64,000 nucleotides of DNA, from assembly GCF_007753265.1 (NCBI RefSeq), contig NZ_CP036349.1, positions 892,363-956,362 of the forward strand, in the 5' to 3' direction. This document shows positions 1-64,000 of the stretch, in pieces. A program made the position numbers and the translations under genes. Position 1 is the stretch's first letter; each line of letters starts with the position of its first letter. This stretch comes from Botrimarina mediterranea. Its GTDB lineage: Bacteria > Planctomycetota > Planctomycetia > Pirellulales > Lacipirellulaceae. Below the pieces are notes generated by a model. It made no database searches and was not told the origin of the DNA. It saw only the letters and a program-made list of their open reading frames with translations.

Positions 1-408
1 GAACGCCAAACGACCTGTACGCGTCGAAATCATCTTTAGGGCCTGCTCCGCTTGGGAAAAGCCGGATCGCTGTCTCTGTCCAATTCTGAACCGCACGGAC
101 GCGGCTGTCTGTAGTTTGGCTCGCAGCGAACCCGGAAACGCCGCTACCAATCTAAGATTGGCGGCGCAAACCGTTGCGGGCCGCGTATTTAGCCAAGAGT
201 CTCCATCTTATCCGCCCTGGGTGGCCAATTCCACCAGATTTGCTGCCCTTTGCCCGAGTGATCGGGGCCGGTTGTGACGGCTGGGAGACCGACCACACCG
301 CCCGCGCATTCCGGGCCGCTACGAACTACGATAGCGGCCCCCCGTCGATCGCCAGCCCCAATCGCTCCCCAGCCGCCCCCCGCTCGCCAGCTAGTTCGTC
401 CGCCACTC
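1..408. other. Intergenic region with no recognised gene
   Basis: No reading frame here resembles a known protein, and I saw no tRNA or clear terminator. The stretch ends at the permease start codon at 409. An open frame continues upstream of that start, but it is rich in Pro and Arg and reads like non-coding GC-rich DNA. Any promoter for the permease should lie here, but I could not pick out convincing boxes. Confidence 0.5.
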
Positions 409-2361
409 ATGTTTCTATCGCTACTCGCCGCCGCGGCGCCCGCCTCCCTGACTTTTGAGGGCGGCCTGTCGATTGCCGTGGTAGCGACCGTCTTCGCGAC
501 GCTGATGCTCCGCCGCTCGTCGCCGGTGGAATTGCTGTTCCTCAGTGGTCTGGCGGTTGTCACGCTCGCCGGGGCGATCCCCGCCAAAGACGCCCTAGCC
601 GGCTTTGCTAGCGGGCCCGTGTTGCTGATCGGCGCCCTCTTCGCCGCCGCGGCGGGGCTGCAAACGACCGGCGCCGTCGATTGGATCGGCGGACTCCTTC
701 TGGGGCAGGCGAAGACCGAACGCCAAGCCCTCCGCCGCCTCGCGCTGGCGACTCCAATCTCCGCGTTTCTTATCAATACCCCGCTGGTGGCGATGCTCGC
801 CCCCGTGGTGATCGACTGGTGCCGCAAGAACAGCGTCTCGCCATCGCGGTTGATGATGCCGTTGAGCCACTTGGTGATCCTCGGCGGCGTCTGCACCGTG
901 ATCGGCACCAGCACGACCCTCGTCTGCAACGCCCAGATCGCGGAGGTCCGGGACGACGTCCAGCAACAGTACGAAGCCGGCGAGGTGACTGAGCAGTTTC
1001 TCGCCGATGTCGGGGACATCCGCTTTTTCGAAATCACCTGGGTGGGAGTGCCGATCGCCCTCGCCGGCGTTGCCTATATTCTCTTCTTGGCCCCCCGACG
1101 CCTGCCCAACCGCACCGATCTCCTCGAGGATTTCGGCGACCGCCGCCGCGAGTACCTCGTCGAAATGCTCGTCCAACCGGGCTGCGGGTTGGTGGGAAAA
1201 ACCGTTGAACAAGCCGGCCTGCGGCAACTTCCGGGCTTGTTCCTCATTGAGATCAGCCGTGGCGAAGAGGTCATTACGCCGATCGCGCCTGGCGATCTCA
1301 TCTACGCCCACGACCGCATGGTCTTCACCGGCGTCGTGGGGACGATCGCTGACCTCGAGCGGATCCCCGGCCTTGTTCCTGCCGCGGACATCACCTACGA
1401 ATCGCGCCCCGCCGAGCGGACGCGTCGCCACTTAGCCGAGGCGGTTCTCTCCCGCACCTCACCGATCAACGGCCGCACGGTCCGTGAGGCCAACTTCCGC
1501 CAGCTCTACAACGCGGCGATTGTTGCAGTGCACCGCGGCGGTGAACGCCTCGGCACGAAAATTGGCGACATCCGTCTCCAGCCGGGTGACACGCTGCTGC
1601 TACAGACGCGTTCGGGTTTTGTCGAAGCACACCGCAACAGCCGGGACTTCTATCTGGTGAGCCAAGTTGGCGGCTCGTCGGCCCGTCGCCACGACCGCGC
1701 GCCGGCGGCGATCTTGCTGTTTGTGCTGCTCTTGGCGTGGCTGGTGGCGACCTCGGTCGGCGCCGCGGGCTCCACGACCGCGGCTTGGCTGTCGCCCAAT
1801 ATCCGCCCGATTGCCGGGATTGCGGTCGTGATGGCGATGATCGGCGCCCGCTGCCTGACCCTCGGGCAAGCCCGCGCGGCGATCGATCTCCAGGTGCTGA
1901 TCACCGTCGCGGCGGCGATTGGCCTGGGCGGCGCCTTGAGCCACTCCGGCGCCGCGCAGTGGGTCGCCAACCTTGTCGTGAATACGGTTCAACTGACTCC
2001 CGTGCCGGCGAACGTGTTGCCGTGGGTGCTGCTAGCGGCGGTCTACCTGCTCTCGATGGGCATGACCGAAGCGATCACCAACGCCGCGGTAGCGACCATC
2101 ATGATCCCGATCTCCGTCGGTATCGCCCAGCAGGCCGGCCTCAGCCCGCGTCCCTTTCTGATGGCGGTGGCGATCGCCGCATCGCTGAGCTTCGCGACCC
2201 CTGTCGGCTACCAGACCAACCTGATGGTCATGGGACCGGGCGGCTACCACCCCAAAGACTATCTTCGGGTTGGCGGCCCTCTCCAGCTGATGATCGCCCT
2301 GATCGGCATCATCACCATCGGCCTCGTTTGGCCGCTCGAAGGCTTTGACGCACGCGGCTAG
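409..2361 (+). CDS. SLC13-type permease with two RCK_C (TrkA-C) domains
   Basis: This is an inner-membrane ion-coupled transporter of about 650 residues. Hydrophobic helices at roughly 20-230 and 430-650 enclose a soluble middle part. The middle holds two TrkA-C-like modules, about 249-326 and 340-420, each with the pattern of Gly-Lys-Thr/Gly-Arg-Thr followed by a PGD turn. The motifs INTP (about 122) and GTSTTLV (about 166) in the first half, and a TNAAVATIM-like stretch in the second, resemble the paired signature loops of SLC13/DASS carriers. The family moves dicarboxylates, sulfate or similar anions; the substrate cannot be read from sequence. I chose ATG 409 because the preceding 45 codons are low-complexity Pro/Arg. 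It is followed 97 bp later by an HtrA gene in the same direction. Confidence 0.88.
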   Translation: MFLSLLAAAAPASLTFEGGLSIAVVATVFATLMLRRSSPVELLFLSGLAVVTLAGAIPAKDALAGFASGPVLLIGALFAAAAGLQTTGAVDWIGGLLLGQAKTERQALRRLALATPISAFLINTPLVAMLAPVVIDWCRKNSVSPSRLMMPLSHLVILGGVCTVIGTSTTLVCNAQIAEVRDDVQQQYEAGEVTEQFLADVGDIRFFEITWVGVPIALAGVAYILFLAPRRLPNRTDLLEDFGDRRREYLVEMLVQPGCGLVGKTVEQAGLRQLPGLFLIEISRGEEVITPIAPGDLIYAHDRMVFTGVVGTIADLERIPGLVPAADITYESRPAERTRRHLAEAVLSRTSPINGRTVREANFRQLYNAAIVAVHRGGERLGTKIGDIRLQPGDTLLLQTRSGFVEAHRNSRDFYLVSQVGGSSARRHDRAPAAILLFVLLLAWLVATSVGAAGSTTAAWLSPNIRPIAGIAVVMAMIGARCLTLGQARAAIDLQVLITVAAAIGLGGALSHSGAAQWVANLVVNTVQLTPVPANVLPWVLLAAVYLLSMGMTEAITNAAVATIMIPISVGIAQQAGLSPRPFLMAVAIAASLSFATPVGYQTNLMVMGPGGYHPKDYLRVGGPLQLMIALIGIITIGLVWPLEGFDARG

Positions 2362-2458
2362 AAAAAGCGGAATCGGCCGGCTGGCGAACGATCCGCTATG
2401 GTTTGGCGTATCGCCTAGGAAGCGTACCCGCCCCTCCCTCCGATAACCCGTCTCGACG

Positions 2459-3652
2459 ATGCTCAAGCCTCGTTTCGCCGTGTCCCTCGCCGCCGTTTCC
2501 GTTGCTGGCCTGCTGGCGGCGGTGACCATTGCCCTTGCGCAGCGGCCAGCCGCCGACCCCCTCTCGCCGCGTCCCGCCGCCCAGCGGCCAATCTCGCAGC
2601 GACCCGTCGAGTCACTCGCCCAGCGGCCCACCGAGCCCGTCACCGCGGCGCCCGTCCAGCTCACTCCCGAGGAGCTGGCCAACATCCGCGTCTACGAGGT
2701 CGCCAACCAGAGCGTCGTCCACGTGACGACCAGCGTCGTGCAATATCACCCAGTCTTCGGCGTGCCGATCGAGGGGGGCGAGGGCGCCGGCTCGGGGGCG
2801 ATCCTCGACCGTGAGGGCCATATCCTCACCAACCACCACGTCATCGACGACGCCACCAATATCAAGGTGACCTTCAGCAACGATCACACTTACGACGCCG
2901 AGGTCGTGGGTTCCGACGAAGAGTTTGACATCGCCGTCCTCAAGATATCGCCCGATGCCACGGAGAAGCTCGTTCCCATCCAGCTCGGCCGCAGCGACAA
3001 CCTCCGCGTCGGCCAGAAAGCCTACGCCCTCGGCAACCCCTTCGGTCTCGACGGCACGCTCACCACCGGCATCCTCTCGAGCCTCAACCGCTCACTCCCC
3101 AGCCGCGTCGACGCCCGCGTCATGGACGGCATGATCCAGACCGACGCCGCGATGAACCCCGGCAATTCCGGCGGGCCGTTGCTCAACACCGCGGCGGAGA
3201 TGATCGGCATGTGCGTCGCGATCCGCAGCTCGGTCGGGCAAAACTCGGGCGTTGGATTCGCGATCCCCGTCGATCGCGTTAAGCACTTCGTCCCCGAGCT
3301 GATCAAGCACGGTCGCATTATCCGCGCTTACCACGGCATTGTGATGCTCAACGAAACGTCGCGCGGCTTGCGCATCGCCAAGCTCGCCGAAGACGGACCC
3401 GCCGAAGAAGCCGGCCTGCGTGGCTTCCGCGTCAAGCAACGCTACGAGCGCCGCGGTTCGGTTGTCTATCGCGTCAATGAACTCGACAAAGAGTCCGCCG
3501 ACTATCTTGTCGCGATCGACGGCACGGCGGTCAAGTCGCACACCGAGTTCTTGGCCATCATGGACGCGCACAAGCCCGGCGACCGCGTCGTCTTCACCGT
3601 CCTGCGCGACGGCCAGCGCCTCGACGTGCCGTTGGTGCTCGGCTCGGCGTAA
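2459..3652 (+). CDS. HtrA/DegP-like S1C serine protease with PDZ domain
   Basis: This is an exported or membrane-anchored protease of 397 residues that should act in envelope protein quality control. A hydrophobic N-terminal segment (about 8-27) is followed by a Pro/Gln/Arg-rich linker with four QRP repeats (28-60). The trypsin-like domain spans about 75-290 and shows the full triad: His127 in TNHHVID, Asp157 in EEFDIAVLKI and Ser237 in GNSGGP. A single PDZ-like domain fills about 295-397, with the typical LAIMD and GDRV elements. Length and layout match one-PDZ DegS-like or MucD-like proteins rather than two-PDZ DegP. The permease upstream ends 97 bp away, so co-transcription is possible but not shown. 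Confidence 0.93.
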   Translation: MLKPRFAVSLAAVSVAGLLAAVTIALAQRPAADPLSPRPAAQRPISQRPVESLAQRPTEPVTAAPVQLTPEELANIRVYEVANQSVVHVTTSVVQYHPVFGVPIEGGEGAGSGAILDREGHILTNHHVIDDATNIKVTFSNDHTYDAEVVGSDEEFDIAVLKISPDATEKLVPIQLGRSDNLRVGQKAYALGNPFGLDGTLTTGILSSLNRSLPSRVDARVMDGMIQTDAAMNPGNSGGPLLNTAAEMIGMCVAIRSSVGQNSGVGFAIPVDRVKHFVPELIKHGRIIRAYHGIVMLNETSRGLRIAKLAEDGPAEEAGLRGFRVKQRYERRGSVVYRVNELDKESADYLVAIDGTAVKSHTEFLAIMDAHKPGDRVVFTVLRDGQRLDVPLVLGSA

Positions 3653-4222
3653 AGCAAATCACACGGCGCTTTGTCAAGTAGTTCCGTGCAATCCGAAGGG
3701 TGGCTCGCTATCTCGCCTATCCTTTCCATCCACACGTTATCCACGCGCGGACGGAAAGTTTTTTTAGCGATTCGTTCGCGCCCGCTGCGCCGTTAGGTGG
3801 GTGACGACATAGCGGGGCTAACTCAGGCTTATTAAACCAGTTAGAGGGATTGAGCCGGCGCTACACCCGTGCGTCCGATTGTGGGACAGCTCACCACTTA
3901 CAACGCCGTTCGGGCGGCTAGCCACTTGAACGCCGTTCGCGCCCCGGTAGTGTCGTTGGACCGGTGTCTGAACGATCGCTGATTTTTTTCTCGTTCAACC
4001 CGGTGGCTGCCGTCCGCAACGTGCGGCGGTCCTCGCCGGCAACGATGATCTTTCCTCAGGAACTTGCTGAACCGAACCGTCTTCGTTTTGTCGCGGCGCC
4101 TCGCCGTGAACGGTTCACCCTCCCGACTCCGTTCTGCCCGGCTCGTCTTTTGCCGGCGTCCGCGAAATCCCGTTTCGCGGTGAGCCCGTGCCTTTCGGCG
4201 TCGACCCCATAGGAGAAGTAGG
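3653..4222. other. 570-bp intergenic region with a perfect hairpin
   Basis: No convincing gene is present. Open frames here lack protein-like composition. A perfect 8-bp inverted repeat, ccgcgaaa (4160-4167) and tttcgcgg (4173-4180) around a 5-nt loop, lies 42 bp before the next start codon and could be a 5'-leader hairpin of that gene. An AGGAG ribosome-binding site follows at about 4211. Confidence 0.5.
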
Positions 4223-4768
4223 ATGCTATCGATCTGGATGTTCGTCGCGGCCGTTGCAGCTCCCACTGCCCCAGCCGAATCCACCGACGCCTGGCACGCC
4301 AATTACAGCGAGGCCGTCGCGGAGACCAAGCAAGAAGAACAACCGCTCTTGGTTGTGTTCGACAAGCCTGGCGACGAATCCGCAGAGCTCGACCCGAGCC
4401 TGCTCAGCGCCGAGAGCGGCGCGTTCCCGCTGGACAGCTACGCGCTGTGCCACATCGACGCCACGACCGATTACGGCAAGCAAGTGGCCGAAGGCTTCAA
4501 GGTGACGGAGTTCCCTCACGTGGCGATTATCGACAAGTCGGGCAGCGTCGTGCTGCGTCGCGTGTCGGGTGATGTCACACAGAGCGAGTGGACCAAGGTC
4601 CTCAAGGAGCACAAGAATGGCGACCGTTCGACGGCTGTGACGCACTCGGTCTCCAAGCCGGTGAAGTCGACGACCCCGTCGTTCTCCCCGTCGGTCTCGA
4701 TGCCCAGCTCCTCGCAAGGCGGCTACTCGAAGCCGTACTGCCCGAGCTGCCAGCTGCGTAATCGCTGA
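4223..4768 (+). CDS. Exported thioredoxin-fold protein with a C-terminal CxxC
   Basis: This small protein of 181 residues has a probable signal peptide (1-19) and a thioredoxin-like core at about 25-130, including PLLVVFDKP, a cis-Pro region TEFPHVAIID and GSVVLRRVSG. The usual active-site CxxC at the start of helix 1 is missing. A CPSC motif instead sits at residues 173-176, just before the end, after a Ser/Thr/Pro-rich linker. The role is unknown: it may be a redox-dead binding domain, or the tail motif may bind metal or act as a mobile thiol pair. The start is well fixed by AGGAG 8 nt upstream. A strong terminator follows, so the gene is probably transcribed alone. Confidence 0.82.
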   Translation: MLSIWMFVAAVAAPTAPAESTDAWHANYSEAVAETKQEEQPLLVVFDKPGDESAELDPSLLSAESGAFPLDSYALCHIDATTDYGKQVAEGFKVTEFPHVAIIDKSGSVVLRRVSGDVTQSEWTKVLKEHKNGDRSTAVTHSVSKPVKSTTPSFSPSVSMPSSSQGGYSKPYCPSCQLRNR

Positions 4769-4795
4769 GCCGCTCCAGTAGGGCGATAACAACCA

Positions 4796-4836
4796 ACGGG
4801 CCGGTCCGCAAAGTGCAGACCGGCCCGTGTTGTTTT
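4796..4836 (+). terminator. Rho-independent terminator of the thioredoxin-like gene
   Basis: A perfect 11-bp stem, acgggccggtc (4796-4806) with gaccggcccgt (4818-4828), encloses an 11-nt loop and is followed by gttgtttt. It begins 27 bp after the stop codon at 4768. Confidence 0.88.
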
Positions 4837-4892
4837 ACCGAGCCGTCGGCGCTAGCCGCGGGTCGTGCCAGGAAAACGCCATCAGCCACGAA

Positions 4893-5042
4893 TCCCCCTC
4901 CCTTTCAGGGAGACGCGAGGGGAGGGTTAAACGCATCCGGCAGAGTTCGGCATGTGTATCTATCTCAGCCAATCGGAGCCCTGCGAGACAGTGCAGCGGA
5001 CAAGCGAGACCCTACCCTGACCTCTCCCTGAAAGGAGGGGAA
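4893..5042. repeat. Family A inverted-repeat element, copy 1
   Basis: The element is about 150 bp and lies between convergent genes. Its left end (ccctccctttcagggag then ggggagggttaaacgc) is mirrored by its right end (ccctaccctgacc then tctccctgaaaggagggg). Three related copies are at 7341-7506, 9970-10134 and 31050-31200. Ends are conserved while interiors differ, and no gene is carried, as expected for a non-autonomous MITE-like repeat. A half copy of another repeat (gccgtcggcgctagccgcgggt, about 4844-4865; see 60175-60242) lies just before it. Confidence 0.8.
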
Positions 5043-5051
5043 GCCGCGTGG

Positions 5052-6128
5052 TCACTCCGAGACCTCAAGCGCTTGCGCAACGCGCGAATCATGGGTGGTG
5101 AAGTCTTCACCCAACAACTTCGCCACCGTCGCCGCCACCTGCGACTGCGTCGCCTCGACGTCCTTCAAGACGCCGCGCGACGGCGTATCGGGCCCGATCA
5201 CCGCGATCCACATCCGGTTCGATCCCTCGATATCCACGCTGTGGCTCTTCCAACCCACCGGCCCGTCGCCGCGGCCGTGGTCGGTGGTGATTACCAGTGA
5301 GGTCTTGCCGCGGTACTCGTCCATCGATTGCAGCGTCTCCCACAGACGCCGCAGCTGATCGTCCGCCACCGCGGCCGCGTCGAGATACAGCTCGTAACGC
5401 CCCGCGTGCGCCCAATCGTCTGTTTCACCGAGCGACAGGTAGAGCACCCGCGGCTTCTCCGCCTTGAGATGCTCGAGCGCTCCGCGGAACGTGATCGCGT
5501 CGAAACGCACGCCGGCCCAGTACCGCGGCAAGTCCCTGGCGAGGGCGTTGAGTTCGGCAACCGTGGCGTTGTCGCCATACTCCAGCGGCGCCCAGCCGGC
5601 GTTCACATACACGCGGCTCCGCCGATCGTTGATGATGAACGGGAACACGTCCCACGACCCGTACGCCGCGACGCGACCACGATACGCCGGCTTCTGGTTG
5701 AGCCATTCGAGAACCGTGACGTTCTCGTTGTAGACCTTCTCGTTCGAGTTCACCGCCGGGTCGCCGAAGCCGCAAAGCAACTCGTTGTACCCGGGGTACG
5801 AGAAGTCATGGCCGTTGGTGACCTTCACCGTTGAGCCTTTCGACGGATCGCCCAGCACCTGGCCCTCGGTCGCAATCTTCGACCAAAAGAACGGCATCAA
5901 GGCCATGCGCCGCGCCTCGGCCGTCTCGGCGTTGTAACGCTGCTTGATGCGAACGCGTTCCTCCGCGCCGACGTCTTGCATCAACCGCTCATCGCCGCCA
6001 CCAAACAACTCCTGCCAGCGCAGGCCGTCCATCGTGACGAGGACGACATTCTCGGTCTCTCGAGCAATAGCCGGCGACACGAGCGCCGCAAGAATCGTCA
6101 GCGCAACAAGGCGGTAGAGGAGGGGCAT
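5052..6128 (-). CDS. Exported alkaline-phosphatase-superfamily hydrolase
   Basis: This secreted metallo-hydrolase has 358 residues, with a signal peptide at 1-22 ending in AIA. The alkaline phosphatase/sulfatase core shows the expected metal ligands in order: Asp34 in VTMDGLRW, a nucleophile-position Ser110 in FSYPGYNE, Asp237 and His241 in GETDDWAH, Asp283-His284 in TTDHGRG, and His296 in WKSHS. It belongs with type I phosphodiesterase or phosphoglyceromutase-like members. The substrate is not predictable. The gene stands alone on this strand, and the next upstream gene in its direction is tsaD. Confidence 0.85.
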   Translation of the reverse strand: MPLLYRLVALTILAALVSPAIARETENVVLVTMDGLRWQELFGGGDERLMQDVGAEERVRIKQRYNAETAEARRMALMPFFWSKIATEGQVLGDPSKGSTVKVTNGHDFSYPGYNELLCGFGDPAVNSNEKVYNENVTVLEWLNQKPAYRGRVAAYGSWDVFPFIINDRRSRVYVNAGWAPLEYGDNATVAELNALARDLPRYWAGVRFDAITFRGALEHLKAEKPRVLYLSLGETDDWAHAGRYELYLDAAAVADDQLRRLWETLQSMDEYRGKTSLVITTDHGRGDGPVGWKSHSVDIEGSNRMWIAVIGPDTPSRGVLKDVEATQSQVAATVAKLLGEDFTTHDSRVAQALEVSE

Positions 6129-6248
6129 GATCCGATTGGGCTAGGGAGAGTAGTTCGGCGGCTCTGTGGTTAACAGTCAAAACCCCGCGCCACGCGCCCG
6201 CAACCGTCCGCATTGCGCAGACCCAGGCGCACTCTGCGACAACCGAGA

Positions 6249-7274
6249 TCAGCCGATCCGCTCGAGCCCCGGATAGACATCCATCTCAAGCGACTCGAAC
6301 TTCCCTTCCTTGAACCGTTCGATCGCGATCGCGCCCATCACGGCGTTGTCCGTGCAGAGCGACATCGGCGGGATGAACAGGCGGTGCCCGTGCTTCGCGG
6401 CGGACTCTTCGAGGCGTTCGCGTAGCCGGCCGTTCGCCGCGACGCCGCCGCCGACACACAACGTGTCGAAGCCCGTCATCTTGAGAGCCAGCTCCGACTT
6501 ACCCACGAGGCAATCGACTACGGCTTCTTGAAAACCGGCCGCGATATCGGCGACGCGCTGTTCCGACAATTCGACCTGTGCGGGATCCCCGCCCGGGCCG
6601 GCGATCTCGTAACGCACGGCCGTCTTCAGTCCGCTGAAGCTGAACGCCAATCGTGTCGGGTCATCGAGCAGCGGGCGCGGGAAGCGGATCGCCTTCGCGT
6701 CCCCCTGCGCCGCTGCGCGCGACACCGCGGGGCCGCCGGGGAAGGGGAGGCCCAGCAACGAACCGACCTTGTCGAACGCCTCGCCGGCCGCGTCGTCGAT
6801 CGTCCCGCCGAGCGGCGTGAAGTCGGTCGGCCCGTCGCAGCGGTACAGGTTCGAGTGCCCGCCACTGACGATCAGCCCGACGCACGGGAAGACCTCTTCG
6901 CCGCTGGCGATCTTGCACGCATACACATGCGCCTGCAGATGGTTCACCGCGATCAGCGGCAACCCCGACGCCACACACAACGCCTTCGCCGCACACACGC
7001 CAACGAGCAGCGACCCCACGAGTCCGGGCTGGTTCGCCACGGCGATCGCATCGAGGTCGGCGAGCGTCACGCCCGCCTTCCGCAGCGTCTCCTCGATCAC
7101 GGGCAACACCCGCTCAACATGCGCCCGTGAAGCGATCTCCGGCACGACGCCGCCGAACCGCTCGTGCAAAGCGTTCTGCGAAGCGACCACGGCGCCAAGG
7201 ACTTCGAGCGAGTCCGTCACCACCGCCGCCGCGGTTTCGTCACAGGTGGATTCGATGCAGAGGAGGCGAAGCAC
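6249..7274 (-). CDS. tsaD: tRNA N6-adenosine threonylcarbamoyltransferase TsaD
   Basis: TsaD transfers the threonylcarbamoyl group to A37 of ANN-decoding tRNAs, working with TsaB, TsaC and TsaE. The protein begins LRLLCIESTCDETAAAVV, the ASKHA phosphate-binding start of the family. It has the metal-binding HLQAH pair, the VSGGH motif, and a C-terminal GGGVAANGRLR nucleotide site. I chose the GTG at 7274, which gives about 341 residues, close to the usual 335-345. A longer in-frame ATG would add about 79 residues translated from the neighbouring repeat element, so it is probably wrong. Confidence 0.93.
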   Translation of the reverse strand: MLRLLCIESTCDETAAAVVTDSLEVLGAVVASQNALHERFGGVVPEIASRAHVERVLPVIEETLRKAGVTLADLDAIAVANQPGLVGSLLVGVCAAKALCVASGLPLIAVNHLQAHVYACKIASGEEVFPCVGLIVSGGHSNLYRCDGPTDFTPLGGTIDDAAGEAFDKVGSLLGLPFPGGPAVSRAAAQGDAKAIRFPRPLLDDPTRLAFSFSGLKTAVRYEIAGPGGDPAQVELSEQRVADIAAGFQEAVVDCLVGKSELALKMTGFDTLCVGGGVAANGRLRERLEESAAKHGHRLFIPPMSLCTDNAVMGAIAIERFKEGKFESLEMDVYPGLERIG

Positions 7275-7340
7275 GGGATTGCGGAAGTGGGATTGTGGAT
7301 TGCGGATTGAAAACCAACAGCCGCAAAGCGGCTGCCTGTG

Positions 7341-7506
7341 TCCCCCTCCACCGCTTGCGGGGGAGGGGCTAGGGGAGGGGGCCGAAGCGGATACACGGCT
7401 TGCTAGGACAATCTTAACGACCATCCTTCGCCGGGTTGATTTTGGGCGAAGTGGGTACCAGGGTTCTCCCCCTCCCCTAGCCCCTCCCCCTGAAGGGGGC
7501 GGGGGA
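7341..7506. repeat. Family A inverted-repeat element, copy 2
   Basis: Its ends pair as tccccctcca/gggggaggggctagggg on the left and ccctcccctagcccctccccc on the right. Small hairpins flank it on both sides (agccgcaaagcggct, 7319-7333, and cagcagcttcgctgctg, 7512-7528). The interior includes gaagtgggtaccagg near 7449-7463, the same core found in the loops of the family C palindromes. It fills most of the space between tsaD and the DUF1207 gene. Confidence 0.8.
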
Positions 7507-7617
7507 CCCAAACAGCAGCTTCGCTGCTGACCGGTCTGGACTCAAGCCAAAGACCGTAGGGCAGGCCATTGCCTGCCGGCGTCCGTAGCCCCTCGCCCCT
7601 AACCCCGGGCGTAAGCC

Positions 7618-8715
7618 CTAAAAATCACACCACAGCCCAAACCCGATCTGCTCTTCATTGCGATCGAAGAACTGGTACTGGTTGCTCTTGCCGTTCATGT
7701 AGTGCAGGCCCAGCCGCAGGGTGCTGCCCGTGTCGCCACGCCACAGCCAGCCGGTCTGGAGGGTCCAGTCGCCGCTGAAATCGACCTCTTCGCGAAGGTG
7801 CGCGTTGGTGGCGATGAACGGCGTGCCGCGGAATCCGGTTGGTCCGGGACGCGACAACTCGGCGCCGAACTGGAACTCCCAAGGCTCGGCCCCGCCGGCG
7901 GTGAAGAACGCGTAGGCCGTCTCGCCGTAGACCCGCAGGCTCGGGAACATCTGGTAAGACACGCCCGCGATGATCGCGTCGCGGACGTAGTTGATCCGCG
8001 TATTACTCCCGGTGCGAGCGATCAACTCGTCGCCGAGGTGCGAGCTGAGGTGGTAGTAGCCGATCTTGTAAGCGACGCCGTCGCCCGCCGTGTAGGTGAG
8101 CGGCACGCCGAAACGGAAGTCGGACGCGTCCACGTCGCGGGCCTCGTCGAGATTGAGCCGCACGATCGTGGCGCCCTCGAAGTCGAGCTGCCACCCGACG
8201 GGGTTGCAGTCGTCGAAGTTGCCGTAGCGGATCACGCCCTTCCGACCGCCGAGCGTCGCGTCCCACGCCCATTCGCTCTTCTGACCCGCGTAGGCGCCGT
8301 TGGCCGGGTAGCTGTTCTGGAACGTGTGCAGGCCGAGCCGCGACTCGCGCGGGCCGGCTTGGTAACTCCGATAGATGAGGCCGTCGGGAAGCACCTGCCA
8401 GCCCCAGCTGTTGGCCGGCGCCGCGTAACCCCACGTCGCCGTTGGGCCGACCATCTCCGGCGACAAACAAGGCGCCGCCGGCTGGCCGTACTCGGCGCCC
8501 GAGTAGACTTCGGGTTGGTAGTCCGACACGGGGTAGCCGGCGCCGACGTTCGCGCTGGTCAGTTGCACGCCGCCATAGACCGACTCGGTCGGCCGCTGGG
8601 CGACCCGGGCCGCCTCGACGAAGGGATCGACCGCCTGCGCGGGCGCGTCCTGAGGCCCAAAGGCGGCGGACGCCACCAAGGCGGCGAGCAGGGCGAGTTG
8701 GCGGGTAACGGTCAT
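7618..8715 (-). CDS. DUF1207 outer-membrane-like protein
   Basis: The protein has 365 residues with a signal peptide (about 1-27, ending in AQA). From about residue 110 onward it matches what I know of DUF1207: LPDGLIYRSYQAGPRESRLG, then alternating amphipathic strands, for example TYTAGDGVAYKIGYYHLSSHLGD and RLGLHYMNGKSNQYQFF. It ends in Trp-Cys-Asp-Phe, and a terminal aromatic residue is typical of beta-barrel outer-membrane proteins. The function is unknown. It is a single gene on the minus strand, divergent from the UPF0045 gene across about 250 bp. Confidence 0.85.
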   Translation of the reverse strand: MTVTRQLALLAALVASAAFGPQDAPAQAVDPFVEAARVAQRPTESVYGGVQLTSANVGAGYPVSDYQPEVYSGAEYGQPAAPCLSPEMVGPTATWGYAAPANSWGWQVLPDGLIYRSYQAGPRESRLGLHTFQNSYPANGAYAGQKSEWAWDATLGGRKGVIRYGNFDDCNPVGWQLDFEGATIVRLNLDEARDVDASDFRFGVPLTYTAGDGVAYKIGYYHLSSHLGDELIARTGSNTRINYVRDAIIAGVSYQMFPSLRVYGETAYAFFTAGGAEPWEFQFGAELSRPGPTGFRGTPFIATNAHLREEVDFSGDWTLQTGWLWRGDTGSTLRLGLHYMNGKSNQYQFFDRNEEQIGFGLWCDF

Positions 8716-8968
8716 GGCGGGCGCTCGTGAAGCGGGCCTGCCAGAAGCCGGCCGCTGGTCGTGCGGAAGGTAACGGTTAAATCGGTCCCTCCCTAGAGCA
8801 AACTTGACGGAACGTAACCCCTATGCCGGTATTGAGTTATGAAGCGTCGCCCCTCGACGAGAACCCTTAAAACCCCTACAACCGGTCTAATCGGAACCAC
8901 CAATCGAAGCCGCACGAGCCCCGAGCGGCCACGATCTTGGGTGAATCGTCCTGCGGAGAGTCGTCGCG

Positions 8969-9280
8969 ATGGTCCTGCTAGAGATGAGCCTCGTGCCGAT
9001 GGATGCTGGCGAAAGCGTCAGCGCCGCGGTGGCTGAGTGCGTCGAACTAATCGATGCTAGCGGCCTGCCCTATGAGCTGCACTCGATGGGCACCATCGTC
9101 GAAGGCGAATTGCCCGAAGTCCTTGAGCTCATGCAGCGTTGCATCGAGCACCTGGCGGTCAAGAGCCGTCGGGTTACCTGCTCGGCAAAGCTCGACTACC
9201 GCCCCGGCCATAGCGGCCGCCTCCGCAGCAAGGTTGCTAGCGTTGAGGCGAAGCTAGGGCGTTCCGTCAAACGCACCTAA
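8969..9280 (+). CDS. UPF0045 / MTH1187-type thiamine-binding-like protein
   Basis: This 103-residue single-domain protein resembles the MTH1187/YkoF-type ferredoxin-like fold. It starts with an EMSLVPMD strand, followed by a helix with ECVELIDASGLPYELHSMGTIVEG, which is the family signature, and then a second beta-alpha-beta half. Relatives bind thiamine or its pyrimidine part, but many are uncharacterised. A GGAG about 11 nt upstream supports ATG 8969. No thiamine genes are nearby. Confidence 0.82.
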   Translation: MVLLEMSLVPMDAGESVSAAVAECVELIDASGLPYELHSMGTIVEGELPEVLELMQRCIEHLAVKSRRVTCSAKLDYRPGHSGRLRSKVASVEAKLGRSVKRT

Positions 9281-9288
9281 CATAAATG

Positions 9289-9381
9289 GAATGACCAATG
9301 ACCAATGACCAAGCCCCTATGACCAATGAGGAGCTCCCGCTCCGCTGGCAGTGGTCCTTGGGATTTGGTCATTGGTCATTC
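9289..9381. repeat. Short palindromic repeat, gaccaat type
   Basis: Left arm gaatgaccaatgaccaa (9289-9305, with further gacc repeats) is mirrored by ttggtcattggtcattc (9365-9381). It fills the gap between the UPF0045 and flavin reductase genes and carries no gene. Confidence 0.75.
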
Positions 9382-9426
9382 AGATGAAAGTATCCACCTC
9401 CATCACCCTCGCCCCGCCACCGCTTC

Positions 9427-9909
9427 GTGAGCGAACCCGCCCATTCACTGCCCCACCTCGCCCTCGGCCGCCTGCCGAGTGGCATCTACATCCTCACCGT
9501 CGGCGAGGACGCCACTGCCACGGGCATGCTTGCTAGCTGGGTGCAGCAAGCCGCGTTCGAGCCGCCCATGCTGAGCGTCGCGCTCAAGCGCGGCCGCCCC
9601 GTTTGCGAGCGGATCGAGGCCGGCGAGTCGTTCGTCCTCAACGTCGTCGGCGAGGGTCAGAAGTCCCTGCTCAAGCACTTCGCAAAAGGCTTTGAGCCCG
9701 ACGAGCCGGCGTTCGAGGGCGTCGCAATCGCGCGAACCGCCTGCGGAGCCCCCGCTCTTGCCGACGCGATCGCCGTGCTCGAATGTCGGATGGCGACGGT
9801 TGCCGACGCCGGCGACCACCGCGTCGTCATCGCCGAGGTCACCGCCAGCGAGGTCCTCACCGACACCCCGCCGATTGTCCACCTCCGCAAACGCGGCGAC
9901 CATTACTAG
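9427..9909 (+). CDS. Flavin reductase (FMN-binding) domain protein
   Basis: This 160-residue protein has the flavin-reductase-like split-barrel fold: LGRLPSGIYILTV at the N-terminus, then GMLASWVQQAAFEPPMLSVALKRGRPVCERI, which is the conserved FMN-binding loop region, and FVLNVVGEGQKSLLKHFAKGF. Relatives reduce free flavin with NAD(P)H or serve as partners of flavodiiron proteins. No partner gene is adjacent. The start is GTG at 9427, since no in-frame ATG occurs near the domain start. Confidence 0.85.
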   Translation: MSEPAHSLPHLALGRLPSGIYILTVGEDATATGMLASWVQQAAFEPPMLSVALKRGRPVCERIEAGESFVLNVVGEGQKSLLKHFAKGFEPDEPAFEGVAIARTACGAPALADAIAVLECRMATVADAGDHRVVIAEVTASEVLTDTPPIVHLRKRGDHY

Positions 9910-9969
9910 GTGATGAGCGGTGAGGCGCGAGGAAGGAGATGAAATCAGCAGCGAAGCGGCTGCCCACGT

Positions 9970-10134
9970 CCCCCGCCCCCTTCAGGGGGAGGGGCTAGGG
10001 GACGGGGGTAGAACCCGGATACCAGCTTCACCGTGGTGCTTGGAACCGATAAAGGAGTCAGATTACTGAGGACGCATATCGCATACCCGCTACAGCCCCC
10101 TCCCCTAATCCCTCCCCCTAAAAGGGGCGGGGGA
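9970..10134. repeat. Family A inverted-repeat element, copy 3
   Basis: The left end, ccccgcccccttcaggggg then aggggctagggg, mirrors the right end, ccctcccctaatccctcccc then ctaaaaggggcggggg. It sits between the flavin reductase and lhgO genes and carries no gene. Confidence 0.8.
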
Positions 10135-10167
10135 CCTGCCCTCCTGACACCTGGCTACTGACCCCTG

Positions 10168-11358
10168 ATGCCCGACTCCCCCTCCCTCCTCGTCGTCGGC
10201 GGCGGCATCGTCGGGCTCGCCACCGCCTACCGCTACACCGAGCGCTACCCCGGCGCCGTCGTCACGGTCCTCGAGAAAGAGTCCTCCGTCGGCCAGCACC
10301 AGACCGGCCACAACTCGGGCGTCCTCCACTCGGGCATCTACTACAAGCCCGGCTCGCTCAAGGCGATCAACTGCCGTGAAGGCAAGCGGGCGATGGAGGA
10401 GTTCTGCAGGGAGCAGCAGATCCCCTACGAGGTCTGCGGCAAGGTGATCGTCGCGGTGGATGAAGGCGACCTCCCCTCGCTCGAAAAGATCTACGAGCGC
10501 GGCCAAGCGAACGGCGTCACCTGCGAGCGCATCGGCGTCGAGCAACTCGCCGAACTCGAGCCGCACGCCAAGGGCGTTGCCGCGATCCACGTTCCCGAGG
10601 CAGGCATCGTCAACTACGGCGCCGTCTGCACCAAGCTCGCCGAGCTGATCGCCGCCGCCGGCGGCTGCGTTGTCACCGGTGCGCGCGTCACATCGATCAA
10701 GCAATCGCCCGGCGAGGTCGTCGTGCAATCGACCGCGGGTGACTTTACCGCCGAGCGCGCCGTCACCTGCGCCGGCCTGCAAAGCGACCGCGTCGCCAAA
10801 CTCTCCGGCGCCAAGCCCGACGCCAAGATCGTCCCCTTCCGCGGCGAGTATTTTGAGCTCAAGCCCAGCGCGCAAAAACTCTGCCGCAACCTCATCTACC
10901 CCACGCCCGATCCGGCGTTCCCGTTCCTCGGTGTCCACTTCACCCGGATGATCGGCGGAGGCGTCGAGTGTGGCCCCAACGCGGTGCTCGCCCTCGCGCG
11001 CGAAGGCTACACGAAGATGGGCCTCAACATCGGCGACCTCGCCGAGTCGCTCACCTACGGCGGCTTCCTCAAGATGGCGGCCAAGCACTGGCGGATGGGC
11101 GCCGGCGAGATGTGGCGCTCGGTCAGCAAGCGGGCCTTCGTCAAAGCGTTGCAACGCCTCGTTCCCGAGATCACCGTCGAAGCCCTCGAAACCGCCCCCG
11201 CCGGCGTCCGCGCCCAAGCGGTCCTCTCCGACGGCTCGATGGTGGACGACTTCCTGATCGAAGAAACCGGCCGCGTGGTGAACGTCCTCAACGCCCCCAG
11301 CCCCGCCGCCACCGCGTCGCTAAACATCGGCAAGCTAATCATCGACCGCCTGGGTTAA
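10168..11358 (+). CDS. lhgO: L-2-hydroxyglutarate oxidase (LhgO-like)
   Basis: This is an FAD-dependent oxidoreductase of the DAO family, 396 residues, that oxidises L-2-hydroxyglutarate to 2-oxoglutarate. The dinucleotide-binding motif [11 protein letters not shown] sits at about 8-18. [19 protein letters not shown] (about 47-65) and [18 protein letters not shown] (about 246-263) are characteristic of the LhgO/YgaF group. The C-terminus ends in the usual FAD-contact segment [11 protein letters not shown]. It is followed by a REP element and then a DUF1398 gene. Confidence 0.92.
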
Positions 11359-11381
11359 TATGCCCGTTGGCCACAGGCCAA

Positions 11382-11470
11382 CTGTGGGAGGGGTCTCCAG
11401 ACCCCGATTACGGTATCCAATCCGAAACGGCGTGGTGCGCGTCATCGGGGTCTGGAGACCCCTCCCACAA
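11382..11470. repeat. Family B REP element, copy 1
   Basis: This palindrome of about 89 bp has arms tgggaggggtctccagaccccgat and its mirror. Read on the minus strand the inner part is gcgcaccacgccgtttcgg, matching the start-codon region of the RAYT transposase at 47859. It lies between lhgO and the DUF1398 gene. Confidence 0.85.
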
Positions 11471-11483
11471 TTCATTCTTAGTC

Positions 11484-11879
11484 ATGACCATCGATCAAAC
11501 CAAAACCATCCAAGCCTGCGCCATCGGTGGGCTGTGCGGTGAGATGACCTTCCCCGAGATCGTCGGCAAGCTCAGTGCCATCGGCGTCGAGCGTTACCAC
11601 GCCGACTACTGCCGCGGTGAGATCACCTACTACCTCACCGACGGCGACTCACAAGTCGTCGCGACCCCACACCCCAGGCACGAACTCGGCGACGCGTTCG
11701 ACGCCGCCGCCGTCGAGTCCGCCGTCCACCAGAGCCAGCGCGGCGAGCACACCTACCTCGATTTCATCCGCAAGACGATGGCCGCGGGCTGCGTCGGCTA
11801 CTTCGTCCAGATCACCGGCCGCCAAGCCATCTACTTCGGCCGACGTGGCGAGTCGCACGTCGAACGCTTCCCGGACTAA
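11484..11879 (+). CDS. DUF1398 family protein
   Basis: This 131-residue protein includes ERYHADYCRGEITYYLTDG near residues 32-50 and TYLDFIRKTMAAGCVGYFVQ near the C-terminus, both typical of DUF1398 (YbcV-like). The function of the family is unknown. The ATG at 11484 falls just after a REP element. A longer open frame reaching back over lhgO is a shadow in the wrong frame of that gene. Confidence 0.83.
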   Translation: MTIDQTKTIQACAIGGLCGEMTFPEIVGKLSAIGVERYHADYCRGEITYYLTDGDSQVVATPHPRHELGDAFDAAAVESAVHQSQRGEHTYLDFIRKTMAAGCVGYFVQITGRQAIYFGRRGESHVERFPD

Positions 11880-12004
11880 ACCATTTCTCCAACCGCTACT
11901 CACAAACCGAGCCGCGACCGTCAGGGAGCGACCAAGTCGGCGGCCAGAAAAGTTGGTCAACGACCTACCAAACCAAGTTGCCTGCTACGGCGTTGCACGG
12001 GAAG

Positions 12005-12083
12005 GAACCACCGATAACACGGATGAGCACGGATAGGACCCGGGTTCGTTCCTGATCCGTGCGATCCGTGTCATCGGTGGTTC
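12005..12083. repeat. Palindromic repeat, cacggat type
   Basis: Left arm gaaccaccgataacacggat with continuation gagcacggat (12005-12034) mirrors atccgtgcgatccgtgtcatc then ggtggttc (12055-12083). There is no cargo; the centre is about 20 bp. Confidence 0.85.
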
Positions 12084-12090
12084 AAAATCA

Positions 12091-12436
12091 GGGAGTTTTC
12101 AACGGCGCGCCGCCTGGGCCCCGAGAAGGGCCCTTAAACGCGTCCGGCAGGCGACTGGACGTTTGTATCGTCCGGCGCGCAAGGGGCCCCGTAGGGGCCC
12201 CCTAGGGCCCTTAGAACGCATGCCCTGGGTCGCGTCGGGGGGCGGCGGGTGTTGCGGGTCGCGCCGGGGTCAAAAACTGCCCATTTTCACGCCTTGTGAC
12301 CCAGCTAACCCTCTCCACGACTGGCCCCTGCCGGTGGGGTTCGTTGGTGGCCGCTGGCATGCCCGACTCGCTACACTGAGGGACCAGCAGATTTCGGCCG
12401 CGGGCCGAAGCTCTCAGGTCTGTCCCCCCTCATTGC
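12091..12436. other. Non-coding GC-rich stretch with short repeats
   Basis: No gene is visible. Two related segments, agggcccttaaacgcgt (near 12127) and agggcccttagaacgcat (near 12208), and several ggggcccc palindromes suggest another degenerate repeat. The stretch ends at the start of the DUF1592 gene. Confidence 0.45.
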
Positions 12437-14992
12437 ATGCTCCGGCGCCTTGCCTTGATCGCCGCGCTTACGTCGTCTGCGATCGCGGCGCGCAGTGACG
12501 AGCCGGCCGTGTTGGCGCCCGTCGAGCTGGCAAACGTCGAGCCGATCCTCACGCAGTACTGCTACGACTGCCACGGCTACGGCGGCGAAGAGGGCGGCGT
12601 CGCGCTCGACACGCTCGTCGAGGAGTGGAAGCAAGCCGCCGGCGACCCCGCCAAGGAAGAGCCGCTGCGGAAGCGTTGGGAGAAGGTGCTCGCGCTGACG
12701 CGCGCCGAGGTCATGCCGCCCGCCGACATGGACCAGCCCGCCGGCGACGAGCGCGAGCAACTCGCCGCCTGGATCAAACGCGCCGCCTTCCACCTCGACC
12801 CCGCGCAGATCGACCCCGGCCGCGTCACGCTCCGCCGGCTCAATCGGACCGAGTACCGCAACACGGTACGCGACCTGATGGGCGTCGACTACGACACGCA
12901 AGCCGACTTCCCCGCCGATGGTTCGGGCTACGGCTTCGACAACGTCGCCGACGTGCTGACGATCTCGCCGCTGCACCTGGAGAAGTACGTCGCCGCCGCC
13001 CAAGAGATTGTCGAGCAGACCGTGCCGATGCAGCCGCGCGTCGTCGCCGAGCACCGCATCCCTGGCGGGCGGTTTGTCGGCGAAGGCCAGGAGCCCAATG
13101 GCTGGCGCCGCTCACTCTCTTATTACGAGCCCGCCACCGCCAGCGCGACGCACCACGTCGACAAGAAGGGGCGCTACGAAGTCGTCGTCACCTACCGCGC
13201 GGAAGAGGACTACGTCGATCTGGTGTTCGACAAGAACAAGTGCCGCTTCCGCTACTCGATCGACGGCGAGCAGAAGCACGACGAAGAGTACAGCCGCCAG
13301 GGGGGCAAAGAGTACCAGCAGCGGCACAAGGTGAAGTGGGAGCCCGGCGACCACACGATCCAGTTCGAGGTCGAGCCGCTCACGCCCGACGCCGAGCGCC
13401 TCCGCTCGTTGCGGATGACGATCGTCGACGTGACCGTGCGCGGGCCGCTCGCCGAGAAGCACTGGGTCGAGCCGCCGAACTACCGCAAGTGGTTCCCGCG
13501 CGATGCGCCCACCGACGCCGCCGAGCGCCGCGCCTACGCCGCAGAGCTGTTGGGCGGCTTCGCCGAGCGCGCGTTCCGCCGTCCTCCTAACACGGAAACG
13601 ACTGAACGGCTTGTCGAACTCGTCGAAGCGTCCGTCGCCGCGGGCCGACCCTTCGAGGCCGGCGTCGCCCAGGCGATGACCGCCGTGCTCTCGTCGCCGC
13701 GGTTCTTGTTCCGCGAAGAGGCCGACGCCACGCCGACGACAGGCGCCAGCGATCCCTACCCGCTGGTGGACGAGTACGCGATCGCGTCGCGACTCTCTTA
13801 CTTCCTGTGGTCCACGATGCCCGACGCCGAGTTGATGCGGCTGGCGTCCGAAGGCCAGCTCCGCGCGCAGCTCGACGAACAGTTCGAGCGGCTGCTTAAC
13901 GACCCCCGCTCGGAGGCGCTGGTCCGCAACTTCGTCGGCCAGTGGCTCGGCGCCCGCGACATCCAGCAGACGAACGTCAACGCGTTCGCCGTCATCAGCG
14001 CCGACAGCCCGCACGACCCCGAGCGCGAGCAACGCCGCGCGCGGTTCCGCGAACTGCGTCAGAAAGAGCCCGGCTTGCTCACCGATGAGGAACGCCAAGA
14101 GCTCCGCGCGATCCGTGAAGCCTTCGACGAGGCCTTCCAACGGGTGCGCGAGTTCGACCTCGACGGCGACCTCCGCTGGGCGATGCGGCGAGAGACGGAG
14201 ATGGCCTTCGAGCACGTGCTCCGCGAAGGCCGCAGCGCGCTAGAGCTGCTGAACAGCGACTACACGTTCCTCAACGAGCGCCTCGCCCGGCATTATGGCA
14301 TCGAGGGCGTCACGGGCGGCGACATGCGACGCGTCGAGCTGCCCGCCGGCAGCCCGCGCGGCGGCGTGCTCACGCAGGGGACCGTGCTCGTCAACACGTC
14401 GAACCCGGACCGCACCTCGCCGGTGAAGCGGGGCTTGTTCGTGCTCGACAACCTGGTCGGCACGCCGCCCCCACCACCGCCGCCTGACATCCCCTCGCTC
14501 GAGGCGGCCAACGAGGGCGAGGCGACGCCGCTGACGCTCCGGGAGTCGCTCGAGAAGCACCGCGACTCGCCGATGTGCGCGTCGTGCCACGCGCGGATGG
14601 ACCCATTGGGCCTCGCGCTCGAGCCCTTCAACGCGCTGGGCATCTTGCGTGACAACGACCACGGCAAGCCGATCGACGCGACCGGCACGCTCGTTACCGG
14701 CGAGTCGTTCAACGGCGTCGCCGAGCTGAAGAAGATCCTCGCCACCGAGCGGCGGCAAGACTTCTACCGCTGCCTGTCGGAAAAGCTGCTCACCTACGCC
14801 CTCGGCCGCGGCGTCGAGTACTACGATACCCTGACGGTGGATAAGCTCGTCGAAGGCCTCGAACAGAGCGGCGGCGACCTCCGCGGCCTCGTGCGCGACG
14901 TCGTCGAGTCGGCGCCGTTCCAACGGCGCCGCCGCGTTGAGACGCCCGCGACCGCAACCGTCCAGCGCAACGTTCACACGACCAACCGTTAA
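12437..14992 (+). CDS. Exported DUF1592/DUF1588-type planctomycete cytochrome-like protein
   Basis: This large exported protein has 851 residues and a signal peptide at about 1-18. Haem-type motif CYDCH sits at 42-46 (PSCyt1-like). The DUF1587 region follows at about 130-200 with RLNRTEYRNTVRDLMG. The middle part holds a possible carbohydrate-binding-like region, then DUF1595/1592 (about 365-500, DEYAIASRLSYFLWSTMPD), DUF1588 (about 590-690) and a second CASCH motif at 714-718 followed by DUF1585. Such proteins are abundant in Planctomycetes. Their role is unproven, though they are usually thought to be redox proteins linked to polysaccharide breakdown. The DUF1552 gene follows after 24 bp, so the two probably form one operon. 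Confidence 0.92.
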   Translation: MLRRLALIAALTSSAIAARSDEPAVLAPVELANVEPILTQYCYDCHGYGGEEGGVALDTLVEEWKQAAGDPAKEEPLRKRWEKVLALTRAEVMPPADMDQPAGDEREQLAAWIKRAAFHLDPAQIDPGRVTLRRLNRTEYRNTVRDLMGVDYDTQADFPADGSGYGFDNVADVLTISPLHLEKYVAAAQEIVEQTVPMQPRVVAEHRIPGGRFVGEGQEPNGWRRSLSYYEPATASATHHVDKKGRYEVVVTYRAEEDYVDLVFDKNKCRFRYSIDGEQKHDEEYSRQGGKEYQQRHKVKWEPGDHTIQFEVEPLTPDAERLRSLRMTIVDVTVRGPLAEKHWVEPPNYRKWFPRDAPTDAAERRAYAAELLGGFAERAFRRPPNTETTERLVELVEASVAAGRPFEAGVAQAMTAVLSSPRFLFREEADATPTTGASDPYPLVDEYAIASRLSYFLWSTMPDAELMRLASEGQLRAQLDEQFERLLNDPRSEALVRNFVGQWLGARDIQQTNVNAFAVISADSPHDPEREQRRARFRELRQKEPGLLTDEERQELRAIREAFDEAFQRVREFDLDGDLRWAMRRETEMAFEHVLREGRSALELLNSDYTFLNERLARHYGIEGVTGGDMRRVELPAGSPRGGVLTQGTVLVNTSNPDRTSPVKRGLFVLDNLVGTPPPPPPPDIPSLEAANEGEATPLTLRESLEKHRDSPMCASCHARMDPLGLALEPFNALGILRDNDHGKPIDATGTLVTGESFNGVAELKKILATERRQDFYRCLSEKLLTYALGRGVEYYDTLTVDKLVEGLEQSGGDLRGLVRDVVESAPFQRRRRVETPATATVQRNVHTTNR

Positions 14993-15016
14993 GCAAAGAA
15001 CCAGTAGGACGCCCCG

Positions 15017-16387
15017 ATGAACGAAGCCCTCCGCCTCGATCGCCGCCGCTTCCTCCAGAGCGTCGGCGCGTGTCTCGCCCTGCCGGCGCTAGAGTCGCTC
15101 GGCGCGCGCACGGCGCTGGCCTCAGCGGGCGCCGCCGAAACAGCCGGCGCCGTGACGGCGACCGGCGCGCCCTTGCGGACCGCGTTCATCACCTTCCCCA
15201 ACGGCGCGATCCCCGCCGCCTGGGCGTCGAGCGGTGAAGGCGCCGCGCTCGCGCTCGGCAAGACGCTCAAGCCGTTGGAGTCGGTCCGCAACCTCGTCCA
15301 GGTCTTCGGCGGCCTCGACCTCGAAGCGGCCCTCGCCGGCCCCGACGGCCCCGGCGACCACGCCCGTGGCAACGCCGCCCTGCTGACCACGGTGCGGCTC
15401 AACAAGAGCGCGTCGGACCTGCGTGTGGGCGTCTCGATCGACCAAGAGATCGCCGGAAAGGTAGGCCAACAGACGCGGCTCCCGTCGCTCGAACTCTCCG
15501 GTGACCGCGGCCCACGGAGCGGCGCCTGCGACTCGGGATACGCCTGCGCGTACCAGTACAACGTCTCGTGGAAGTCGCCGACCACGCCGATGGCGCCCGA
15601 GCACAACCCGCGGCTGGTGTTCGAGCGGCTCTTCGGCGAAGGCGCCCCCGGCCAGCGCGCCGAGAGCCTCGCCCGCCGCCGCGCCGAGCAGCGATCGGTG
15701 CTCGACTTCGTGATGGCCGAGACCGAGTCCCTCAACCGTAAGGCGAGCGTCGCCGACCGCCAGAAGCTTGACGAGTACCTCACGGCGGTGCGCGAGATTG
15801 AACGCCGCATCGAGGCGTCCGAGCGCTTTGCCGACGCCCCCGACCCGGGGCGCGAGGCGCCGCAAGGAATCCCCCGTGCGTACGAGGAGCACATCGCCCA
15901 GATGTTCGACTTGCTCGTGCTCGCCTTCGAGACCGACTCGACGCGCGTCGCCACGTTCCAGCTCGCCCACGACGGGAGCAACCGCAGCTTCGACCACATC
16001 GGCATCAGCGAAGGCCACCACGAGCTGACGCACCACCGCAACAACCAAGAGTGGGTCCGCAAGATCGAAGAGATCGACCGCTGGTACGTCCAGCAGTTCG
16101 CGCGGTTCCTCAAGGCGCTCGACGAGAAGAAGGACGCCGACGGCAAGTCGATGCTCTACAACTCACAGATCGTCTACGCCAGCGGCAACTCCGACGGCAA
16201 CCGCCACACGCACGTTGACTTGCCGGTCGTCCTCGCCGGCGCCGGCGGCGGCGCGTACAAGACCTGTCGCCACGTCAACCACGGCGCGACGCCCCTGGCG
16301 AACTTGTACCTTCGTATGGCCCAGAACGCCGGCGTCACGGGCCTCGAGCGCTTCGGCGACTCCACCGCCGCGCTCACGAACGTGTGA
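15017..16387 (+). CDS. DUF1552 protein with Tat-like signal
   Basis: This 456-residue protein begins with a twin-arginine-like signal (DRRRFLQSVGACLALPALE, about 9-27), which suggests export in folded form. The DUF1552 body contains TFPNGAIPAAW, GDHARGNAALLT and SIDQEIAGKVG, and near the end VYASGNSDGNRHTHVDLPVV. These sulfatase-like fold elements are typical of the family. DUF1552 genes nearly always follow a DUF1592 gene, and here the gap is 24 bp. The biochemical role is unknown. Confidence 0.92.
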   Translation: MNEALRLDRRRFLQSVGACLALPALESLGARTALASAGAAETAGAVTATGAPLRTAFITFPNGAIPAAWASSGEGAALALGKTLKPLESVRNLVQVFGGLDLEAALAGPDGPGDHARGNAALLTTVRLNKSASDLRVGVSIDQEIAGKVGQQTRLPSLELSGDRGPRSGACDSGYACAYQYNVSWKSPTTPMAPEHNPRLVFERLFGEGAPGQRAESLARRRAEQRSVLDFVMAETESLNRKASVADRQKLDEYLTAVREIERRIEASERFADAPDPGREAPQGIPRAYEEHIAQMFDLLVLAFETDSTRVATFQLAHDGSNRSFDHIGISEGHHELTHHRNNQEWVRKIEEIDRWYVQQFARFLKALDEKKDADGKSMLYNSQIVYASGNSDGNRHTHVDLPVVLAGAGGGAYKTCRHVNHGATPLANLYLRMAQNAGVTGLERFGDSTAALTNV

Positions 16388-16423
16388 TCGTAGCGCCGGT
16401 AGTCGCGTCCCATTTCGAGTGTC

Positions 16424-16499
16424 GGCGAGCCGGCGACGCAAGTCGTCGGAGGGGAGCGGGCACCAAGGTTCCACCGACGACTTACGTCGCCGGCTCGCC
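16424..16499. repeat. Family C palindrome, copy 1
   Basis: Arms ggcgagccggcgacgcaagt then cgtcgg and ccgacgacttacgtcgccgg then ctcgcc pair nearly perfectly over 26 bp. The loop contains agcgggcaccaagg, a variant of the core shared by all family C copies. Degenerate relatives continue to about 16595. Confidence 0.85.
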
Positions 16500-16660
16500 A
16501 ACGCCGGTTCGCCAACAGAGCAGTCGGCGCTAGCCGCAGGTGGCGACGGGTCCCCGGCGCCCTCCGGTCACTCACGTTCCCGGCTCGCCTTTTAGAGCAG
16601 ACGACATCTGAACGTCACGGCTCAGACGCTACGGTAAGGCGAAGCTTGCTCGAAACCCCG

Positions 16661-16808
16661 CGCGTGGCGAGATCATGGCGCTAGCCACGTCGAGACCGCC
16701 AGAAATACCACACGTGGCGAGATCCATGGCGAAGCCATGTCGAGACCGCCAGAAATCCGCGCGTGGCGAGGTCTTGGCGAAGCCAAGCCGAGACCGCCAA
16801 TAATCAAG
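16661..16808. repeat. Three tandem ~50-bp hairpin repeats next to tRNA-Pro
   Basis: Units start at about 16663, 16713 and 16762. Each reads cgtggcgag, then an atggcgaagccat-type small hairpin, then cgagaccgcca. The last unit ends at the 3' side of the tRNA gene, so a read-through tRNA transcript would carry three hairpins. Confidence 0.8.
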
Positions 16809-16882
16809 TCGGGGCGACACGATTCGAACGTGCGACCTACTGGTCCCAAACCAGCCGCGCTACCAGGCTGCGCCACGCCCCG
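16809..16882 (-). tRNA. tRNA-Pro (anticodon TGG)
   Basis: The reverse complement folds as a 74-nt tRNA. The acceptor stem cggggcg pairs with cgccccg, the D arm is gcgcagcctggtagcgc, the anticodon arm gctgg-tttggga-ccagt carries TGG, and the T loop is ttcgaat. The 3' CCA is not encoded; cttg follows the discriminator A. Confidence 0.95.
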
Positions 16883-16998
16883 CTCTACAAGCCTGGGGCT
16901 GAACGCCGCAGGCTTGAGAGACCCGACATCTTACGCGGCCGGGCGGTTCGCCACAACGAGGGGGAGCCTGCGGCGCCCCTTCCTTTGGCGCCCGGCGT

Positions 16999-17412
16999 TC
17001 AGTCGGGCAGAAGCCGCAGCGGCGCGCCGGACGCGAGGCGGTAGACCGAGAAGTCCCGGCGGTCGAGTGTGAACACCGTGTCGATCTGCAAGGTCTCCGC
17101 CAGGTAAACGAGACTGGCGTCGGCCAGCTGGGGCCGCAGATCGCGGTAGTTCTGAAGGAAGGCGTGGAGCCACTCGGCCGCCGTCGCGTCGAGATGAGCG
17201 ACGAGGATGTCCCCGCCCGTGACCATCCGGAGCAGATTCTCGACCCCGGGTTGGTCACGACGCAGCAGCCAAGCCGCCTCGGTGAGCACCGGCCAGGTCG
17301 TGATCGGCGGCGCTGTCAGCGTCGCGGCCATGTCGCTGCACCGTTCGTGCTGGGCGTCTTTGTGGCTCAGCAGGGCCACCAATGGGCCGGTGTCGATGAG
17401 GACGGCGGTCAC
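16999..17412 (-). CDS. PIN-domain ribonuclease toxin (VapC-like)
   Basis: This 137-residue PIN domain has the acidic site in order: Asp7 in LIDTGPLVALL, Glu45 in LTEAAWLL, Asp98 in QLADASLVYLAE and Asp117 in TLDRRDF. VapC toxins cleave RNA, often tRNA. The start GTG at 17412 overlaps the stop of the upstream gene as gtga, which is typical translational coupling of toxin to antitoxin. A longer in-frame start is possible but would run through the antitoxin gene. Confidence 0.9.
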   Translation of the reverse strand: MTAVLIDTGPLVALLSHKDAQHERCSDMAATLTAPPITTWPVLTEAAWLLRRDQPGVENLLRMVTGGDILVAHLDATAAEWLHAFLQNYRDLRPQLADASLVYLAETLQIDTVFTLDRRDFSVYRLASGAPLRLLPD

Positions 17413-17675
17413 GGCAGCGCCGAACCGCTGACCCCGAATCCGTTCATGTAGTCGGGGTTGGTGCTGAGATCGACCGGCAAGGAGCCGCAACTCCCGAGCA
17501 CTCCCGAGTCGAGTATCCGGTCTCGGAGGCTCCGACCTTCGGCAAACACGGCGGCGGGTTGGACGCGCGGGCCTTGCTGAAACCGCCAACGCAACAACGC
17601 CTCTTCAAGGGAGGACGCTTCCTCCGCTTTGGCGTAGTCGTAGAACTGGTCAAGTTCACTCTTGTCGATGGCCAT
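17409..17675 (-). CDS. Probable antitoxin of the VapC-like toxin
   Basis: This is an 88-residue protein directly upstream of the PIN toxin, overlapping it by 4 bp. It starts MAIDKSELDQFYDYAK, then has a charged helical part, and RVQPAAVFAEGRSLRDRILDSG in the middle. I do not recognise a standard RHH, AbrB or Phd domain, so its assignment as antitoxin rests on position and size. The C-terminal Gly/Ser/Pro-rich tail could be the toxin-binding part. Confidence 0.75.
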   Translation of the reverse strand: MAIDKSELDQFYDYAKAEEASSLEEALLRWRFQQGPRVQPAAVFAEGRSLRDRILDSGVLGSCGSLPVDLSTNPDYMNGFGVSGSALP

Positions 17676-17753
17676 CGATCGATCCTCCAGCTGTACCCTA
17701 ACAAGCCGGTGAAGGGCTCGCCACAGCGAAGGCGACGGCCGGCCATGAAAGGG

Positions 17754-17841
17754 CTGTGGGAGGGGTCTCCAGACCCCGATTTCGCGCACCATGCCGTTTC
17801 GGATGGACGCGGTCATCGGCGTCTAGAGACCCCTCCCACAG
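17754..17841. repeat. Family B REP element, copy 2
   Basis: The palindrome tgtgggaggggtctccagac ... gagacccctcccaca contains gcgcaccatgccgtttcgg, the RAYT start-codon-like core, in plus orientation. It lies between parB and the antitoxin gene. Confidence 0.85.
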
Positions 17842-17866
17842 GAGAGGGTTTCGGATTCTGTTGGGC

Positions 17867-18853
17867 TCAGGCCGCGTTGGTTACCGGCTGCCCCTCGCCC
17901 CGGAGGATCGCCCGCAGGCGTTCGAACTCGTCGGCGTCTTTGAAGTGGAGGGTGATCTTGCCGGCGCCCTTGGCGTTTTGGCTGAGGGCGACCTTCGTCC
18001 CAAGGGCCGTGGTCAGCTCTTGCTCGAGTGCGGCGATCTGCTCGCTGCGGGTGGCGCCGGGTTGGCGGCTGACGCCGTCGTCGCCGACGACGCGGAGGCC
18101 GCCTTGCGCTGCCTCCTGCACCAGCTCCTCGGTCTTACGGACCGTGAGGCCCTCGCTGCTGACGCGCTTGGCGAACGTCGTCTGTTGGTCGGCGGGGAGG
18201 CCGAGGATGCTCTTGGCGTGGCCGGCGGTCAGCGCGCCGTCGATCACCATCTGCTTGACCTCTTGCGGCAGCTCCAACAGACGCACGAGGTTGGCGATCG
18301 TGGCGCGGTTGATGTGGATCCGCCTACCGAGCTCTTCCTGCGTGCAGTCGTACTCACGCAGGTAGCGGTCGAAGCTGGTCGCTTTTTCGATCGCGTTGAG
18401 GTCGGTGCGTTGGAGGTTTTCGACGATCGCCAGCTCGGCCGTCTCGCGGTCGTCGCAGGCGCGGACCTGGACGGGCACGCGTTGCCAACCGGCGGCCTGG
18501 GCGGCTCGGAGGCGGCGTTCACCGGCCACCAGCTGGAAGCGGCCGTCGAGGCGACGCACCAAGAGCGGTTGGAGCACGCCGTGTTCGCGGATCGAGTCGG
18601 CGAGGTCGGCGATCTGCTCCTCGTCGAAGTGCTTCCGCGGTTGGAAGGGGTTGGCCTCGATGACGCCGATGTCGAGCCAGCGCTGGCCCTCCTCGTCGCG
18701 CGACATCACGCCCGGGTCGACGAAGTTCTCTGCCTCGCCGATCGGCTCGCCCATCGGATCGGTGGCTTGTGGAACGGGGGGGTGGCCTTGTTCGTCCAGC
18801 GAACGGCCCAGCAAGGCTTCGAGACCGCGACCCAAGCGACGTTGGCTGCTCAT
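17867..18853 (-). CDS. parB: ParB chromosome-partitioning protein
   Basis: ParB is a CTP-dependent clamp that loads at parS and spreads. This copy has 328 residues: a variable N-terminus, the ParB/Srx domain at about 65-160 including GERRLRAAQAAGWQRVPVQV (the GERRxRA motif), then the helix-turn-helix ELGRRIHINRATIANLVRLLELP and the TAGHAKSILGL segment, and a C-terminal dimer domain. It overlaps parA by 4 bp (atga). Three parS-like sites are at 20.66-20.76 kb. Confidence 0.95.
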   Translation of the reverse strand: MSSQRRLGRGLEALLGRSLDEQGHPPVPQATDPMGEPIGEAENFVDPGVMSRDEEGQRWLDIGVIEANPFQPRKHFDEEQIADLADSIREHGVLQPLLVRRLDGRFQLVAGERRLRAAQAAGWQRVPVQVRACDDRETAELAIVENLQRTDLNAIEKATSFDRYLREYDCTQEELGRRIHINRATIANLVRLLELPQEVKQMVIDGALTAGHAKSILGLPADQQTTFAKRVSSEGLTVRKTEELVQEAAQGGLRVVGDDGVSRQPGATRSEQIAALEQELTTALGTKVALSQNAKGAGKITLHFKDADEFERLRAILRGEGQPVTNAA

Positions 18854-19593
18854 GGCGACAGCACCTCCTGACAGATTTCGATATAGGCCCTAGCGCCGCG
18901 CGAGCGGCAGTCGTATTGAAAAATCGATTGGCCGTGGCTGGGGGCCTCGGCCAGGGCGACGTCCCGCGGCACGACGGTCTGGAAGACCGCCTCGCCGAAG
19001 AAGTCACGCACCTCGCGCTCGACCTCGTGGGTGAGCTCGAGGGTTGGGTCGTGCTTGGTTAGCAGGATCCCGCCGAGCCGCAAACGGCTGTTGCGGCGGG
19101 TCATCACCCGCTTCACGAGCTCGATCATTTGGGTGAGCCCCTCCATGGCGAAGTACTCGCACTCGAGGGGCATCACCACTTCATCAGCCGTAGCGAGGGC
19201 CGTCTCGGTGAGCGTCCCCAGCGACGGCGGGCAGTCCACCAGCACGGCGTCGTAGACGCTAAGGCTCGCCGCCAGGTGGTCCGCGACGAGGCGCGACTCG
19301 CCACCGCCGGCAGTCGCCAAGTGGTCGACGTCGTGGAAGCTGCGGCTGCCGGGGAGCAGCTGCAAGCCCTCGATGTCGGTCGCCTTCACGGCTTCACGGA
19401 TCGGGGTGCGTTGGACGAGCGGGTGCCGCGCGGTGGGCTCGCCGCCGATGGCGCTCGTGGCGTTGCACTGCGGGTCGAGGTCGATCAGCAAGGTCTTGCG
19501 ACCCGACGCCGCCAGCGCGGCGGCGAGGTTCACCGCGGTGGTCGTCTTGCCGACGCCCCCTTTTTGGTTCGCGATACAGAGGACGCGGCCCAT
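18850..19593 (-). CDS. parA: ParA/Soj partitioning ATPase
   Basis: This Walker-type ATPase of 247 residues works with ParB in origin segregation. The deviant Walker A KGGVGKTT is at residues 11-18, the A' motif LIDLDPQCN at about 36-44, and Walker B VLVDCPPSLG near 115-125. There is no N-terminal DNA-binding extension, which points to the chromosomal Soj type rather than plasmid P1-type. It is the first gene of the parA-parB operon. Confidence 0.95.
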   Translation of the reverse strand: MGRVLCIANQKGGVGKTTTAVNLAAALAASGRKTLLIDLDPQCNATSAIGGEPTARHPLVQRTPIREAVKATDIEGLQLLPGSRSFHDVDHLATAGGGESRLVADHLAASLSVYDAVLVDCPPSLGTLTETALATADEVVMPLECEYFAMEGLTQMIELVKRVMTRRNSRLRLGGILLTKHDPTLELTHEVEREVRDFFGEAVFQTVVPRDVALAEAPSHGQSIFQYDCRSRGARAYIEICQEVLSP

Positions 19594-19805
19594 GGCGGTG
19601 GAGGGGCTGGGGGCTGAGGGGTTAGGGGCTTAGGGAACGCGCTGCCGCGAGTCGCGTCGTGTCGACGCGGTGAAACCGCAACGCGACCCGCGTCGTCCCG
19701 ATCGCGGCGGCGGAGGTTAGCGGCCCCCGGGGTGAAAGGGAACGTCAGTTGGCGGTTGGTCGTCTATGCTGGCGCCACCGATCGCCTCCACACGATTCCG
19801 TAACG

Positions 19806-20627
19806 ATGAACGAGTACGCAACCTCGATCGCTCGGACGCCAGGGATCCCTCGTGCTCGATCACGATGGCATGGCCGAGGTCTGGCGCCGTTCGCCGATCT
19901 GTATGGGGAGAATCTGATTTGTCGAATCGCGGTGGCGGGGGGCCTCTATCCGCTGGTGGCATTTGGACTCTGGATGGGGATAGGGCTCCTTCTGCAACTC
20001 GCTAGCGGAAACTTCGCCGGCTTTGGCGCCGCCATCGCGGGGGCGCTGGTGGGACTTGTGGCGGCGGTCTTCATGTTTGTGATTGGGCTTGCCTACGCCG
20101 GGCTGGTCGCGATTTTTACGGTCCCGATCTGCGCACTGGTTTTGCGTTTGCTCGCCAAGCCGCTGGCCCGGGACACCCAGGGGAAGCTCGCCGGCGGCCT
20201 CGTGGCGTACCTAACGACCCTCCCCGCCGCGCTCGGCGCGTCGCTGATGGCGACCGACACCTTCGACTTCCTCCCCGCCCTCTTCGTCTTCGCCCACTGC
20301 GGCCTCGCCATCGCCATGGGCCAGGCCGCCGGCTGCCTCGCTGCGGTGGCCGAGGTCCGCCGCCGGCGGCGCGGACGTCTGACGTCGTCGGGTCTGCGGT
20401 TCGGCGTCTGGCAACTCTTGGCTCTGACGGTCCCGGTCGCGGTGGTGCTCAGCCTCCTGAAGGCGGCCGACATGCTGAACCCGCCGATGGCCCTGACGTC
20501 GATCGCCGCGGCGTTCTGCGCGGTGGCGACTTGGCAGCCGGTGACGTGGCTGGTGAACCGCTGGCTCGATCGGCGGCTCGCCAAGCGTCGTCGGCGACGC
20601 ACTAAGGAAGCCACCTGGTACCGCTAA
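19806..20627 (+). CDS. Polytopic membrane protein of unknown function
   Basis: This 273-residue protein has about six hydrophobic segments between residues 40 and 250, and a strongly basic C-terminus (DRRLAKRRRRRTKE) that should face the cytoplasm. I do not recognise a family. ATG 19806 was chosen because the upstream in-frame codons look non-coding. It is divergent from parA, and the parS-like sites begin 33 bp after its stop. Confidence 0.72.
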   Translation: MNEYATSIARTPGIPRARSRWHGRGLAPFADLYGENLICRIAVAGGLYPLVAFGLWMGIGLLLQLASGNFAGFGAAIAGALVGLVAAVFMFVIGLAYAGLVAIFTVPICALVLRLLAKPLARDTQGKLAGGLVAYLTTLPAALGASLMATDTFDFLPALFVFAHCGLAIAMGQAAGCLAAVAEVRRRRRGRLTSSGLRFGVWQLLALTVPVAVVLSLLKAADMLNPPMALTSIAAAFCAVATWQPVTWLVNRWLDRRLAKRRRRRTKEATWYR

Positions 20628-20660
20628 CCCTAGTGCCACTCAACTCAGGCGCCCCGCGCT

Positions 20661-20676
20661 TGTTCCACGTGGAACA
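20661..20676. promoter_or_regulatory. parS-like site 1
   Basis: The perfect palindrome tgttccacgtggaaca fits the bacterial parS pattern TGTTnCACGTGnAACA. It is the first of three sites within 96 bp, close to parAB. Confidence 0.92.
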
Positions 20677-20701
20677 AACCACCGAGACGACGCCGACCCG
20701 T

Positions 20702-20717
20702 TGTTCCACGTGGAACA
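20702..20717. promoter_or_regulatory. parS-like site 2
   Basis: This is a second perfect tgttccacgtggaaca, 41 bp from site 1. Confidence 0.92.
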
Positions 20718-20740
20718 CCCAGAGGCCGCGAGCGGCAAAT

Positions 20741-20756
20741 TGTTCCACGTGGAACC
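20741..20756. promoter_or_regulatory. parS-like site 3
   Basis: tgttccacgtggaacc has one changed end base, 39 bp from site 2. The site ends 17 bp beyond the stop of the DinB-like gene. Confidence 0.85.
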
Positions 20757-20772
20757 AGCGCCGGCAGCGGGG

Positions 20773-21417
20773 TCACTCCGCGGGCCAATCCGCCAGCTCG
20801 AACTTCTTCTTGACGTTCCCCGTGTGCTGGTCGTAGTGGACAGCGACGATCTCGAGCAGCTTGCGGAGGGTCATCCGGCCTTGCCCGACGGGCTTGTCGA
20901 GGTCGTGGCCATCCAACAGGTAGGCGTGCCCGCTGACGTAGTCGTCGATCCGCTTCATCTGTTCGGCCTCTTCGGCGCCGGTCCAGTCGAGATGGGCGGC
21001 GACGTAGTCGTCTGGCATTTGCTTGGGGTTGATCCGGATCGCCTTGTGATGCTCGGGGTCGAGGGTTGCGTAGGCTTGCGAGAAGAACCCCAGGTGGGTC
21101 GCCGCCAGATGCTCCGCGTTCCAGCGTGGCGTGTGCGAGCCGTCTGACGGTCGCCAGTTCATCTGCGCAGCCGAGAGCGGCTCGAAGACTTCGCGCGAAG
21201 ACTTGCTCGCCTCCTGCATCTTCTTGAGGAGCTCCGCCAACTCGCCGGTCGGCTTCCACTCGGCTTTGTCTTCCGGGGGCGTCGGCAACTCAAGCTCCGC
21301 CGTTCGCTCCGCGACCGTCCCCTCCACAACTGGCGCCTGGGCGCCCGACGGCGTAGCGCACGTGAGGAACGTCACCACAATCACAACAAGGAGCATCAAC
21401 CAAGCGGCGGATCGCAT
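20773..21417 (-). CDS. Exported DinB-like domain protein
   Basis: This 214-residue protein has a hydrophobic signal (about 5-25). The four-helix DinB/YfiT-type fold is suggested by WRPSDGSHTPRWNAEHLAATHLG (His at about 98) and the C-terminal KLLEIVAVHYDQHTGNVKKKF (two His), which would complete a three-His metal site. Members are metal-dependent transferases or hydrolases, and the substrate is unknown. A signal peptide on this fold is common in planctomycete paralogues. Confidence 0.78.
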   Translation of the reverse strand: MRSAAWLMLLVVIVVTFLTCATPSGAQAPVVEGTVAERTAELELPTPPEDKAEWKPTGELAELLKKMQEASKSSREVFEPLSAAQMNWRPSDGSHTPRWNAEHLAATHLGFFSQAYATLDPEHHKAIRINPKQMPDDYVAAHLDWTGAEEAEQMKRIDDYVSGHAYLLDGHDLDKPVGQGRMTLRKLLEIVAVHYDQHTGNVKKKFELADWPAE

Positions 21418-21478
21418 CGCGGTCTCCTTCGAGCAGGTAGGGCGTCGAGGAGTTCATTATAACGGATCCGGTGGCCAA

Positions 21479-21510
21479 ATAAAAAAAGCCACCGGCCGTA
21501 GCCGGTGGCT
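21479..21510 (-). terminator. Rho-independent terminator of ahcY
   Basis: On the minus strand agccaccggc, loop tacg and gccggtggct form a 10-bp stem followed by tttttttattt. It lies 57 bp after the ahcY stop codon. Confidence 0.92.
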
Positions 21511-21566
21511 TCGTAGTTCGTCCTTAAGCCTGATGCCTCAGGCCGCAAGCCTAATACCGCCCACTC

Positions 21567-22928
21567 TCAATAACGATAGTGGTCCGGCTTGTACGGCCCT
21601 TCGACCGGGACGCCGAGGTAGTCGGCTTGGTCTTGCGTTAGCTTGGTCAGCTTGACGCCGATCTTCTCGAGGTGCAGGCGGGCGACCTCTTCGTCGAGGC
21701 GCTTCGGCAGGCGGTAGACCTGGTTCTCGTACTCGCCGTTGTTGTTCCAGAGCTCCATCTGGGCGAGCGTCTGGTTCGTGAACGAGTTGCTCATCACGAA
21801 GCTCGGGTGGCCCGTGGCGCAGCCGAGGTTCACCAGCCGGCCCTTGGCCAGGGTGAGGATCGAGCGGCCCGTGTCCTTGAACGTGTAGCGATCGACGGCG
21901 CCTTCCTTCTCGGTCTTGATGACCTCGCTGGTCGCCTTGCCGGCCTTCACCTGGGCCTCGAGCCAGGCGATATCGATCTCGGTGTCGAAGTGGCCGATGT
22001 TGCAGAGGATCGCGTCCTCCTTCATCTGGACCATGTGCTGGCCAAGGATGATGTCCTTGTTGCCGGTCGTCGTGACGAAGAGGTTGCCCTCGGAGCAGGC
22101 CTCTTCCATCGTCGTGACTTCGAAGCCTTCCATCGCCGCTTGCAGGGCGTTGATCGGGTCGATTTCGGTGACGATCACCCGGCAGCCGTACGAGCGGAGG
22201 CTGTGGGCGCAGCCCTTGCCGACGTCGCCGTAGCCGCAGACGACCGCGACCTTGCCGGCGAGCATCACGTCCGTGGCGCGCTTGACGCCGTCGGCGAGCG
22301 ACTCGCGGCAGCCGTACAGGTTGTCGAACTTGCTCTTGGTGGCCGAGTCGTTGACGTTGATCGCCGGGACCGCCAGGCGGCCCTGCTTGAGCAGCACCTC
22401 GAGGCGGTGGATGCCGGCGGTGGTCTCCTCGGACAGGCCCTTAATGCCGGCCAGCAGCTCGGGGAACTTGTCGTGGACCATGGCGGTGAGGTCGCCGCCG
22501 TCGTCCAGGATCATGTTGAGCGGCTCGCCCGACGGGAAGGCGAACAGGGTCTGCTCGATGCACCAGTCGAACTCCTCGTTGGTCTCGCCCTTCCAAGCGA
22601 AGACCGGGATGCCGGCCTTAGCGACCGCACAGGCGGCGCTGTCCTGGGTGCTGTAGATGTTACAGCTGCTCCAGGTGACCTCGGCGCCCAGGGCGGTCAG
22701 CGTCTCGATGAGCACGGCCGTCTGGATCGTCATGTGCAGGCAACCCGCGATCCGGGCGCCGGCCAGCGGCTTGGTCTTGCCGTACTTCTCACGGAGGGAC
22801 ATGAGGCCCGGCATCTCGTTTTCGGCGAGGCGGATCTCTTGGCGGCCGAACGCGGCCAGGCGCTCGAACTCCGCGGGCGTGCAGTCCAGAACTTTGTAGG
22901 GGAGCTTCGCGGTTTCGGCAGTCGCCAC
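21567..22928 (-). CDS. ahcY: Adenosylhomocysteinase
   Basis: This NAD-dependent enzyme of 453 residues hydrolyses S-adenosylhomocysteine to adenosine and homocysteine, closing the methylation cycle. The substrate domain has [17 protein letters not shown] (about 61-77) and [13 protein letters not shown] (191-203). The NAD site [11 protein letters not shown] is at 231-241. The C-terminus ends YKPDHYRY, the conserved dimer-completing tail. A clear terminator follows. I found no convincing SAH riboswitch upstream. Confidence 0.98.
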
Positions 22929-23124
22929 GGCAGAACCTTCTTCGGGAGGGATGATTGGTGAGACTCGTAAGGATAAACGTCGCGGGGGGAGGGCTCAACC
23001 GGTGAAGTTGTGGCGGAGCGGCCCTGCGCGGGGATAGCGGCTGTGGATTCACTCCGAGGGCGGACGCTTCCCGGCTCGCAGGCGGCGAACCGATCATCTG
23101 GTTCACAGCGCTAACGCTTCCTCC

Positions 23125-23799
23125 TCAGCGGAGAGCCCGACGCGCCGCCGCAATAAACGACCGGACCATCTGCTGGTCCTTCACACCGGGGCTCACTTCG
23201 ACCCCCGACGCCGTATCGACGCCATCGCACCGGCTAACCGCGATCGCCTCGGCGACGTTAACCGGCGTCAGCCCGCCGGCCAGGATCAAGGGCGTCGGCG
23301 CCAGCACCCCCCGCTCGGCGGCGACCCGCGGCCAGTCGAGCCGGTGGCCCGAGCCGCCGTAGACGACCTCTTCGCCGGGGGCGACTTTCACCGACGCGTC
23401 GAGGAGCATCGCCGCCAGCGGTCGACCCAAGTCGCCGCAGGCGTCGCGGTAAGCCGCAGCCTCGGCCAAGCCCGCCGCCCCGATCCGCGCCGCACGGATC
23501 ACCGGCACGCCGTGCGGTAATTCGTTGACGAACTCCGCCGGCTCATCGCCGTGGAGCTGGATGGCGCCCAACGCGACCGCCGCCACCACCCGGGCAATCT
23601 CCGCCGCCGACGCGTTCACAAACACGCCCACCACCACCGGCCCGCCGTCGACGGCCCGGGCGATCTCCATGGCGGTTTCGACCGAAACGCTCCGCGGGCT
23701 CTTGGCGTAGAAGTTCAGCCCGATCGCGTCCGCGCCGGCCTCGGCGGCGACAACGGCGTCGTCGTGTCGAGTGATTCCGCAAATCTTGATTGTGAACAT
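23125..23799 (-). CDS. trpF: Phosphoribosylanthranilate isomerase
   Basis: TrpF catalyses the Amadori rearrangement in tryptophan biosynthesis. The 224-residue protein starts MFTIKICGITRHDDAV, with the catalytic Cys7 in KICGIT. It shows GLNFYAKSPRSVS, VGVFVNASAAEI, AIQLHGDE and near the end LAGGLTPVNV and DGVDTASGVEVSPGVKD, which hold the catalytic Asp and the phosphate-binding loops. ATG 23799 fits the fold start, and a longer frame adds 20 unrelated residues. No other trp gene is adjacent. Confidence 0.95.
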   Translation of the reverse strand: MFTIKICGITRHDDAVVAAEAGADAIGLNFYAKSPRSVSVETAMEIARAVDGGPVVVGVFVNASAAEIARVVAAVALGAIQLHGDEPAEFVNELPHGVPVIRAARIGAAGLAEAAAYRDACGDLGRPLAAMLLDASVKVAPGEEVVYGGSGHRLDWPRVAAERGVLAPTPLILAGGLTPVNVAEAIAVSRCDGVDTASGVEVSPGVKDQQMVRSFIAAARRALR

Positions 23800-24031
23800 T
23801 CGATCACTTTGCTGTGCGCGGCTGTAGCGAGTCGCGTCGGCCCGACGCGGTCCACGCAACGCTTACCTTTTCTCGTGCTAGCAGCGCCGGCGACGCAATG
23901 CCACGGCGCCCGGGGTCAAGCAGAACCGCCCGTATCGCCGATGGCAATGACGGTCGTCCGCGCCAACGATTCGCGGTCGCGCCCCCCTTGCCGCTTTCCG
24001 GTGACGCCTCACCGCTTGGAGTAACGCCCCG

Positions 24032-25603
24032 ATGCCGTCGCCCTCGCTCTCGCTGACCGTCTCGCAACGCGCCTTCCCGGCCCACCCGCGCGCCGACCGC
24101 TACTTCGCCGCCGCGACGAGCGAGGCCGCCCGCCGTCGGCTGTTGCAATGCCTAGTGCGTGGCGACGGCCCCGCGCTGCTGCTCGGCGCGCCGGGCGTCG
24201 GTAAGACGATGCTGCTGGAGGTCCTCTCGGCCGACCTCGCGCAGCAAGGCCTGTGCGTCGTGCGGCTGGCGAGCACGCAGCTCTGTACCCGCCGCGCGCT
24301 GCTGCAAGCGATCCTTCACGGCCTCGGCGCGCCGTACCGGGACCGCGAAGAGGGCGAGCTGCGTCTGGCGTTGACCGACCTGCTGAGCGACACCACCGCC
24401 ACGGGCGAGGGCGTCGCCCTCTTGGTGGACGAGGCTCAAACGCTGCCGGTTCGCTTGCTCGAAGAATTACGGGTGCTAGCGAACGTCGCCGTCGATGGCG
24501 CGCCGCGGCTGCGGCTGATGCTCGCGGCTACCCACGCCCTCGACGAGGCGTTCACCGCGCCGGAGCTCGACGCGTTCAGCCAGCGGATCGCCGCGCGGTG
24601 CTATCTCGATCCGTTGAACCGCGACGAGACGGCCCGCTACGTCCGCGCCCATATCGCCGTCGCCGGCGGGGACCCGGACCGGCTGCTCGCCCACGACGTG
24701 TACGAAACGATCACCCGCGCCAGCGATGGGCTCCCGCGGCTGATCAATCAGGTGTGCGACCGGGCGATCGTGATGGCGACCGAGCAGGACCGCGCCGTGA
24801 TCGACGCCGCCGCGATCAGCGAGGCGTGGAGCGACCTGCACCAGCTCGCCGCCCCGTGGCAGTCGCCCGCCTCGGCGCGGCTCGCCGCCGCGTCGCAGCC
24901 GCAGGCCGAGAGCGACTCGTCCGTCGAGTTTGGCGTGCTCGACGACGAAGAGTACGCCGCGGCGCCGCCCGCTCCGCAGGGCGATTGGAACGCCGGCGAC
25001 AAGCTTCACGAAGTCGCCGCCGCGTCGCCGGCCGCTGAGGCGTTCGATGACGGCGATGAGTCGTTCGAAGAAGAGGACGACGATCTGCCGTGCGTCGCGT
25101 ACGCGTTCCCCGGCGCCTCGACGCGCTTCGACGAAGAAGAGGAAGCGCTCTTGCGAGAGGCGGACGACCTCTTCAACGAAGTCGCCTCGGCGTCGCAGGC
25201 CCCGAGCGAGAAGGCGCCCGCAGGCCAGCCGCAGCCGGTTTCAGAGTCAAAGCAAGCCGCGAAGGCGCCGCAAGCGACGCGCGACCCCTTCGACGAAGAG
25301 TTCGACGAGGAAGAGATCGTCATCGATCCGTTCGCCGAACTCGAGCGGGTGATCCCCGCGGCGCCGGTGGTGACAAGCAAGCCGAGCGACCTCGGGCGGG
25401 CGCTGGCGGCGATCGACGCGGCGGTCGATGGCCTCTTGGCCGACGAGGCCTTCTCCGCACAGCCCAAGGCGCCGGCGCCTAAGCCGTCGGTGGTCGCCGC
25501 CGCCGAAGATGACATCCTCATCGTCGAGACCGAAGACGGCCCGAAACCCGAAGCGCGGCGTGAAGAATACGCGCAGCTGTTCGCGAATCTGCGGCACGGT
25601 TGA
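24032..25603 (+). CDS. ExeA-like AAA ATPase with acidic tail
   Basis: The first 280 residues of this 523-residue protein resemble the ExeA/GspA ATPase: Walker A GAPGVGKT (52-59), Walker B VALLVDEAQTLP (128-139), FSQRIAARCYLDPLNRDETARYVRAHI and SDGLPRLINQVCDRAIV. Relatives act in secretion-apparatus assembly or in transposition-like complexes. From about 285 on the protein is acidic and low in complexity, with repeated DEE/FDEE clusters. No transmembrane segment or peptidoglycan-binding domain is visible, unlike classical ExeA. No secretion gene is adjacent. Confidence 0.82.
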   Translation: MPSPSLSLTVSQRAFPAHPRADRYFAAATSEAARRRLLQCLVRGDGPALLLGAPGVGKTMLLEVLSADLAQQGLCVVRLASTQLCTRRALLQAILHGLGAPYRDREEGELRLALTDLLSDTTATGEGVALLVDEAQTLPVRLLEELRVLANVAVDGAPRLRLMLAATHALDEAFTAPELDAFSQRIAARCYLDPLNRDETARYVRAHIAVAGGDPDRLLAHDVYETITRASDGLPRLINQVCDRAIVMATEQDRAVIDAAAISEAWSDLHQLAAPWQSPASARLAAASQPQAESDSSVEFGVLDDEEYAAAPPAPQGDWNAGDKLHEVAAASPAAEAFDDGDESFEEEDDDLPCVAYAFPGASTRFDEEEEALLREADDLFNEVASASQAPSEKAPAGQPQPVSESKQAAKAPQATRDPFDEEFDEEEIVIDPFAELERVIPAAPVVTSKPSDLGRALAAIDAAVDGLLADEAFSAQPKAPAPKPSVVAAAEDDILIVETEDGPKPEARREEYAQLFANLRHG

Positions 25604-25630
25604 GGCAGCGTTGAGATAGCGCAGTGCGCT

Positions 25631-25706
25631 GGGAGCCGGAACGCGTCAGCGCCCGGAGTCGCCTCGGGTACCCGCTTCACTCTTGGCGCTAGCGCATTCC
25701 GGCTCC
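25631..25706. repeat. Family C-like palindrome, copy 5
   Basis: Arms gggagccggaacgcgtcagc and gctagcgcattccggctccc pair, and the centre reads cgggtacccgcttcac. Read on the minus strand this gives gtgaagcgggtacccg, the family C core. A partial relative follows at about 25731-25795. Confidence 0.75.
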
Positions 25707-25846
25707 CCGTCACTTGGTTGGGCTGTTGGCTCGTAAGCGGGTACCCGCCACACGCCGGTCGCCAACGCTTCCCGCTTACCGGCTTGGTGGTAAGCTGTCG
25801 CGGTCTTGAAGATTTGTCCGCAATCGCCCCCACCTCGTACTCTCCG

Positions 25847-26785
25847 ATGGCCAACTACCTCGTCACCGGCGGCGCCGGGTTCATTGGCTCGCACATCACG
25901 ACGGCGCTCGTCGAGCGGGGTGATACGGTCACCGTGCTCGACGACTTGTCGGCGGGGTTTGAGAAGAACCTCGGACACTTGAAGGGGAAGGTCCGCTTCG
26001 TCGAAGGGAGCGTCACCGACCCCGTCGCGGTGCGTAAGGCGGTGGAGGGCTGCGAAGTCGTCTATCACGAAGCGGCGATCGCTAGCGTGCCGGCGAGTCT
26101 GCGGACGCCGCTGGAGTCGCACGCCGCCTGTATGACGGGGACCGTCAATGTGCTGAACGCGGCCCGTGAAGCCGGCGCGCGGCGCGTCGTGATGGCGGCG
26201 TCGGCGGCCGCTTATGGGGACCAGCTGTCGGCGGCCAAGCGGGAGAGCGATCCGCCCAAGCCTTTGTCACCCTACGCGGCGTCGAAGCTGGCCAGCGAGT
26301 TGTACTGCCAGGCGTTCACCGCGTCGTTCGGTTTGGAGACCGTCGCGCTGCGGTACTTCAACGTCTTCGGGCCGCGGCAAGACCCGGCGAGCGAGTACTC
26401 GGCAGTGATCCCGATCTTCGTCACGAAGATGATCGCGGGCGAACGGCCGACCGTCTTCGGCGACGGCATGCAGTCCCGCGACTTCGTCTACGTCGATGAC
26501 GTGGTGCAGGCCAACCTGCTAGCGGCCGACGCCCCGGCCGCGTCGGGCCGGGTGATCAATGTCGGCACGGGTCGGCACACGACGCTGCTCGACCTGATCG
26601 CGGCGATCAACGCTGCGCTCAAGACGAAGGTCGAACCCGTCTTCGCCCCACCGCGCGAGGGGGACATCCGCGAAAGCCTCGCCGACATCACGCTAGCGCG
26701 GACGCTGCTCAAGTACGAACCGAAGGTCCCGTTCGCCGCGGGCCTCATGCAATCGATCGAGTACTACAAGTCGATCGCGAAGTAG
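25847..26785 (+). CDS. NAD-dependent sugar-nucleotide epimerase/dehydratase
   Basis: This extended short-chain dehydrogenase has 312 residues. The NAD-binding TGGAGFIGS sits at 7-15. The active-site Tyr143 and Lys147 lie in SPYAASKLASE, with Ser near 119. NVFGPRQDPASEYSAVIPIFV and DGMQSRDFVYVDDVV are typical of UDP-hexose 4-epimerases such as WbpP/GalE relatives. The exact sugar is not predictable. ATG 25847 matches the fold start. The next clear sugar-related gene is the mannosyltransferase at 27.6 kb. Confidence 0.92.
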   Translation: MANYLVTGGAGFIGSHITTALVERGDTVTVLDDLSAGFEKNLGHLKGKVRFVEGSVTDPVAVRKAVEGCEVVYHEAAIASVPASLRTPLESHAACMTGTVNVLNAAREAGARRVVMAASAAAYGDQLSAAKRESDPPKPLSPYAASKLASELYCQAFTASFGLETVALRYFNVFGPRQDPASEYSAVIPIFVTKMIAGERPTVFGDGMQSRDFVYVDDVVQANLLAADAPAASGRVINVGTGRHTTLLDLIAAINAALKTKVEPVFAPPREGDIRESLADITLARTLLKYEPKVPFAAGLMQSIEYYKSIAK

Positions 26786-26947
26786 CACGCTGGTTGCGAT
26801 CGCTTCGGGTGGATCGCTCGCCGACCACCCTGCCGGCGCCGTGCGAACTGGCCGTAAAGCAAAGTACGCGTCTCCTGCGCCGATTCTGAGCGCCTTGCCG
26901 ATGCTCCGCCTTCGTGCAGAGCGTCCTGTTCATAGCGACTCGTCGGG

Positions 26948-26964
26948 TTGGCACGTTTCGTGCT
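26948..26964 (+). promoter_or_regulatory. Sigma-54-type promoter upstream of the CsbD gene
   Basis: ttggcacgtttcgtgct fits YTGGCACG-N4-TTGCW with one mismatch. The GG and GC pairs are 12 bp apart as required. It lies 74 bp before the CsbD start codon. Confidence 0.6.
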
Positions 26965-27037
26965 CGTCTTCGAGGCAATCATCGTGCGCCGACTCTCGGC
27001 AGTGCACAAATAGCCAACACATCAAAGGGGTGCGACC

Positions 27038-27241
27038 ATGAATTGGGATACGATCGAAGGCCAGTGGACTCAGACCAAGGGCCAAGTGAAGGAGCAGTGG
27101 GGCAAGCTCACCGATGACGACCTCGCCACCATAAACGGCAAGCGCGACCAGCTTGTCGGCAAGGTGCAGGAGCGTTACGGCGTCGCCCGCGAAAAGGCGG
27201 AGCAGCAGGTCAGTGACTTCGAGAAGTCGTGCAACTGCTAA
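27038..27241 (+). CDS. CsbD family stress-response protein
   Basis: This small hydrophilic protein has 67 residues. NWDTIEGQWTQTKGQVKEQWGKLTDDDL and the following KRDQLVGKVQERYGVAREKAEQQV contain the tandem CsbD signature. CsbD-type proteins are induced by general stress in several bacteria, but their function is unclear. An aagggg ribosome-binding site precedes ATG 27038. The upstream sigma-54-like site suggests enhancer-dependent control. It ends CNC, with two cysteines. Confidence 0.92.
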   Translation: MNWDTIEGQWTQTKGQVKEQWGKLTDDDLATINGKRDQLVGKVQERYGVAREKAEQQVSDFEKSCNC

Positions 27242-27310
27242 AGACGCCAATCACCTCGATGACGCTCTGAGGAGCGGCCAACGCGACACGTAGCGGACGG
27301 AGAACTAGCC

Positions 27311-27520
27311 ATGACTGCGAGCCGATTCGGCGCCGGATCAGAACCACCTGCCGGACCCGACGACCCAAAACCTTCCCCGCCTGCGCCCGACTACGTGCCG
27401 CCGCGGCCCCCTCACCCGGGACCGGCCAAGCCCGGCGATCCTCCCGATCGTCCGATGCAGGACCCGCCGGCGTCGCCACCCGCGCCCGATCCGCCGGGAC
27501 CGATGCGTCCGATGGCGTAG
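27311..27520 (+). CDS. Small proline-rich hypothetical protein
   Basis: This is a 69-residue, very Pro-rich protein (PP and PDPP repeats through most of its length) without signal or membrane segments. A GGAG stands about 9 nt before the ATG, and it follows the CsbD gene by 69 bp, so it may share that transcript. Compositional bias makes a random open frame possible. Confidence 0.5.
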   Translation: MTASRFGAGSEPPAGPDDPKPSPPAPDYVPPRPPHPGPAKPGDPPDRPMQDPPASPPAPDPPGPMRPMA

Positions 27521-27597
27521 CAGGCTACCTGCTCGAGATGTTGCTCCAGATGGGCGCCCGCTCGACGTGAAGTGTCTTTGCGTCCATCATCGGGCCC

Positions 27598-28368
27598 ATG
27601 CCGACCCCGAAGACCCTGGTAGCCGTCGCCACGTACAACGAGCGCGACAACCTGCCGTCGCTAATCGACGCCATCGAAGTCGCGTTACCCGACGCCGACA
27701 TTCTCGTCATCGACGACAACTCGCCCGATGGCACGGGCGCTTGGGTGGAGGACCGCGCTGCAGTTGATACGCGGGTGCGTGTCGTGCACCGGGCGGGAAA
27801 GCTCGGCCTCGGCACAGCGACGTTCGCCGCGATGCGCGTCGCGATCGATGAGGGCTACGACGTTGTCTGCACGCTCGACGCCGATTGGAGCCACCCGCCT
27901 GAAAAGCTGCCTCAACTCGTCGAGCTGATTGCCGACAGCCGACAGCCGACATCCGACAGCCCCTCCATCGCCATCGGCAGCCGTTACGTCCGCGGCGGGC
28001 GCATCGAAGGCTGGCCGCTGAAGCGGCACGTCGCCAGCCGCATGGTGAACGCGGCCGCCCGATTTCTGTTGCGTCTGCCGACCCGCGACTCTAGCGGCGC
28101 GTTTCGAGCCTATCGCGTTGAGGTGCTGCGCGGTTTGGACTTCGACTCGATGCGCGGCACGGGTTACGCCTATCTCGAAGAGATCCTCTGGCGGCTGAAG
28201 CGTCGCGGCGCAAAGTTCGTGGAACTGCCGATCACCTTCACCGAACGCCGTGCCGGGGCCTCGAAGATCAACGGCCGTGAGGTGCGCCGGGCGATGGCGT
28301 TGCTCTTCCGACTCGGCATTGCCGAGTGGACCGGACGGGATTTGCCGCCCGTCTCGGCGAATGAATGA
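27598..28368 (+). CDS. Polyprenol monophosphomannose synthase-like GT2 glycosyltransferase
   Basis: This 256-residue family-2 glycosyltransferase starts TLVAVATYNERDNLPSLIDAI. It continues with LVIDDNSPDGTG (nucleotide-binding acidic pair), RAGKLGLGTA, and DVVCTLDADWSHPPEKLP with the DAD metal motif. RDSSGAFRAYR and GYAYLEEILWRLKRRGAKFVELPITFTER match dolichol/polyprenol-phosphate mannose synthases. No C-terminal membrane segments are present, so it is the soluble catalytic type. It supplies lipid-linked mannose for protein or glycan mannosylation. Confidence 0.9.
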   Translation: MPTPKTLVAVATYNERDNLPSLIDAIEVALPDADILVIDDNSPDGTGAWVEDRAAVDTRVRVVHRAGKLGLGTATFAAMRVAIDEGYDVVCTLDADWSHPPEKLPQLVELIADSRQPTSDSPSIAIGSRYVRGGRIEGWPLKRHVASRMVNAAARFLLRLPTRDSSGAFRAYRVEVLRGLDFDSMRGTGYAYLEEILWRLKRRGAKFVELPITFTERRAGASKINGREVRRAMALLFRLGIAEWTGRDLPPVSANE

Positions 28369-28397
28369 GGAATGAGACGCGCAGGCTAGCCCCTACT

Positions 28398-28647
28398 AGA
28401 CGCGCTTCACTCAGCCTTGTCGCTTCTAGCCTCGCGCAGAGACGCGGAGACGCAGAGTTGGATGTCTTCAAGACTCACGCCAAGGCGCTAAGCCGCAAAG
28501 GACGCACTCTTGCGCGACCGTCGCGGATGCGATCATTCCTTACGGACTTTGTCTTTGCGCCTTGGCGGCTTCGCGTGAGTCTTCTCTGCCTACCCTCTGC
28601 GTCTCCGCGACTCTGCGCGAGACGCTACGGCAAAACGAAGAACGCTA
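28398..28647. repeat. Family E nested inverted-repeat element, copy 1
   Basis: The element is about 250 bp. The outer arms tcgcgcagagacgcggagac and the mirror near 28600-28625 enclose inner arms agactcacgccaaggcgcta and the mirror near 28555-28585. A clearly related copy in opposite orientation is at 42185-42455. No convincing protein is encoded. Confidence 0.85.
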
Positions 28648-28888
28648 TAGCCGATGGTGTACGGGCGCCGCTTCTCTCCGGGCGCTGACGGCTCGCCTTT
28701 GGTGAGCGTGGCGGAATAATCCGCATGATCGGCCCAAGCCGTACGCGTTTGGGGGCGAATCCCCTTCGACCATTGCGGATTTCTTCAACGTCCGTTGGCG
28801 CCGCGACGGGTGACCTAGCGTTGCCCAGTCTCATCTCCTGCGCGCTGCGGCCCTCCGCGAGCCCAAACTTCCTGCACGAATCGTCTCC

Positions 28889-30943
28889 ATGAGCAAGCAA
28901 CGAATTGGCATCCTCACCTCGGGCGGCGACTGCCCCGGTCTCAATGCGGTAATCCGCGGCGCCGTGAAGGCGTCCCACCAGTTGGGGTACGACTGCGTCG
29001 GCTTCCTAAAGGGTTACGAGGGCCTCTACGACCCGGTGCAGTACGTCCACCTCACCCCCAGCAGCACCCGCGGCATCCTGAGCCAGGGGGGCACTATCCT
29101 CGGCTCCACGAACAAGGGCCGCTTCGCCGCGACCGTCGGCGTGCAGGACCGTCAGGAGATCGAGCCCTACTTGATCGAGGGCGTCAAGAACACCATCGAG
29201 CAGCTCGGCATCACGGGCCTCGTGTGCGTCGGCGGCGACGGCTCGCTTGCGGTCGCCCAGCAGTTCCACGAGCAAGGCATCCCCGTCGTCGGCGTCCCGA
29301 AGACGATCGACAACGACTTGTCGGCGACCGCATTCACGTTCGGCTTCGATAGCGCTGTCGAGTGCGCGACCGACGCGCTCGACCGGCTGCACACGACCGC
29401 CGCCAGCCACGAGCGGATCATGGTGCTCGAGGTCATGGGCCGCCACGCAGGGTGGATCGCGCTGCACGCCGGCATCGCCGGTGGCGGCGACGTGATCTTG
29501 CTGCCCGAGATCGAGTGGAACTGGGACCACGTCTGCCACAAGATCCTGCAACGCGAAAGCCAGGGCAAGAAGTTCACACTGGTCGTCGTCGCCGAAGGCG
29601 CGCACCTGCCGGGTGGCGACCTTGTTGGCGAGCAACGCAGCGGCGCGCAGATGAAACTCGGCGGCATCGGCCGCACCGTCTGCGACGAGATCGAGCACCG
29701 CCTGCAACGCGAAGTGCGGTTGAGCGTGCTCGGCCACCTGCAACGCGGCGGCCAGCCGACGACCTTTGACCGGGTGCTCGCCACGCAGTACGGCGCGCAC
29801 GCGGTGCGTCTAGTTCACCAGAAGAAATTCGGGGAGATGCTCTGCTACCAGCCGCCGGAAATGACCAGCGTGCCGATCATGGAGGCGGTCAACGTGCTGC
29901 GTCGCGTCGATGTGAATGGCGCCGCGGTGCAAGCCGCCCGCGCGCTGGGCATCAGCTTCGGCGATCGCCCCGTCAACGAGGTCGGCTTCGAGCTGTTCGA
30001 TACGATTGAATCGGAAACGACGGCGCCGGCTCATGCCGAGCAGATCGAAGAGTACACGGACGAGTTCACCGAACAACTAGAGACGCCCGCGGTTGAAGTC
30101 GCATCCGAGCCAACGCCGGTAATGGAGGAGGCCGTCGCGTCTGTCGAAGAGCCGGCTGTCGTTGAAGAAACGCTTGCTGTTGAAGAAGCGGCGGAAGTCG
30201 AAGAGACCGAGCCCGCTATCGAAGTGCCCGCCAGCGAAGAGCCCGTCATCGAGAAGACGGTCGCCGCTTCGGTAACTTCTCTCGCAACAGAGGCAATCGA
30301 GGAAGAAGAGGCCGCCGAAGAGATCGCCGATTCGCTGCTCGACCTGGTGGCCGACGCCGACGAGATGATCCACGGCGCCGTTGAGATCGACGCCGCTACG
30401 ATCAACGCTGCGGAGACCGAGTCGGTCGAAGCCGAAGACGTCGACACCGAGATGCCTGAGACGGACGGGTTGGAGGCGGACTCCCTCGAATCCGAAGAGC
30501 CCGGGTTAGAACAGGCAGCCGATGACGCCGAGGAAGTTGGCGTCACGGCGCCAAAGTCACTCGAAGAGGGTCTCGAGGTGGATTCGCCGGCGTTGTCGCT
30601 GGACGAAACCGAGGCAACATCCACAGCCGAGGAAACGGCGGGGCCCGAAGCCGCCGAGAAGTTGGCGGTCGATCTCGAAGCCGTCCAGGCCGAGCTCGCT
30701 GAGAAAATCGCCGACGCCGCCAAGGCCAAACGTGACGCGGCGCAGGTCGAGACGATCGCCGAGCCCGATGCCGAGTCGTTATCGGTCGCCGATCTCGTCA
30801 AGCAGAAACTCGCATCGATGAGCCCGACGGCGAAGGCCGCTGCCGAGAAGCCCGAACCGACGAAGTCGGTGCTCGACGAGCCACACGGGGAAGACTTGGT
30901 TGCAGACGCCCGAGCAGCGCTCGAAGAGGCGCTGGCGAAGTAG
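28889..30943 (+). CDS. pfkA: 6-phosphofructokinase with long acidic C-terminal extension
   Basis: The first 365 of 684 residues form a complete PFK domain that phosphorylates fructose 6-phosphate in glycolysis: ILTSGGDCPGLNAVIRG (8-24), GGDGS (115-119), PKTIDND (137-143), MGRHAGW and GHLQRGG. The Gly in GGDGS favours ATP over pyrophosphate as donor. The Lys in PKTIDND is the residue seen in PPi-type and group III enzymes, so the donor should be tested. Residues 375-684 are a Glu/Ala/Val-rich, probably disordered or helical region with many PxxEEP-like repeats, ending LVADARAALEEALAK. I know of no such tail in standard PFKs. It might bind a partner or localise the enzyme. Confidence 0.93.
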   Translation: MSKQRIGILTSGGDCPGLNAVIRGAVKASHQLGYDCVGFLKGYEGLYDPVQYVHLTPSSTRGILSQGGTILGSTNKGRFAATVGVQDRQEIEPYLIEGVKNTIEQLGITGLVCVGGDGSLAVAQQFHEQGIPVVGVPKTIDNDLSATAFTFGFDSAVECATDALDRLHTTAASHERIMVLEVMGRHAGWIALHAGIAGGGDVILLPEIEWNWDHVCHKILQRESQGKKFTLVVVAEGAHLPGGDLVGEQRSGAQMKLGGIGRTVCDEIEHRLQREVRLSVLGHLQRGGQPTTFDRVLATQYGAHAVRLVHQKKFGEMLCYQPPEMTSVPIMEAVNVLRRVDVNGAAVQAARALGISFGDRPVNEVGFELFDTIESETTAPAHAEQIEEYTDEFTEQLETPAVEVASEPTPVMEEAVASVEEPAVVEETLAVEEAAEVEETEPAIEVPASEEPVIEKTVAASVTSLATEAIEEEEAAEEIADSLLDLVADADEMIHGAVEIDAATINAAETESVEAEDVDTEMPETDGLEADSLESEEPGLEQAADDAEEVGVTAPKSLEEGLEVDSPALSLDETEATSTAEETAGPEAAEKLAVDLEAVQAELAEKIADAAKAKRDAAQVETIAEPDAESLSVADLVKQKLASMSPTAKAAAEKPEPTKSVLDEPHGEDLVADARAALEEALAK

Positions 30944-30971
30944 GCGATTCGCTCGAAGTTGAACCAACGAT

Positions 30972-31010
30972 CAGGGCGGCGTGCTGAGGCACGCCGCCCT
31001 GTTCTGCTTT
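30972..31010 (+). terminator. Rho-independent terminator of pfkA
   Basis: A 13-bp stem, cagggcggcgtgc with gcacgccgccctg, around tgag is followed by ttctgcttt. It begins 29 bp after the pfkA stop. Confidence 0.88.
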
Positions 31011-31049
31011 GTAGCGACGAATCTCTAGCGACAAAGTCGCGCGCAAATT

Positions 31050-31200
31050 CCCTCCCTTGCAGGGAGGGGCTAGGGGAGGGTGAAACGCTTCGAGCGGAGC
31101 AACGATTGAGTACCGATCAGCCGCGGAAATCGGTACACAACCGGACCATGGTTACGGACAGTCCAGACCCTCCCCTAACCCCTCCCTGAAAGGGAGGGGA
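31050..31200. repeat. Family A inverted-repeat element, copy 4
   Basis: The left end ccctcccttgcagggagggg then ctaggggagggtgaaacgct mirrors the right end ccctcccctaacc then cctccctgaaagggagggg. It lies between pfkA and the aldo/keto reductase gene. Confidence 0.85.
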
Positions 31201-31306
31201 ACAACAACGAGGCTTTGCCTCGGGAAGGCGCTGCCCCGCTTGGCGAGTCGATGCGTAGCGGCGACGATGGGCGTTCCCTTCCAACGCCCCTCTTGATGCC
31301 CCCGCC

Positions 31307-32542
31307 ATGCAGTACCGCCGATTCGGTCGAACCGAGCTGTCGATGCCCGTCTTTAGTTGTGGCGGGATGCGCTATCAGCAGACTTGGGACGACGCGACGC
31401 TCGACGTGGTCGAGGACGCCAATCAGCAGAACCTGCGGGCGACGATCCACCGCGCGATCGAGCTGGGGATCACGCACATCGAGACGGCCCGCGGCTACGG
31501 CACCAGCGAGCGGCAGCTGGGGTTGGTGCTGCCGGAGATTCGCGCGACGCGGCCGGTCGAGGCGAAGGGCGGACCCGACGGTTTGATCGTCCAAACCAAG
31601 ATCGCGCCGCACGCCAACCCGAAGGAGTTCCGCCGCCAGGTGCTCGACTCGCTTGACCGGCTGAAGACAGACTACGTCGATCTGCTCGGCCTGCACGGCA
31701 TCAACACGTACGAGGTCTTCTGGCACGCCGTGAAGCCCGGTGGGTGTTTGGAAGAGGCGCGGAAGCTGCAGCGTGAGGGACGTGTCGGGAGCGTCGGCTT
31801 CTCGACGCACGGGCTCACCGACTTGATCGTCGATGCGGTGAACTACCAGGGCGCGGGCGGTTTCGACTACGTGAACCTACACTGGTACTACATCAACCAG
31901 TGGAACTGGCCCGCGGTCGAGGCGGCGACGAAGAACGAGGTCGGCGTGTTTATTATCTCGCCGAACGACAAGGGCGGGCTGCTCTACAAGCCGTCGGACA
32001 AGCTCGTCGAGTTGTGCCAACCGTTGCACCCGATTGTCTTCAACAGTTTGTTCTGTCTGCGGCGGCCGGAGGTGCACACCCTGAGCCTCGGCGCCTCGCA
32101 GCCGAGCGACTTCGACTTGCAGGTGTCGTCGCTACCGCTGCTCGACAAAGCGGACGAGCGTCTCGCGCCGATCCTCGCGCGGTTGCGGCGGGCGATGGTC
32201 GAGGCGGTGGGTGAAGACGTGGCCGATCACTTCCGCGACGGGCTCCCCACTTGGGAGGAGGGCGATAACGCCGGCTATATCAACACCCACATCGTGCTCT
32301 GGCTGCGGAACCTGGCGCTGGCGTACGACCTCACCGAGTACGGCAAGATGCGCTACAACCTGCTGGGGAACGGCGGCCACTGGTTCTCGGGCCTCAACGC
32401 GGCGCACCTCGACACAATGCCGACTGAGCGATTGGAGAAGGCCTACAAGGACTCCCCGTTCGCCGACCGGATCGCGGGCTGGCTACGCGAAGCCCACGAG
32501 TTGCTTGGCGGCGCCGAGGTGCAACGTCTCGGCCGCGATTAA
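31307..32542 (+). CDS. Aldo/keto reductase
   Basis: This 411-residue protein has an NAD(P)-dependent AKR barrel at about 1-290: MQYRRFGRTELSMPVFSCGG start, HIETARGYGTSERQLG with the catalytic Tyr, IVQTKI with Lys, DLLGLHGIN with His, and VGFSTHG. The C-terminal 110 residues form an extra helical part (ADHFRDGLPTWEEGD and so on). The Cys cluster of the 4Fe-4S AKR subfamily is not seen. The substrate is unknown. Confidence 0.88.
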   Translation: MQYRRFGRTELSMPVFSCGGMRYQQTWDDATLDVVEDANQQNLRATIHRAIELGITHIETARGYGTSERQLGLVLPEIRATRPVEAKGGPDGLIVQTKIAPHANPKEFRRQVLDSLDRLKTDYVDLLGLHGINTYEVFWHAVKPGGCLEEARKLQREGRVGSVGFSTHGLTDLIVDAVNYQGAGGFDYVNLHWYYINQWNWPAVEAATKNEVGVFIISPNDKGGLLYKPSDKLVELCQPLHPIVFNSLFCLRRPEVHTLSLGASQPSDFDLQVSSLPLLDKADERLAPILARLRRAMVEAVGEDVADHFRDGLPTWEEGDNAGYINTHIVLWLRNLALAYDLTEYGKMRYNLLGNGGHWFSGLNAAHLDTMPTERLEKAYKDSPFADRIAGWLREAHELLGGAEVQRLGRD

Positions 32543-32550
32543 GCGTGCGT

Positions 32551-32626
32551 GGCGAGCCGGCGACGTGAGTCGTCGGTAGGGTCCTGGTACCCGCTTCCCA
32601 CCGACGACTCACGTCGCCGGCTCGCC
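32551..32626. repeat. Family C palindrome, copy 2
   Basis: ggcgagccggcgacgtgagt then cgtcggt pairs with accgacgactcacgtcgccg then gctcgcc over 27 bp without mismatch. The centre on the minus strand reads gaagcgggtaccagg. Confidence 0.9.
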
Positions 32627-32748
32627 GTCGTTTTGCTTGGTGAGAATCGCGGCGCGCAAAACCGCAAGCATTTTGCGGAATAATCGCCGCGGCGGCGTGC
32701 GAAACAGGTGCCAGACACGCCCTTACTTCGCGGCTTATGGAGACTGCC

Positions 32749-34593
32749 ATGCGTGATTGTGTGCGAGTTCTGATCGCGGCGCCGGCTCTGGCTGCCCTCG
32801 TTTTCAACAATGCCCAAGGCGCCCCGAGCGCCCAGAGTCGCACCGCCGACGATTGGTACGCCCAAGCGGTCGAGGCGACGCTCGCCGGCGACCTGGAGGG
32901 CCGCCAACAGGCCCTCGACGCGGCGATCGAGGTTGACCCCCAGCACGCCCCTTCGCGCGGCGAGCGCGGCGAGGTGAGAGACGGCGACCGCTGGGTCTCG
33001 GCCTGGTACGCGCAGCGGCTGGCGGCCGACGACGCCGACCGTGAGGCCTACCTGGACCGCCTTCAAGCGATCGACAACACGCCTGCCGCCCACGCCCGGA
33101 TGGCGAAGTGGTGCGACAAAGTAGGGCTGACGCCTGAGGCTCGGCCGCACTTGGTTGCAATCCTTAACAGCGATCCAGATAACGCTGTGGCGCTGGAAGA
33201 GTTGGGCCTTGTGCGTCGAGACGGACAGTTACTCGACGCCGAAGTGATCGCGAAAGCGGACGCACGCAAGGAAGAACTTGTCAGGTCAGCTAAGGATTGG
33301 GAAAAGCGCTTCCGGCGCTTCGAGTCGAAGCGTCACCTAGACGAAGAAGAACTCGGACGGATAAGGGAGGAACTGGACGTCGGCGCCATCGAGCCGATCG
33401 AGAATCGGATCGCCATGCTATCGCAAACGAGCGATCCTGAGCTGGCCGAGCGTCTCGAACTCTTGGTTCAGGCTTTTCTGAAACGATCCATCGCGTTGCC
33501 CGAGATCGAGGTGACGGCCTCCCTGAGTCGTATTGCAATTTTCGGCGGCGATTCGCATCGCGCTGCGGCGATCAAAACGCTCGAGAGTCGGCCGAAGTTC
33601 GATGTGATGCCAATGCTGCTCTCGCATCTCATCGCGCCGGTTGATAGCGACCATCGCATCACCCGAGACGTTCAAGGCAACGTTATCTACCAGCACCGGC
33701 TCAAGCGCGAGAACGCGGAGCATGACGAGATTCATGACCGCAACCGCACGGCGTCCGTTGGCGTCGGCATCAACTCGGCGGCGCCGCAAGGATTCCGTTC
33801 CTACACGACAAGTGAGGCGTTGTATCTGGCAGCGATCCAAGCCCGATTTGAAGGCGTCAAGCAAGCCATCGAGTACCAGACGGAGGCTGAAATAACGAAC
33901 GCGGCGGTAGCAGCGCACAACGCGATCGCAGAGGAGTTTAATAGCCGCATAGAGGAGGCTCTGACGCAGGTGGCGGGCCGGTCGATGGGGGAAACACCAC
34001 GCGAGTGGTGGGAAGCGTGGCGTCGATTCTCCGGGTACGATACCTACGATCGCGGGACAGAACGCACCTACGATGTGACCTACACACACCAGCGGGTGAC
34101 GGCGACGCCCACCTACGAACGTATTCCACCACCGCCACCCGGCCAACGCTGCGAATGCTTCGTCGCCGGCACGCCGGTGTGGACGCGGGACGGGAAGCAA
34201 GCGATCGAGACGCTTAAGGCCGGTGACCTCGTGATGGCGCGGGACCCGCATCGTGGCGGCATCGTCTACCGTGTCGTCACCGAGACGACGGTCCGTGAGC
34301 CGAGCCCGATGGTCGAGGTCGTCGCCGGCGGCGAGTCGATCCACGCCACGGTGGGCCACCCGTTCTGGGTGATCGGCAGCGGCTGGACGATGGCGAAGGA
34401 ACTGAGCGAAGGCGATATCCTCAGCACGATCGACGGCCCGGTCGTGGTCTCGTCGGTCAACGAGTACGAGAACGCGACGGCGTACAACCTCGTCGTCGAA
34501 GGCGCGGCGAACTACTACGTCGGCGAGCACGGCGTGCTCGTGCACGACAACACGCCGCGCGTCCCCGCAGTGGGTCTCGTCGCGCGACGCTAA
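32749..34593 (+). CDS. Exported TPR-like protein ending in a HINT domain
   Basis: This 614-residue protein has a signal peptide (1-24), then a helical, TPR-like and HEAT-like N-terminal part (about 30-270), a linker region to about 465, and a HINT (Hedgehog/intein) domain from Cys470 (CFVAGTPVWTRDG) to the end. HINT blocks include AIETLKAGDLV, HATVGHPFWV (the TxxH block B equivalent) and YNLVVEGAANYYVGEHGVLVHDN. The final block reads His-Asp-Asn at 599-601, followed by Thr and only 12 more residues. Such domains self-cleave or splice. In polymorphic toxins they release a downstream toxin, but here no toxin follows. ATG 32749 has GGAG 6 nt upstream; a second ATG is 12 bp earlier. Confidence 0.85.
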   Translation: MRDCVRVLIAAPALAALVFNNAQGAPSAQSRTADDWYAQAVEATLAGDLEGRQQALDAAIEVDPQHAPSRGERGEVRDGDRWVSAWYAQRLAADDADREAYLDRLQAIDNTPAAHARMAKWCDKVGLTPEARPHLVAILNSDPDNAVALEELGLVRRDGQLLDAEVIAKADARKEELVRSAKDWEKRFRRFESKRHLDEEELGRIREELDVGAIEPIENRIAMLSQTSDPELAERLELLVQAFLKRSIALPEIEVTASLSRIAIFGGDSHRAAAIKTLESRPKFDVMPMLLSHLIAPVDSDHRITRDVQGNVIYQHRLKRENAEHDEIHDRNRTASVGVGINSAAPQGFRSYTTSEALYLAAIQARFEGVKQAIEYQTEAEITNAAVAAHNAIAEEFNSRIEEALTQVAGRSMGETPREWWEAWRRFSGYDTYDRGTERTYDVTYTHQRVTATPTYERIPPPPPGQRCECFVAGTPVWTRDGKQAIETLKAGDLVMARDPHRGGIVYRVVTETTVREPSPMVEVVAGGESIHATVGHPFWVIGSGWTMAKELSEGDILSTIDGPVVVSSVNEYENATAYNLVVEGAANYYVGEHGVLVHDNTPRVPAVGLVARR

Positions 34594-34619
34594 CGATCAC
34601 CACCAGTTCGACGCTTCCT

Positions 34620-34694
34620 GCGAGCCCCGCGGCGTCAGTCCGGGGAGTGAAGCGTGTACCGACGCACTCCCCGGACTGACGTCGCGGGGCTCGC
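34620..34694. repeat. Family C palindrome, copy 3
   Basis: gcgagccccgcggcgtcagt then ccgggg pairs with ccccggactgacgtcgcggg then gctcgc. Arm bases differ from copies 1 and 2 on both sides, so pairing is kept by compensating changes. The loop reads gtgaagcgtgtaccgacg. Confidence 0.88.
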
Positions 34695-34720
34695 CGAAAC
34701 TTTGCTCGGAAACGTTGCTG

Positions 34721-37021
34721 CTAGGTGTGGCTCTTCTTGGCGCGAGACTTCGCCTTGTCGGTCGATTTGTCGCTGTCCTTACCGCTGGCCTTTGCCTGGT
34801 CGTCGCCGTTGCTGGCTTCAACCGTTTTGGCGGCGACAGGGGCCGCTTCCACAATCGGCGCCGGCGAGTCGTAGAGGTCGTCGTCGTCGAGCTCGGGCTC
34901 TTCGTAGTAGTACGGCGCCAGGGTCTGGCCCTCGGCGATCTTGCACAGGTCGGACTGGCTCCGGTGCAGCGTCTCGCCGGACGTGGGCCTCGCGCGGGTG
35001 TAGTTGCCCGTCGGTTCGAGCAGCCTAGCGCGAGTGTTGTCGTGGAGGTAGATCGGCGCGATCTCTTGGACGATGCGTTGCTTGAGCGGCGCCGCTTCGA
35101 CGGGGAACATCACTTCGACGCGGCGCTCGAAGTTTCGGGGCATCCAGTCGGCGCTGGAGAGGAACACCTGCTGCCGCGTCCCCTTGCCGAACACCATGAT
35201 GCGGCTGTGCTCGAGGAAGCGATCGACGACGCTGCGGACGCGGATGTTCTCCGAGACGCCCGGCAGCCCCGGCTTGAGGCAGCAGACGCCGCGGATCACC
35301 AAGTCGATCGGCACGCCGGCATTCGAGGCGTCGTAAAGCGCTTCGATAACGCGGCGATCGACCAGCGAATTAAGCTTGGCGAAGACCCACGACTTCTTGC
35401 CGCGCCGCGCGCGGTCCGCCTGTTCGCTGATCAGCTCAATGGTGCGGTCGTGGAGGTCTTGCGGGGCGACGACGAGCTTCTGCCAGTTGCTGTGCTGGGC
35501 GTAGCCGGTGAGGAAGTTGAACAGCGCCGAGACTTCATTCGTGAGGGTCTCGTCGGCGGTGAAGAGGCCGACGTCGGTGTAGAGCCGGGCGGTGCTGGGG
35601 TTGTAGTTGCCGGTGCCGAGGTGGGCGTAGCGGCGGACGCGGTCCCCCTCTTGGCGAACCACCAGGGCAAGCTTGCAGTGCGTCTTGAGGTCCATGAACC
35701 CGAAGACGACGTGGACGCCGGCGCGTTCGAGGCTGCGCGCCCAGGAGATGTTCGCTTGCTCGTCGAAGCGAGCCTTGAGCTCGACGAGCGCTGTGACGTG
35801 CTTGCCGGCCTCGGCGGCCTCGATCAGCGAGCTGATGATCGGGCTGTCGCCGCTGGTGCGGTAGAGCGTTTGCTTGATCGCCAAGACGTTCGGGTCGCGC
35901 GCGGCTTGCGAGACGAACCGCACGACGGGGCGGAACGAGTCGAACGGGTGGTGCAGCAGCACGTCGCCGCGGCTGATCTCGCGGAAGATGTCTTTTTCTT
36001 CGGCGAGATTCGGCGGCACGCGCGGCGTGAACCGCGGGTCTTGTAAGTCGTCGCGGCCGACGAGGTCCGGCAACGCGAAGAGGGCCGTCAGGTCGAGCGG
36101 CCCGTCGATGCGGTAGACCTCGCTGTAGCCGGGCGGGTCGGTCCCCTCGGGCGCCACGCGCAGCTCTTCTTGCGTGACGATCATGCCCAGGAGCTCGTCG
36201 TCGAGGTCGCGCGAGGCCTCGACGCGCACCGCCTCGGAACGCTGGCGTTGACGCAGACGCGACTCGATCGCGCGGAGCATGTCGTCGCCTTCCTCATCGA
36301 GGAGGTCGTAGTCCATGTCGCGGGTGACGCGGAACGCGCCGCTCGAGAGGACCTCGTAGCCGCCGAAGACTTCGGGCAGGCGCCGCGCGACGACGTCTTC
36401 GAGCAACAGAAAGTCGCTCTTCTGACCGGGCTCGGTCGGCACGAACCGCGGCGTCATCTGCGGCAGTTGGACCACGGCGTAAAGCCGCGCGGGTCCGATG
36501 CCTTTGAGACGCCGCAGCTTGACGGCGAGGTACAGGCCGCGGTTGTGGAAGCGCGGCGTCGGGTGGCTGGGGTCGATCGCCATCGGCGTCAGCACCGGCA
36601 GCACCCGCTGGCGGAAGTAGCCGTCGACGGTCTTGCGTTGGTCGCTGGAGAGGTCGCCTTCGTTGAGGATGCGGATGCCGGCTTCGGCGAGCCCGGGGCG
36701 CACCGAGTGGTTCCAGCAGTCGTACTGGCGGGCCACCAGCTCGCGCGTCTTGATGGCGATGCGCTCGAGTTGGGAGATCGCCGAGAGCCCGTCCACGGGC
36801 GGGTCCTGTGGCGCCATCGCGCCGAAGGCCTGCTCGCGCAAACCGGCGACGCGGACCATGAAGAACTCGTCGAGGTTCGACGAGCAGATCGAGAGGAACT
36901 TGGCGCGTTCCAGCAGCGGGGTCGACTCGTCGGCGGCCTCTTCAAGCACGCGCCCGTTGAACTCCAGCCAGCTGAGCTCGCGGTTCAGGAAGTGCTCGGG
37001 GAGGTAGTTGACGCCGTTCAT
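34721..37021 (-). CDS. ppk1: Polyphosphate kinase 1
   Basis: PPK1 makes long-chain polyphosphate from ATP at the membrane. The 766-residue protein has the N-terminal FLNRELSWLEFNGRVLEEA, the head region RVAGL, and two phospholipase-D-like catalytic modules. RYAHLGTGNYNPSTARLYTD near residue 465-485 carries the catalytic His region, and VFGKGTRQQVFLSSADWM follows near 620. About 60 C-terminal residues form a Lys/Ser/Asp-rich tail. ATG 37021 fits the family start; a longer frame adds 69 residues of unrelated sequence. Confidence 0.96.
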   Translation of the reverse strand: MNGVNYLPEHFLNRELSWLEFNGRVLEEAADESTPLLERAKFLSICSSNLDEFFMVRVAGLREQAFGAMAPQDPPVDGLSAISQLERIAIKTRELVARQYDCWNHSVRPGLAEAGIRILNEGDLSSDQRKTVDGYFRQRVLPVLTPMAIDPSHPTPRFHNRGLYLAVKLRRLKGIGPARLYAVVQLPQMTPRFVPTEPGQKSDFLLLEDVVARRLPEVFGGYEVLSSGAFRVTRDMDYDLLDEEGDDMLRAIESRLRQRQRSEAVRVEASRDLDDELLGMIVTQEELRVAPEGTDPPGYSEVYRIDGPLDLTALFALPDLVGRDDLQDPRFTPRVPPNLAEEKDIFREISRGDVLLHHPFDSFRPVVRFVSQAARDPNVLAIKQTLYRTSGDSPIISSLIEAAEAGKHVTALVELKARFDEQANISWARSLERAGVHVVFGFMDLKTHCKLALVVRQEGDRVRRYAHLGTGNYNPSTARLYTDVGLFTADETLTNEVSALFNFLTGYAQHSNWQKLVVAPQDLHDRTIELISEQADRARRGKKSWVFAKLNSLVDRRVIEALYDASNAGVPIDLVIRGVCCLKPGLPGVSENIRVRSVVDRFLEHSRIMVFGKGTRQQVFLSSADWMPRNFERRVEVMFPVEAAPLKQRIVQEIAPIYLHDNTRARLLEPTGNYTRARPTSGETLHRSQSDLCKIAEGQTLAPYYYEEPELDDDDLYDSPAPIVEAAPVAAKTVEASNGDDQAKASGKDSDKSTDKAKSRAKKSHT

Positions 37022-37317
37022 TCGGACGGGCTGGTCGCGGGCGGACACGCCCGGAGCCCGGAGGGGTGGGCGACGGGGCAGTTTGGGAGGTTTGTCGCTA
37101 TTGTGCAGGAAAGAGGGCCTAGTCCGCAAACAGGGAGCCCAAAGGAGTCTCCGAGGCGGGGAAAGCCAGGCAATTCTACCCCGCGGAACAGGGCCGACCG
37201 CGACGAAAACCCCCGTGCCCGGGGCCAATTCGGCCCGTTAGACATGGGGTCCATCGGACGGCCCGAAGCCGCGGTGGGCGCCCGCCGCCCCGTTGGAATC
37301 GGGACAACGGGTCCCAT

Positions 37318-39759
37318 TCAGACGCGCGGGCGTCGGCGCCCTTGGCCGGTACGCAACGCGATGGCGACGACCGTCACGAGGGCGGACGCGGACGGTTCGG
37401 GTACCGAAAGCTGACGGAACGACCCGCCGTTGAAGAGCACGGTGGCGCTGGCGTCGATACTGGCGATGCCGTAGTAGAGTGTCACGCCATTGAGATCGAG
37501 CACAGCGCCGGGCCCAAGAAAGAGCTCTTGCACGTAGAGCGCTTCAGTTCCGGGCGTGTTGTCGATGACTTCTTCGAGCCGCAACCCGCCGGCGCCGTTC
37601 TGTTCGAGGCGTAGCTCCTGGAGCGAGAAGTTATCGACATAGCCGAGGGGGTCAGGACCGATGTCGGCGCCGGCGACCTCGAGTGATTCGAAGAGGGCGT
37701 CGTCCCCGGTGAACAGCAGCCGCGTCTGGTTGAGCGCCCGGTACGCGGCGGGGTTGTTCGCCGAGATCCTCAGGTCGGCGTCCTTCAGTTCGATCATCGA
37801 ATCGTCGGCGGCGAGCAGCCAACCGGCCGGACCAAGATGCAACTCCTTCGAGACCCGTAGCGCGGCGTCGGCGGAGGCGATCTCCAATCGTGAGGAACCA
37901 TTGCCGTAGCGGCCGAGTTCGAGGACCTCGACGTCGACCTCACCTCCTTCCAAACGCAGGGTTCCCTGCCCCGGTCCATTGAGGAGGATTCGCTCGGCTT
38001 GAAGGTTGCCTTCATCGCCGACGGTGTAAGTCCCCTTGCTGTTGTTGAATCGGGCGATGGCGAGGTCCCCCTCGACGACGTGATCGCCGCGGAACAACTC
38101 GTAGACGCCGTTCGTATTCGGCTCGCCGACATCGGCGGCTTGCCGATTGAGGTGCATGCCGCCGCTCTGTACGAACCGGCCGAGCACAGCTAACTCTCCC
38201 GACTCAAGGACGCCGCCCGATAGTTGGTACTCGCCTTGACCCCAGATAGCGTTGTCGTAGTAGACGTTGGCGTGGCCACCGGATTGGCGGAACAATCCTT
38301 CGCCGAAGCGTCCGATCTCGAGGTCTCCAGCCGTCAGCGAGCCGCCGCTGAGACGGTACTCGCCACGCCCGTTCGCGGCGCCGAGGCGGATCGTCAGCGA
38401 TTGGCTGGTGTTCTCCTCTTCGGTAAAGGAGCCGCCGGTCTGTTCGAACCGGCCCGGCGATCCGGGTGTCCCGACGGTTAGGTTTCGCGCCCGCAGGTCG
38501 CCTGAGAACAAACCGCTCTCAAGGTCTGCGACCGTGATCGATCCCGCGCCCAACCTTGCGGCTCCGGAGAACACCTGGATGCCGTTGCGGACTTCAATGG
38601 CGGGATTGGCCCCCGAGTCATTCGACGTGTCGCGGGCCAGGAGCTGACCCCGCACCCGTAGCGGGTCGGTGATGACTCCCAAGCCGAAGACCTGGTCTTG
38701 CACCCTTAGGAAGAGGGGAGACCCGGCGGTGTGGGTCAGCCCTGTTCCGAACGCGGCGGCAAAGTCGTCTTCGGAGACGCCAGTTGGCAAGATTGTGAGG
38801 GTGCCGGGCGCTTTCTCGAGCACGGCTCCCGAGACGTCGTCGAAGACCGAATCTTGCAGGCTGGCGATGCCGCCTCGGACATCGAGGGTCCAGCTCCCCG
38901 CTGTAAAATGGATCGGCCCGCTATCGACCTCGATGCTGTTGACCAAGGCGAGCTCGCCGCCCGACACCTCCACCGTGCCGATAGCGCCGTAGGACGCCGG
39001 CGTGACGAACGGTTTGTCGAGAACGACTTCGCCGCCGGCGACTTCGAGGCGGGCGCCATCGCCGATCGTCGCGATACCTAGGCGTGAGACGCCGCCCTCA
39101 ACGCGGTACACGCCGGTAGACAGACTGCTCCGGAAAGACGCTCCGAGCTGGCCCCCCGTCTGCAAGACGTCGCCGCCGATCGACACATTCTCAGGCAGGA
39201 CGACGATGCTGTTGCCCGATATCTCGAAGCGCGATCCGGGGTAGGTCGTGAACTCGAAACCGACTTCCAGCTTGCCGCCGGTTTGCTTCTGCATGCCGGC
39301 GACCGTCAGTTGGCTCATCTGGAACAATCCACCGCTTTGCTCGATGAGTCCGTTCGCACCGAAGATGCCGCCCGGCTTGAAGACGGCTCCGGATTCGATA
39401 GCGAGTCGGCCGAGGTAGGGCCCGTTGATATCGGCTAGCGGGATGTCGGAGAAGCGGATCAGTCGAGGGGTCCAGGTCCCGCCGGCCAACTCAACGGCGC
39501 CGGCGCCGGCGTCGCCGCCAAGCAGCAGTTCGTCGGGCCCGTTGACGTTGGATGAGATGACCGCGATGCCGTCGTTGGAAATCTCGGCCGAATCGGTGAC
39601 GCCCGGGACGCCGTTCGTCCAGTTCGCGGCGTCGAGCCAGTCCGCGGCGCCGATAGCAGACCAAGAGGTGGTCGCGGTTGAGCTCGCCAACGATGTCGAG
39701 GGAGTCATCATTGCTACGCTCATGATTAGCGCGCAGTGGATACGCAAGGTGCTCGCCAT
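37318..39759 (-). CDS. Exported PEP-CTERM repeat protein
   Basis: This 813-residue secreted protein has a signal peptide (1-26) and a Gly/Ser-rich beta-helix-like body. Recurrent units such as RFEQTGGSF, EYRLSGGSL and LFRQSGGHA resemble autotransporter-like 'QSGG' repeats. It ends with the PEP-CTERM tail SVPEPSASALVTVVAIAL followed by a basic cluster. The tail directs processing by an exosortase and surface attachment. The start at 39759 was chosen because AGGAG lies about 11 nt upstream. Confidence 0.85.
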   Translation of the reverse strand: MASTLRIHCALIMSVAMMTPSTSLASSTATTSWSAIGAADWLDAANWTNGVPGVTDSAEISNDGIAVISSNVNGPDELLLGGDAGAGAVELAGGTWTPRLIRFSDIPLADINGPYLGRLAIESGAVFKPGGIFGANGLIEQSGGLFQMSQLTVAGMQKQTGGKLEVGFEFTTYPGSRFEISGNSIVVLPENVSIGGDVLQTGGQLGASFRSSLSTGVYRVEGGVSRLGIATIGDGARLEVAGGEVVLDKPFVTPASYGAIGTVEVSGGELALVNSIEVDSGPIHFTAGSWTLDVRGGIASLQDSVFDDVSGAVLEKAPGTLTILPTGVSEDDFAAAFGTGLTHTAGSPLFLRVQDQVFGLGVITDPLRVRGQLLARDTSNDSGANPAIEVRNGIQVFSGAARLGAGSITVADLESGLFSGDLRARNLTVGTPGSPGRFEQTGGSFTEEENTSQSLTIRLGAANGRGEYRLSGGSLTAGDLEIGRFGEGLFRQSGGHANVYYDNAIWGQGEYQLSGGVLESGELAVLGRFVQSGGMHLNRQAADVGEPNTNGVYELFRGDHVVEGDLAIARFNNSKGTYTVGDEGNLQAERILLNGPGQGTLRLEGGEVDVEVLELGRYGNGSSRLEIASADAALRVSKELHLGPAGWLLAADDSMIELKDADLRISANNPAAYRALNQTRLLFTGDDALFESLEVAGADIGPDPLGYVDNFSLQELRLEQNGAGGLRLEEVIDNTPGTEALYVQELFLGPGAVLDLNGVTLYYGIASIDASATVLFNGGSFRQLSVPEPSASALVTVVAIALRTGQGRRRPRV

Positions 39760-40016
39760 TTGCCTCGACTCTCCTGTCGCAAACTGCACGGCCAATTGCC
39801 GTGCGAGGTGGTGATTGTTAGCCGCGTGGTGGCGGCGAGACTCAAGACGGTTGGCGCGAGTGGCAAAGCTGGCCCCTGGATCGCGTCGAGAACGCTACGC
39901 CGTCTCCTTCCGGTTCAACGTGAACTCGATGGTTGGCGAGGCGATTTGCTGACGTGATGAGGGCTGACGCGATGAGGAAAGTCACCTCCGCGTCGCCTGA
40001 CTCCTAACAAGTTCTA

Positions 40017-40691
40017 CTAACGCCGGCGGAGGCCTAGGGCGGGTCCGAGGACTGCCAGGGCCACCAATGAAGCGGTTCCGGGTTCGGGGAACACCGAGCC
40101 AATCCAGTCCTGCGGGCCGGCCGGCGAAGAAGAGAGTGAAAACACAAGGGCGTCGGACGGCGAAAACTCGATGTAGTCCGTCGGGCTGGACCAGAGGCCT
40201 TCGGCCGTCGCCACGCTGGCGAGACCGCCGAGCGAGACGATCGTGTCATCCAAGAAGGTGTAGGGATCGCCAATGTTGTTGGGGGTGCCGGCCACGCCCG
40301 TCAACGCCGTGGCGGAGGACCCAGCCAAGCGGAGTTGCAGAAAGCTCTCCAAGACAAAGAACGTCGGAATGGCCGGGTCGAACCGGACGAGGCCAACCGC
40401 CACGGCGTAGTCGCCGTTGTCGAGTTGGTGGGGAGCTTCGGTCAAGGACCGGAGGAGAGGGGGTCCGTAAGAGTCGCCATAGACGGGCGTCATGATCGAG
40501 ACGCCCAGGTCGAACTCTGACAAGGGTGAGACAAGGAGCCCCTCGTCGCTGTCCGCGACAACCATCGCCAGATGGCTGTCGGGCGCGTTCAAGCCGACCA
40601 ACCCGTTCCGAGGGAAGAAGGTGCTCAGTTGACCAAAGGCCGGCGATGAAAGGAGGGCGACGCAGAAGACTGCCAAACGGGCTGATCGCAT
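40017..40691 (-). CDS. Exported PEP-CTERM protein
   Basis: This 224-residue protein has a signal peptide (1-20, ending AFG). No known domain is seen in the body. The C-terminus reads SVFPEPGTASLVALAVLGPAL then LRRR, a PEP-CTERM anchor. ATG 40691 has gggga/ggag just upstream; a longer frame adds 34 non-signal residues. Confidence 0.82.
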   Translation of the reverse strand: MRSARLAVFCVALLSSPAFGQLSTFFPRNGLVGLNAPDSHLAMVVADSDEGLLVSPLSEFDLGVSIMTPVYGDSYGPPLLRSLTEAPHQLDNGDYAVAVGLVRFDPAIPTFFVLESFLQLRLAGSSATALTGVAGTPNNIGDPYTFLDDTIVSLGGLASVATAEGLWSSPTDYIEFSPSDALVFSLSSSPAGPQDWIGSVFPEPGTASLVALAVLGPALGLRRR

Positions 40692-41214
40692 GATGCTTCT
40701 CCCCAAATGATGAGACATGGTTGGAGCCGTGGAATGACTATAACCGCGTAGGATCGGTCCGTGTTGTGAAATCGTCACTGGCGTACGGAGCACGAGGTTG
40801 AGGGCTCACGTGATGGCAAAGCCCCGCCCCCGCGCCGTCCCCATCACGGCCCGTCTCCCGCTGCCGAGGAGACCTGGAGAACGGTGTTTTCGAGAGACCT
40901 CTCCTAAGGCCCTGGAAGGGCCCTCTCGTGCGTCGAGACACGGGGTCGACACTTTGGTCGAGGAAGGGTGTAAGACGCTCAGCAAGGGCCCTTTTTGCCG
41001 ATCTGGACGGGTGTCCAGGGGTGGCGGTTCAGACCGGCTTCAACAGAAGGGCGATTGGGCCTTTTCCACTAGTCCGCACCGAGGTGGCGTCCGCTGCCGA
41101 TGCGCTGGACGTCGACGCCGGTAGCGATCCGTCGCGGAGTAGTTCCTAATTCCTTCCAACGGCCTCGTCATAGCGCTAGGCGCCTCCATCGCGGACCGAA
41201 CCGACCGGCGGAGC
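40692..41214. other. 523-bp intergenic region between divergent genes
   Basis: Both neighbouring genes point outward, so two promoters should be here. I saw only short palindromes such as agggccctgg/aagggccct-type segments near 40910-40925. Small open frames are without support. Confidence 0.4.
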
Positions 41215-42180
41215 ATGCAAGACGCGTTACCGGATGCCAGAGATGATTTCGCCCCCGAGCCGCCAGCGAGGCTTCCACTCGCCGGGCGAATCGTTGGGTA
41301 TCTGCTCCTCACGATAGGCTTAGGCGCGATCATCGGGGCCGCTTATGACTTGGCGTTCAATGATCGCATCCGTCTCGACCTCGCATCGATCCTGTTTGCG
41401 GCCCTCGGGTGGCGGCTGCTGCAGCGAAGAAAATCCGCGCCGGGTTGCGCCGGTATGTTGATCACCCTCAGCCTGATAGGGTCGTTGCTGGGGATTGCGG
41501 TCGCCATGGCGATCCCGTTGCTGCCTCAAAACAGCATTCGGGTGAACGGTACATCGACGACCTCGTTGATCCCAGTCGTTCTCGTGATGGTCGTCTGGTC
41601 GATCGTGATGCTTTGGGCGCTGAGGGTGCTCAAACGACCCGACGTCAAAGGCTACTGCAACGATGACCCGAGGAAGTGGCACGCCCGACAGTTTCGCTTG
41701 GAGCACCTGATTGTCGCGACGGGGATCGTTGCGTTTGCGATTGGATCGAGCACGTTGCGAAGCCAGCTTTCAGCGACGCCTTTCAATTCGAGATACACGA
41801 CACAGTATGTTACGGCGACCGCCCCACCGGATCAGTTCATCCAGTACTCGATGATACTTACGCATCCCGGGACGGAAACACGGCCAATCATTCATCTCTG
41901 TCAGGTGATCCGAAGCGACAAGGAAACCGTGTTGCAGTCGTTGTCGGAAGAGAACGGCAGCTATTTCCTGGAAGTCGATGGTGAGAGATTTCCCTTATCC
42001 GATACGGCGCAGTTACACGAAGTGCGCGACGGCAAGCTGGTTGAGATCGAATGCGACCTAACGGAAGCCGATCACGCCGACTTCTTGAACACGCTAGATA
42101 GTCGAGAACCCAACGAGCGAGGCGTCGAGGCGCTGAAACGATTCGTCGAGGAGCGAGCGGCCGGGCCGGCAGCCGAGTAG
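41215..42180 (+). CDS. Membrane protein of unknown function
   Basis: This 321-residue protein has hydrophobic segments at about 25-44, 55-70, 80-102, 115-135 and 164-178, then a soluble C-terminal part of about 140 residues. I recognise no family. The C-terminal region has mixed charge and a SEENGSYFLEVDGERF segment. The codon mix and lower GC than the neighbours are consistent with a real but fast-changing gene. The ATG at 41215 overlaps the in-phase start of the hydrophilic leader. Confidence 0.7.
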   Translation: MQDALPDARDDFAPEPPARLPLAGRIVGYLLLTIGLGAIIGAAYDLAFNDRIRLDLASILFAALGWRLLQRRKSAPGCAGMLITLSLIGSLLGIAVAMAIPLLPQNSIRVNGTSTTSLIPVVLVMVVWSIVMLWALRVLKRPDVKGYCNDDPRKWHARQFRLEHLIVATGIVAFAIGSSTLRSQLSATPFNSRYTTQYVTATAPPDQFIQYSMILTHPGTETRPIIHLCQVIRSDKETVLQSLSEENGSYFLEVDGERFPLSDTAQLHEVRDGKLVEIECDLTEADHADFLNTLDSREPNERGVEALKRFVEERAAGPAAE

Positions 42181-42184
42181 TTTT

Positions 42185-42455
42185 AGCGTACTTTGTTTTG
42201 CCGTAGCGTCTCGCGCAGAGACGCGGAGGGTAGGCAGCGAAGACTCACGCCAAGCCGCCAAGGCGCAAAGACAAAGTCGTTGAGAAATGAGCGTAGCCGC
42301 TAACGATCGCGCAGCAACGCGTTCTTTGCGGCTTAGCGCCTTTGCGTGAGTCTTGGAGGCATCCAACTCTGCGTCTCTGCGCGAGACTTCCCCACGTTGC
42401 TCCGTGGATCAGAGCGAGGCTAGAAACACTACGGCCAAGTGAAGCACGCTCTAGG
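42185..42455. repeat. Family E nested inverted-repeat element, copy 2
   Basis: Read on the minus strand it aligns with 28398-28647: shared tctcgcgcagagacgcagag, agttggatg, agactcacg...ggcgctaagccgcaaag, gactttgtctttgcgccttg and cgagacgctacggcaaaac. It fills the gap between the membrane protein and ftsH. Confidence 0.85.
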
Positions 42456-42465
42456 AGAAAGAGGC

Positions 42466-44517
42466 TTACTCCCCTTGCTCGCGCGTCGTCGCGGGGACCT
42501 TGTCCGGCGTGATGTACGTCGGCGCTGGCGGGCCCAGGGGGCTGTCGGCGGGGTCGATGGGGGGGCCGATCAGGTCTTCTAGTTCTTTGTCGTCGATCTC
42601 TTCGCGCTCGAGCAGCGCCATCGCTAGCGCTTCGAGCTTGTCGCGGTTATCGGTGAGGGTTTGCCGGGCGAGGTCGGACGACTCGGTGAGGATGCGGGTG
42701 ATCTCTTCGTCGATGACGCGGGCGGTGTGGTCGCTGTAGGGCCGCATCTCTTGGGTGATTTCGCGGCCGAGGAACGGGTCGGTGTGGTCGGTGTGGAAGG
42801 CGACGGGGCCGATGCGTTCGCTCATGCCCCAGTGGGCGACCATCTTGCGCGCTAGGCCGGTGGCCTGCTTGAGGTCGTTCTCGGCGCCGGCGCTGAACTC
42901 GCTGAACACCAGGTCCTCGGCCGCGCGGCCGGCGAGCGCCATCGCCATGTGGGCGCGCATTTCGCTCTCGGACATGTTGTGGCGGTCCTCGGCGGGGACG
43001 TACTGCGTGACGCCCAGGGCGCGGCCGCGGGGGATGATCGTCACCTTGTGGACGCGGTTGCCGCTGGGGATGAGCCAGCCGAGGACGGCGTGGCCCGCCT
43101 CGTGGAACGCGGTGACCTGCTTCTCTTTCTCGGTGAGCACGTCTTCGCGGGCGTCGCCCATGAGGATCTTGTCACGGGCGTATTCGAAGTCCTCGGACGT
43201 GACGAACGCCCGGTCCTGCCGCGTGGCCCAGAGGGCGGACTCGTTGACGAGGTTCATGATGTCGGCGCCCGTCATGCCGACCGTCGCGCGGGCGAGCTTC
43301 TTGAAGTCGACGTCTTCCGACAGCGGCACGCCACGGGTGTGGACCTCGAGGAGCTCTTCGCGTCCCTGGATGGTGGGGCGATCGACGGTGATGTGGCGGT
43401 CGAAGCGGCCCGGGCGCAGCAGGGCCGGGTCGAGCACATCGGGCCGGTTGGTGGCGGCGATAACGATGACGGTCTCGCTGGGCGTGAAGCCGTCCATCTC
43501 GCTGAGGATCTGGTTGAGCGTCTGCTCGCGCTCGTCGTGGCCGCCGCCGAGGCCGGCGCCGCGTTGGCGACCGACTGCGTCGATCTCGTCGATGAAGAGG
43601 ATGGCGGGCGCCGCCTTCTTCGCGTTCTTGAACATGTCGCGGACACGGCTGGCGCCGACGCCGACGAACATCTGGATGAACTCCGAGCCGTTGATCGAGA
43701 AGAACGGGACCTCGGCCTCGCCGGCGATGGCCTTGGCGAGGAGCGTTTTGCCGGTGCCGGGGGGGCCGTTGAGCAGCACGCCCTTGGGGATGCGGGCGCC
43801 GAGCTTCTGGAACTTCTCGGGCTCCTTGAGGAACTCGACGATCTCTTGGAGGTCTTTCTTGACGCCCTTGAGGCCGGCGACGTCCTCGAATGTCTTGCGG
43901 GTGTTCTCGTCCGCTTCGTACAACCGCGCGGGGCTGCGGGTGACGCCGCCGAGCATGCCGCCGCCGGTCATCTGGTCACGGGTGCGGCGGGCGAAGGTCC
44001 ACAGCCAGTAGCCCATGGCAATGAGCAGCCCGAGCCAGACCATCGTGATGATCCAGTCGACGTTGAACTCTTGCTCGACGCGGAAGTAGACGCCGTTGTC
44101 GATGAGCTTCTGGCGGAGCCCTTCGTCGAGGCCGGTGCGGCCGATCGTGACGACGAACTGCTTGGGGAGCGGCTCGGCGGCCTTCTCACTCGGCTCCGCG
44201 CCTGGGATCACCGGCGGCAGGGGCGGGTCTTTGAACTCGCCGAAGAGGGTCTGGCCCTGGATGACGGCCTTGGAGACGTTGTCGGACCCGACCTGCTCCC
44301 AGAAGAACCGGTAGTCGATCTCGGCGACCTGCGTCATCGACTGGAGGGCGAAAAACCCCAGCCCCAGCGCGAGCAAGGCGAAGAGCCATGCCGATTGCGG
44401 GAAGACGCGATTACCGGGCCGTCCACCCGGACGATTGTCGCCGCGCTTGGGGCGGTCGCCCGACGACTTGCCGGGCGGCTTCGAGTTGGCGGGTGGTGTC
44501 GGTTGGGGGTCGGGCAT
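42466..44517 (-). CDS. ftsH: ATP-dependent zinc metalloprotease FtsH
   Basis: This membrane-anchored AAA+ protease of 683 residues degrades misfolded and regulatory proteins. A Pro/Gly/Arg-rich N-terminal tail (1-40) precedes a first transmembrane helix ([17 protein letters not shown]), a periplasmic part and a second helix ([18 protein letters not shown]). Walker A GPPGTGKT is at about 250-257, the SRH region is [12 protein letters not shown], and the zinc site HEAGH is at about 471-475. Family length is usual at 600-700. ATG 44517 follows a longer frame with no support. Confidence 0.97.
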
Positions 44518-44762
44518 TCCGTGACGCGAACGTGCTAGCGGGGTGAGCGAATCTTGGCCGGCCGATGGCGACCAGGCGGGGGCCAAGCCGGCGGGTCAGC
44601 CTGTGCTAACCCTAGACGCGCGGGGGGGCTTCGCCAACTCACCCCGGGGCTCAAGTTTCAGGCCGAGCAGCCGGGCAGGCGAAGGAAATTCATCACGACG
44701 GGCACGAAGGACACGACGGCCGGTCTTGTTGGGCGCTGTTCGTTTCGAAGGCCGAATGGCCT

Positions 44763-44848
44763 TGTAGGAGGCGTCTCCGACGCCGATTACGCGCACCACG
44801 CCGTTTCGGAATGGACACCTTAATCGGCGTCGGAGACGCCTCCTACAG
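44763..44848. repeat. Family B REP element, copy 3
   Basis: The palindrome tgtaggaggcgtctccgacg ... cgtcggagacgcctcctaca has inner gcgcaccacgccgtttcgg and gaatgg. Its arm sequence is identical to the arms around the RAYT gene. Confidence 0.9.
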
Positions 44849-44866
44849 ATGTAACCCTGTTAGGGC

Positions 44867-45655
44867 TTACTTCGCGACGGGTTTGCCTTCGGCGAAGTTC
44901 TGCTCGATGACCTTGCCATCGGTTTGCCAGAGCTTTGAAGGGCCGTCCTTCACGCCGTTCTTGAAGTTCACTTCGGCCCGTTTGTCGCCGACGCGGGTCC
45001 ACTCGGTGGCGAGGCCCTCGAGCTTGCCATCGACGAACTGCGTCTCTTGGCGGAGCTGGCCGTTGGTGTACCAGGTGCGGAAGGCGCCGTCGGCCTTGCC
45101 GTCCTTGTAGGTCTCTTCGCGGAGCTTTTGCTCGCCGTCTTCGGAGTAGGTCTCCCAGACGCCGTTGCGCTGGCCCTCGACGTATTCGCGGCGGGCGACG
45201 AGCTTGCCCTCTTCGTTGAAGAGCTTCACCTCGCCGTCGGGGCGACCGTCCTTGTAGGTGACTTCCTTGGCGACCGTGCCGTTGGGGTGGTGGTAGACCC
45301 ACTTGCCGACGGCCTTGCCCTTATTGAACTCGCCCTCGACGTACAGCTCGCCGTTGGAGAAAAACTCCTTGTGCGGGCCGTCGCTGACGATCGAATTGTC
45401 CGAGTACTTGACGACACGGCGCTCGAAACGCACCGTCTCGGTGCCGGGGAAGTTCTCCTTGACGACCGTTGACTCGACCTCGATCGGCGGCGGCGGGGCT
45501 TCGTCTTCGGGCAGGTAGATCGGCGGGCCCGTGTAGGGCTCGATCGTCACCGATTCGCGGGCGGGTGTCTGTGTGTTCTGGGCGATCACCGTGCCGCACG
45601 TGGCGAGCAACGCTGCGAGGGCGGCGAGGCAGAGGCGAGAAGAGAGGGTCGGCAT
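44867..45655 (-). CDS. Exported MORN-repeat (YwqK-like) protein
   Basis: This 262-residue protein has a signal peptide (1-25, ending VIAQ) and about seven MORN_2-type repeats between 85 and 255, for example GELYVEGEFNKGKAVGKW and VAKEVTYKDGRPDGEVK. Annotated relatives are often called 'YwqK antitoxin', but a toxin is not adjacent and the signal peptide argues for an envelope role. Confidence 0.85.
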   Translation of the reverse strand: MPTLSSRLCLAALAALLATCGTVIAQNTQTPARESVTIEPYTGPPIYLPEDEAPPPPIEVESTVVKENFPGTETVRFERRVVKYSDNSIVSDGPHKEFFSNGELYVEGEFNKGKAVGKWVYHHPNGTVAKEVTYKDGRPDGEVKLFNEEGKLVARREYVEGQRNGVWETYSEDGEQKLREETYKDGKADGAFRTWYTNGQLRQETQFVDGKLEGLATEWTRVGDKRAEVNFKNGVKDGPSKLWQTDGKVIEQNFAEGKPVAK

Positions 45656-45793
45656 AGGTTCGCGATAGGGATAGCAGCGTCAATGCGGGGGACACCCCCA
45701 CTACGCAGCGAGGGACGCGTTAATCCCATATTCTACCGCAAGCGGTAGCCCCGTCCACGATGGGGAGCGCTACTTGGTGAGGCAGAAGAAAGG

Positions 45794-45879
45794 GAACACT
45801 AATCAACGCGAATTTACGCTAACAGGGAGGACTTTTCGGGAAGCCCTCTGTTAGTGTTGATCAGTGACGATTAGTGTTC
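45794..45879. repeat. Palindromic repeat, gaacactaat type
   Basis: Left arm gaacactaatcaacgcgaat then ttacgctaacaggg mirrors ccctctgttagtgttgatc then agtgacgattagtgttc with a few mismatches. There is no cargo. Confidence 0.8.
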
Positions 45880-45953
45880 TCGTCTCAGCTCTCTGAGCTT
45901 TGCAATCAGCGCCTTGGCGCGACGGCTTGCTCCGGTCGTAGTGGTCGTTTGCC

Positions 45954-47252
45954 CTACGAAAGCCGCCAGCCGGCTGGGAGCACCGCGTTTTTCGGCACCA
46001 CGATCACGCCGTCGCGGACGACGCAGCCCTCGCTGCTGTCGTAGTCTTCGCGGACGTCGTCATTGACGATCCGGGCGCCGGCGCCGATCCGGCAGTTCTT
46101 GTCGATAATCGCCCCGTCGATGATCGCGCCGGGGCCGACGCCGATCCGCGGCAATCCCTCGGCGTCGTTCTCCGCCATCCGGGAGGTCGATTCGTAGTAG
46201 TCGGCGCCCATCATCACGGTGTTGCGGATCGTCACGTCGCGGCCGATCCGGCAACGCAGCCCGATGACGCTGTTCTCGATCTTCGCGCCGGGCTCGATGA
46301 AGCAGCCGTCGGCGATCAAGCTGCTGGAGATGTCGGCGCCATCGACGCGGGTCGGCGGTAAGAACCGCGCGCGGGTGTAGATCGGCGCGCTGGACGACGA
46401 CAGCGCGAACGGCGGGTTGGGCTTCGCCAGTTGGAGGTTGGCCTCGTAGAACGAGCGGATGGTGCCGATGTCTTCCCAGTAGCCGTCGAACAGGTGGAGC
46501 TGGACGTGCTGCTTGTGGATGACGGAGGGGAAGATCTCTTTGCCGAAGTCGGATTGCGACTCGTCGCCGAGCGCGTCGAGCAGCGCCTGACGGTTGAAGA
46601 GGTAGATGCCCATCGAGGCGAGGCAATCGCGGCCCTCGCTCTTGATGCCACGGGCGTCGATCCAAGCGGGGTCGACGGCCGCGCGGTCTTGCTCTTCCTT
46701 GGTCTTGGGCTTCTCGACGAAGCCGGTGACGCGGCCCGTGTCGTCGGCCTGCATCAGGCCGAGGCCTGTAGCTTCTTTGCGGGTGACGGGCTTGGCGGCG
46801 ATCGTGACGTCGGCGTTGGAACGCTGGTGATCGTCGAGCATCCGCTGGAAGTCCATCCGGTAGAGCTGGTCGCCCGACAGGATGAGGACGTAATCGAAGC
46901 CCGCCTCGAGGATGTAGAGCAGGTTCTTGCGGACCGCGTCGGCGGTGCCCTGGTACCAGTCCATGTTGGCGTTGTCGTCGATCGTCTGCTGCGCAGCGAG
47001 GATCTCGACGAAGCCGCCGGTGAAGGCGTCGAAGCGGTACGTGCCGCGGATGTGCTGGTGCAGGCTCACCGAGAGGAACTGCGTGAGCACGTACGAGTGG
47101 TTGATGCCCGAGTTGATGCAGTTCGAAATCGGGATGTCGATGAGCCGGTACTTGCCCGCCAGCGGGACAGCGGGCTTGGACCGATACCCCGTGAGCGGCA
47201 ACAGCCGAGTGCCACGCCCACCACCAAGAATCACCGCGACGACGTTTTTCAT
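45954..47252 (-). CDS. glgC: Glucose-1-phosphate adenylyltransferase
   Basis: GlgC makes ADP-glucose for glycogen. The 432-residue protein begins VVAVILGGGRGTRLLPLT, with the pyrophosphorylase motif, and shows SKPAVPLAGKYRLIDIPISN. ILSGDQLYRMDF lies near 125, and GFVEKPK marks the substrate loop. The C-terminal left-handed beta helix starts about 290 (CRIGRDVTIRNTVMMGADYYES). Allosteric control is expected. The outer inverted repeat of the downstream element starts 7 bp from its start codon. Confidence 0.96.
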   Translation of the reverse strand: MKNVVAVILGGGRGTRLLPLTGYRSKPAVPLAGKYRLIDIPISNCINSGINHSYVLTQFLSVSLHQHIRGTYRFDAFTGGFVEILAAQQTIDDNANMDWYQGTADAVRKNLLYILEAGFDYVLILSGDQLYRMDFQRMLDDHQRSNADVTIAAKPVTRKEATGLGLMQADDTGRVTGFVEKPKTKEEQDRAAVDPAWIDARGIKSEGRDCLASMGIYLFNRQALLDALGDESQSDFGKEIFPSVIHKQHVQLHLFDGYWEDIGTIRSFYEANLQLAKPNPPFALSSSSAPIYTRARFLPPTRVDGADISSSLIADGCFIEPGAKIENSVIGLRCRIGRDVTIRNTVMMGADYYESTSRMAENDAEGLPRIGVGPGAIIDGAIIDKNCRIGAGARIVNDDVREDYDSSEGCVVRDGVIVVPKNAVLPAGWRLS

Positions 47253-47327
47253 AGTTGGAACCGCCAGGACGCCAGGAGCGCCAAGGATCGCCAGGGAGGA
47301 TTTTTATCTGAGGTACGTTATCAACAT

Positions 47328-47895
47328 CTGTAGGAGGCGTCTCCGACGCCGATTACGGCCACCATTCTCGATCGAGCATGCCGTTGCCGAGAAGCGACGC
47401 CGAGGAGAATTCCCAGTCAGACGCCACGTCAGCAAGCCCAGCGCGGACCGGATTGTGCTCAATATACTCGCAAAGCGATACGAGTTCATCGCGGTCGCGA
47501 CAATGCCGGTCGTGGAAGCCTTCCTGCCAAACACTTCCCGATTTCGAACGGTGTCGATTGATTTGAAGGGCGGTGAACTTTGAGAAGCTTCGAACCACCT
47601 CCGACAACTCCTCGCCCGGCAGTAAGCAGAAAGCCACATGAAGGTGGTCGGGCATCAGGCAAAACGCGAAGAGCTTAATCCGATCAGTTGCCCGGAGATG
47701 ATTTAGGCTGCCAAGGAGGATCTTCGCATTGGCGGAATCCGACCCTAGCCGCTGCCGGTCCTTGAAGACCTTGGTGACCATGTAGCATTCCCAGGCTTGG
47801 GAAACTCTACCTTCGCGGAGTTTGGAGAGTCTTCCGGCGGGTTGGGATCGATGCGGCATGGTGCGCGTAATCGGCGTCGGAGACGCCTCCTACAG
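47328..47895. mobile_element. RAYT transposase unit with REP arms
   Basis: The arms ctgtaggaggcgtctccgac (47328-47347 and on) and the mirror gtcggagacgcctcctacag (47876-47895) enclose one transposase gene on the minus strand. The right arm runs directly into the start codon of the gene. Short derivatives of the same arms are at 11.4, 17.8, 44.8 and 59.2 kb. Confidence 0.88.
47353..47859 (-). CDS. REP-associated tyrosine transposase (RAYT, Y1 type)
   Basis: This Y1/HUH single-strand nuclease of 168 residues resembles TnpA_REP proteins. The HUH pair is His72-Leu-His74 in MPDHLHVAF, and the catalytic Tyr132 lies in EYIEHNPVRAGLA; both fit the family. WQEGFHDRHC precedes the Tyr as usual. Start ATG 47859 lies at the end of the REP arm (gcgcaccATGCCG), so the gene and arm are physically fused. 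It probably cleaves and moves REP elements. The length is normal, so it may be active. Confidence 0.92.
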   Translation of the reverse strand: MPHRSQPAGRLSKLREGRVSQAWECYMVTKVFKDRQRLGSDSANAKILLGSLNHLRATDRIKLFAFCLMPDHLHVAFCLLPGEELSEVVRSFSKFTALQINRHRSKSGSVWQEGFHDRHCRDRDELVSLCEYIEHNPVRAGLADVASDWEFSSASLLGNGMLDREWWP

Positions 47896-47975
47896 AACGG
47901 TTCCCGTTCAGGAAAAATCGACAGCGTGTTGTCAGCTCTTGGCGATCCTGGCGCTCCTGGCGTCTTGGCGGTTTC

Positions 47976-50768
47976 TCACCCCTTCACGACGAGGTTAACC
48001 AGCTTACCCGGGACGACAATCTCTTTGACGATTTGTTTCCCGGCAAGTTGCTCGCCAATTTTGGGGTCGGCTTTGACGGCGGCCAGGATCGCAGCTTGGT
48101 CGGCGCCGGTGGGGACGCTCACTTTGCCGCGGACTTTGCCGCTGATTTGGACGACGATCTCCACCGTGTCGGTCGCCAGGTGGGTTTCGTCGAAGGCCGG
48201 CCAGGGCTCGTAGGCGAGCGTCTGAGCGTGTCCCAGAGCCGACCACAGCTCTTCACTCAAGTGCGGCGCGAAGGGCGACAGGATGAGCACCAGGGGCTCG
48301 AGGCATGCCCTGGGGCGGGACGTCTCCTTGGTGAAGAAGTTGACGAACTCCATCATCCGCGCGATCGCCGTATTGAACGACAGCTTGTCGATGTCTTCGG
48401 TGACGGCCTTGATCGTGGCGTGCGTGACGCGGAGCTGCTCGGCGGTGGGCTCGGCGTTGGACACTTCGGCGGCGAGCGTCATCTCTTCGGACCGGTCGTC
48501 GATCATCAGCCGCCAGACGCGGCCGAGGAAGTTCCGCACGCCGGCGACCCCTTCCATGTTCCACGGCTTCGAGTCGGGCAGCGGGCCCATGAACATCTCG
48601 TAGAGCCGGAGCGCGTCGGCGCCGTACTCGCGGACGACTTCGTCCGGGTTGACGACGTTGCCGCGGCTCTTCGACATCTTCTCGCCGTTCTCGCCGAGGA
48701 TCATCCCTTGGTTGACGAGCTTCTGGAACGGCTCGGGCGTGCTGACGACGCCGCGGTCGAAGAGCACCATGTGCCAGAACCGCGAGTAGAGCAGGTGCAG
48801 CACGGCGTGCTCGGCGCCGCCGATGTAGAGGTCCACCGGCATCCACGCCTTCTCGATCTCGGGGTCGATCGGCGAGTCGCTGTTCTTCGGGTCGAGGAAG
48901 CGCAAGTAGTACCAGCAACTGCCGGCCCACTGCGGCATGGTGTTGCTCTCGCGCTTGCACTTAACACCGTCAATGACGGGGTAGAGCCATTCCGCGGGAG
49001 CTTTATCGAGCGGCGGCTCGGGGCGGCCGTGTGGCTTGAAGTCTTCGAGGTGCGGCAGATCGACCGGGAGGTCCGACTCGGCGACGGTGCGGATGAGGCC
49101 GGTGGGTTTGCCGTCGGTGTCGAGTTCGTGGGCGATCGGGAACGGCTCGCCCCAGAAGCGTTGGCGGCTGAAGAGCCAGTCGCGGAGCTTGTAGTTGACC
49201 GCTTCTTTGCCGACGCCCTTTTCGGTCAGCCAAGCGGTGATCTTAGTTTTGAACTCGGCGGTTGGCGTGCCGTCGAATTCACCGGAGTTGATCGCTACGC
49301 CTTCGCCTGCATAGACAAATTCTCCTCTGAGGACCGCTTTCCTGCTTGTCCTAGTTTCTGTGACGCTAACTCGATTGGGATGGATTTGAACCTGGCCGCC
49401 ACTTGCGGTCTGTAAAGGAAAGTTTGTTTTACCTGTGACTTGGATGGACTTTTGAGTTAGGTCGCTGCCTGGATCGACGACCGCTTTGATCGGCAGGCTG
49501 AACTTCTTCGCGAACTCAAAGTCGCGCTCGTCGTGCGCCGGGACCGCCATGATCGCGCCGGTGCCGTAGCTGATGAGCACGTAGTCGGCGATCCAGATTG
49601 GGATCTGCTCACCGTTTACTGGGTTGATCGCGTACGAGCCGGTGAAGACGCCCGTCTTGTCTTTCGCCAGCTCGGTGCGGTCGAGGTCACTCTTGAAGGA
49701 CGCTGCTTCGACGTAGGCCTTCACCGCGGCCGCTTGGTCGGGTGTGGTCAAACGCTCGACGTACGGGTGTTCGGGCGCGATGACCATGTACGTCGCGCCG
49801 AAGAGCGTGTCGGGGCGGGTTGTGTAGACGCGGAGGACGCCGTCGGCAGGCTTATCGCCCCATTTGACCTCGCCATCAGATTTAGCCCCCGGTGCCGATT
49901 CAATCGATAAACGGCCGGGGGCTAATTGCGATGTTGAGTTTGTTTGCGCGATTCGGAAATCAACTTCCGCGCCCGTGCTCCGCCCAATCCAATTCCGCTG
50001 CAGTGCTTTGACGCCCTCGGGCCAATCGAGCTTTTCGAGCCCCGCCGACAAGCGGTCGGCGTACGACGTGATACGGAGCATCCATTGGCGTAGCGGGCGG
50101 CGTTCGACGGGGTGGCCGCCGCGTTCGCTCTTGCCGTCGATCACTTCTTCGTTGGCGAGCACCGTGCCGAGCGCGGGGCACCAGTTCACTGGCGCCGAGC
50201 TTTGGTACGCCAGCCGGCGCTCATCGACCCAGCGGCGCGCGAAGTCCTCGCCCATCGCCTGCACGTCTTCGGGAATCTCCAGCTCGGCGATCGGCCGGCC
50301 CTTCTGCTGTTCACGATCGAACCAAGTGTCGTAGAGCTTCAGGAAGATCCACTGCGTCCAGCGGACGTACTCGACATCGGTCGTCGCGATCTCACGGTCC
50401 CAGTCGTAGCTAAAGCCGAGCATCTTTAACTGGCGGCGGAACGTCGCGATGTTTTTCTCGGTCTGCACGCGCGGGTGCTCGCCCGTCTTGATGGCGTGCT
50501 CCTCGGCGGGGAGGCCGAAGGCGTCGAAGCCCATCGGGTGGACGACCGAGTACCCCTGCATCCGTCGCGCGCGGCAGACGATGTCGGTGGCGGTGTACCC
50601 CTCCGGGTGCCCAACGTGCAGCCCGTCGCCCGACGGGTAAGGGAACATGTCGAGCGCGTAGAGTTTCTTCTGCGGATCGTCCGGCAACCGCGGCGCGCTG
50701 AAGGTGTTGTCGGCTTCCCAGAAGGCTTGCCACTTGGGCTCGATGGTGGCGGGGTTGTAGCGGGGCAT
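47976..50768 (-). CDS. leuS: Leucyl-tRNA synthetase
   Basis: This class I synthetase of 930 residues charges tRNA-Leu and edits mischarged products. [12 protein letters not shown] near 50 is the HIGH-type motif, and KMSKSRGN near 700 is the KMSKS loop. The editing domain CP1 includes [16 protein letters not shown]. Two segments look inserted in comparison with the E. coli pattern: about 40 residues just before [11 protein letters not shown], and about 50 before [13 protein letters not shown], the latter with lower GC codons. ATG 50768 matches the family start [17 protein letters not shown]. Confidence 0.96.
49882..49925. repeat. Palindrome inside the leuS editing domain
   Basis: ttagcccccgg (49882-49892) and ccgggggctaa (49915-49925) form a perfect 11-bp inverted repeat within the coding sequence. 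It is translated as part of [15 protein letters not shown], in the segment that has no match in the E. coli enzyme. Confidence 0.75.
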
Positions 50769-50819
50769 CGAGCGGTCGAAGGGGGAAGGCGGGAGGGCGA
50801 AGGCGGAGAGTAGAGCGAT

Positions 50820-50896
50820 GGCGAGCCGGCGACGCGAGTCGTTGGAGTGAAGTGGGTACCAGCCGCAGCTCCGACGACTCGCGTCGCCGGCTCGCC
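50820..50896. repeat. Family C palindrome, copy 4
   Basis: ggcgagccggcgacgcgagt then cg pairs with cgactcgcgtcgccggctcg then cc. The loop reads tgaagtgggtaccagcc. It lies upstream of leuS, between it and the PEP-CTERM gene. Confidence 0.88.
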
Positions 50897-51066
50897 GAAG
50901 TCTTGCGATTCTATCGCCGGGCGCGCTGAGCGCAAACCACTGCAAACTTTGACTTTAGAGGCTCTGTGGGTGTACACTTCGAGTCGATTTCTCGGGGATC
51001 GCCCCTCGCTCGTCTTCGTGACGTTTGCTTCTGACTACTTTCGTTCAACTTGATCCGAGCCCGCCG

Positions 51067-52218
51067 ATGAGACGCCTCGCAGCGAGCACTGCCTTGCTAT
51101 CCGTCCTCGCGACGAGCAGTACCTGCCTCGCGGACTACATCCTCAACACCCGAACCAGCGCGGTACGGTACAGCGATGACGGGGTACGTCTGATCGAATA
51201 CGGATCGTCGAGAAACCCGAGCCCTAATCCAACCCCAAACGATGCAACGCCCGTCCTCGGTGAAGCGATGGTGTCGTTGTCGCTGGCGCCGATCGCCAAG
51301 TTGATGGTCGTTACGCATGACCTGGGTAGCCATAGCCTCTACGGTTTCGACGCTTTCTCAGGATTGCCGCTCTATGGCAACCAGCCAGCCACCCCTGAGG
51401 GAAAGTCTTTCTGGTCGTCAGGATACGGCCCCTACGAGTCGCGCTGCGGGAGTCAAGGCTGCAGTCTCACCCCAGATGGATTTGAAACGACGGCGAGACT
51501 CGCGGGGGAGGTGCTGTTCCACCCCGATGGCTATCTCTATGGGGTAGGATACGCCGACCTCTTCAGTGGCACACCGAATGCATCGACGTACGTCGAGTCG
51601 AGGGCTGCTCTAATGAGATTCGCGAAAGATTTCAGCGGAGGACCTTCCGTCGTTTCCGTCCTGCCTTATATATCAGATTCTCAGATGTCACCGTTGGATT
51701 TCTTCACGCCCGAACTTTTGCCGTCGGGCGAGGTTGCTGTAACGTTTGAGAACACGAATCCTCTTACCAGTCAGCCGAACGATCGCTATAGCTATTCGGT
51801 TGATGTTAGCGCATTCCGAAGCCCGATGCAGGGTAGTTTCGTCGTTCCAGCGACTGCGATTGCGCTGCCCCGACAATCATTGCTGGAAAAGGTGGACTTG
51901 ACGTCATCTGGAAGTCCCGTCGGAAGCCTCTTTACTGGGGCGTTCGAGGACGGTAGAGGCAATATCGTTGTGCTACGCGCGGTTCACGGCGGCGCAAATG
52001 GGCCGTACGGGCCGTTCACGACCGCCAGCCTGCTTGAGTTCGACGCCACGACTGGCGACTTCAAGCGGACGGTGTTTAGCGAGGACCTGCCGGATCAGTT
52101 CTACGACAACTATTATAGCGGCGGCATTTATATAGCCGTGCCGGAGCCCACTAGTGGCGTCCTAGCTGCTTGTTGCGCCGCTGCAGTACTTGCTCGACGC
52201 CATCCGCAGGTGAAGTAA
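51067..52218 (+). CDS. Exported PEP-CTERM protein
   Basis: This 383-residue protein has a signal peptide (about 1-23) and no family I recognise in the body, though GEVLFHPDGYLYGVGYADL and GAFEDGRGNIVVLRAVHGG suggest beta-propeller-like strands. It ends AVPEPTSGVLAACCAAAVLARR, a PEP-CTERM anchor. ATG 51067 was chosen over one 42 bp upstream because it directly precedes the signal. GC is lower than in the neighbours. Confidence 0.82.
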   Translation: MRRLAASTALLSVLATSSTCLADYILNTRTSAVRYSDDGVRLIEYGSSRNPSPNPTPNDATPVLGEAMVSLSLAPIAKLMVVTHDLGSHSLYGFDAFSGLPLYGNQPATPEGKSFWSSGYGPYESRCGSQGCSLTPDGFETTARLAGEVLFHPDGYLYGVGYADLFSGTPNASTYVESRAALMRFAKDFSGGPSVVSVLPYISDSQMSPLDFFTPELLPSGEVAVTFENTNPLTSQPNDRYSYSVDVSAFRSPMQGSFVVPATAIALPRQSLLEKVDLTSSGSPVGSLFTGAFEDGRGNIVVLRAVHGGANGPYGPFTTASLLEFDATTGDFKRTVFSEDLPDQFYDNYYSGGIYIAVPEPTSGVLAACCAAAVLARRHPQVK

Positions 52219-52375
52219 GGTCGGTCGGGATTCCCTGTTCACGATTCTATTCTACTCTACGCGAGCGCAAACCTCGCCGTCCGTTGACCTTCGGGCGCAG
52301 CGTGCTTCTACTGTCGGGTCTGGTTTCTAGCCCCGGACACCGGTCTTTTACGACCCCCGCCCCATCGACGCTGTT

Positions 52376-53665
52376 GTGGAAAAGACCAAGATTGGCCTCA
52401 TCGGACTCGGCACGGTTGGGTCGGGCGTCGCTCAGATTCTCTTGGACCATGGAGACCGGACCGCTCGGCAAGCGGGACGGGTGCTGTGGCTCGAGAAGGC
52501 GGCGGTCCGCGACCCCAAGAAGCCCCGGGGCTGTGACGTCCCCGACGGAGTGCTGACGGACGACATCGACGCGGTCGTGGCCGATCCGTCGATCGACGTC
52601 GTCGCCGAGCTGATGGGGGGCGTCGAGCGCGCCCGCGAGGTGGTGCTCGCTTTGCTTAATTCGGGCAAGGACGTCGTGACGGCGAATAAGGCGCTGATCG
52701 CGGCCCATGGGCCCGAGCTGTTCGACGCGGCGCGGGCGGCGGGGCGGACGATTGCTTTCGAAGCGGCGGTCGCCGGCGGCATCCCGATCATCGCCAACCT
52801 CAGCCAATGTCTGTCGGCCAACCAGGTCGAGTCGCTCACCGGCATCCTCAACGGCACCTGCAACTTCATCCTCTCGAAAATGCATCGCGAGGGCGCGCCG
52901 TACGCCGACGTGCTCGCCGAGGCGCAGCGGCTCGGTTACGCCGAGGCCGACCCGGCGATGGACGTCGATGGGACCGACACGGCGCAGAAGCTGGCGATCC
53001 TCGCACACCTGGCGTTCGGCGCGCGGCCCGACTGGCGTGCGATCCCGCGCACCGGGATCGACACGCTCGACCTCGCCGACGTGAAGATGGCCCAGGAGCT
53101 GGGATATACGATCAAGCTGCTGGGCGTTGCGGAGCTTACGGCGAAGGGTTTGCAACTCTCGGTCGGCCCGACGCTGGTGAAAAACGGCAACCCGATGGCG
53201 GACGTGTCGGGGCCGATGAACGCGGTGCGAATCACAGCCGACGCGGTGGGCGAGCTGTTCTTACAGGGGCCAGGCGCGGGGCAGATGCCAACCGCCTCCG
53301 CAGTCGTCGCGGACCTGATCGACACGGCCGTCGGCCGCACGCGGCTGACGTTCCAGACGCTCAAGTTGTGGAGCGCCGAGTCCGACCGCACGCCGGTGGC
53401 CGACCCGGCCGAGGCGCTGGCGAAGTTCTACCTGCGTGTCGAAGCGGCGGACGAGCCGGGCGTCCTCGCGCAGATCGCCGCGGCGCTGGCGGCCGAGGGG
53501 ATCTCAATCGCCAGCTTCCAGCAACAAGCAAGCGAAGCGGCGACGGTGCCGCTGGTGCTGATGACGCACGAGACGACCGAGGGCGCCGTGTCGCGGGCTT
53601 GCGAAGCGATCGGCAAGCTGAAACCCGTCGCGGCGGGGCCGGTACGGCTGCGCGTTGTTGGTTAG
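52376..53665 (+). CDS. hom: Homoserine dehydrogenase
   Basis: This NAD(P)-dependent enzyme of 429 residues reduces aspartate semialdehyde to homoserine, the branch to threonine and methionine. GLGTVGSGVAQIL is the nucleotide site, VTANKALIA and GILNGTCNFILSKM mark the catalytic domain, and the C-terminal ACT domain starts near 345 (EAADEPGVLAQIAAALAAEGISI), so feedback control by threonine is likely. Start GTG 52376. The gene heads a cluster with a proposed homoserine kinase and aspartate kinase, now separated by mobile units. Confidence 0.95.
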   Translation: MEKTKIGLIGLGTVGSGVAQILLDHGDRTARQAGRVLWLEKAAVRDPKKPRGCDVPDGVLTDDIDAVVADPSIDVVAELMGGVERAREVVLALLNSGKDVVTANKALIAAHGPELFDAARAAGRTIAFEAAVAGGIPIIANLSQCLSANQVESLTGILNGTCNFILSKMHREGAPYADVLAEAQRLGYAEADPAMDVDGTDTAQKLAILAHLAFGARPDWRAIPRTGIDTLDLADVKMAQELGYTIKLLGVAELTAKGLQLSVGPTLVKNGNPMADVSGPMNAVRITADAVGELFLQGPGAGQMPTASAVVADLIDTAVGRTRLTFQTLKLWSAESDRTPVADPAEALAKFYLRVEAADEPGVLAQIAAALAAEGISIASFQQQASEAATVPLVLMTHETTEGAVSRACEAIGKLKPVAAGPVRLRVVG

Positions 53666-53680
53666 TTCGCAAGAGAATTA

Positions 53681-54153
53681 ACCACAAAGGAACTAAGGAA
53701 CGAAGGACGGATCAACGGGAAGGGTTTTGTGGGCAGGTTTGAGCCGATCGCTGAAAGGGACGAGGCACTTGCTCGGGTAGTGCTGGACGCGGCCTTTCGT
53801 GTTCACTCGAAGCTTGGCCCTGGTTTGCTCGAGTCGATCTATGAGCACTGCCTTGATAAGGAATTGACGAAGAGTGGAGTTCCTTTTGAGCGTCAGCCGC
53901 TGCTCGCGATCGAGTACGACGGCGAGATCATCGACGCTGGGCTACGGATGGACTTGTTCATTGACAAACGAGTCATCGTCGAACTCAAAGCAGTGGAACA
54001 ACTCGCTCCCATCCACGAAGCCCAACTGTTTACCTACCTCAAGCTGACCAATTGCCGCCTCGGCCTCTTACTCAACTTCAACGTCCCGCATTTCAAAGAT
54101 GGAATCAAACGAGTGGTGCGGTAGCACCCTTCGTTCCTTGGTTCCTTTGTGGT
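53681..54153. mobile_element. Inverted-repeat unit carrying GxxExxY gene 1
   Basis: Terminal repeats accacaaaggaactaaggaa then cgaagg (53681-53706) and ccttcgttccttggttcctt then tgtggt (54128-54153) pair at 25 of 26 bases. The single gene inside fills most of the 421-bp interior. The unit lies between hom and the kinase gene, 15 bp and 12 bp from their ends. Confidence 0.85.
53729..54124 (+). CDS. GxxExxY family PD-(D/E)XK-like protein 1
   Basis: This 131-residue protein has the name motif Gly32-x-x-Glu35-x-x-Tyr38 (PGLLESIYEHCL) and a nuclease-type core: Asp75 in RMDLFID and Glu85-x-Lys87 in VIVELKAV. HEAQLFTYLKLTN and LGLLLNFNV complete the fold. The pattern matches the GxxExxY family, whose role is unknown. 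Start GTG 53729 has GGGAAGGG upstream. The gene is framed by inverted repeats, so it is probably cargo rather than part of the threonine pathway. Confidence 0.9.
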   Translation: MGRFEPIAERDEALARVVLDAAFRVHSKLGPGLLESIYEHCLDKELTKSGVPFERQPLLAIEYDGEIIDAGLRMDLFIDKRVIVELKAVEQLAPIHEAQLFTYLKLTNCRLGLLLNFNVPHFKDGIKRVVR

Positions 54154-54165
54154 GAATAAATCCTT

Positions 54166-55401
54166 ATGAAATACGTAATCGTCATCCCCGACGGCGCCGC
54201 CGATGAGGCGCAGGGTTCGCTCGGTGGTAAGACGCCGCTGGAGGCGGCTGCGACACCGCACATGGTCGCGCTCGCGAAGCGGGGCGTTGTCGCGCGGGCT
54301 TGCCATACGCCTAAGTCGCTGCCGGCGGGGAGTGAGATTGGGAATCTTTCGCTGCTCGGCTACGACCCGTTCGCGCACTTTACCGGCCGGGCGCCGATGG
54401 AGGCGGCTGCGCAGGGGATCGAGCTGGGCGAAGGGGATTGGGCGGTTCGTTGCAACACGGTCACCGTCGAGGATCATGGCGACGGTCCGGTGATGGTGGA
54501 CTTCACGGCGGACCATATCACTTCGGAGGAGTCGGCGGCGCTGCTGAAGACGTTGCAGGACGAGGTCGCTAGCGATCCGAAATGGCGGGGCGCCTTGGAG
54601 TTCGTCCCGGGCGTTAGTTACCGCAACCTCTTGATCTGGCGTGGCGACAAGCTGGCGGCGCCGTTCTCAAACGACACCCGCACTCAGGCGCCGCACGATT
54701 GGACCGACTTGGTGATCCACGACGCCCACCCGAAGGGCCCCGGCGGCGGGGTGCTGGTGGATTTGATGGAGGCTTCGGAGCGGATTTTCGCTGACCATTC
54801 CGTCAATAAGAAACGCGTCGCCGAGGGACACAAGCCGGCGACCAGCGTCTGGCTGTGGGGGCAGGGCGGGGCCCCCACATTGCAGCCGTTCGCTGAGAAG
54901 TTCGGGCCGAAGGGGGCGATGATTACGGCGGTGGACCTGCTGCGCGGCATCGCGGCGCTGGTGGGTTGGGACCGGATCGAAGTCCCCGGCGCCACGGGGT
55001 ATCTCGACACCGACTACGCGGCCAAGGGCCGCTACGCGATCGACGCGCTCGGCAAGTACGATATGGTCTGCGTCCACGTCGAGGCGCCGGACGAGGCGTC
55101 GCACGAAGGCCGGGCCGACGAGAAGGTGAAGGCGATCGAAGAGATCGACCGCCACATCGTCGGCCCGCTGGTCGAGGCGCTAGAGAAACGCGGCGAGCCG
55201 TGGCGCATGATGATCAGCCCCGACCACCCGACGTTTCTCAGCACCAAGAAGCACACCCACGGCGACGTGCCCGTGTGCTTGGCGGGCGAAGGGATCGAGG
55301 CCGACGGGGCTGCGTCTTACGACGACAAAGTGGCGGCGGCGTCCGAGTTGGCGTTCCCGAATGGTTGGGATGCGATGCGCTGGTTTATCAAAGGAAGCTG
55401 A
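54166..55401 (+). CDS. apgM: iPGM-superfamily proposed homoserine kinase
   Basis: This 411-residue alkaline-phosphatase-superfamily protein resembles archaeal-type phosphoglycerate mutase (ApgM). It begins MKYVIVIPDGAADE with the metal Asp. LPAGSEIGNLSLLGYDP holds the nucleophile-position Ser, VHVEAPDEASHEG and ISPDHPTFLSTKKHTHGDVPV give the later metal ligands. Members beside hom and lysC are proposed homoserine kinases in organisms lacking ThrB. The context here fits that better than glycolysis, but both remain possible. Confidence 0.88.
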   Translation: MKYVIVIPDGAADEAQGSLGGKTPLEAAATPHMVALAKRGVVARACHTPKSLPAGSEIGNLSLLGYDPFAHFTGRAPMEAAAQGIELGEGDWAVRCNTVTVEDHGDGPVMVDFTADHITSEESAALLKTLQDEVASDPKWRGALEFVPGVSYRNLLIWRGDKLAAPFSNDTRTQAPHDWTDLVIHDAHPKGPGGGVLVDLMEASERIFADHSVNKKRVAEGHKPATSVWLWGQGGAPTLQPFAEKFGPKGAMITAVDLLRGIAALVGWDRIEVPGATGYLDTDYAAKGRYAIDALGKYDMVCVHVEAPDEASHEGRADEKVKAIEEIDRHIVGPLVEALEKRGEPWRMMISPDHPTFLSTKKHTHGDVPVCLAGEGIEADGAASYDDKVAAASELAFPNGWDAMRWFIKGS

Positions 55402-55867
55402 ACCGCCAAGACGCCAGGAGCGCCAAGGAACGCCAAGAGTGCATGAGCCTAGTGAAGCCGCCGATCGACTGGCGAAGCAGATTTGGGAGTCTGCTCTTGA
55501 AGTCCATCGCGTCCTTGGTGCTGGATTCTTGGAATCGGTATATGAAAGAGCTTTGGAAGTCGAGCTATCCGCGCGAGGAATCGAATTCGCCCGACAACAT
55601 CCCGTTGCTCTTACTTACAAGGGAGTGCCGGTCGGCGATGCGAGGCTTGATTTCTTGATTGGTGGTCTTGTTGTCGTGGAATTGAAGTCCGTCGATTTGC
55701 TTCATGCGATCCATCATGCTCAAGTCCTCAATTACCTTCGTGCGACCAGTCTTGAGCTGGGTCTGCTGATCAACTTCAACGTGCCGTTACTTAAAGACGG
55801 CTTCAAGAGAATCGTACTTACCTAACTTTCCTTGGCGATCCTTGGCGCTCTTGGCGACTTGGCGGTT
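55401..55867. mobile_element. Inverted-repeat unit carrying GxxExxY gene 2
   Basis: Terminal repeats aaccgccaagacgccaggag then cgccaaggaacgccaag (55401-55437) and cttggcgatccttggcgctc then ttggcgacttggcggtt (55831-55867) pair at 34 of 37 bases. The left repeat overlaps the stop codon of the kinase gene. The right repeat ends 5 bp before the lysC ATG. Confidence 0.88.
55439..55825 (+). CDS. GxxExxY family PD-(D/E)XK-like protein 2
   Basis: This 128-residue protein shows Gly29-x-x-Glu32-x-x-Tyr35 (AGFLESVYERAL), Asp71 in RLDFLIGG and Glu81-x-Lys83 in VVVELKSV, then HHAQVLNYLRA and LGLLINFNV. It is about half identical by eye to the copy at 53729, and the flanking repeats are of a different family. 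Start GTG 55439 is the first good start after the inverted repeat; an upstream frame would translate the repeat. Its function is unknown. Confidence 0.9.
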   Translation: MHEPSEAADRLAKQIWESALEVHRVLGAGFLESVYERALEVELSARGIEFARQHPVALTYKGVPVGDARLDFLIGGLVVVELKSVDLLHAIHHAQVLNYLRATSLELGLLINFNVPLLKDGFKRIVLT

Positions 55868-55872
55868 CCCCT

Positions 55873-57660
55873 ATGTCACTTATCGTTCAGAAGTTTGGCG
55901 GCACCAGTGTTGCCGATGCCGAGAAGATCCGTGCCGCCGCTCGTCGGGCGCTCCGCGCGCAGCAGCAGGGGGCGCAGGTGGTCATGGTCGTGTCGGCCAT
56001 GGGGCATCAGACGGACATCCTTGTCGATCTCGCCGCGCAGGTTTGTGAAGACGCGCCGGCGCGGGAGATGGACATGCTGCTCTCGACGGGCGAGCAGGTG
56101 TCGGTGGCGCTGATGGCGATGGCGATTCATGATCTGGGTGGGCAGGCGGTGAGCCTTACCGGGGCGCAGATGGAGATCCGCACCGACAGCGCGCACGGCA
56201 AGGCGCGGATCCGTTCGATCGGGGCAGATCGCATTCGCGCGCACCTCGATGCTGGCCGCATTGTGATCGCCGCGGGGTTCCAGGGAATCGACGAGAACCT
56301 CAATATCACGACCCTCGGCCGCGGCGGCAGCGATACGACTGCGGTGGCGCTGGCGGCGGTGCTCGGCGCCGACATGTGCGAGATCTACACCGACGTGGAC
56401 GGCGTGTTCACGACCGACCCACGGATCGAGCCGGCCGCGCGGAAGATGGACTGCGTGTCGCACGACGAGATTCTGGAGCTGGCAAGCCTCGGCGCGGGCG
56501 TGATGCACAGCCGGTCGATTGAGTTCGGCAAGAAGTTCAACGTGCCGATCCACGTGCGCAACTCGGGCGTCTTCACCGACGTGCCGGGCACGATCATCGG
56601 TCCGCTGAGCGAGGCGGCCGACCGCGCGGTGAGCGGCGCGGCGTTAACGAAGAACGAGGCGCAGCTGACGATCGCCGGCGTGCCGGATAAGCCGGGCGTG
56701 AGCTTGGCGCTGCTGGAGTCGTTGTCGGCGGCGAACCTGTCGGTCGACATGATCGTGCAGAGCCGCGGCGCCGATGGGCGGGCGAACATCTCGTTCACGG
56801 TGCTCGACACGGAGCTGAACGCCGCGAAGAAGGCGGCCAGAGAGGCTGCCGCGGCGGTTGGAGCCCGTGAGGTCCGTGTTGGTGAGCCGGTGTCGAAGGT
56901 CTCGGTCGTCGGTCTCGGGATGGCGAGCCAGCCCGGCGTCGCGCGGCGGATGTTCCGCGCGCTAGCCGACGCGGGCATCAACATTCATGCGATCTCGACC
57001 AGCACGATCAAGGTTTCGTGCCTCGTGGCGCGCGAGCAGGGGCAAGAGGCGTTGCGTGTGGTGCACCGCGAGTTCGAGCTCGGCAAGACGCCGTCGAGCC
57101 CCGCGACGATCGAGGACTCGCTCGCCGCCGCGAAGGAGGCGAAAGCCGCCGACGCCGAGGCGGTGATCGCGAGGCTGCAAGCGATGGAAGAGCTGCGGAT
57201 CGACGGTTGTGAGATCGACGAATCGCAGGCGTTGCTCTCGCTACGGAGTGTGCCCGACACGCCGGGCGTCGCGGCGCAGATCTTCGAGGCGATCGCCGCG
57301 CGGGACGTGATGGTGGACCTGATCGTGCAGTCGATCGGTGAAGACGGCCTCACGAGCGTCGGCATCACGGTGCCGCAGAAAGACGCCAAGGCCGCCGCGG
57401 ATATCGTCGCCGAGGTCGCGGAGAAGATCGGCGGCGAGGTGAGCCTCGACCCGGGCGTTGCGATCCTGTCGGTGACGGGCGTCGGCGTCCGCAGCCACAC
57501 GGGCGTCGGGACGCGCATCTTCCGGGCGCTGAGCGCCGCGGGGATCAACGTCGAGATGATCGGCACCAGCGAGGTGCGCGTCAGCGTCGTGATCGGCGGC
57601 GAGCATGGCGCCAAGGCGCTGGCGGCGACGGAGAAGGCGTTCGCGGACGTGATCCGCTGA
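55873..57660 (+). CDS. lysC: Aspartate kinase with four ACT domains
   Basis: This 595-residue enzyme phosphorylates aspartate at the start of the Lys/Thr/Met pathway. VQKFGGTSVAD is the catalytic start, GRGGSDTTAVALAA the substrate loop, and EIYTDVDGVFTTDPR the metal site. ACT-type repeats follow the 260-residue kinase domain: about 265-345, 345-415, 435-520 and 520-595. Four ACT units match cyanobacterial-type enzymes and suggest dual feedback by lysine and threonine. The upstream inverted repeat may cover its ribosome-binding site. Confidence 0.96.
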   Translation: MSLIVQKFGGTSVADAEKIRAAARRALRAQQQGAQVVMVVSAMGHQTDILVDLAAQVCEDAPAREMDMLLSTGEQVSVALMAMAIHDLGGQAVSLTGAQMEIRTDSAHGKARIRSIGADRIRAHLDAGRIVIAAGFQGIDENLNITTLGRGGSDTTAVALAAVLGADMCEIYTDVDGVFTTDPRIEPAARKMDCVSHDEILELASLGAGVMHSRSIEFGKKFNVPIHVRNSGVFTDVPGTIIGPLSEAADRAVSGAALTKNEAQLTIAGVPDKPGVSLALLESLSAANLSVDMIVQSRGADGRANISFTVLDTELNAAKKAAREAAAAVGAREVRVGEPVSKVSVVGLGMASQPGVARRMFRALADAGINIHAISTSTIKVSCLVAREQGQEALRVVHREFELGKTPSSPATIEDSLAAAKEAKAADAEAVIARLQAMEELRIDGCEIDESQALLSLRSVPDTPGVAAQIFEAIAARDVMVDLIVQSIGEDGLTSVGITVPQKDAKAAADIVAEVAEKIGGEVSLDPGVAILSVTGVGVRSHTGVGTRIFRALSAAGINVEMIGTSEVRVSVVIGGEHGAKALAATEKAFADVIR

Positions 57661-57734
57661 GGCTCCCGGCTCGCGGATTATTCGGGCCGCGGAAGCTGGA
57701 CGGATCGTTCGCTGCGTGCGACAGTGTTGGTCCC

Positions 57735-58178
57735 GTGTCCCGCCTTTGGTCCATCGCCGGCTTCGCGATCCGCTTGGCGGTCGCGCTTTCGCTGTGTCTC
57801 GGCGCGGCGACGAAGGACGCGTTCACGCACTCCGCGTTTTGGCTTTCGGGCCTGACAACGGGCGAGGCCGTTGCGGGGGGAGCTTACTTCCATAGCCATG
57901 GGGCGGGGGAGCTGGCTCACTGGCATCCGTTCCCGGTTGCTGATTCGGAGCCGACCGCTAAGCCGCTGAGCGGCGGGACGCCAGGTTACAGGGCGGCCAG
58001 TGGCGACGTTCACGACCACGTGTGCCCGCCTGCTGTGCCGGGCGTCGTTGCGACGCTCTCGATCGCGCAGGCTCTGTCGATTGCTCCCCCGACGGAGTTG
58101 GGGCGACTCTCGACGCGCGTCGATGCATCGTCATCGAAGTGGCGCGCCATGCGGCCACGCGGGCCGCCCGCGGCTTAG
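57735..58178 (+). CDS. His-rich small exported protein of unknown function
   Basis: This 147-residue protein starts at GTG 57735 and has a hydrophobic N-terminus (about 5-24). [14 protein letters not shown] (about 53-66) and DVHDHVCPP are His-rich and might bind metal. The C-terminus is Pro/Arg-rich. I do not recognise the family. It lies between lysC and a DUF1559 gene. Confidence 0.5.
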
Positions 58179-58276
58179 CGTCGCCCTTCTTTCTCCGCGT
58201 CGCACATCTCCGAATCGGTTCCGCGCTTGCGGGAACTGGTTGCGTGCGGCGTGTCCTTGGTCTCGGGAGCGATTTC

Positions 58277-59125
58277 GTGCGCTCGCGCTGCGCTTTTACG
58301 CTCGTTGAGCTGCTGGTGGTGATCGCCATCATCGGCGCGCTCGTGGCGCTGCTCTTGCCGGCGGTTCAGTCGGCGCGGGCGGCGGCGCGGCGGACGCAGT
58401 GTGCGAGTTCGATGCGGCAGCTCGGGATCGCGACGCACCAGTACGCCGACACGCATCGGGGCGACTTTCCATTGCTCGCTTACACAAACCGTGCCTACAC
58501 GGAATGGGAGCAATCGCCCGACGCGACGCCGGCGGACCAAGAAGAAGTCTCTTGGATCGCCACGCTGGCGCCGTACGCCGAGGACGTCGATGCAATTCGC
58601 CTTTGCCCGGACGACCTCGTGCGGATCAACGGCGAAGCGCTGACGAGCGACGAGATGAAAGCAGGCTCGGGTGTACCTCCGGGGATGCTGCGGGCCGACA
58701 CGAGCTACGCGATGAACGGCTACTTGCGTTATCCCGACCGCGTCCCGGCCGGGGCGCCGCCGGCAATCGCCAAGGCGATTCGGCAGCGGCAGGAGGGGAT
58801 GGTCGGCTCGCTGTACGACCTCGCCGCGACGCACCAGACGCTGATGATGCTGGAGAGCATCGCGGCCGATGGGGCGGCGGGAGTGTTTGCCCGGGCGGAC
58901 CACACGCATTCAGAGATGTGGTTCGTCGACGCCGAGTTGCTCGACGAGGGCGAGCGGCGCGAACAGGTGTACGGCGCGGTGACCGAGGAGGTCGCCGTCG
59001 ATCGTCACCCAGGACGCGTCGCGAACTACCTGTACGCCGACGCCCACGTGGAAGTGATCTCGTCGGAGACGATCGCGGCGTGGTGCGCTGAGAACTTCAA
59101 TTTTGCGAAGCCGCCGCAGCATTAG
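58277..59125 (+). CDS. DUF1559 type IV pilin-like protein
   Basis: This 282-residue protein begins with a prepilin-type signal, [20 protein letters not shown], then [17 protein letters not shown], the standard DUF1559 start. The body ends in [12 protein letters not shown], a form of the family's C-terminal DGHVE-like motif. The start GTG 58277 has gggag 7 nt upstream; a longer frame adds 85 residues overlapping the previous gene. DUF1559 proteins are numerous in planctomycetes and their function is unknown. Confidence 0.88.
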
Positions 59126-59167
59126 AGGCGGCTTTCGTTTCACAACAACAAGGCTGTTCCGAACGAC

Positions 59168-59262
59168 CTTGCGGGAGGGGTCTCCCGACCCCGATTACGC
59201 GCACCATGCCGTGTTCGGCCAAGAGACCGTATTCGGCGTCGGGAGACGACGCCTCCCACAAG
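59168..59262. repeat. Family B REP element, copy 4
   Basis: cttgcgggaggggtctcccg ... gggagacgacgcctcccacaag contains gattacgcgcaccatgccgt. It is slightly longer than other copies, with a duplicated gacgac near the right arm. Confidence 0.85.
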
Positions 59263-59303
59263 TTGGATTCCGGAGCGGCGCCTACACCTTGAGGATTTTA
59301 TCG

Positions 59304-60101
59304 ATGAAGAAGCTTACGATTGCGATGGGACTTGTGTCGCTTACTACTTCGAGCGTGGCGCCGGAGGCCTTCGCTCACGGCAGCGGCGGCGATATCGCTG
59401 TGTTTGAGACAGATGGGAAGGCGGACGTTGGTTACGCCAAGCTAGACGAAGACGACATCGAGCAGATCGCTTTCGATCCGAACGACAGCGTTTTCCAAGC
59501 GGTGCTCGTGCCGCTGGCGACCAACCCGGTGATCCCCTACGACCTCTCCTCGACCGAGCCGGGTTACGACGCCAACGAGGGAGACCTGCCGGCACTCGCC
59601 GAGATCTTCTGGAACCTGCAAGAGCTGTCGTACTGGGACGGCGCCGGCACGCCGAACTTTGCGCCCGCTACGGGTGTGGCGGGCGGCTATGCGCCGCAGC
59701 CCGTCGTCACGCAGGCTAGCGGCGGCTTCCACACGCACGAGCATTTCGGCCTGGAAGACCTGACCGCCGACGGGCAGCCGATCCCCGACGGCGTTTACCT
59801 GGCGGAGTTCACGATCAGCGTCGAGGGTTTGGAGGATTCGGACTCGTACTACATGGTGTCGCTCGTCGAGAGCTTGGTGAACGACGCGGCCGACCCGATC
59901 GCGTTGGGGGAGGAGATCGGCGAAGCGGTGATAGCGTTCATGGAAGACCCGTCGTCGGGCGCGCCGGTGGTTGGGGGCAAGGATTTTTCTTTCTACGCCA
60001 GCGCCATCCAACACGCCGAGTCGCTCGTAGTCCCTGAGCCGACCACTCTGGCGATGGTGGCGATGCTGGCTGCGTGTGTCCCTGCCCGGCGCCGCGGTTA
60101 G
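59304..60101 (+). CDS. Exported PEP-CTERM protein, tandem paralogue 1
   Basis: This 265-residue protein has a signal peptide (about 1-22) ending before HGSGGD. The segments LQELSYWDGAGTPNFAPATG and GFHTHEHFGLEDL recall the next gene (HWDGAGEPNFITAED, ALHAHRYWELAG), so the two probably arose by duplication. It ends VVPEPTTLAMVAMLAACVPARRR, a PEP-CTERM anchor. The role is unknown. A terminator follows. Confidence 0.85.
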   Translation: MKKLTIAMGLVSLTTSSVAPEAFAHGSGGDIAVFETDGKADVGYAKLDEDDIEQIAFDPNDSVFQAVLVPLATNPVIPYDLSSTEPGYDANEGDLPALAEIFWNLQELSYWDGAGTPNFAPATGVAGGYAPQPVVTQASGGFHTHEHFGLEDLTADGQPIPDGVYLAEFTISVEGLEDSDSYYMVSLVESLVNDAADPIALGEEIGEAVIAFMEDPSSGAPVVGGKDFSFYASAIQHAESLVVPEPTTLAMVAMLAACVPARRRG

Positions 60102-60113
60102 CACTGCCCGAGG

Positions 60114-60148
60114 GAGCGGGGCGGGCTTCGCGGCCCGCTCCGCTCTTT
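60114..60148 (+). terminator. Terminator after the first PEP-CTERM paralogue
   Basis: gagcggggcgggc pairs with the mirror gcccgctccgctc (one mismatch) around a short loop, followed by tttaa. It starts 13 bp after the stop codon. Confidence 0.75.
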
Positions 60149-60174
60149 AACTACCGAAAGTTCTTCGGACGGTC

Positions 60175-60242
60175 ACCCGCGGCTAGCGCCGACGGCTCAG
60201 GTGAGTCGCTCTCAACTTGAGCCGTCGGCGCTTGCCGCGGGT
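60175..60242. repeat. Palindrome of the gccgtcggcgctagccgcgggt type
   Basis: acccgcggctagcgccgacg then gctca (60175-60199) mirrors tgagccgtcggcgcttgccg then cgggt (60218-60242) over 25 bp. Half copies lie near 4844 and 16525. Confidence 0.88.
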
Positions 60243-60281
60243 GGCGCCCCGATCGCCCCGCCATCGCTCAATAGCAACCCG

Positions 60282-61280
60282 ATGTCATCACGACTCCTGA
60301 GATACGCCAGCGCCGCCGCGCTGCTGCTTACTGTCGCATCCAACGCGTTCGGTCACGGCGAGGGAGTCCTCGTCCAGCGGCAGGGAGATCGCCTCGTCAC
60401 CGGCTACGACAGCGATGCACCGGGCGGGCAGACGATCGGCACGCGCGTGTTTAGCTCCTACCTTCCTTCGAACGGCCTGACGACCGACCCGTCGTTCCTG
60501 TCGGTTTCACCGGCGCCGGCGGGGACGGAGTCCTTGGCGGCGGGCGAGGACGTCTTTTGGGATTTTCTGCCGCTGACGACCGGCGGCGTGACATCGAACT
60601 TGATGCACTGGGACGGCGCCGGTGAGCCCAACTTTATTACCGCCGAGGACGCGTCACTTACGCTCTACGATCCCAACTTCATCGCGGCGAACGTCGATGG
60701 CGCCGCGGCCGCGGTTCCGGGGGAGCGGGTCGGAACGACGACCTCCAACGCGCTCGCGTTGCACGCGCATCGCTACTGGGAGCTCGCAGGCGCCGGCGAA
60801 GCCGCCGCGGCGCCGGGCGTGTACGTGGCGTCACTCCGGTTGCGGATGGACGGCTTGGCGCCTACCAAGTCGTTGTACTTCGCGTTCGCCACCTTCGGCA
60901 CGCCGATCGCGGCGCTGAGCGAAACTGTGGTGTGGCTCAACGACCGAGTAGATTCACTACTCTTACGTGGCGACTACAACTTCGACGGCTCGGTAAACGC
61001 TGCTGACTACGATGTCTGGTCGCAGCAGTACGGCTCTGCGACGCCAACGCCAGTGACGGTTGGCGAGGCCGACGGCAACGGCGACGGCGTCATCAACGCG
61101 GCGGATTACACGGTTTGGCGAGATTCTATCGTTGCGAGTAGTTCGCTGCTTATTCCTGAACCGGCGACGATTCTGCTGGTCGGGGCCCCCATGCTCGTCG
61201 TTGTTTCTCGCCGTCGTTGTTACGGCCGACCTAGTACATTACCGATGGAGGCTCTTGATTTCCGGTCCAGACGATTTTGA
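60282..61280 (+). CDS. Exported PEP-CTERM protein with dockerin-like repeat, paralogue 2
   Basis: This 332-residue protein has a signal peptide (about 1-23). The body is related to the preceding gene. Residues about 226-285 carry a dockerin type I-like pair, GDYNFDGSVNAADYDVW and ADGNGDGVINAADYTVW, which binds calcium. The PEP-CTERM tail IPEPATILLVGAPMLVVVS follows, but 23 extra residues come after it. The last 50 bp overlap the 3' end of the opposing gene. Confidence 0.85.
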   Translation: MSSRLLRYASAAALLLTVASNAFGHGEGVLVQRQGDRLVTGYDSDAPGGQTIGTRVFSSYLPSNGLTTDPSFLSVSPAPAGTESLAAGEDVFWDFLPLTTGGVTSNLMHWDGAGEPNFITAEDASLTLYDPNFIAANVDGAAAAVPGERVGTTTSNALALHAHRYWELAGAGEAAAAPGVYVASLRLRMDGLAPTKSLYFAFATFGTPIAALSETVVWLNDRVDSLLLRGDYNFDGSVNAADYDVWSQQYGSATPTPVTVGEADGNGDGVINAADYTVWRDSIVASSSLLIPEPATILLVGAPMLVVVSRRRCYGRPSTLPMEALDFRSRRF

Positions 61281-62007
61281 GCGCCAGTGGGCGCCATTGC
61301 TTAGAGTCCTCGGCGTACCAAAAACGGAAGAAATAGGGGCTGCGAATACGGCCCAGACCGTCGTCGTGCTCAATGAGAACACGTACGTCCGCCAAGAGGG
61401 CGGGGTTGGTGCGACTGACTTGCTCGAAGATGGGGTTGCCGGTGAACGAGGGGAGATAGATCCTTTCGTTTCCCCAGACCCATGACTCGTTGCGTCCCAT
61501 CTGGACCATCGAGACTTCCCGCAACGAACGCGGCTTCCATAGATAAACTTGGGTCGCGCCGGCTACCACACCGGCGCAATGTGGCTCGATATCGCTGATG
61601 GCTTTTGACGAGTCCGACGCAGACTTGAGTCCACGGTCTCTCATATAGGCGACGAGTGTGTCGGGGTCGGCTGCGCCGATGGCCGTGACAGCGCCGGTGA
61701 TGGCGTCGATGAGGTCAACTTGCTCATGGGAGGTTAGTGGCCGATGGGCGACCGACCGGCCGAAGCCGGCCGCATTGCGGCCTTGCTCAAGCCGTCCTTC
61801 GGTGCTGATCGTTTGCCGCAGTGCGTCGGGAGCATCGGCTAGCGGGACTGCCGACAGGTCCTCCCAGCTATCAACGATCTGCTTGCGGAGGACCTGCCTT
61901 GTGTTGGGCGGCGTCCGCTCGGGTTGGCGCCGGGCGTACCAGACCGCGCCGTTAGCGACGATGAGCAGAACAGCTGCGGCCGCGGCGATGAGTTGACGAC
62001 GATTCAT
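61231..62007 (-). CDS. Hypothetical membrane-anchored protein
   Basis: This 258-residue protein has an N-terminal transmembrane or signal segment (QLIAAAAAVLLIVANGAVW) and a soluble part of unknown fold containing SHEQVDLIDAITGAVTAIG and RSPYFFRFWYAEDSKQW. I do not recognise the family. It lies downstream of a DUF1559 gene in the same direction (115 bp) and may share its transcript. ATG 62007 precedes the hydrophobic segment. Confidence 0.72.
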   Translation of the reverse strand: MNRRQLIAAAAAVLLIVANGAVWYARRQPERTPPNTRQVLRKQIVDSWEDLSAVPLADAPDALRQTISTEGRLEQGRNAAGFGRSVAHRPLTSHEQVDLIDAITGAVTAIGAADPDTLVAYMRDRGLKSASDSSKAISDIEPHCAGVVAGATQVYLWKPRSLREVSMVQMGRNESWVWGNERIYLPSFTGNPIFEQVSRTNPALLADVRVLIEHDDGLGRIRSPYFFRFWYAEDSKQWRPLALKIVWTGNQEPPSVMY

Positions 62008-62121
62008 CGATAGATTTGCTACGACGGGCATGAGGGACGCGACGAAACCCACCAATCGCCTAGCTCCGATCGGTTCGTCAAGCTCGCTGCGTTTGTTGTC
62101 GCGTAAGTAACGGAGGTGGGA

Positions 62122-63231
62122 TTACTCACCGCCGTCGAGGCGGTTGGCGGCGGCGCGGTGAGCTTCGGGCGCGATGTCGTACGCGACCGTTGAGGCTGAG
62201 CCGTCGCAGAACGCCATGTGCATCGCCGATGGGTGCGCGCTGCCGAAGGCGTAGATGTTGGGAAACCCGGCTTTACTGGTGTCGGCCTGCGGCTGGTACT
62301 CGCCTTGCGACCAGGGCGAACGCGGGTTCCAGGCGACACGGTGGTTGTCCCACTCGTAGCCGGCCCACGCCGTCTGGTTGTCGCCCATCATGACAACGCT
62401 GTCGACGACGTTGACGTCTTCGTAGAGCGACGGACGGAGGAACTTCTCGCCAACCAAATAGGTCTTGCTTGTCCCGTCGGTGATCTGGGCGGGACGCACC
62501 TCGCTACGGTAGTAGCTGACGCCAGTTTGGTAATACGGTGTGGCGGGGTCGTTCGTCGGCGTCCAGTTTGTTGGAGCGTGCTTGAGCGCAGCGTAGCTGT
62601 CGGGCGTCCACATGTTGGGCTCGCCGATAAACGCCTCAGCGGCGCTGTAGAGGGCGTCGCCGCTGTTGGCGGCGTAATCGGTCTTGGTGACGCGACCGTG
62701 GGGGACAACGCCGCGGCCGGTGACCGGCGTCCATGGCGCATTTCCCGAAGTCTTGAAAGGGTAGGGCTGCGCGGGACGGCGGCTGGGGCAGTAGAAAACA
62801 TCCGGTGCCGACAGGAGGAGTGTCAGGTATCCGGGCGCAAGGGGCTCAGCCGTCACGTCCTCGCCAGCCGCTGCGTCGCGGAGAACGCTTAGTTCGAGGT
62901 AGTCCAAAACACTGAAGGGCCAGCCGCCGGGTTGATCGCGGCCGTAGCCTCGATCCGCGTCGGCGACGAAATCACCCGACCACCCCCCGCTGGGGAAGTA
63001 GCCGTGTGTCGTGACGTGCAGCTGCGTCGCGAGGCCTATCTGCCGCAGGTGGTTCAAACAGGTCGCCCGCCGAGCGGCTTCGCGCGCCGACTGCACCGCG
63101 GGGAGCATCAGCTGCACTAAGAGCCCGATGATCCCGATGACCACCAGCAGCTCGATCAGTGTAAAACCAGCACACAGCGATCGACTGGCGGGTTTATGGC
63201 AGACCTGCCAAGCCTTGTGGGTCCGATCCAT
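62122..63231 (-). CDS. DUF1559 type IV pilin-like protein
   Basis: This 369-residue protein has the prepilin motif [20 protein letters not shown] at about 21-40, then [18 protein letters not shown], the DUF1559 signature. The C-terminal [22 protein letters not shown] contains the family's H-G/P-x-x-x-F-x-DGSV-like end. It is a full-length, canonical member. Confidence 0.93.
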
Positions 63232-63592
63232 CGGCGGTCCTCGGGTGAGGGGGGATCTGCGGCGCCTGGAAGTGTTCTATCCGCCAGAGGGCACTCAGGG
63301 CGAGATTTACTCAGGAATTTTCTCACGATCACTCAATTCTGCAGGGCTTACTGCAGCCACCAGAGCTTTCGTCTTGCGAACCATGACGCGGGCGTCCAGC
63401 TCTCGCCTTTGCGTGTTCTTACAGCGTTGTCACGCAGCTGACTCCCTCTTCGCTTGTCCGCGATTGAAGCCGCAAGTAAAACGCAAGTGTAGGTGGCGGT
63501 AGACTTTGCGCTCGTCGATGCGAGTAGCATTCGTCAGACTCCGCTTAGGCAAATGGGCCGACGTCGGCGGCCACTCCGATCTCGGAGCTGCG
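63232..63592. other. 361-bp region between divergent genes
   Basis: Both flanking genes start here, so promoters are expected. I see no repeat and no convincing gene. A small open frame opposite (63348-63530) lacks support. Confidence 0.4.
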
Positions 63593-64000
63593 ATGAGGCA
63601 TTCTGGAAGTCATCAACGTGGCAAGCTGGTGAGGGCATTGGGCGCTACGTTGTTGGCGATCTCAATCCTCGACCCTCTCATGGCGGCACAGCCGCAAGTG
63701 CCGGCGTTGCCGACCGAGCCATTGGGGTACGTGAAGTACGCCGGTGAGGACATGCCGGCGCACTTCAAATTCGGCGCTGTCGCCGCGCGGGACAACACGC
63801 CCGCCGACAACCTGATCAGCGACGCCGGCGCCACCCTTGGCCGAGTGCTTTTCTACGACACGCGGCTCTCGCATGACAACGGGACGGCGTGCGCGTCGTG
63901 CCACCAACAGGCGACGGGCTTCTCGGACCCCGAGCCGGTCAGCGAGGGGATCGACGGCCAGCTCGGCACGCGGCACTCGATGGCGCTAGCGAACTCACGG
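63593..64000 (+). CDS. Di-haem cytochrome c peroxidase (MauG-like), 5' part only
   Basis: The first 136 residues are visible and the gene runs off the window. A signal peptide (about 15-31) is followed by TEPLGYVKYAGEDMP, then LGRVLFYDTRLSHDNGTACASCHQQATGF with the first haem motif CxxCH. The pattern LGxxLFxDxRLSxDxxxxCxxCH is characteristic of bacterial cytochrome c peroxidases. Such enzymes reduce hydrogen peroxide in the periplasm or modify protein cofactors. The second haem site would lie beyond the window. Confidence 0.9.
   Translation, partial: MRHSGSHQRGKLVRALGATLLAISILDPLMAAQPQVPALPTEPLGYVKYAGEDMPAHFKFGAVAARDNTPADNLISDAGATLGRVLFYDTRLSHDNGTACASCHQQATGFSDPEPVSEGIDGQLGTRHSMALANSR

Follow-up and report, generated by a model that had tools for sequence, protein, structure and literature searches.

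GxxExxY nuclease genes between inverted word arms in Botrimarina mediterranea and other bacteria: a candidate mobile-element-like unit

In the RAYT/REPIN system a small dedicated enzyme gene is accompanied by dispersed short hairpins that form a family, with certain groups of repeats tied to certain enzymes (available text of PMC3116915). The units described here, in which a GxxExxY gene lies between two inverted arms built from a repeated short word, resemble this system, and here too the dispersed repeats outnumber the enzyme gene (in 23/51 word-bearing genomes). They differ in that the window-unit genes belong to the PF13366 PD-(D/E)XK family and not to the PF01797 Y1 HUH tyrosine transposases, and in that each arm consists of about three direct units, with the gene between the arms. 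TIRtrons and TIRYTs, as far as the available text of PMC3733652 describes them, also consist of one gene enclosed by long terminal inverted repeats (TIRs), some with repeat families sharing the same ends. Their enzyme is another one, and their TIR sequences may overlap the words found here. Terminal inverted repeats, present at 71/80 GxxExxY loci, are shared with insertion sequences and MITEs, and gene-less inverted-repeat hairpins with the same ends as gene-bearing units are MITE-like. In contrast to these elements, no target-site duplication was detected at 61 elements, and the source lacks a recognised transposase family. The 23S rRNA intervening sequences differ in that the window units lie between protein genes. 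Insertion into rRNA had been suggested by flanks shared across phyla and was rejected, as Rfam found no rRNA in 20 of the 80 loci, the single match being a tRNA in L072. Among the texts available, a literature search found none linking TIGR04256/PF13366 (GxxExxY, PDDEXK_3) to inverted word arms.

The window, the whole 64,000-nt stretch of B. mediterranea DNA that was analyzed, contains the host genes hom (homoserine dehydrogenase; 52376..53665, + strand; NF004976, E 6.3e-154), an apgM-type gene or proposed homoserine kinase (54166..55401, +; TIGR02535, E 4.9e-148) and lysC (aspartate kinase; 55873..57660, +; NF005656, E 1.3e-207) in this order. One GxxExxY gene lies in each gap, and these profile matches confirm the row of hom, kinase and lysC with a GxxExxY unit in each gap that an earlier note had proposed. 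The left arm of element 1 (53677..53706, +), delimited by arm alignment, has the units CCACAAAGGA/ACTAAGGA/ACGAAGG. It is followed by GxxExxY gene 1 (gx1; 53729..54124, +), of the PD-(D/E)XK nuclease family (TIGR04256, E 2e-42; PF13366, E 5e-42), and by the complementary right arm (54128..54157, +; 28/30 matching). The left arm of element 2 (55400..55437, +), with the units CGCCAAGA/CGCCAGGAG/CGCCAAGGAA/CGCCAAG, starts within the apgM stop codon (TGA 55399-55401), and its right arm (55831..55868, +) is complementary at 35/38 positions. Between them lies GxxExxY gene 2 (gx2; 55439..55825, +; TIGR04256, alignments A1 and A3), for which a GTG start within the unit was assumed; the frame is open from an ATG at 55361, and the TIGR04256 E value of 4.4e-40 refers to the frame 55361-55822. 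The core arms matched at 25/26 (53681-53706/54128-54153) and 34/37 positions (55401-55437/55831-55867), exactly the values noted earlier. Their local-alignment scores of 50 (element 1) and 61 (element 2) were far above the best of 2000 dinucleotide-shuffled flanks (30 and 27, respectively).

Word arms were also found elsewhere in the window. A related element on the - strand (47259..47973) has arms of the CCAAG word at 47259-47283 and 47949-47973, which enclose a Y1 transposase gene (47353-47859, -) together with an inner inverted pair, and a similar-sized gap is found at the same place in the congeners G007 and G009. Two copies of gene-less nested hairpins with word arms, to which no strand was assigned, lie at 28431..28621 (outer arms GCGCAGAGACGCGGAGACGCAGAG; inner arms, 28470-28583, beginning CACGCCAAGGCGC) and 42208..42387 (inner 42240-42354). 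In the whole B. mediterranea genome there are six GxxExxY copies, no two of them nearly identical; all six have inverted arms, two of them weak. The genes found between word arms other than GxxExxY are those of an SMI1/KNR4 protein and a Y1 transposase and two other ORFs, and B. mediterranea also has hairpin words for which no cognate GxxExxY copy is obvious.

The earlier note had proposed examining the flanks of GxxExxY genes across genomes. Arms scoring at least 28 were detected in 71/80 homologous loci from many phyla vs 10/149 neighbouring control ORFs, two of which were second GxxExxY copies (L060, L071); the former rate is biased upward because the 80 loci are the best matches to the B. 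mediterranea copies. Among distant plasmid copies only 3/8 reached this score. A null of mispaired flanks, whose 99% quantile was exceeded by 35/80 loci, was set aside in favour of the other-ORF and shuffled controls, since words common to many loci inflate it. Among 111 GxxExxY copies, 10 scored under 28: five of these showed word arms by eye (L026, L075, L082, L107, L108), one ends at a contig edge (L081), and four showed none by eye (L097, L110, L112, L123). The units had a median length of 480 nt (10-90% range 445-596, n=86). Each arm consists of about three direct copies of a core word and the opposite arm is an inverted copy; the spacing was mostly 8-11 nt, with an autocorrelation peak at 9 nt in 50/73 arms.

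All six copies in the genome, the two window genes included, scored above the family cut-offs, gx1 and gx2 reaching 144.2 and 136.7 bits for TIGR04256 (cut-off 35) and 143.4 and 136.2 bits for PF13366 (cut-off 22). In 85 aligned sequences G27, G29, E32, Y35, D71, E81, K83 and N112 were invariant, and Q95 and Y99 were present in at least 90%. We take D71, E81-x-K83 and Q95 to be the active-site residues of PD-(D/E)XK nucleases, and QxxxY presumably marks the Cas4/lambda exonuclease/RecB-type group. The structure, predicted with a pLDDT of 96.9, best matched SSO0001 (4ic1; Z 9.7 over 99 residues, next rows Z 7.3) within the fold families covered by the VIA list, and the nearest folds were mostly DNA nucleases; no sequence relative was found among solved structures. 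GxxExxY is thus predicted to keep a PD-(D/E)XK active site (E-D-ExK plus Q-x3-Y) in a Cas4/lambda exonuclease-like fold. It differs from Cas4, lambda exonuclease and RecB in its small size (gx2, 128 aa), in lacking a cysteine that is invariant, or nearly so, in alignment A3, and in a best Foldseek E value of only 1.9e-3.

The arm word followed the protein phylogeny. On the GxxExxY tree, word classes, defined by regular expressions chosen after the arms had been seen, required 17 changes vs a shuffled mean of 61.6 (0/200 as low), 13 of 111 rows being left out (5 'none', 8 'other'). A phylum name was available for 67 rows, and 56 belonged to phyla with three or more. On these same 56 rows, with eight states each, the word required 14 changes (shuffled 32.9) and the phylum 21 (shuffled 37.4). 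The word thus fits the tree better than the phylum does; phylum also clusters on the tree, and the linkage between word and gene could partly reflect co-inheritance. Protein identity within the classes, each of which kept its word, had medians of 45-68% and went as low as 30%. In the relatives L023, L026, L029 and L032, the gx1-type genes found between apgM and lysC were accompanied by gx1-type words. The exchange of ends proposed in the earlier note was therefore rejected as a rule, and gene and ends belong together. A mixed-end relic at genome positions 2134902-2135414 of B. mediterranea is the exception, showing that mixing can happen.

Among 195 Planctomycetota genomes the gene was patchy (93/195; gx+), some copies having in-frame stops. 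Word arrays were present in 50/93 gx+ vs 1/102 gx- genomes (p 2e-19), and in 32/74 vs 1/102 when family f33 and B. mediterranea were left out; the three word arrays searched for were all absent from the other 43/93 gx+ genomes. Word sites were more than twice as numerous as gx copies in the 23 genomes mentioned above, 22 of which were gx+, and one genome (G048) had 32 word sites and no GxxExxY gene found. The description of GxxExxY as cargo of inverted-repeat elements is supported in that close homologues generally sit in inverted-repeat units (71/80 loci), but the word cargo is doubtful because eight residues, the catalytic ones included, are invariant and arrays are so rare in gx- genomes.

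The hom-apgM-lysC locus has short gaps in relatives. In G007 and G009 both units occupy the same two places, so the window copies were inherited and are not recent; the same genes and repeats in the same place in relatives, which the earlier note would have held against mobility, were thus found within the genus and not within the family. The 32-nt fabD-fabG gap is empty in Sphingomonas paeninsulae, while S. parapaucimobilis has a unit there. Homology between L089 and L136 (77.9%, 485 nt) extends past the arms by only 3-10 nt, the contexts being different. Most of the 89 element-confined pairs stop well inside the unit, and among the 40 pairs listed this was the only one in which each of the four ends fell no more than 10 nt from the arms; L089-L096 homology, for example, stops 114-165 nt inside the detected arms of L096. 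Some records are MAGs. Some mobile elements make no target-site duplication, and none was detected here (mean best k 2.56 vs 2.71 for mispaired flanks). When an empty B. finegoldii site was sought by way of near copies, the query was the only match. INPHARED gave no phage match with one B. mediterranea copy (L003), and IMG/VR, searched with A2, gave one GxxExxY relative, with CACGAAA arms. The flanks of L075, L086 and L089 look like type I restriction-modification genes on inspection of the DNA, L089 sharing the left flank only. The mobility supposed in the earlier note is thus favoured by the short gaps, the empty Sphingomonas site and the L089-L136 pair, although not for the window copies within the genus, and these sequence comparisons suggest that GxxExxY units transpose.

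The reading that we somewhat favour is a mobile-element-like unit in which nuclease and ends co-evolve and from which gene-less derivatives arise. The very small unit would comprise arm, one nuclease gene and arm. GxxExxY, a single-domain Cas4/RecB/lambda-exonuclease-type PD-(D/E)XK nuclease, would recognise, in each of the two arms, the word belonging to its clade and would nick or trim DNA there, and host replication or repair would then copy the bounded unit, and likewise an internally deleted gene-less hairpin, into intergenic gaps. From these patterns we infer binding and cleavage by GxxExxY and a causal part of the gene in the spread. Several observations weigh against this reading: the lack of target-site duplications, the lack of nearly identical copies among the six of B. 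mediterranea, the many element-confined homologies that stop inside the unit, the other genes between word arms, the hairpin words with no obvious cognate gene, the word sites of G048, the gx+ genomes free of the arrays, the link of Y1 with more arrays among gx+ genomes, and the low rate of arms in the plasmid copies.

Alternatively, the arms may be ends of a separate repeat or MITE system moved in trans, for example by Y1 tyrosine transposases in a TIRYT-like manner, with GxxExxY as its most successful passenger. This seems rather unlikely to us, although the other cargo between word arms, including the Y1 transposase at 47259-47973, and the excess of gene-less hairpins over genes would fit it. 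The available text of PMC3733652 describes RAYT-like genes with flanking TIRs, and among gx+ genomes Y1 goes with more arrays (46/78 with Y1 vs 4/15 without, p 0.026). However, arrays were found in 1/54 gx- genomes with Y1, so the presence of Y1 alone does not explain them, and in 4/15 gx+ vs 0/48 gx- genomes without Y1. Moreover, of five Y1 genes found in B. mediterranea three were checked and one was enclosed by word arms, and the word follows the GxxExxY tree.

It is improbable that the arms act as RNA, folding into hairpins within operon transcripts and undergoing processing in the manner of 23S rRNA intervening sequences, with GxxExxY a co-transcribed nuclease and the units kept for regulation. 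The window units do lie between the genes of a row, one of them overlapping a stop codon, and arms agree better within an element (.83-.91, a value raised by local alignment) than between elements of one class (.48-.63), which is what pairing or concerted change would produce. Nevertheless, preferred insertion into codirectional operons was rejected, with no excess over a small control (33/55 loci vs 13/23 control triples; eight more loci were 'far' and the remainder had no called neighbour), and the nearest folds are mostly those of DNA nucleases. In CAGGAT elements, arm against arm, the cores matched at 389/402 positions and the spacers at 82/126, so that what is conserved is not a complete stem; even so, spacers matched more within elements than between them (930/2088). 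That GxxExxY is a host-serving hairpin nuclease which removes or limits palindromic repeats, the repeats selecting for the gene, would fit the co-occurrence and the Cas4/RecB-like fold but is very improbable, since in most close homologues the gene itself lies between matching arms with a clade-specific word and is patchy and sometimes interrupted by stops.

If the co-evolving nuclease-plus-ends reading is extended, GxxExxY units might form a new class of minimal mobile elements with a very wide distribution. A ~128-aa Cas4/lambda-exonuclease-like protein, with host repair, would alone spread elements and gene-less hairpins between genes by reading a clade-specific word repeated three times per inverted end, protein and word having co-diversified across phyla as a natural protein-to-DNA-word code; this extension we put forward only tentatively. 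A testable role is thereby offered for a common gene family whose name comes only from a motif, and a likely owner for a set of widespread intergenic repeats. Should the protein read the words, natural clade-word pairs would be a ready panel for how a small nuclease fold gains DNA specificity, and the units would represent a mobile-element class whose enzyme lies outside the usual transposase or recombinase kinds.

In the window, hom is followed by an apgM-type gene (a TIGR02535 match, proposed as homoserine kinase) and then by lysC; the two gaps between these genes hold one GxxExxY gene each (TIGR04256/PF13366), bounded by inverted arms. The arm matches of 25/26 and 34/37 reported in the earlier note were exact on recount. 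These arms scored 50 and 61, while the best of 2000 dinucleotide-shuffled flanks scored 30 and 27, and the second unit begins within the apgM stop codon. A total of six GxxExxY copies were detected in the B. mediterranea genome (5.87 Mb, one contig). All six had inverted arms, differing in sequence, with scores of 50, 38, 45, 29, 61 and 31; the weak arms were those of copies L004 and L006. The majority of the arms were rows of about three similar units, each with a short core word, such as CCACAAAGGA-ACTAAGGA-ACGAAGG, and another row read CCCACGAATTA-CACGAATTGA-CTCGAAT. Neighbours of the copies included rpoB/rpoC, gatB and tyrS, by reading of the DNA alone.

A contig scan gave at least 590 stretches, at least 504 of them relatives, and the best 80 loci were kept, a sample biased toward copies resembling those of B. 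mediterranea. The earlier note had proposed a search for inverted repeats beside other GxxExxY genes, and these were indeed found, with arm scores of at least 28 in 71 of the 80 best loci versus 10 of 149 neighbouring ORFs, two of the latter being second GxxExxY copies (L060, L071). Among 800 shuffled flanks the 99% quantile was 27 and the highest score 35. The autocorrelation of 73 arms peaked at 9 nt in 50, 10 nt in 13 and 8 nt in seven, most cores were spaced 8-11 nt apart, and the median element length was 480 nt (n = 86, elements scoring at least 34). Three of eight plasmid records found with one B. mediterranea copy as query had arms scoring at least 28 (B. finegoldii, Bernardetia and Sphingomonas); some others displayed, by eye, word-like repeats that were direct rather than inverted, or a one-sided hairpin. 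The direct, not inverted, arrangement around GxxExxY was seen by eye in plasmids of Prevotella nigrescens (L262) and Fusobacteria ZRK30 (L263). The sole IMG/VR relative had arms of CACGAAA.

The hom-apgM-lysC locus was matched in 42 of 43 family genomes searched and compared in the best 30 loci. At least one GxxExxY copy was located in the gaps or directly beside apgM in 18 of the 30 loci, and two copies in seven, a fragment in L036 being left out of both counts. In the comparison for empty sites suggested in the earlier note, short hom-apgM gaps of 31, 44, 55, 58 and 37 nt (L018, L020, L023, L027, L036) and an apgM-lysC gap of 30 nt (L033) were found in other genera. The congeners G007 and G009 have both window units at identical positions, so the window copies are old and inherited. 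In the congener G008 the hom-apgM gap is 12 nt and hom is 57.5% identical, so this gap does not count as a clean empty site. Gene-less hairpins sharing the unit grammar were recognized by eye in L017, L018, L019, L020, L022, L027 and L034. Within the family, these gaps are occupied repeatedly.

Comparisons between distant genomes concerned many MAG records, in which misbinning is possible. The elements of L089 (Nitrospinota) and L136 (Nitrospirota) shared 77.9% identity over 485 nt, ending 3-10 nt outside the arms, and their 400-nt flanks were unmatched apart from a 25-nt stretch. L089 and L096 shared 84.4% over 436 nt, a stretch well within the detected arms of L096, with unrelated flanks. 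Among 258 aligned pairs, 89 were confined to the element, 105 extended across both flanks and 64 did neither; the majority of confined pairs ended inside the unit, as expected from local alignment, and homology was bounded by the arms in a single pair among those listed. In Sphingomonas parapaucimobilis fabD and fabG are 464 nt apart, measured between stop and start, and a unit fills this space; the gap is 32 nt in S. paeninsulae (fabG start by reading of the DNA) and 24 nt in Sinorhizobium meliloti. Target-site duplications were sought at the elements and none was found. CAGGAT-class units adjoined type I restriction-modification-like genes in three phyla (L075, L086 and L089, around 2900-3500), L089 having only the left such neighbour in common with the other two.

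The words followed the protein. We classed 111 GxxExxY copies (101 scoring at least 28) by regular expressions chosen after viewing the arms, and placed them on a quick protein tree with few columns and many weak branches, on which near copies favour clustering. Word classes required 17 changes over 98 rows (shuffled mean 61.6; none of 200 shuffles as low). Phylum was also clustered, but less than word: over the same 67 rows, 15 changes were required for word (minimum 7, shuffled mean 38.5) against 32 for phylum (minimum 18, shuffled mean 48.2), and over the 56 rows from phyla with at least three, 14 versus 21 (minimum 7 for each). The CAGGAT class spanned Acidobacteriota, Chloroflexota, Planctomycetota, Bacteroidota, Nitrospirota, Nitrospinota, Elusimicrobiota and others, while NGAAT, NGAG and CGAAA showed little or no clustering (7, 4 and 2 changes over 9, 5 and 2 rows). 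Neutral co-inheritance as the sole cause of this linkage seems unlikely, because protein identity inside word classes had a median of 45-68% and a minimum of 30%. Between the two arms of CAGGAT elements (n = 24), 389/402 core but 82/126 spacer positions agreed, thus the words were preserved more than an unbroken stem; spacers compared across different elements agreed at 930/2088. Arm agreement was.83-.91 within elements, a value inflated by picking arms through local alignment, versus.48-.63 for same-side arms across elements of a class.

Residues G27, G29, E32, Y35, D71, E81, K83 and N112 were invariant in 85 sequences, and Q95 and Y99 nearly so; Q-x3-Y is a mark of the RecB/Cas4/lambda-exo group. 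With a structure model of pLDDT 96.9, the best Foldseek PDB rows were LHK-Exo, lambda exonuclease and SSO0001 (best E 1.9e-3), and the VIA top match was SSO0001 (4ic1; Z 9.7, next 7.3), a Cas4 protein. The conserved active site argues against GxxExxY being an inert passenger.

Word arms also occur without the gene. In 2.0 Mb of the B. mediterranea genome, 560 inverted repeats scored at least 32 and 116 had the unit grammar by autocorrelation, part of them within coding sequence and chance-like in appearance; a 400-kb shuffled control gave three and zero, respectively, and none was found in a 50-kb E. coli stretch. Two nested gene-less hairpins of different words (outer GCGCAGAGACGCGGAGACGCAGAG, inner CACGCAAAGGCGCAAAG) lie at 28431-28621 and 42208-42387 of the window, and this compound has more copies elsewhere in the genome. 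Arms can enclose genes other than GxxExxY, since they were found around an SMI1/KNR4 protein (genome 714588-715109), a 91-aa ORF without Pfam match (genome 4749932-4750279), a 179-aa ORF in G009, membrane-protein-like by reading only, and a Y1 (RAYT-like) transposase gene (window 47259-47973, minus strand). The transposase gene is flanked by arms of the CCAAG word and, further in, by another inverted pair beginning TGTAGGAGGCG; its neighbours read like leuS and glgC, and its position in G007 and G009 corresponds to gaps of 703 and 635 nt. CCAAG outer arms also surround a relic without an intact gene (genome 2134902-2135414), with mixed ends, AANGG on the left and CGCGGAG on the right. Many further palindromes, among them GTAG-tagged REP-like ones (GTAGGTCAGGCTGTGCCTGACG) and GGCGAGCCGGCGACG families, occur across the B. 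mediterranea genome (e.g. L053 5032-5100), and G066 (e.g. contigs C16, C18, C38) carries arrays of more than three units with a perfect 9-nt period (CACGAATTA), as overlapping matches.

GxxExxY was found in 93 of 195 Planctomycetota genomes. Arrays, searched as exact ACAGGAT, CRCAGAT or CRCGAAT, were present in 51 genomes, 50 with the gene and one without; the reversed-pattern control gave zero in every genome, and 43 genomes with the gene had none of the three. The exception, G048, had 32 CRCAGAT arrays and no TIGR04256 match. Co-occurrence was scored per genome. The gene's own arms count among the word sites, so site and gene numbers were compared: 909 sites stood against at most 438 arms, and sites exceeded twice the gene copies in 23 genomes, 22 of them with the gene (p = 3.6e-7). 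Kinship among the genomes still contributes to these counts, but without family f33 and B. mediterranea itself, arrays occurred in 32/74 genomes with the gene versus 1/102 without. Y1 transposases, present in 132 of 195 genomes, do not alone explain this distribution: arrays were found in 46/78 genomes with both genes, 4/15 with GxxExxY only, 1/54 with Y1 only and 0/48 with neither, and the Y1 effect within GxxExxY genomes was weak (p = 0.026).

The open-access literature searched, outside which lie most subscription papers and all bioRxiv preprints, did not contain TIGR04256; GxxExxY was mentioned, with no inverted repeats around the gene in the passages found, and one of six word sequences was present, in a human cancer context only. 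TIRtrons (PMC3733652) are the nearest described architecture, and some of their TIR sequences may overlap the words found here. The GxxExxY element is not a member of RAYT/REPIN but is proposed to work similarly (PMC3116915) with an unrelated enzyme. The best-supported reading is a compact element of a nuclease plus its ends, whose protein would read its own ends, with gene-less derivatives.
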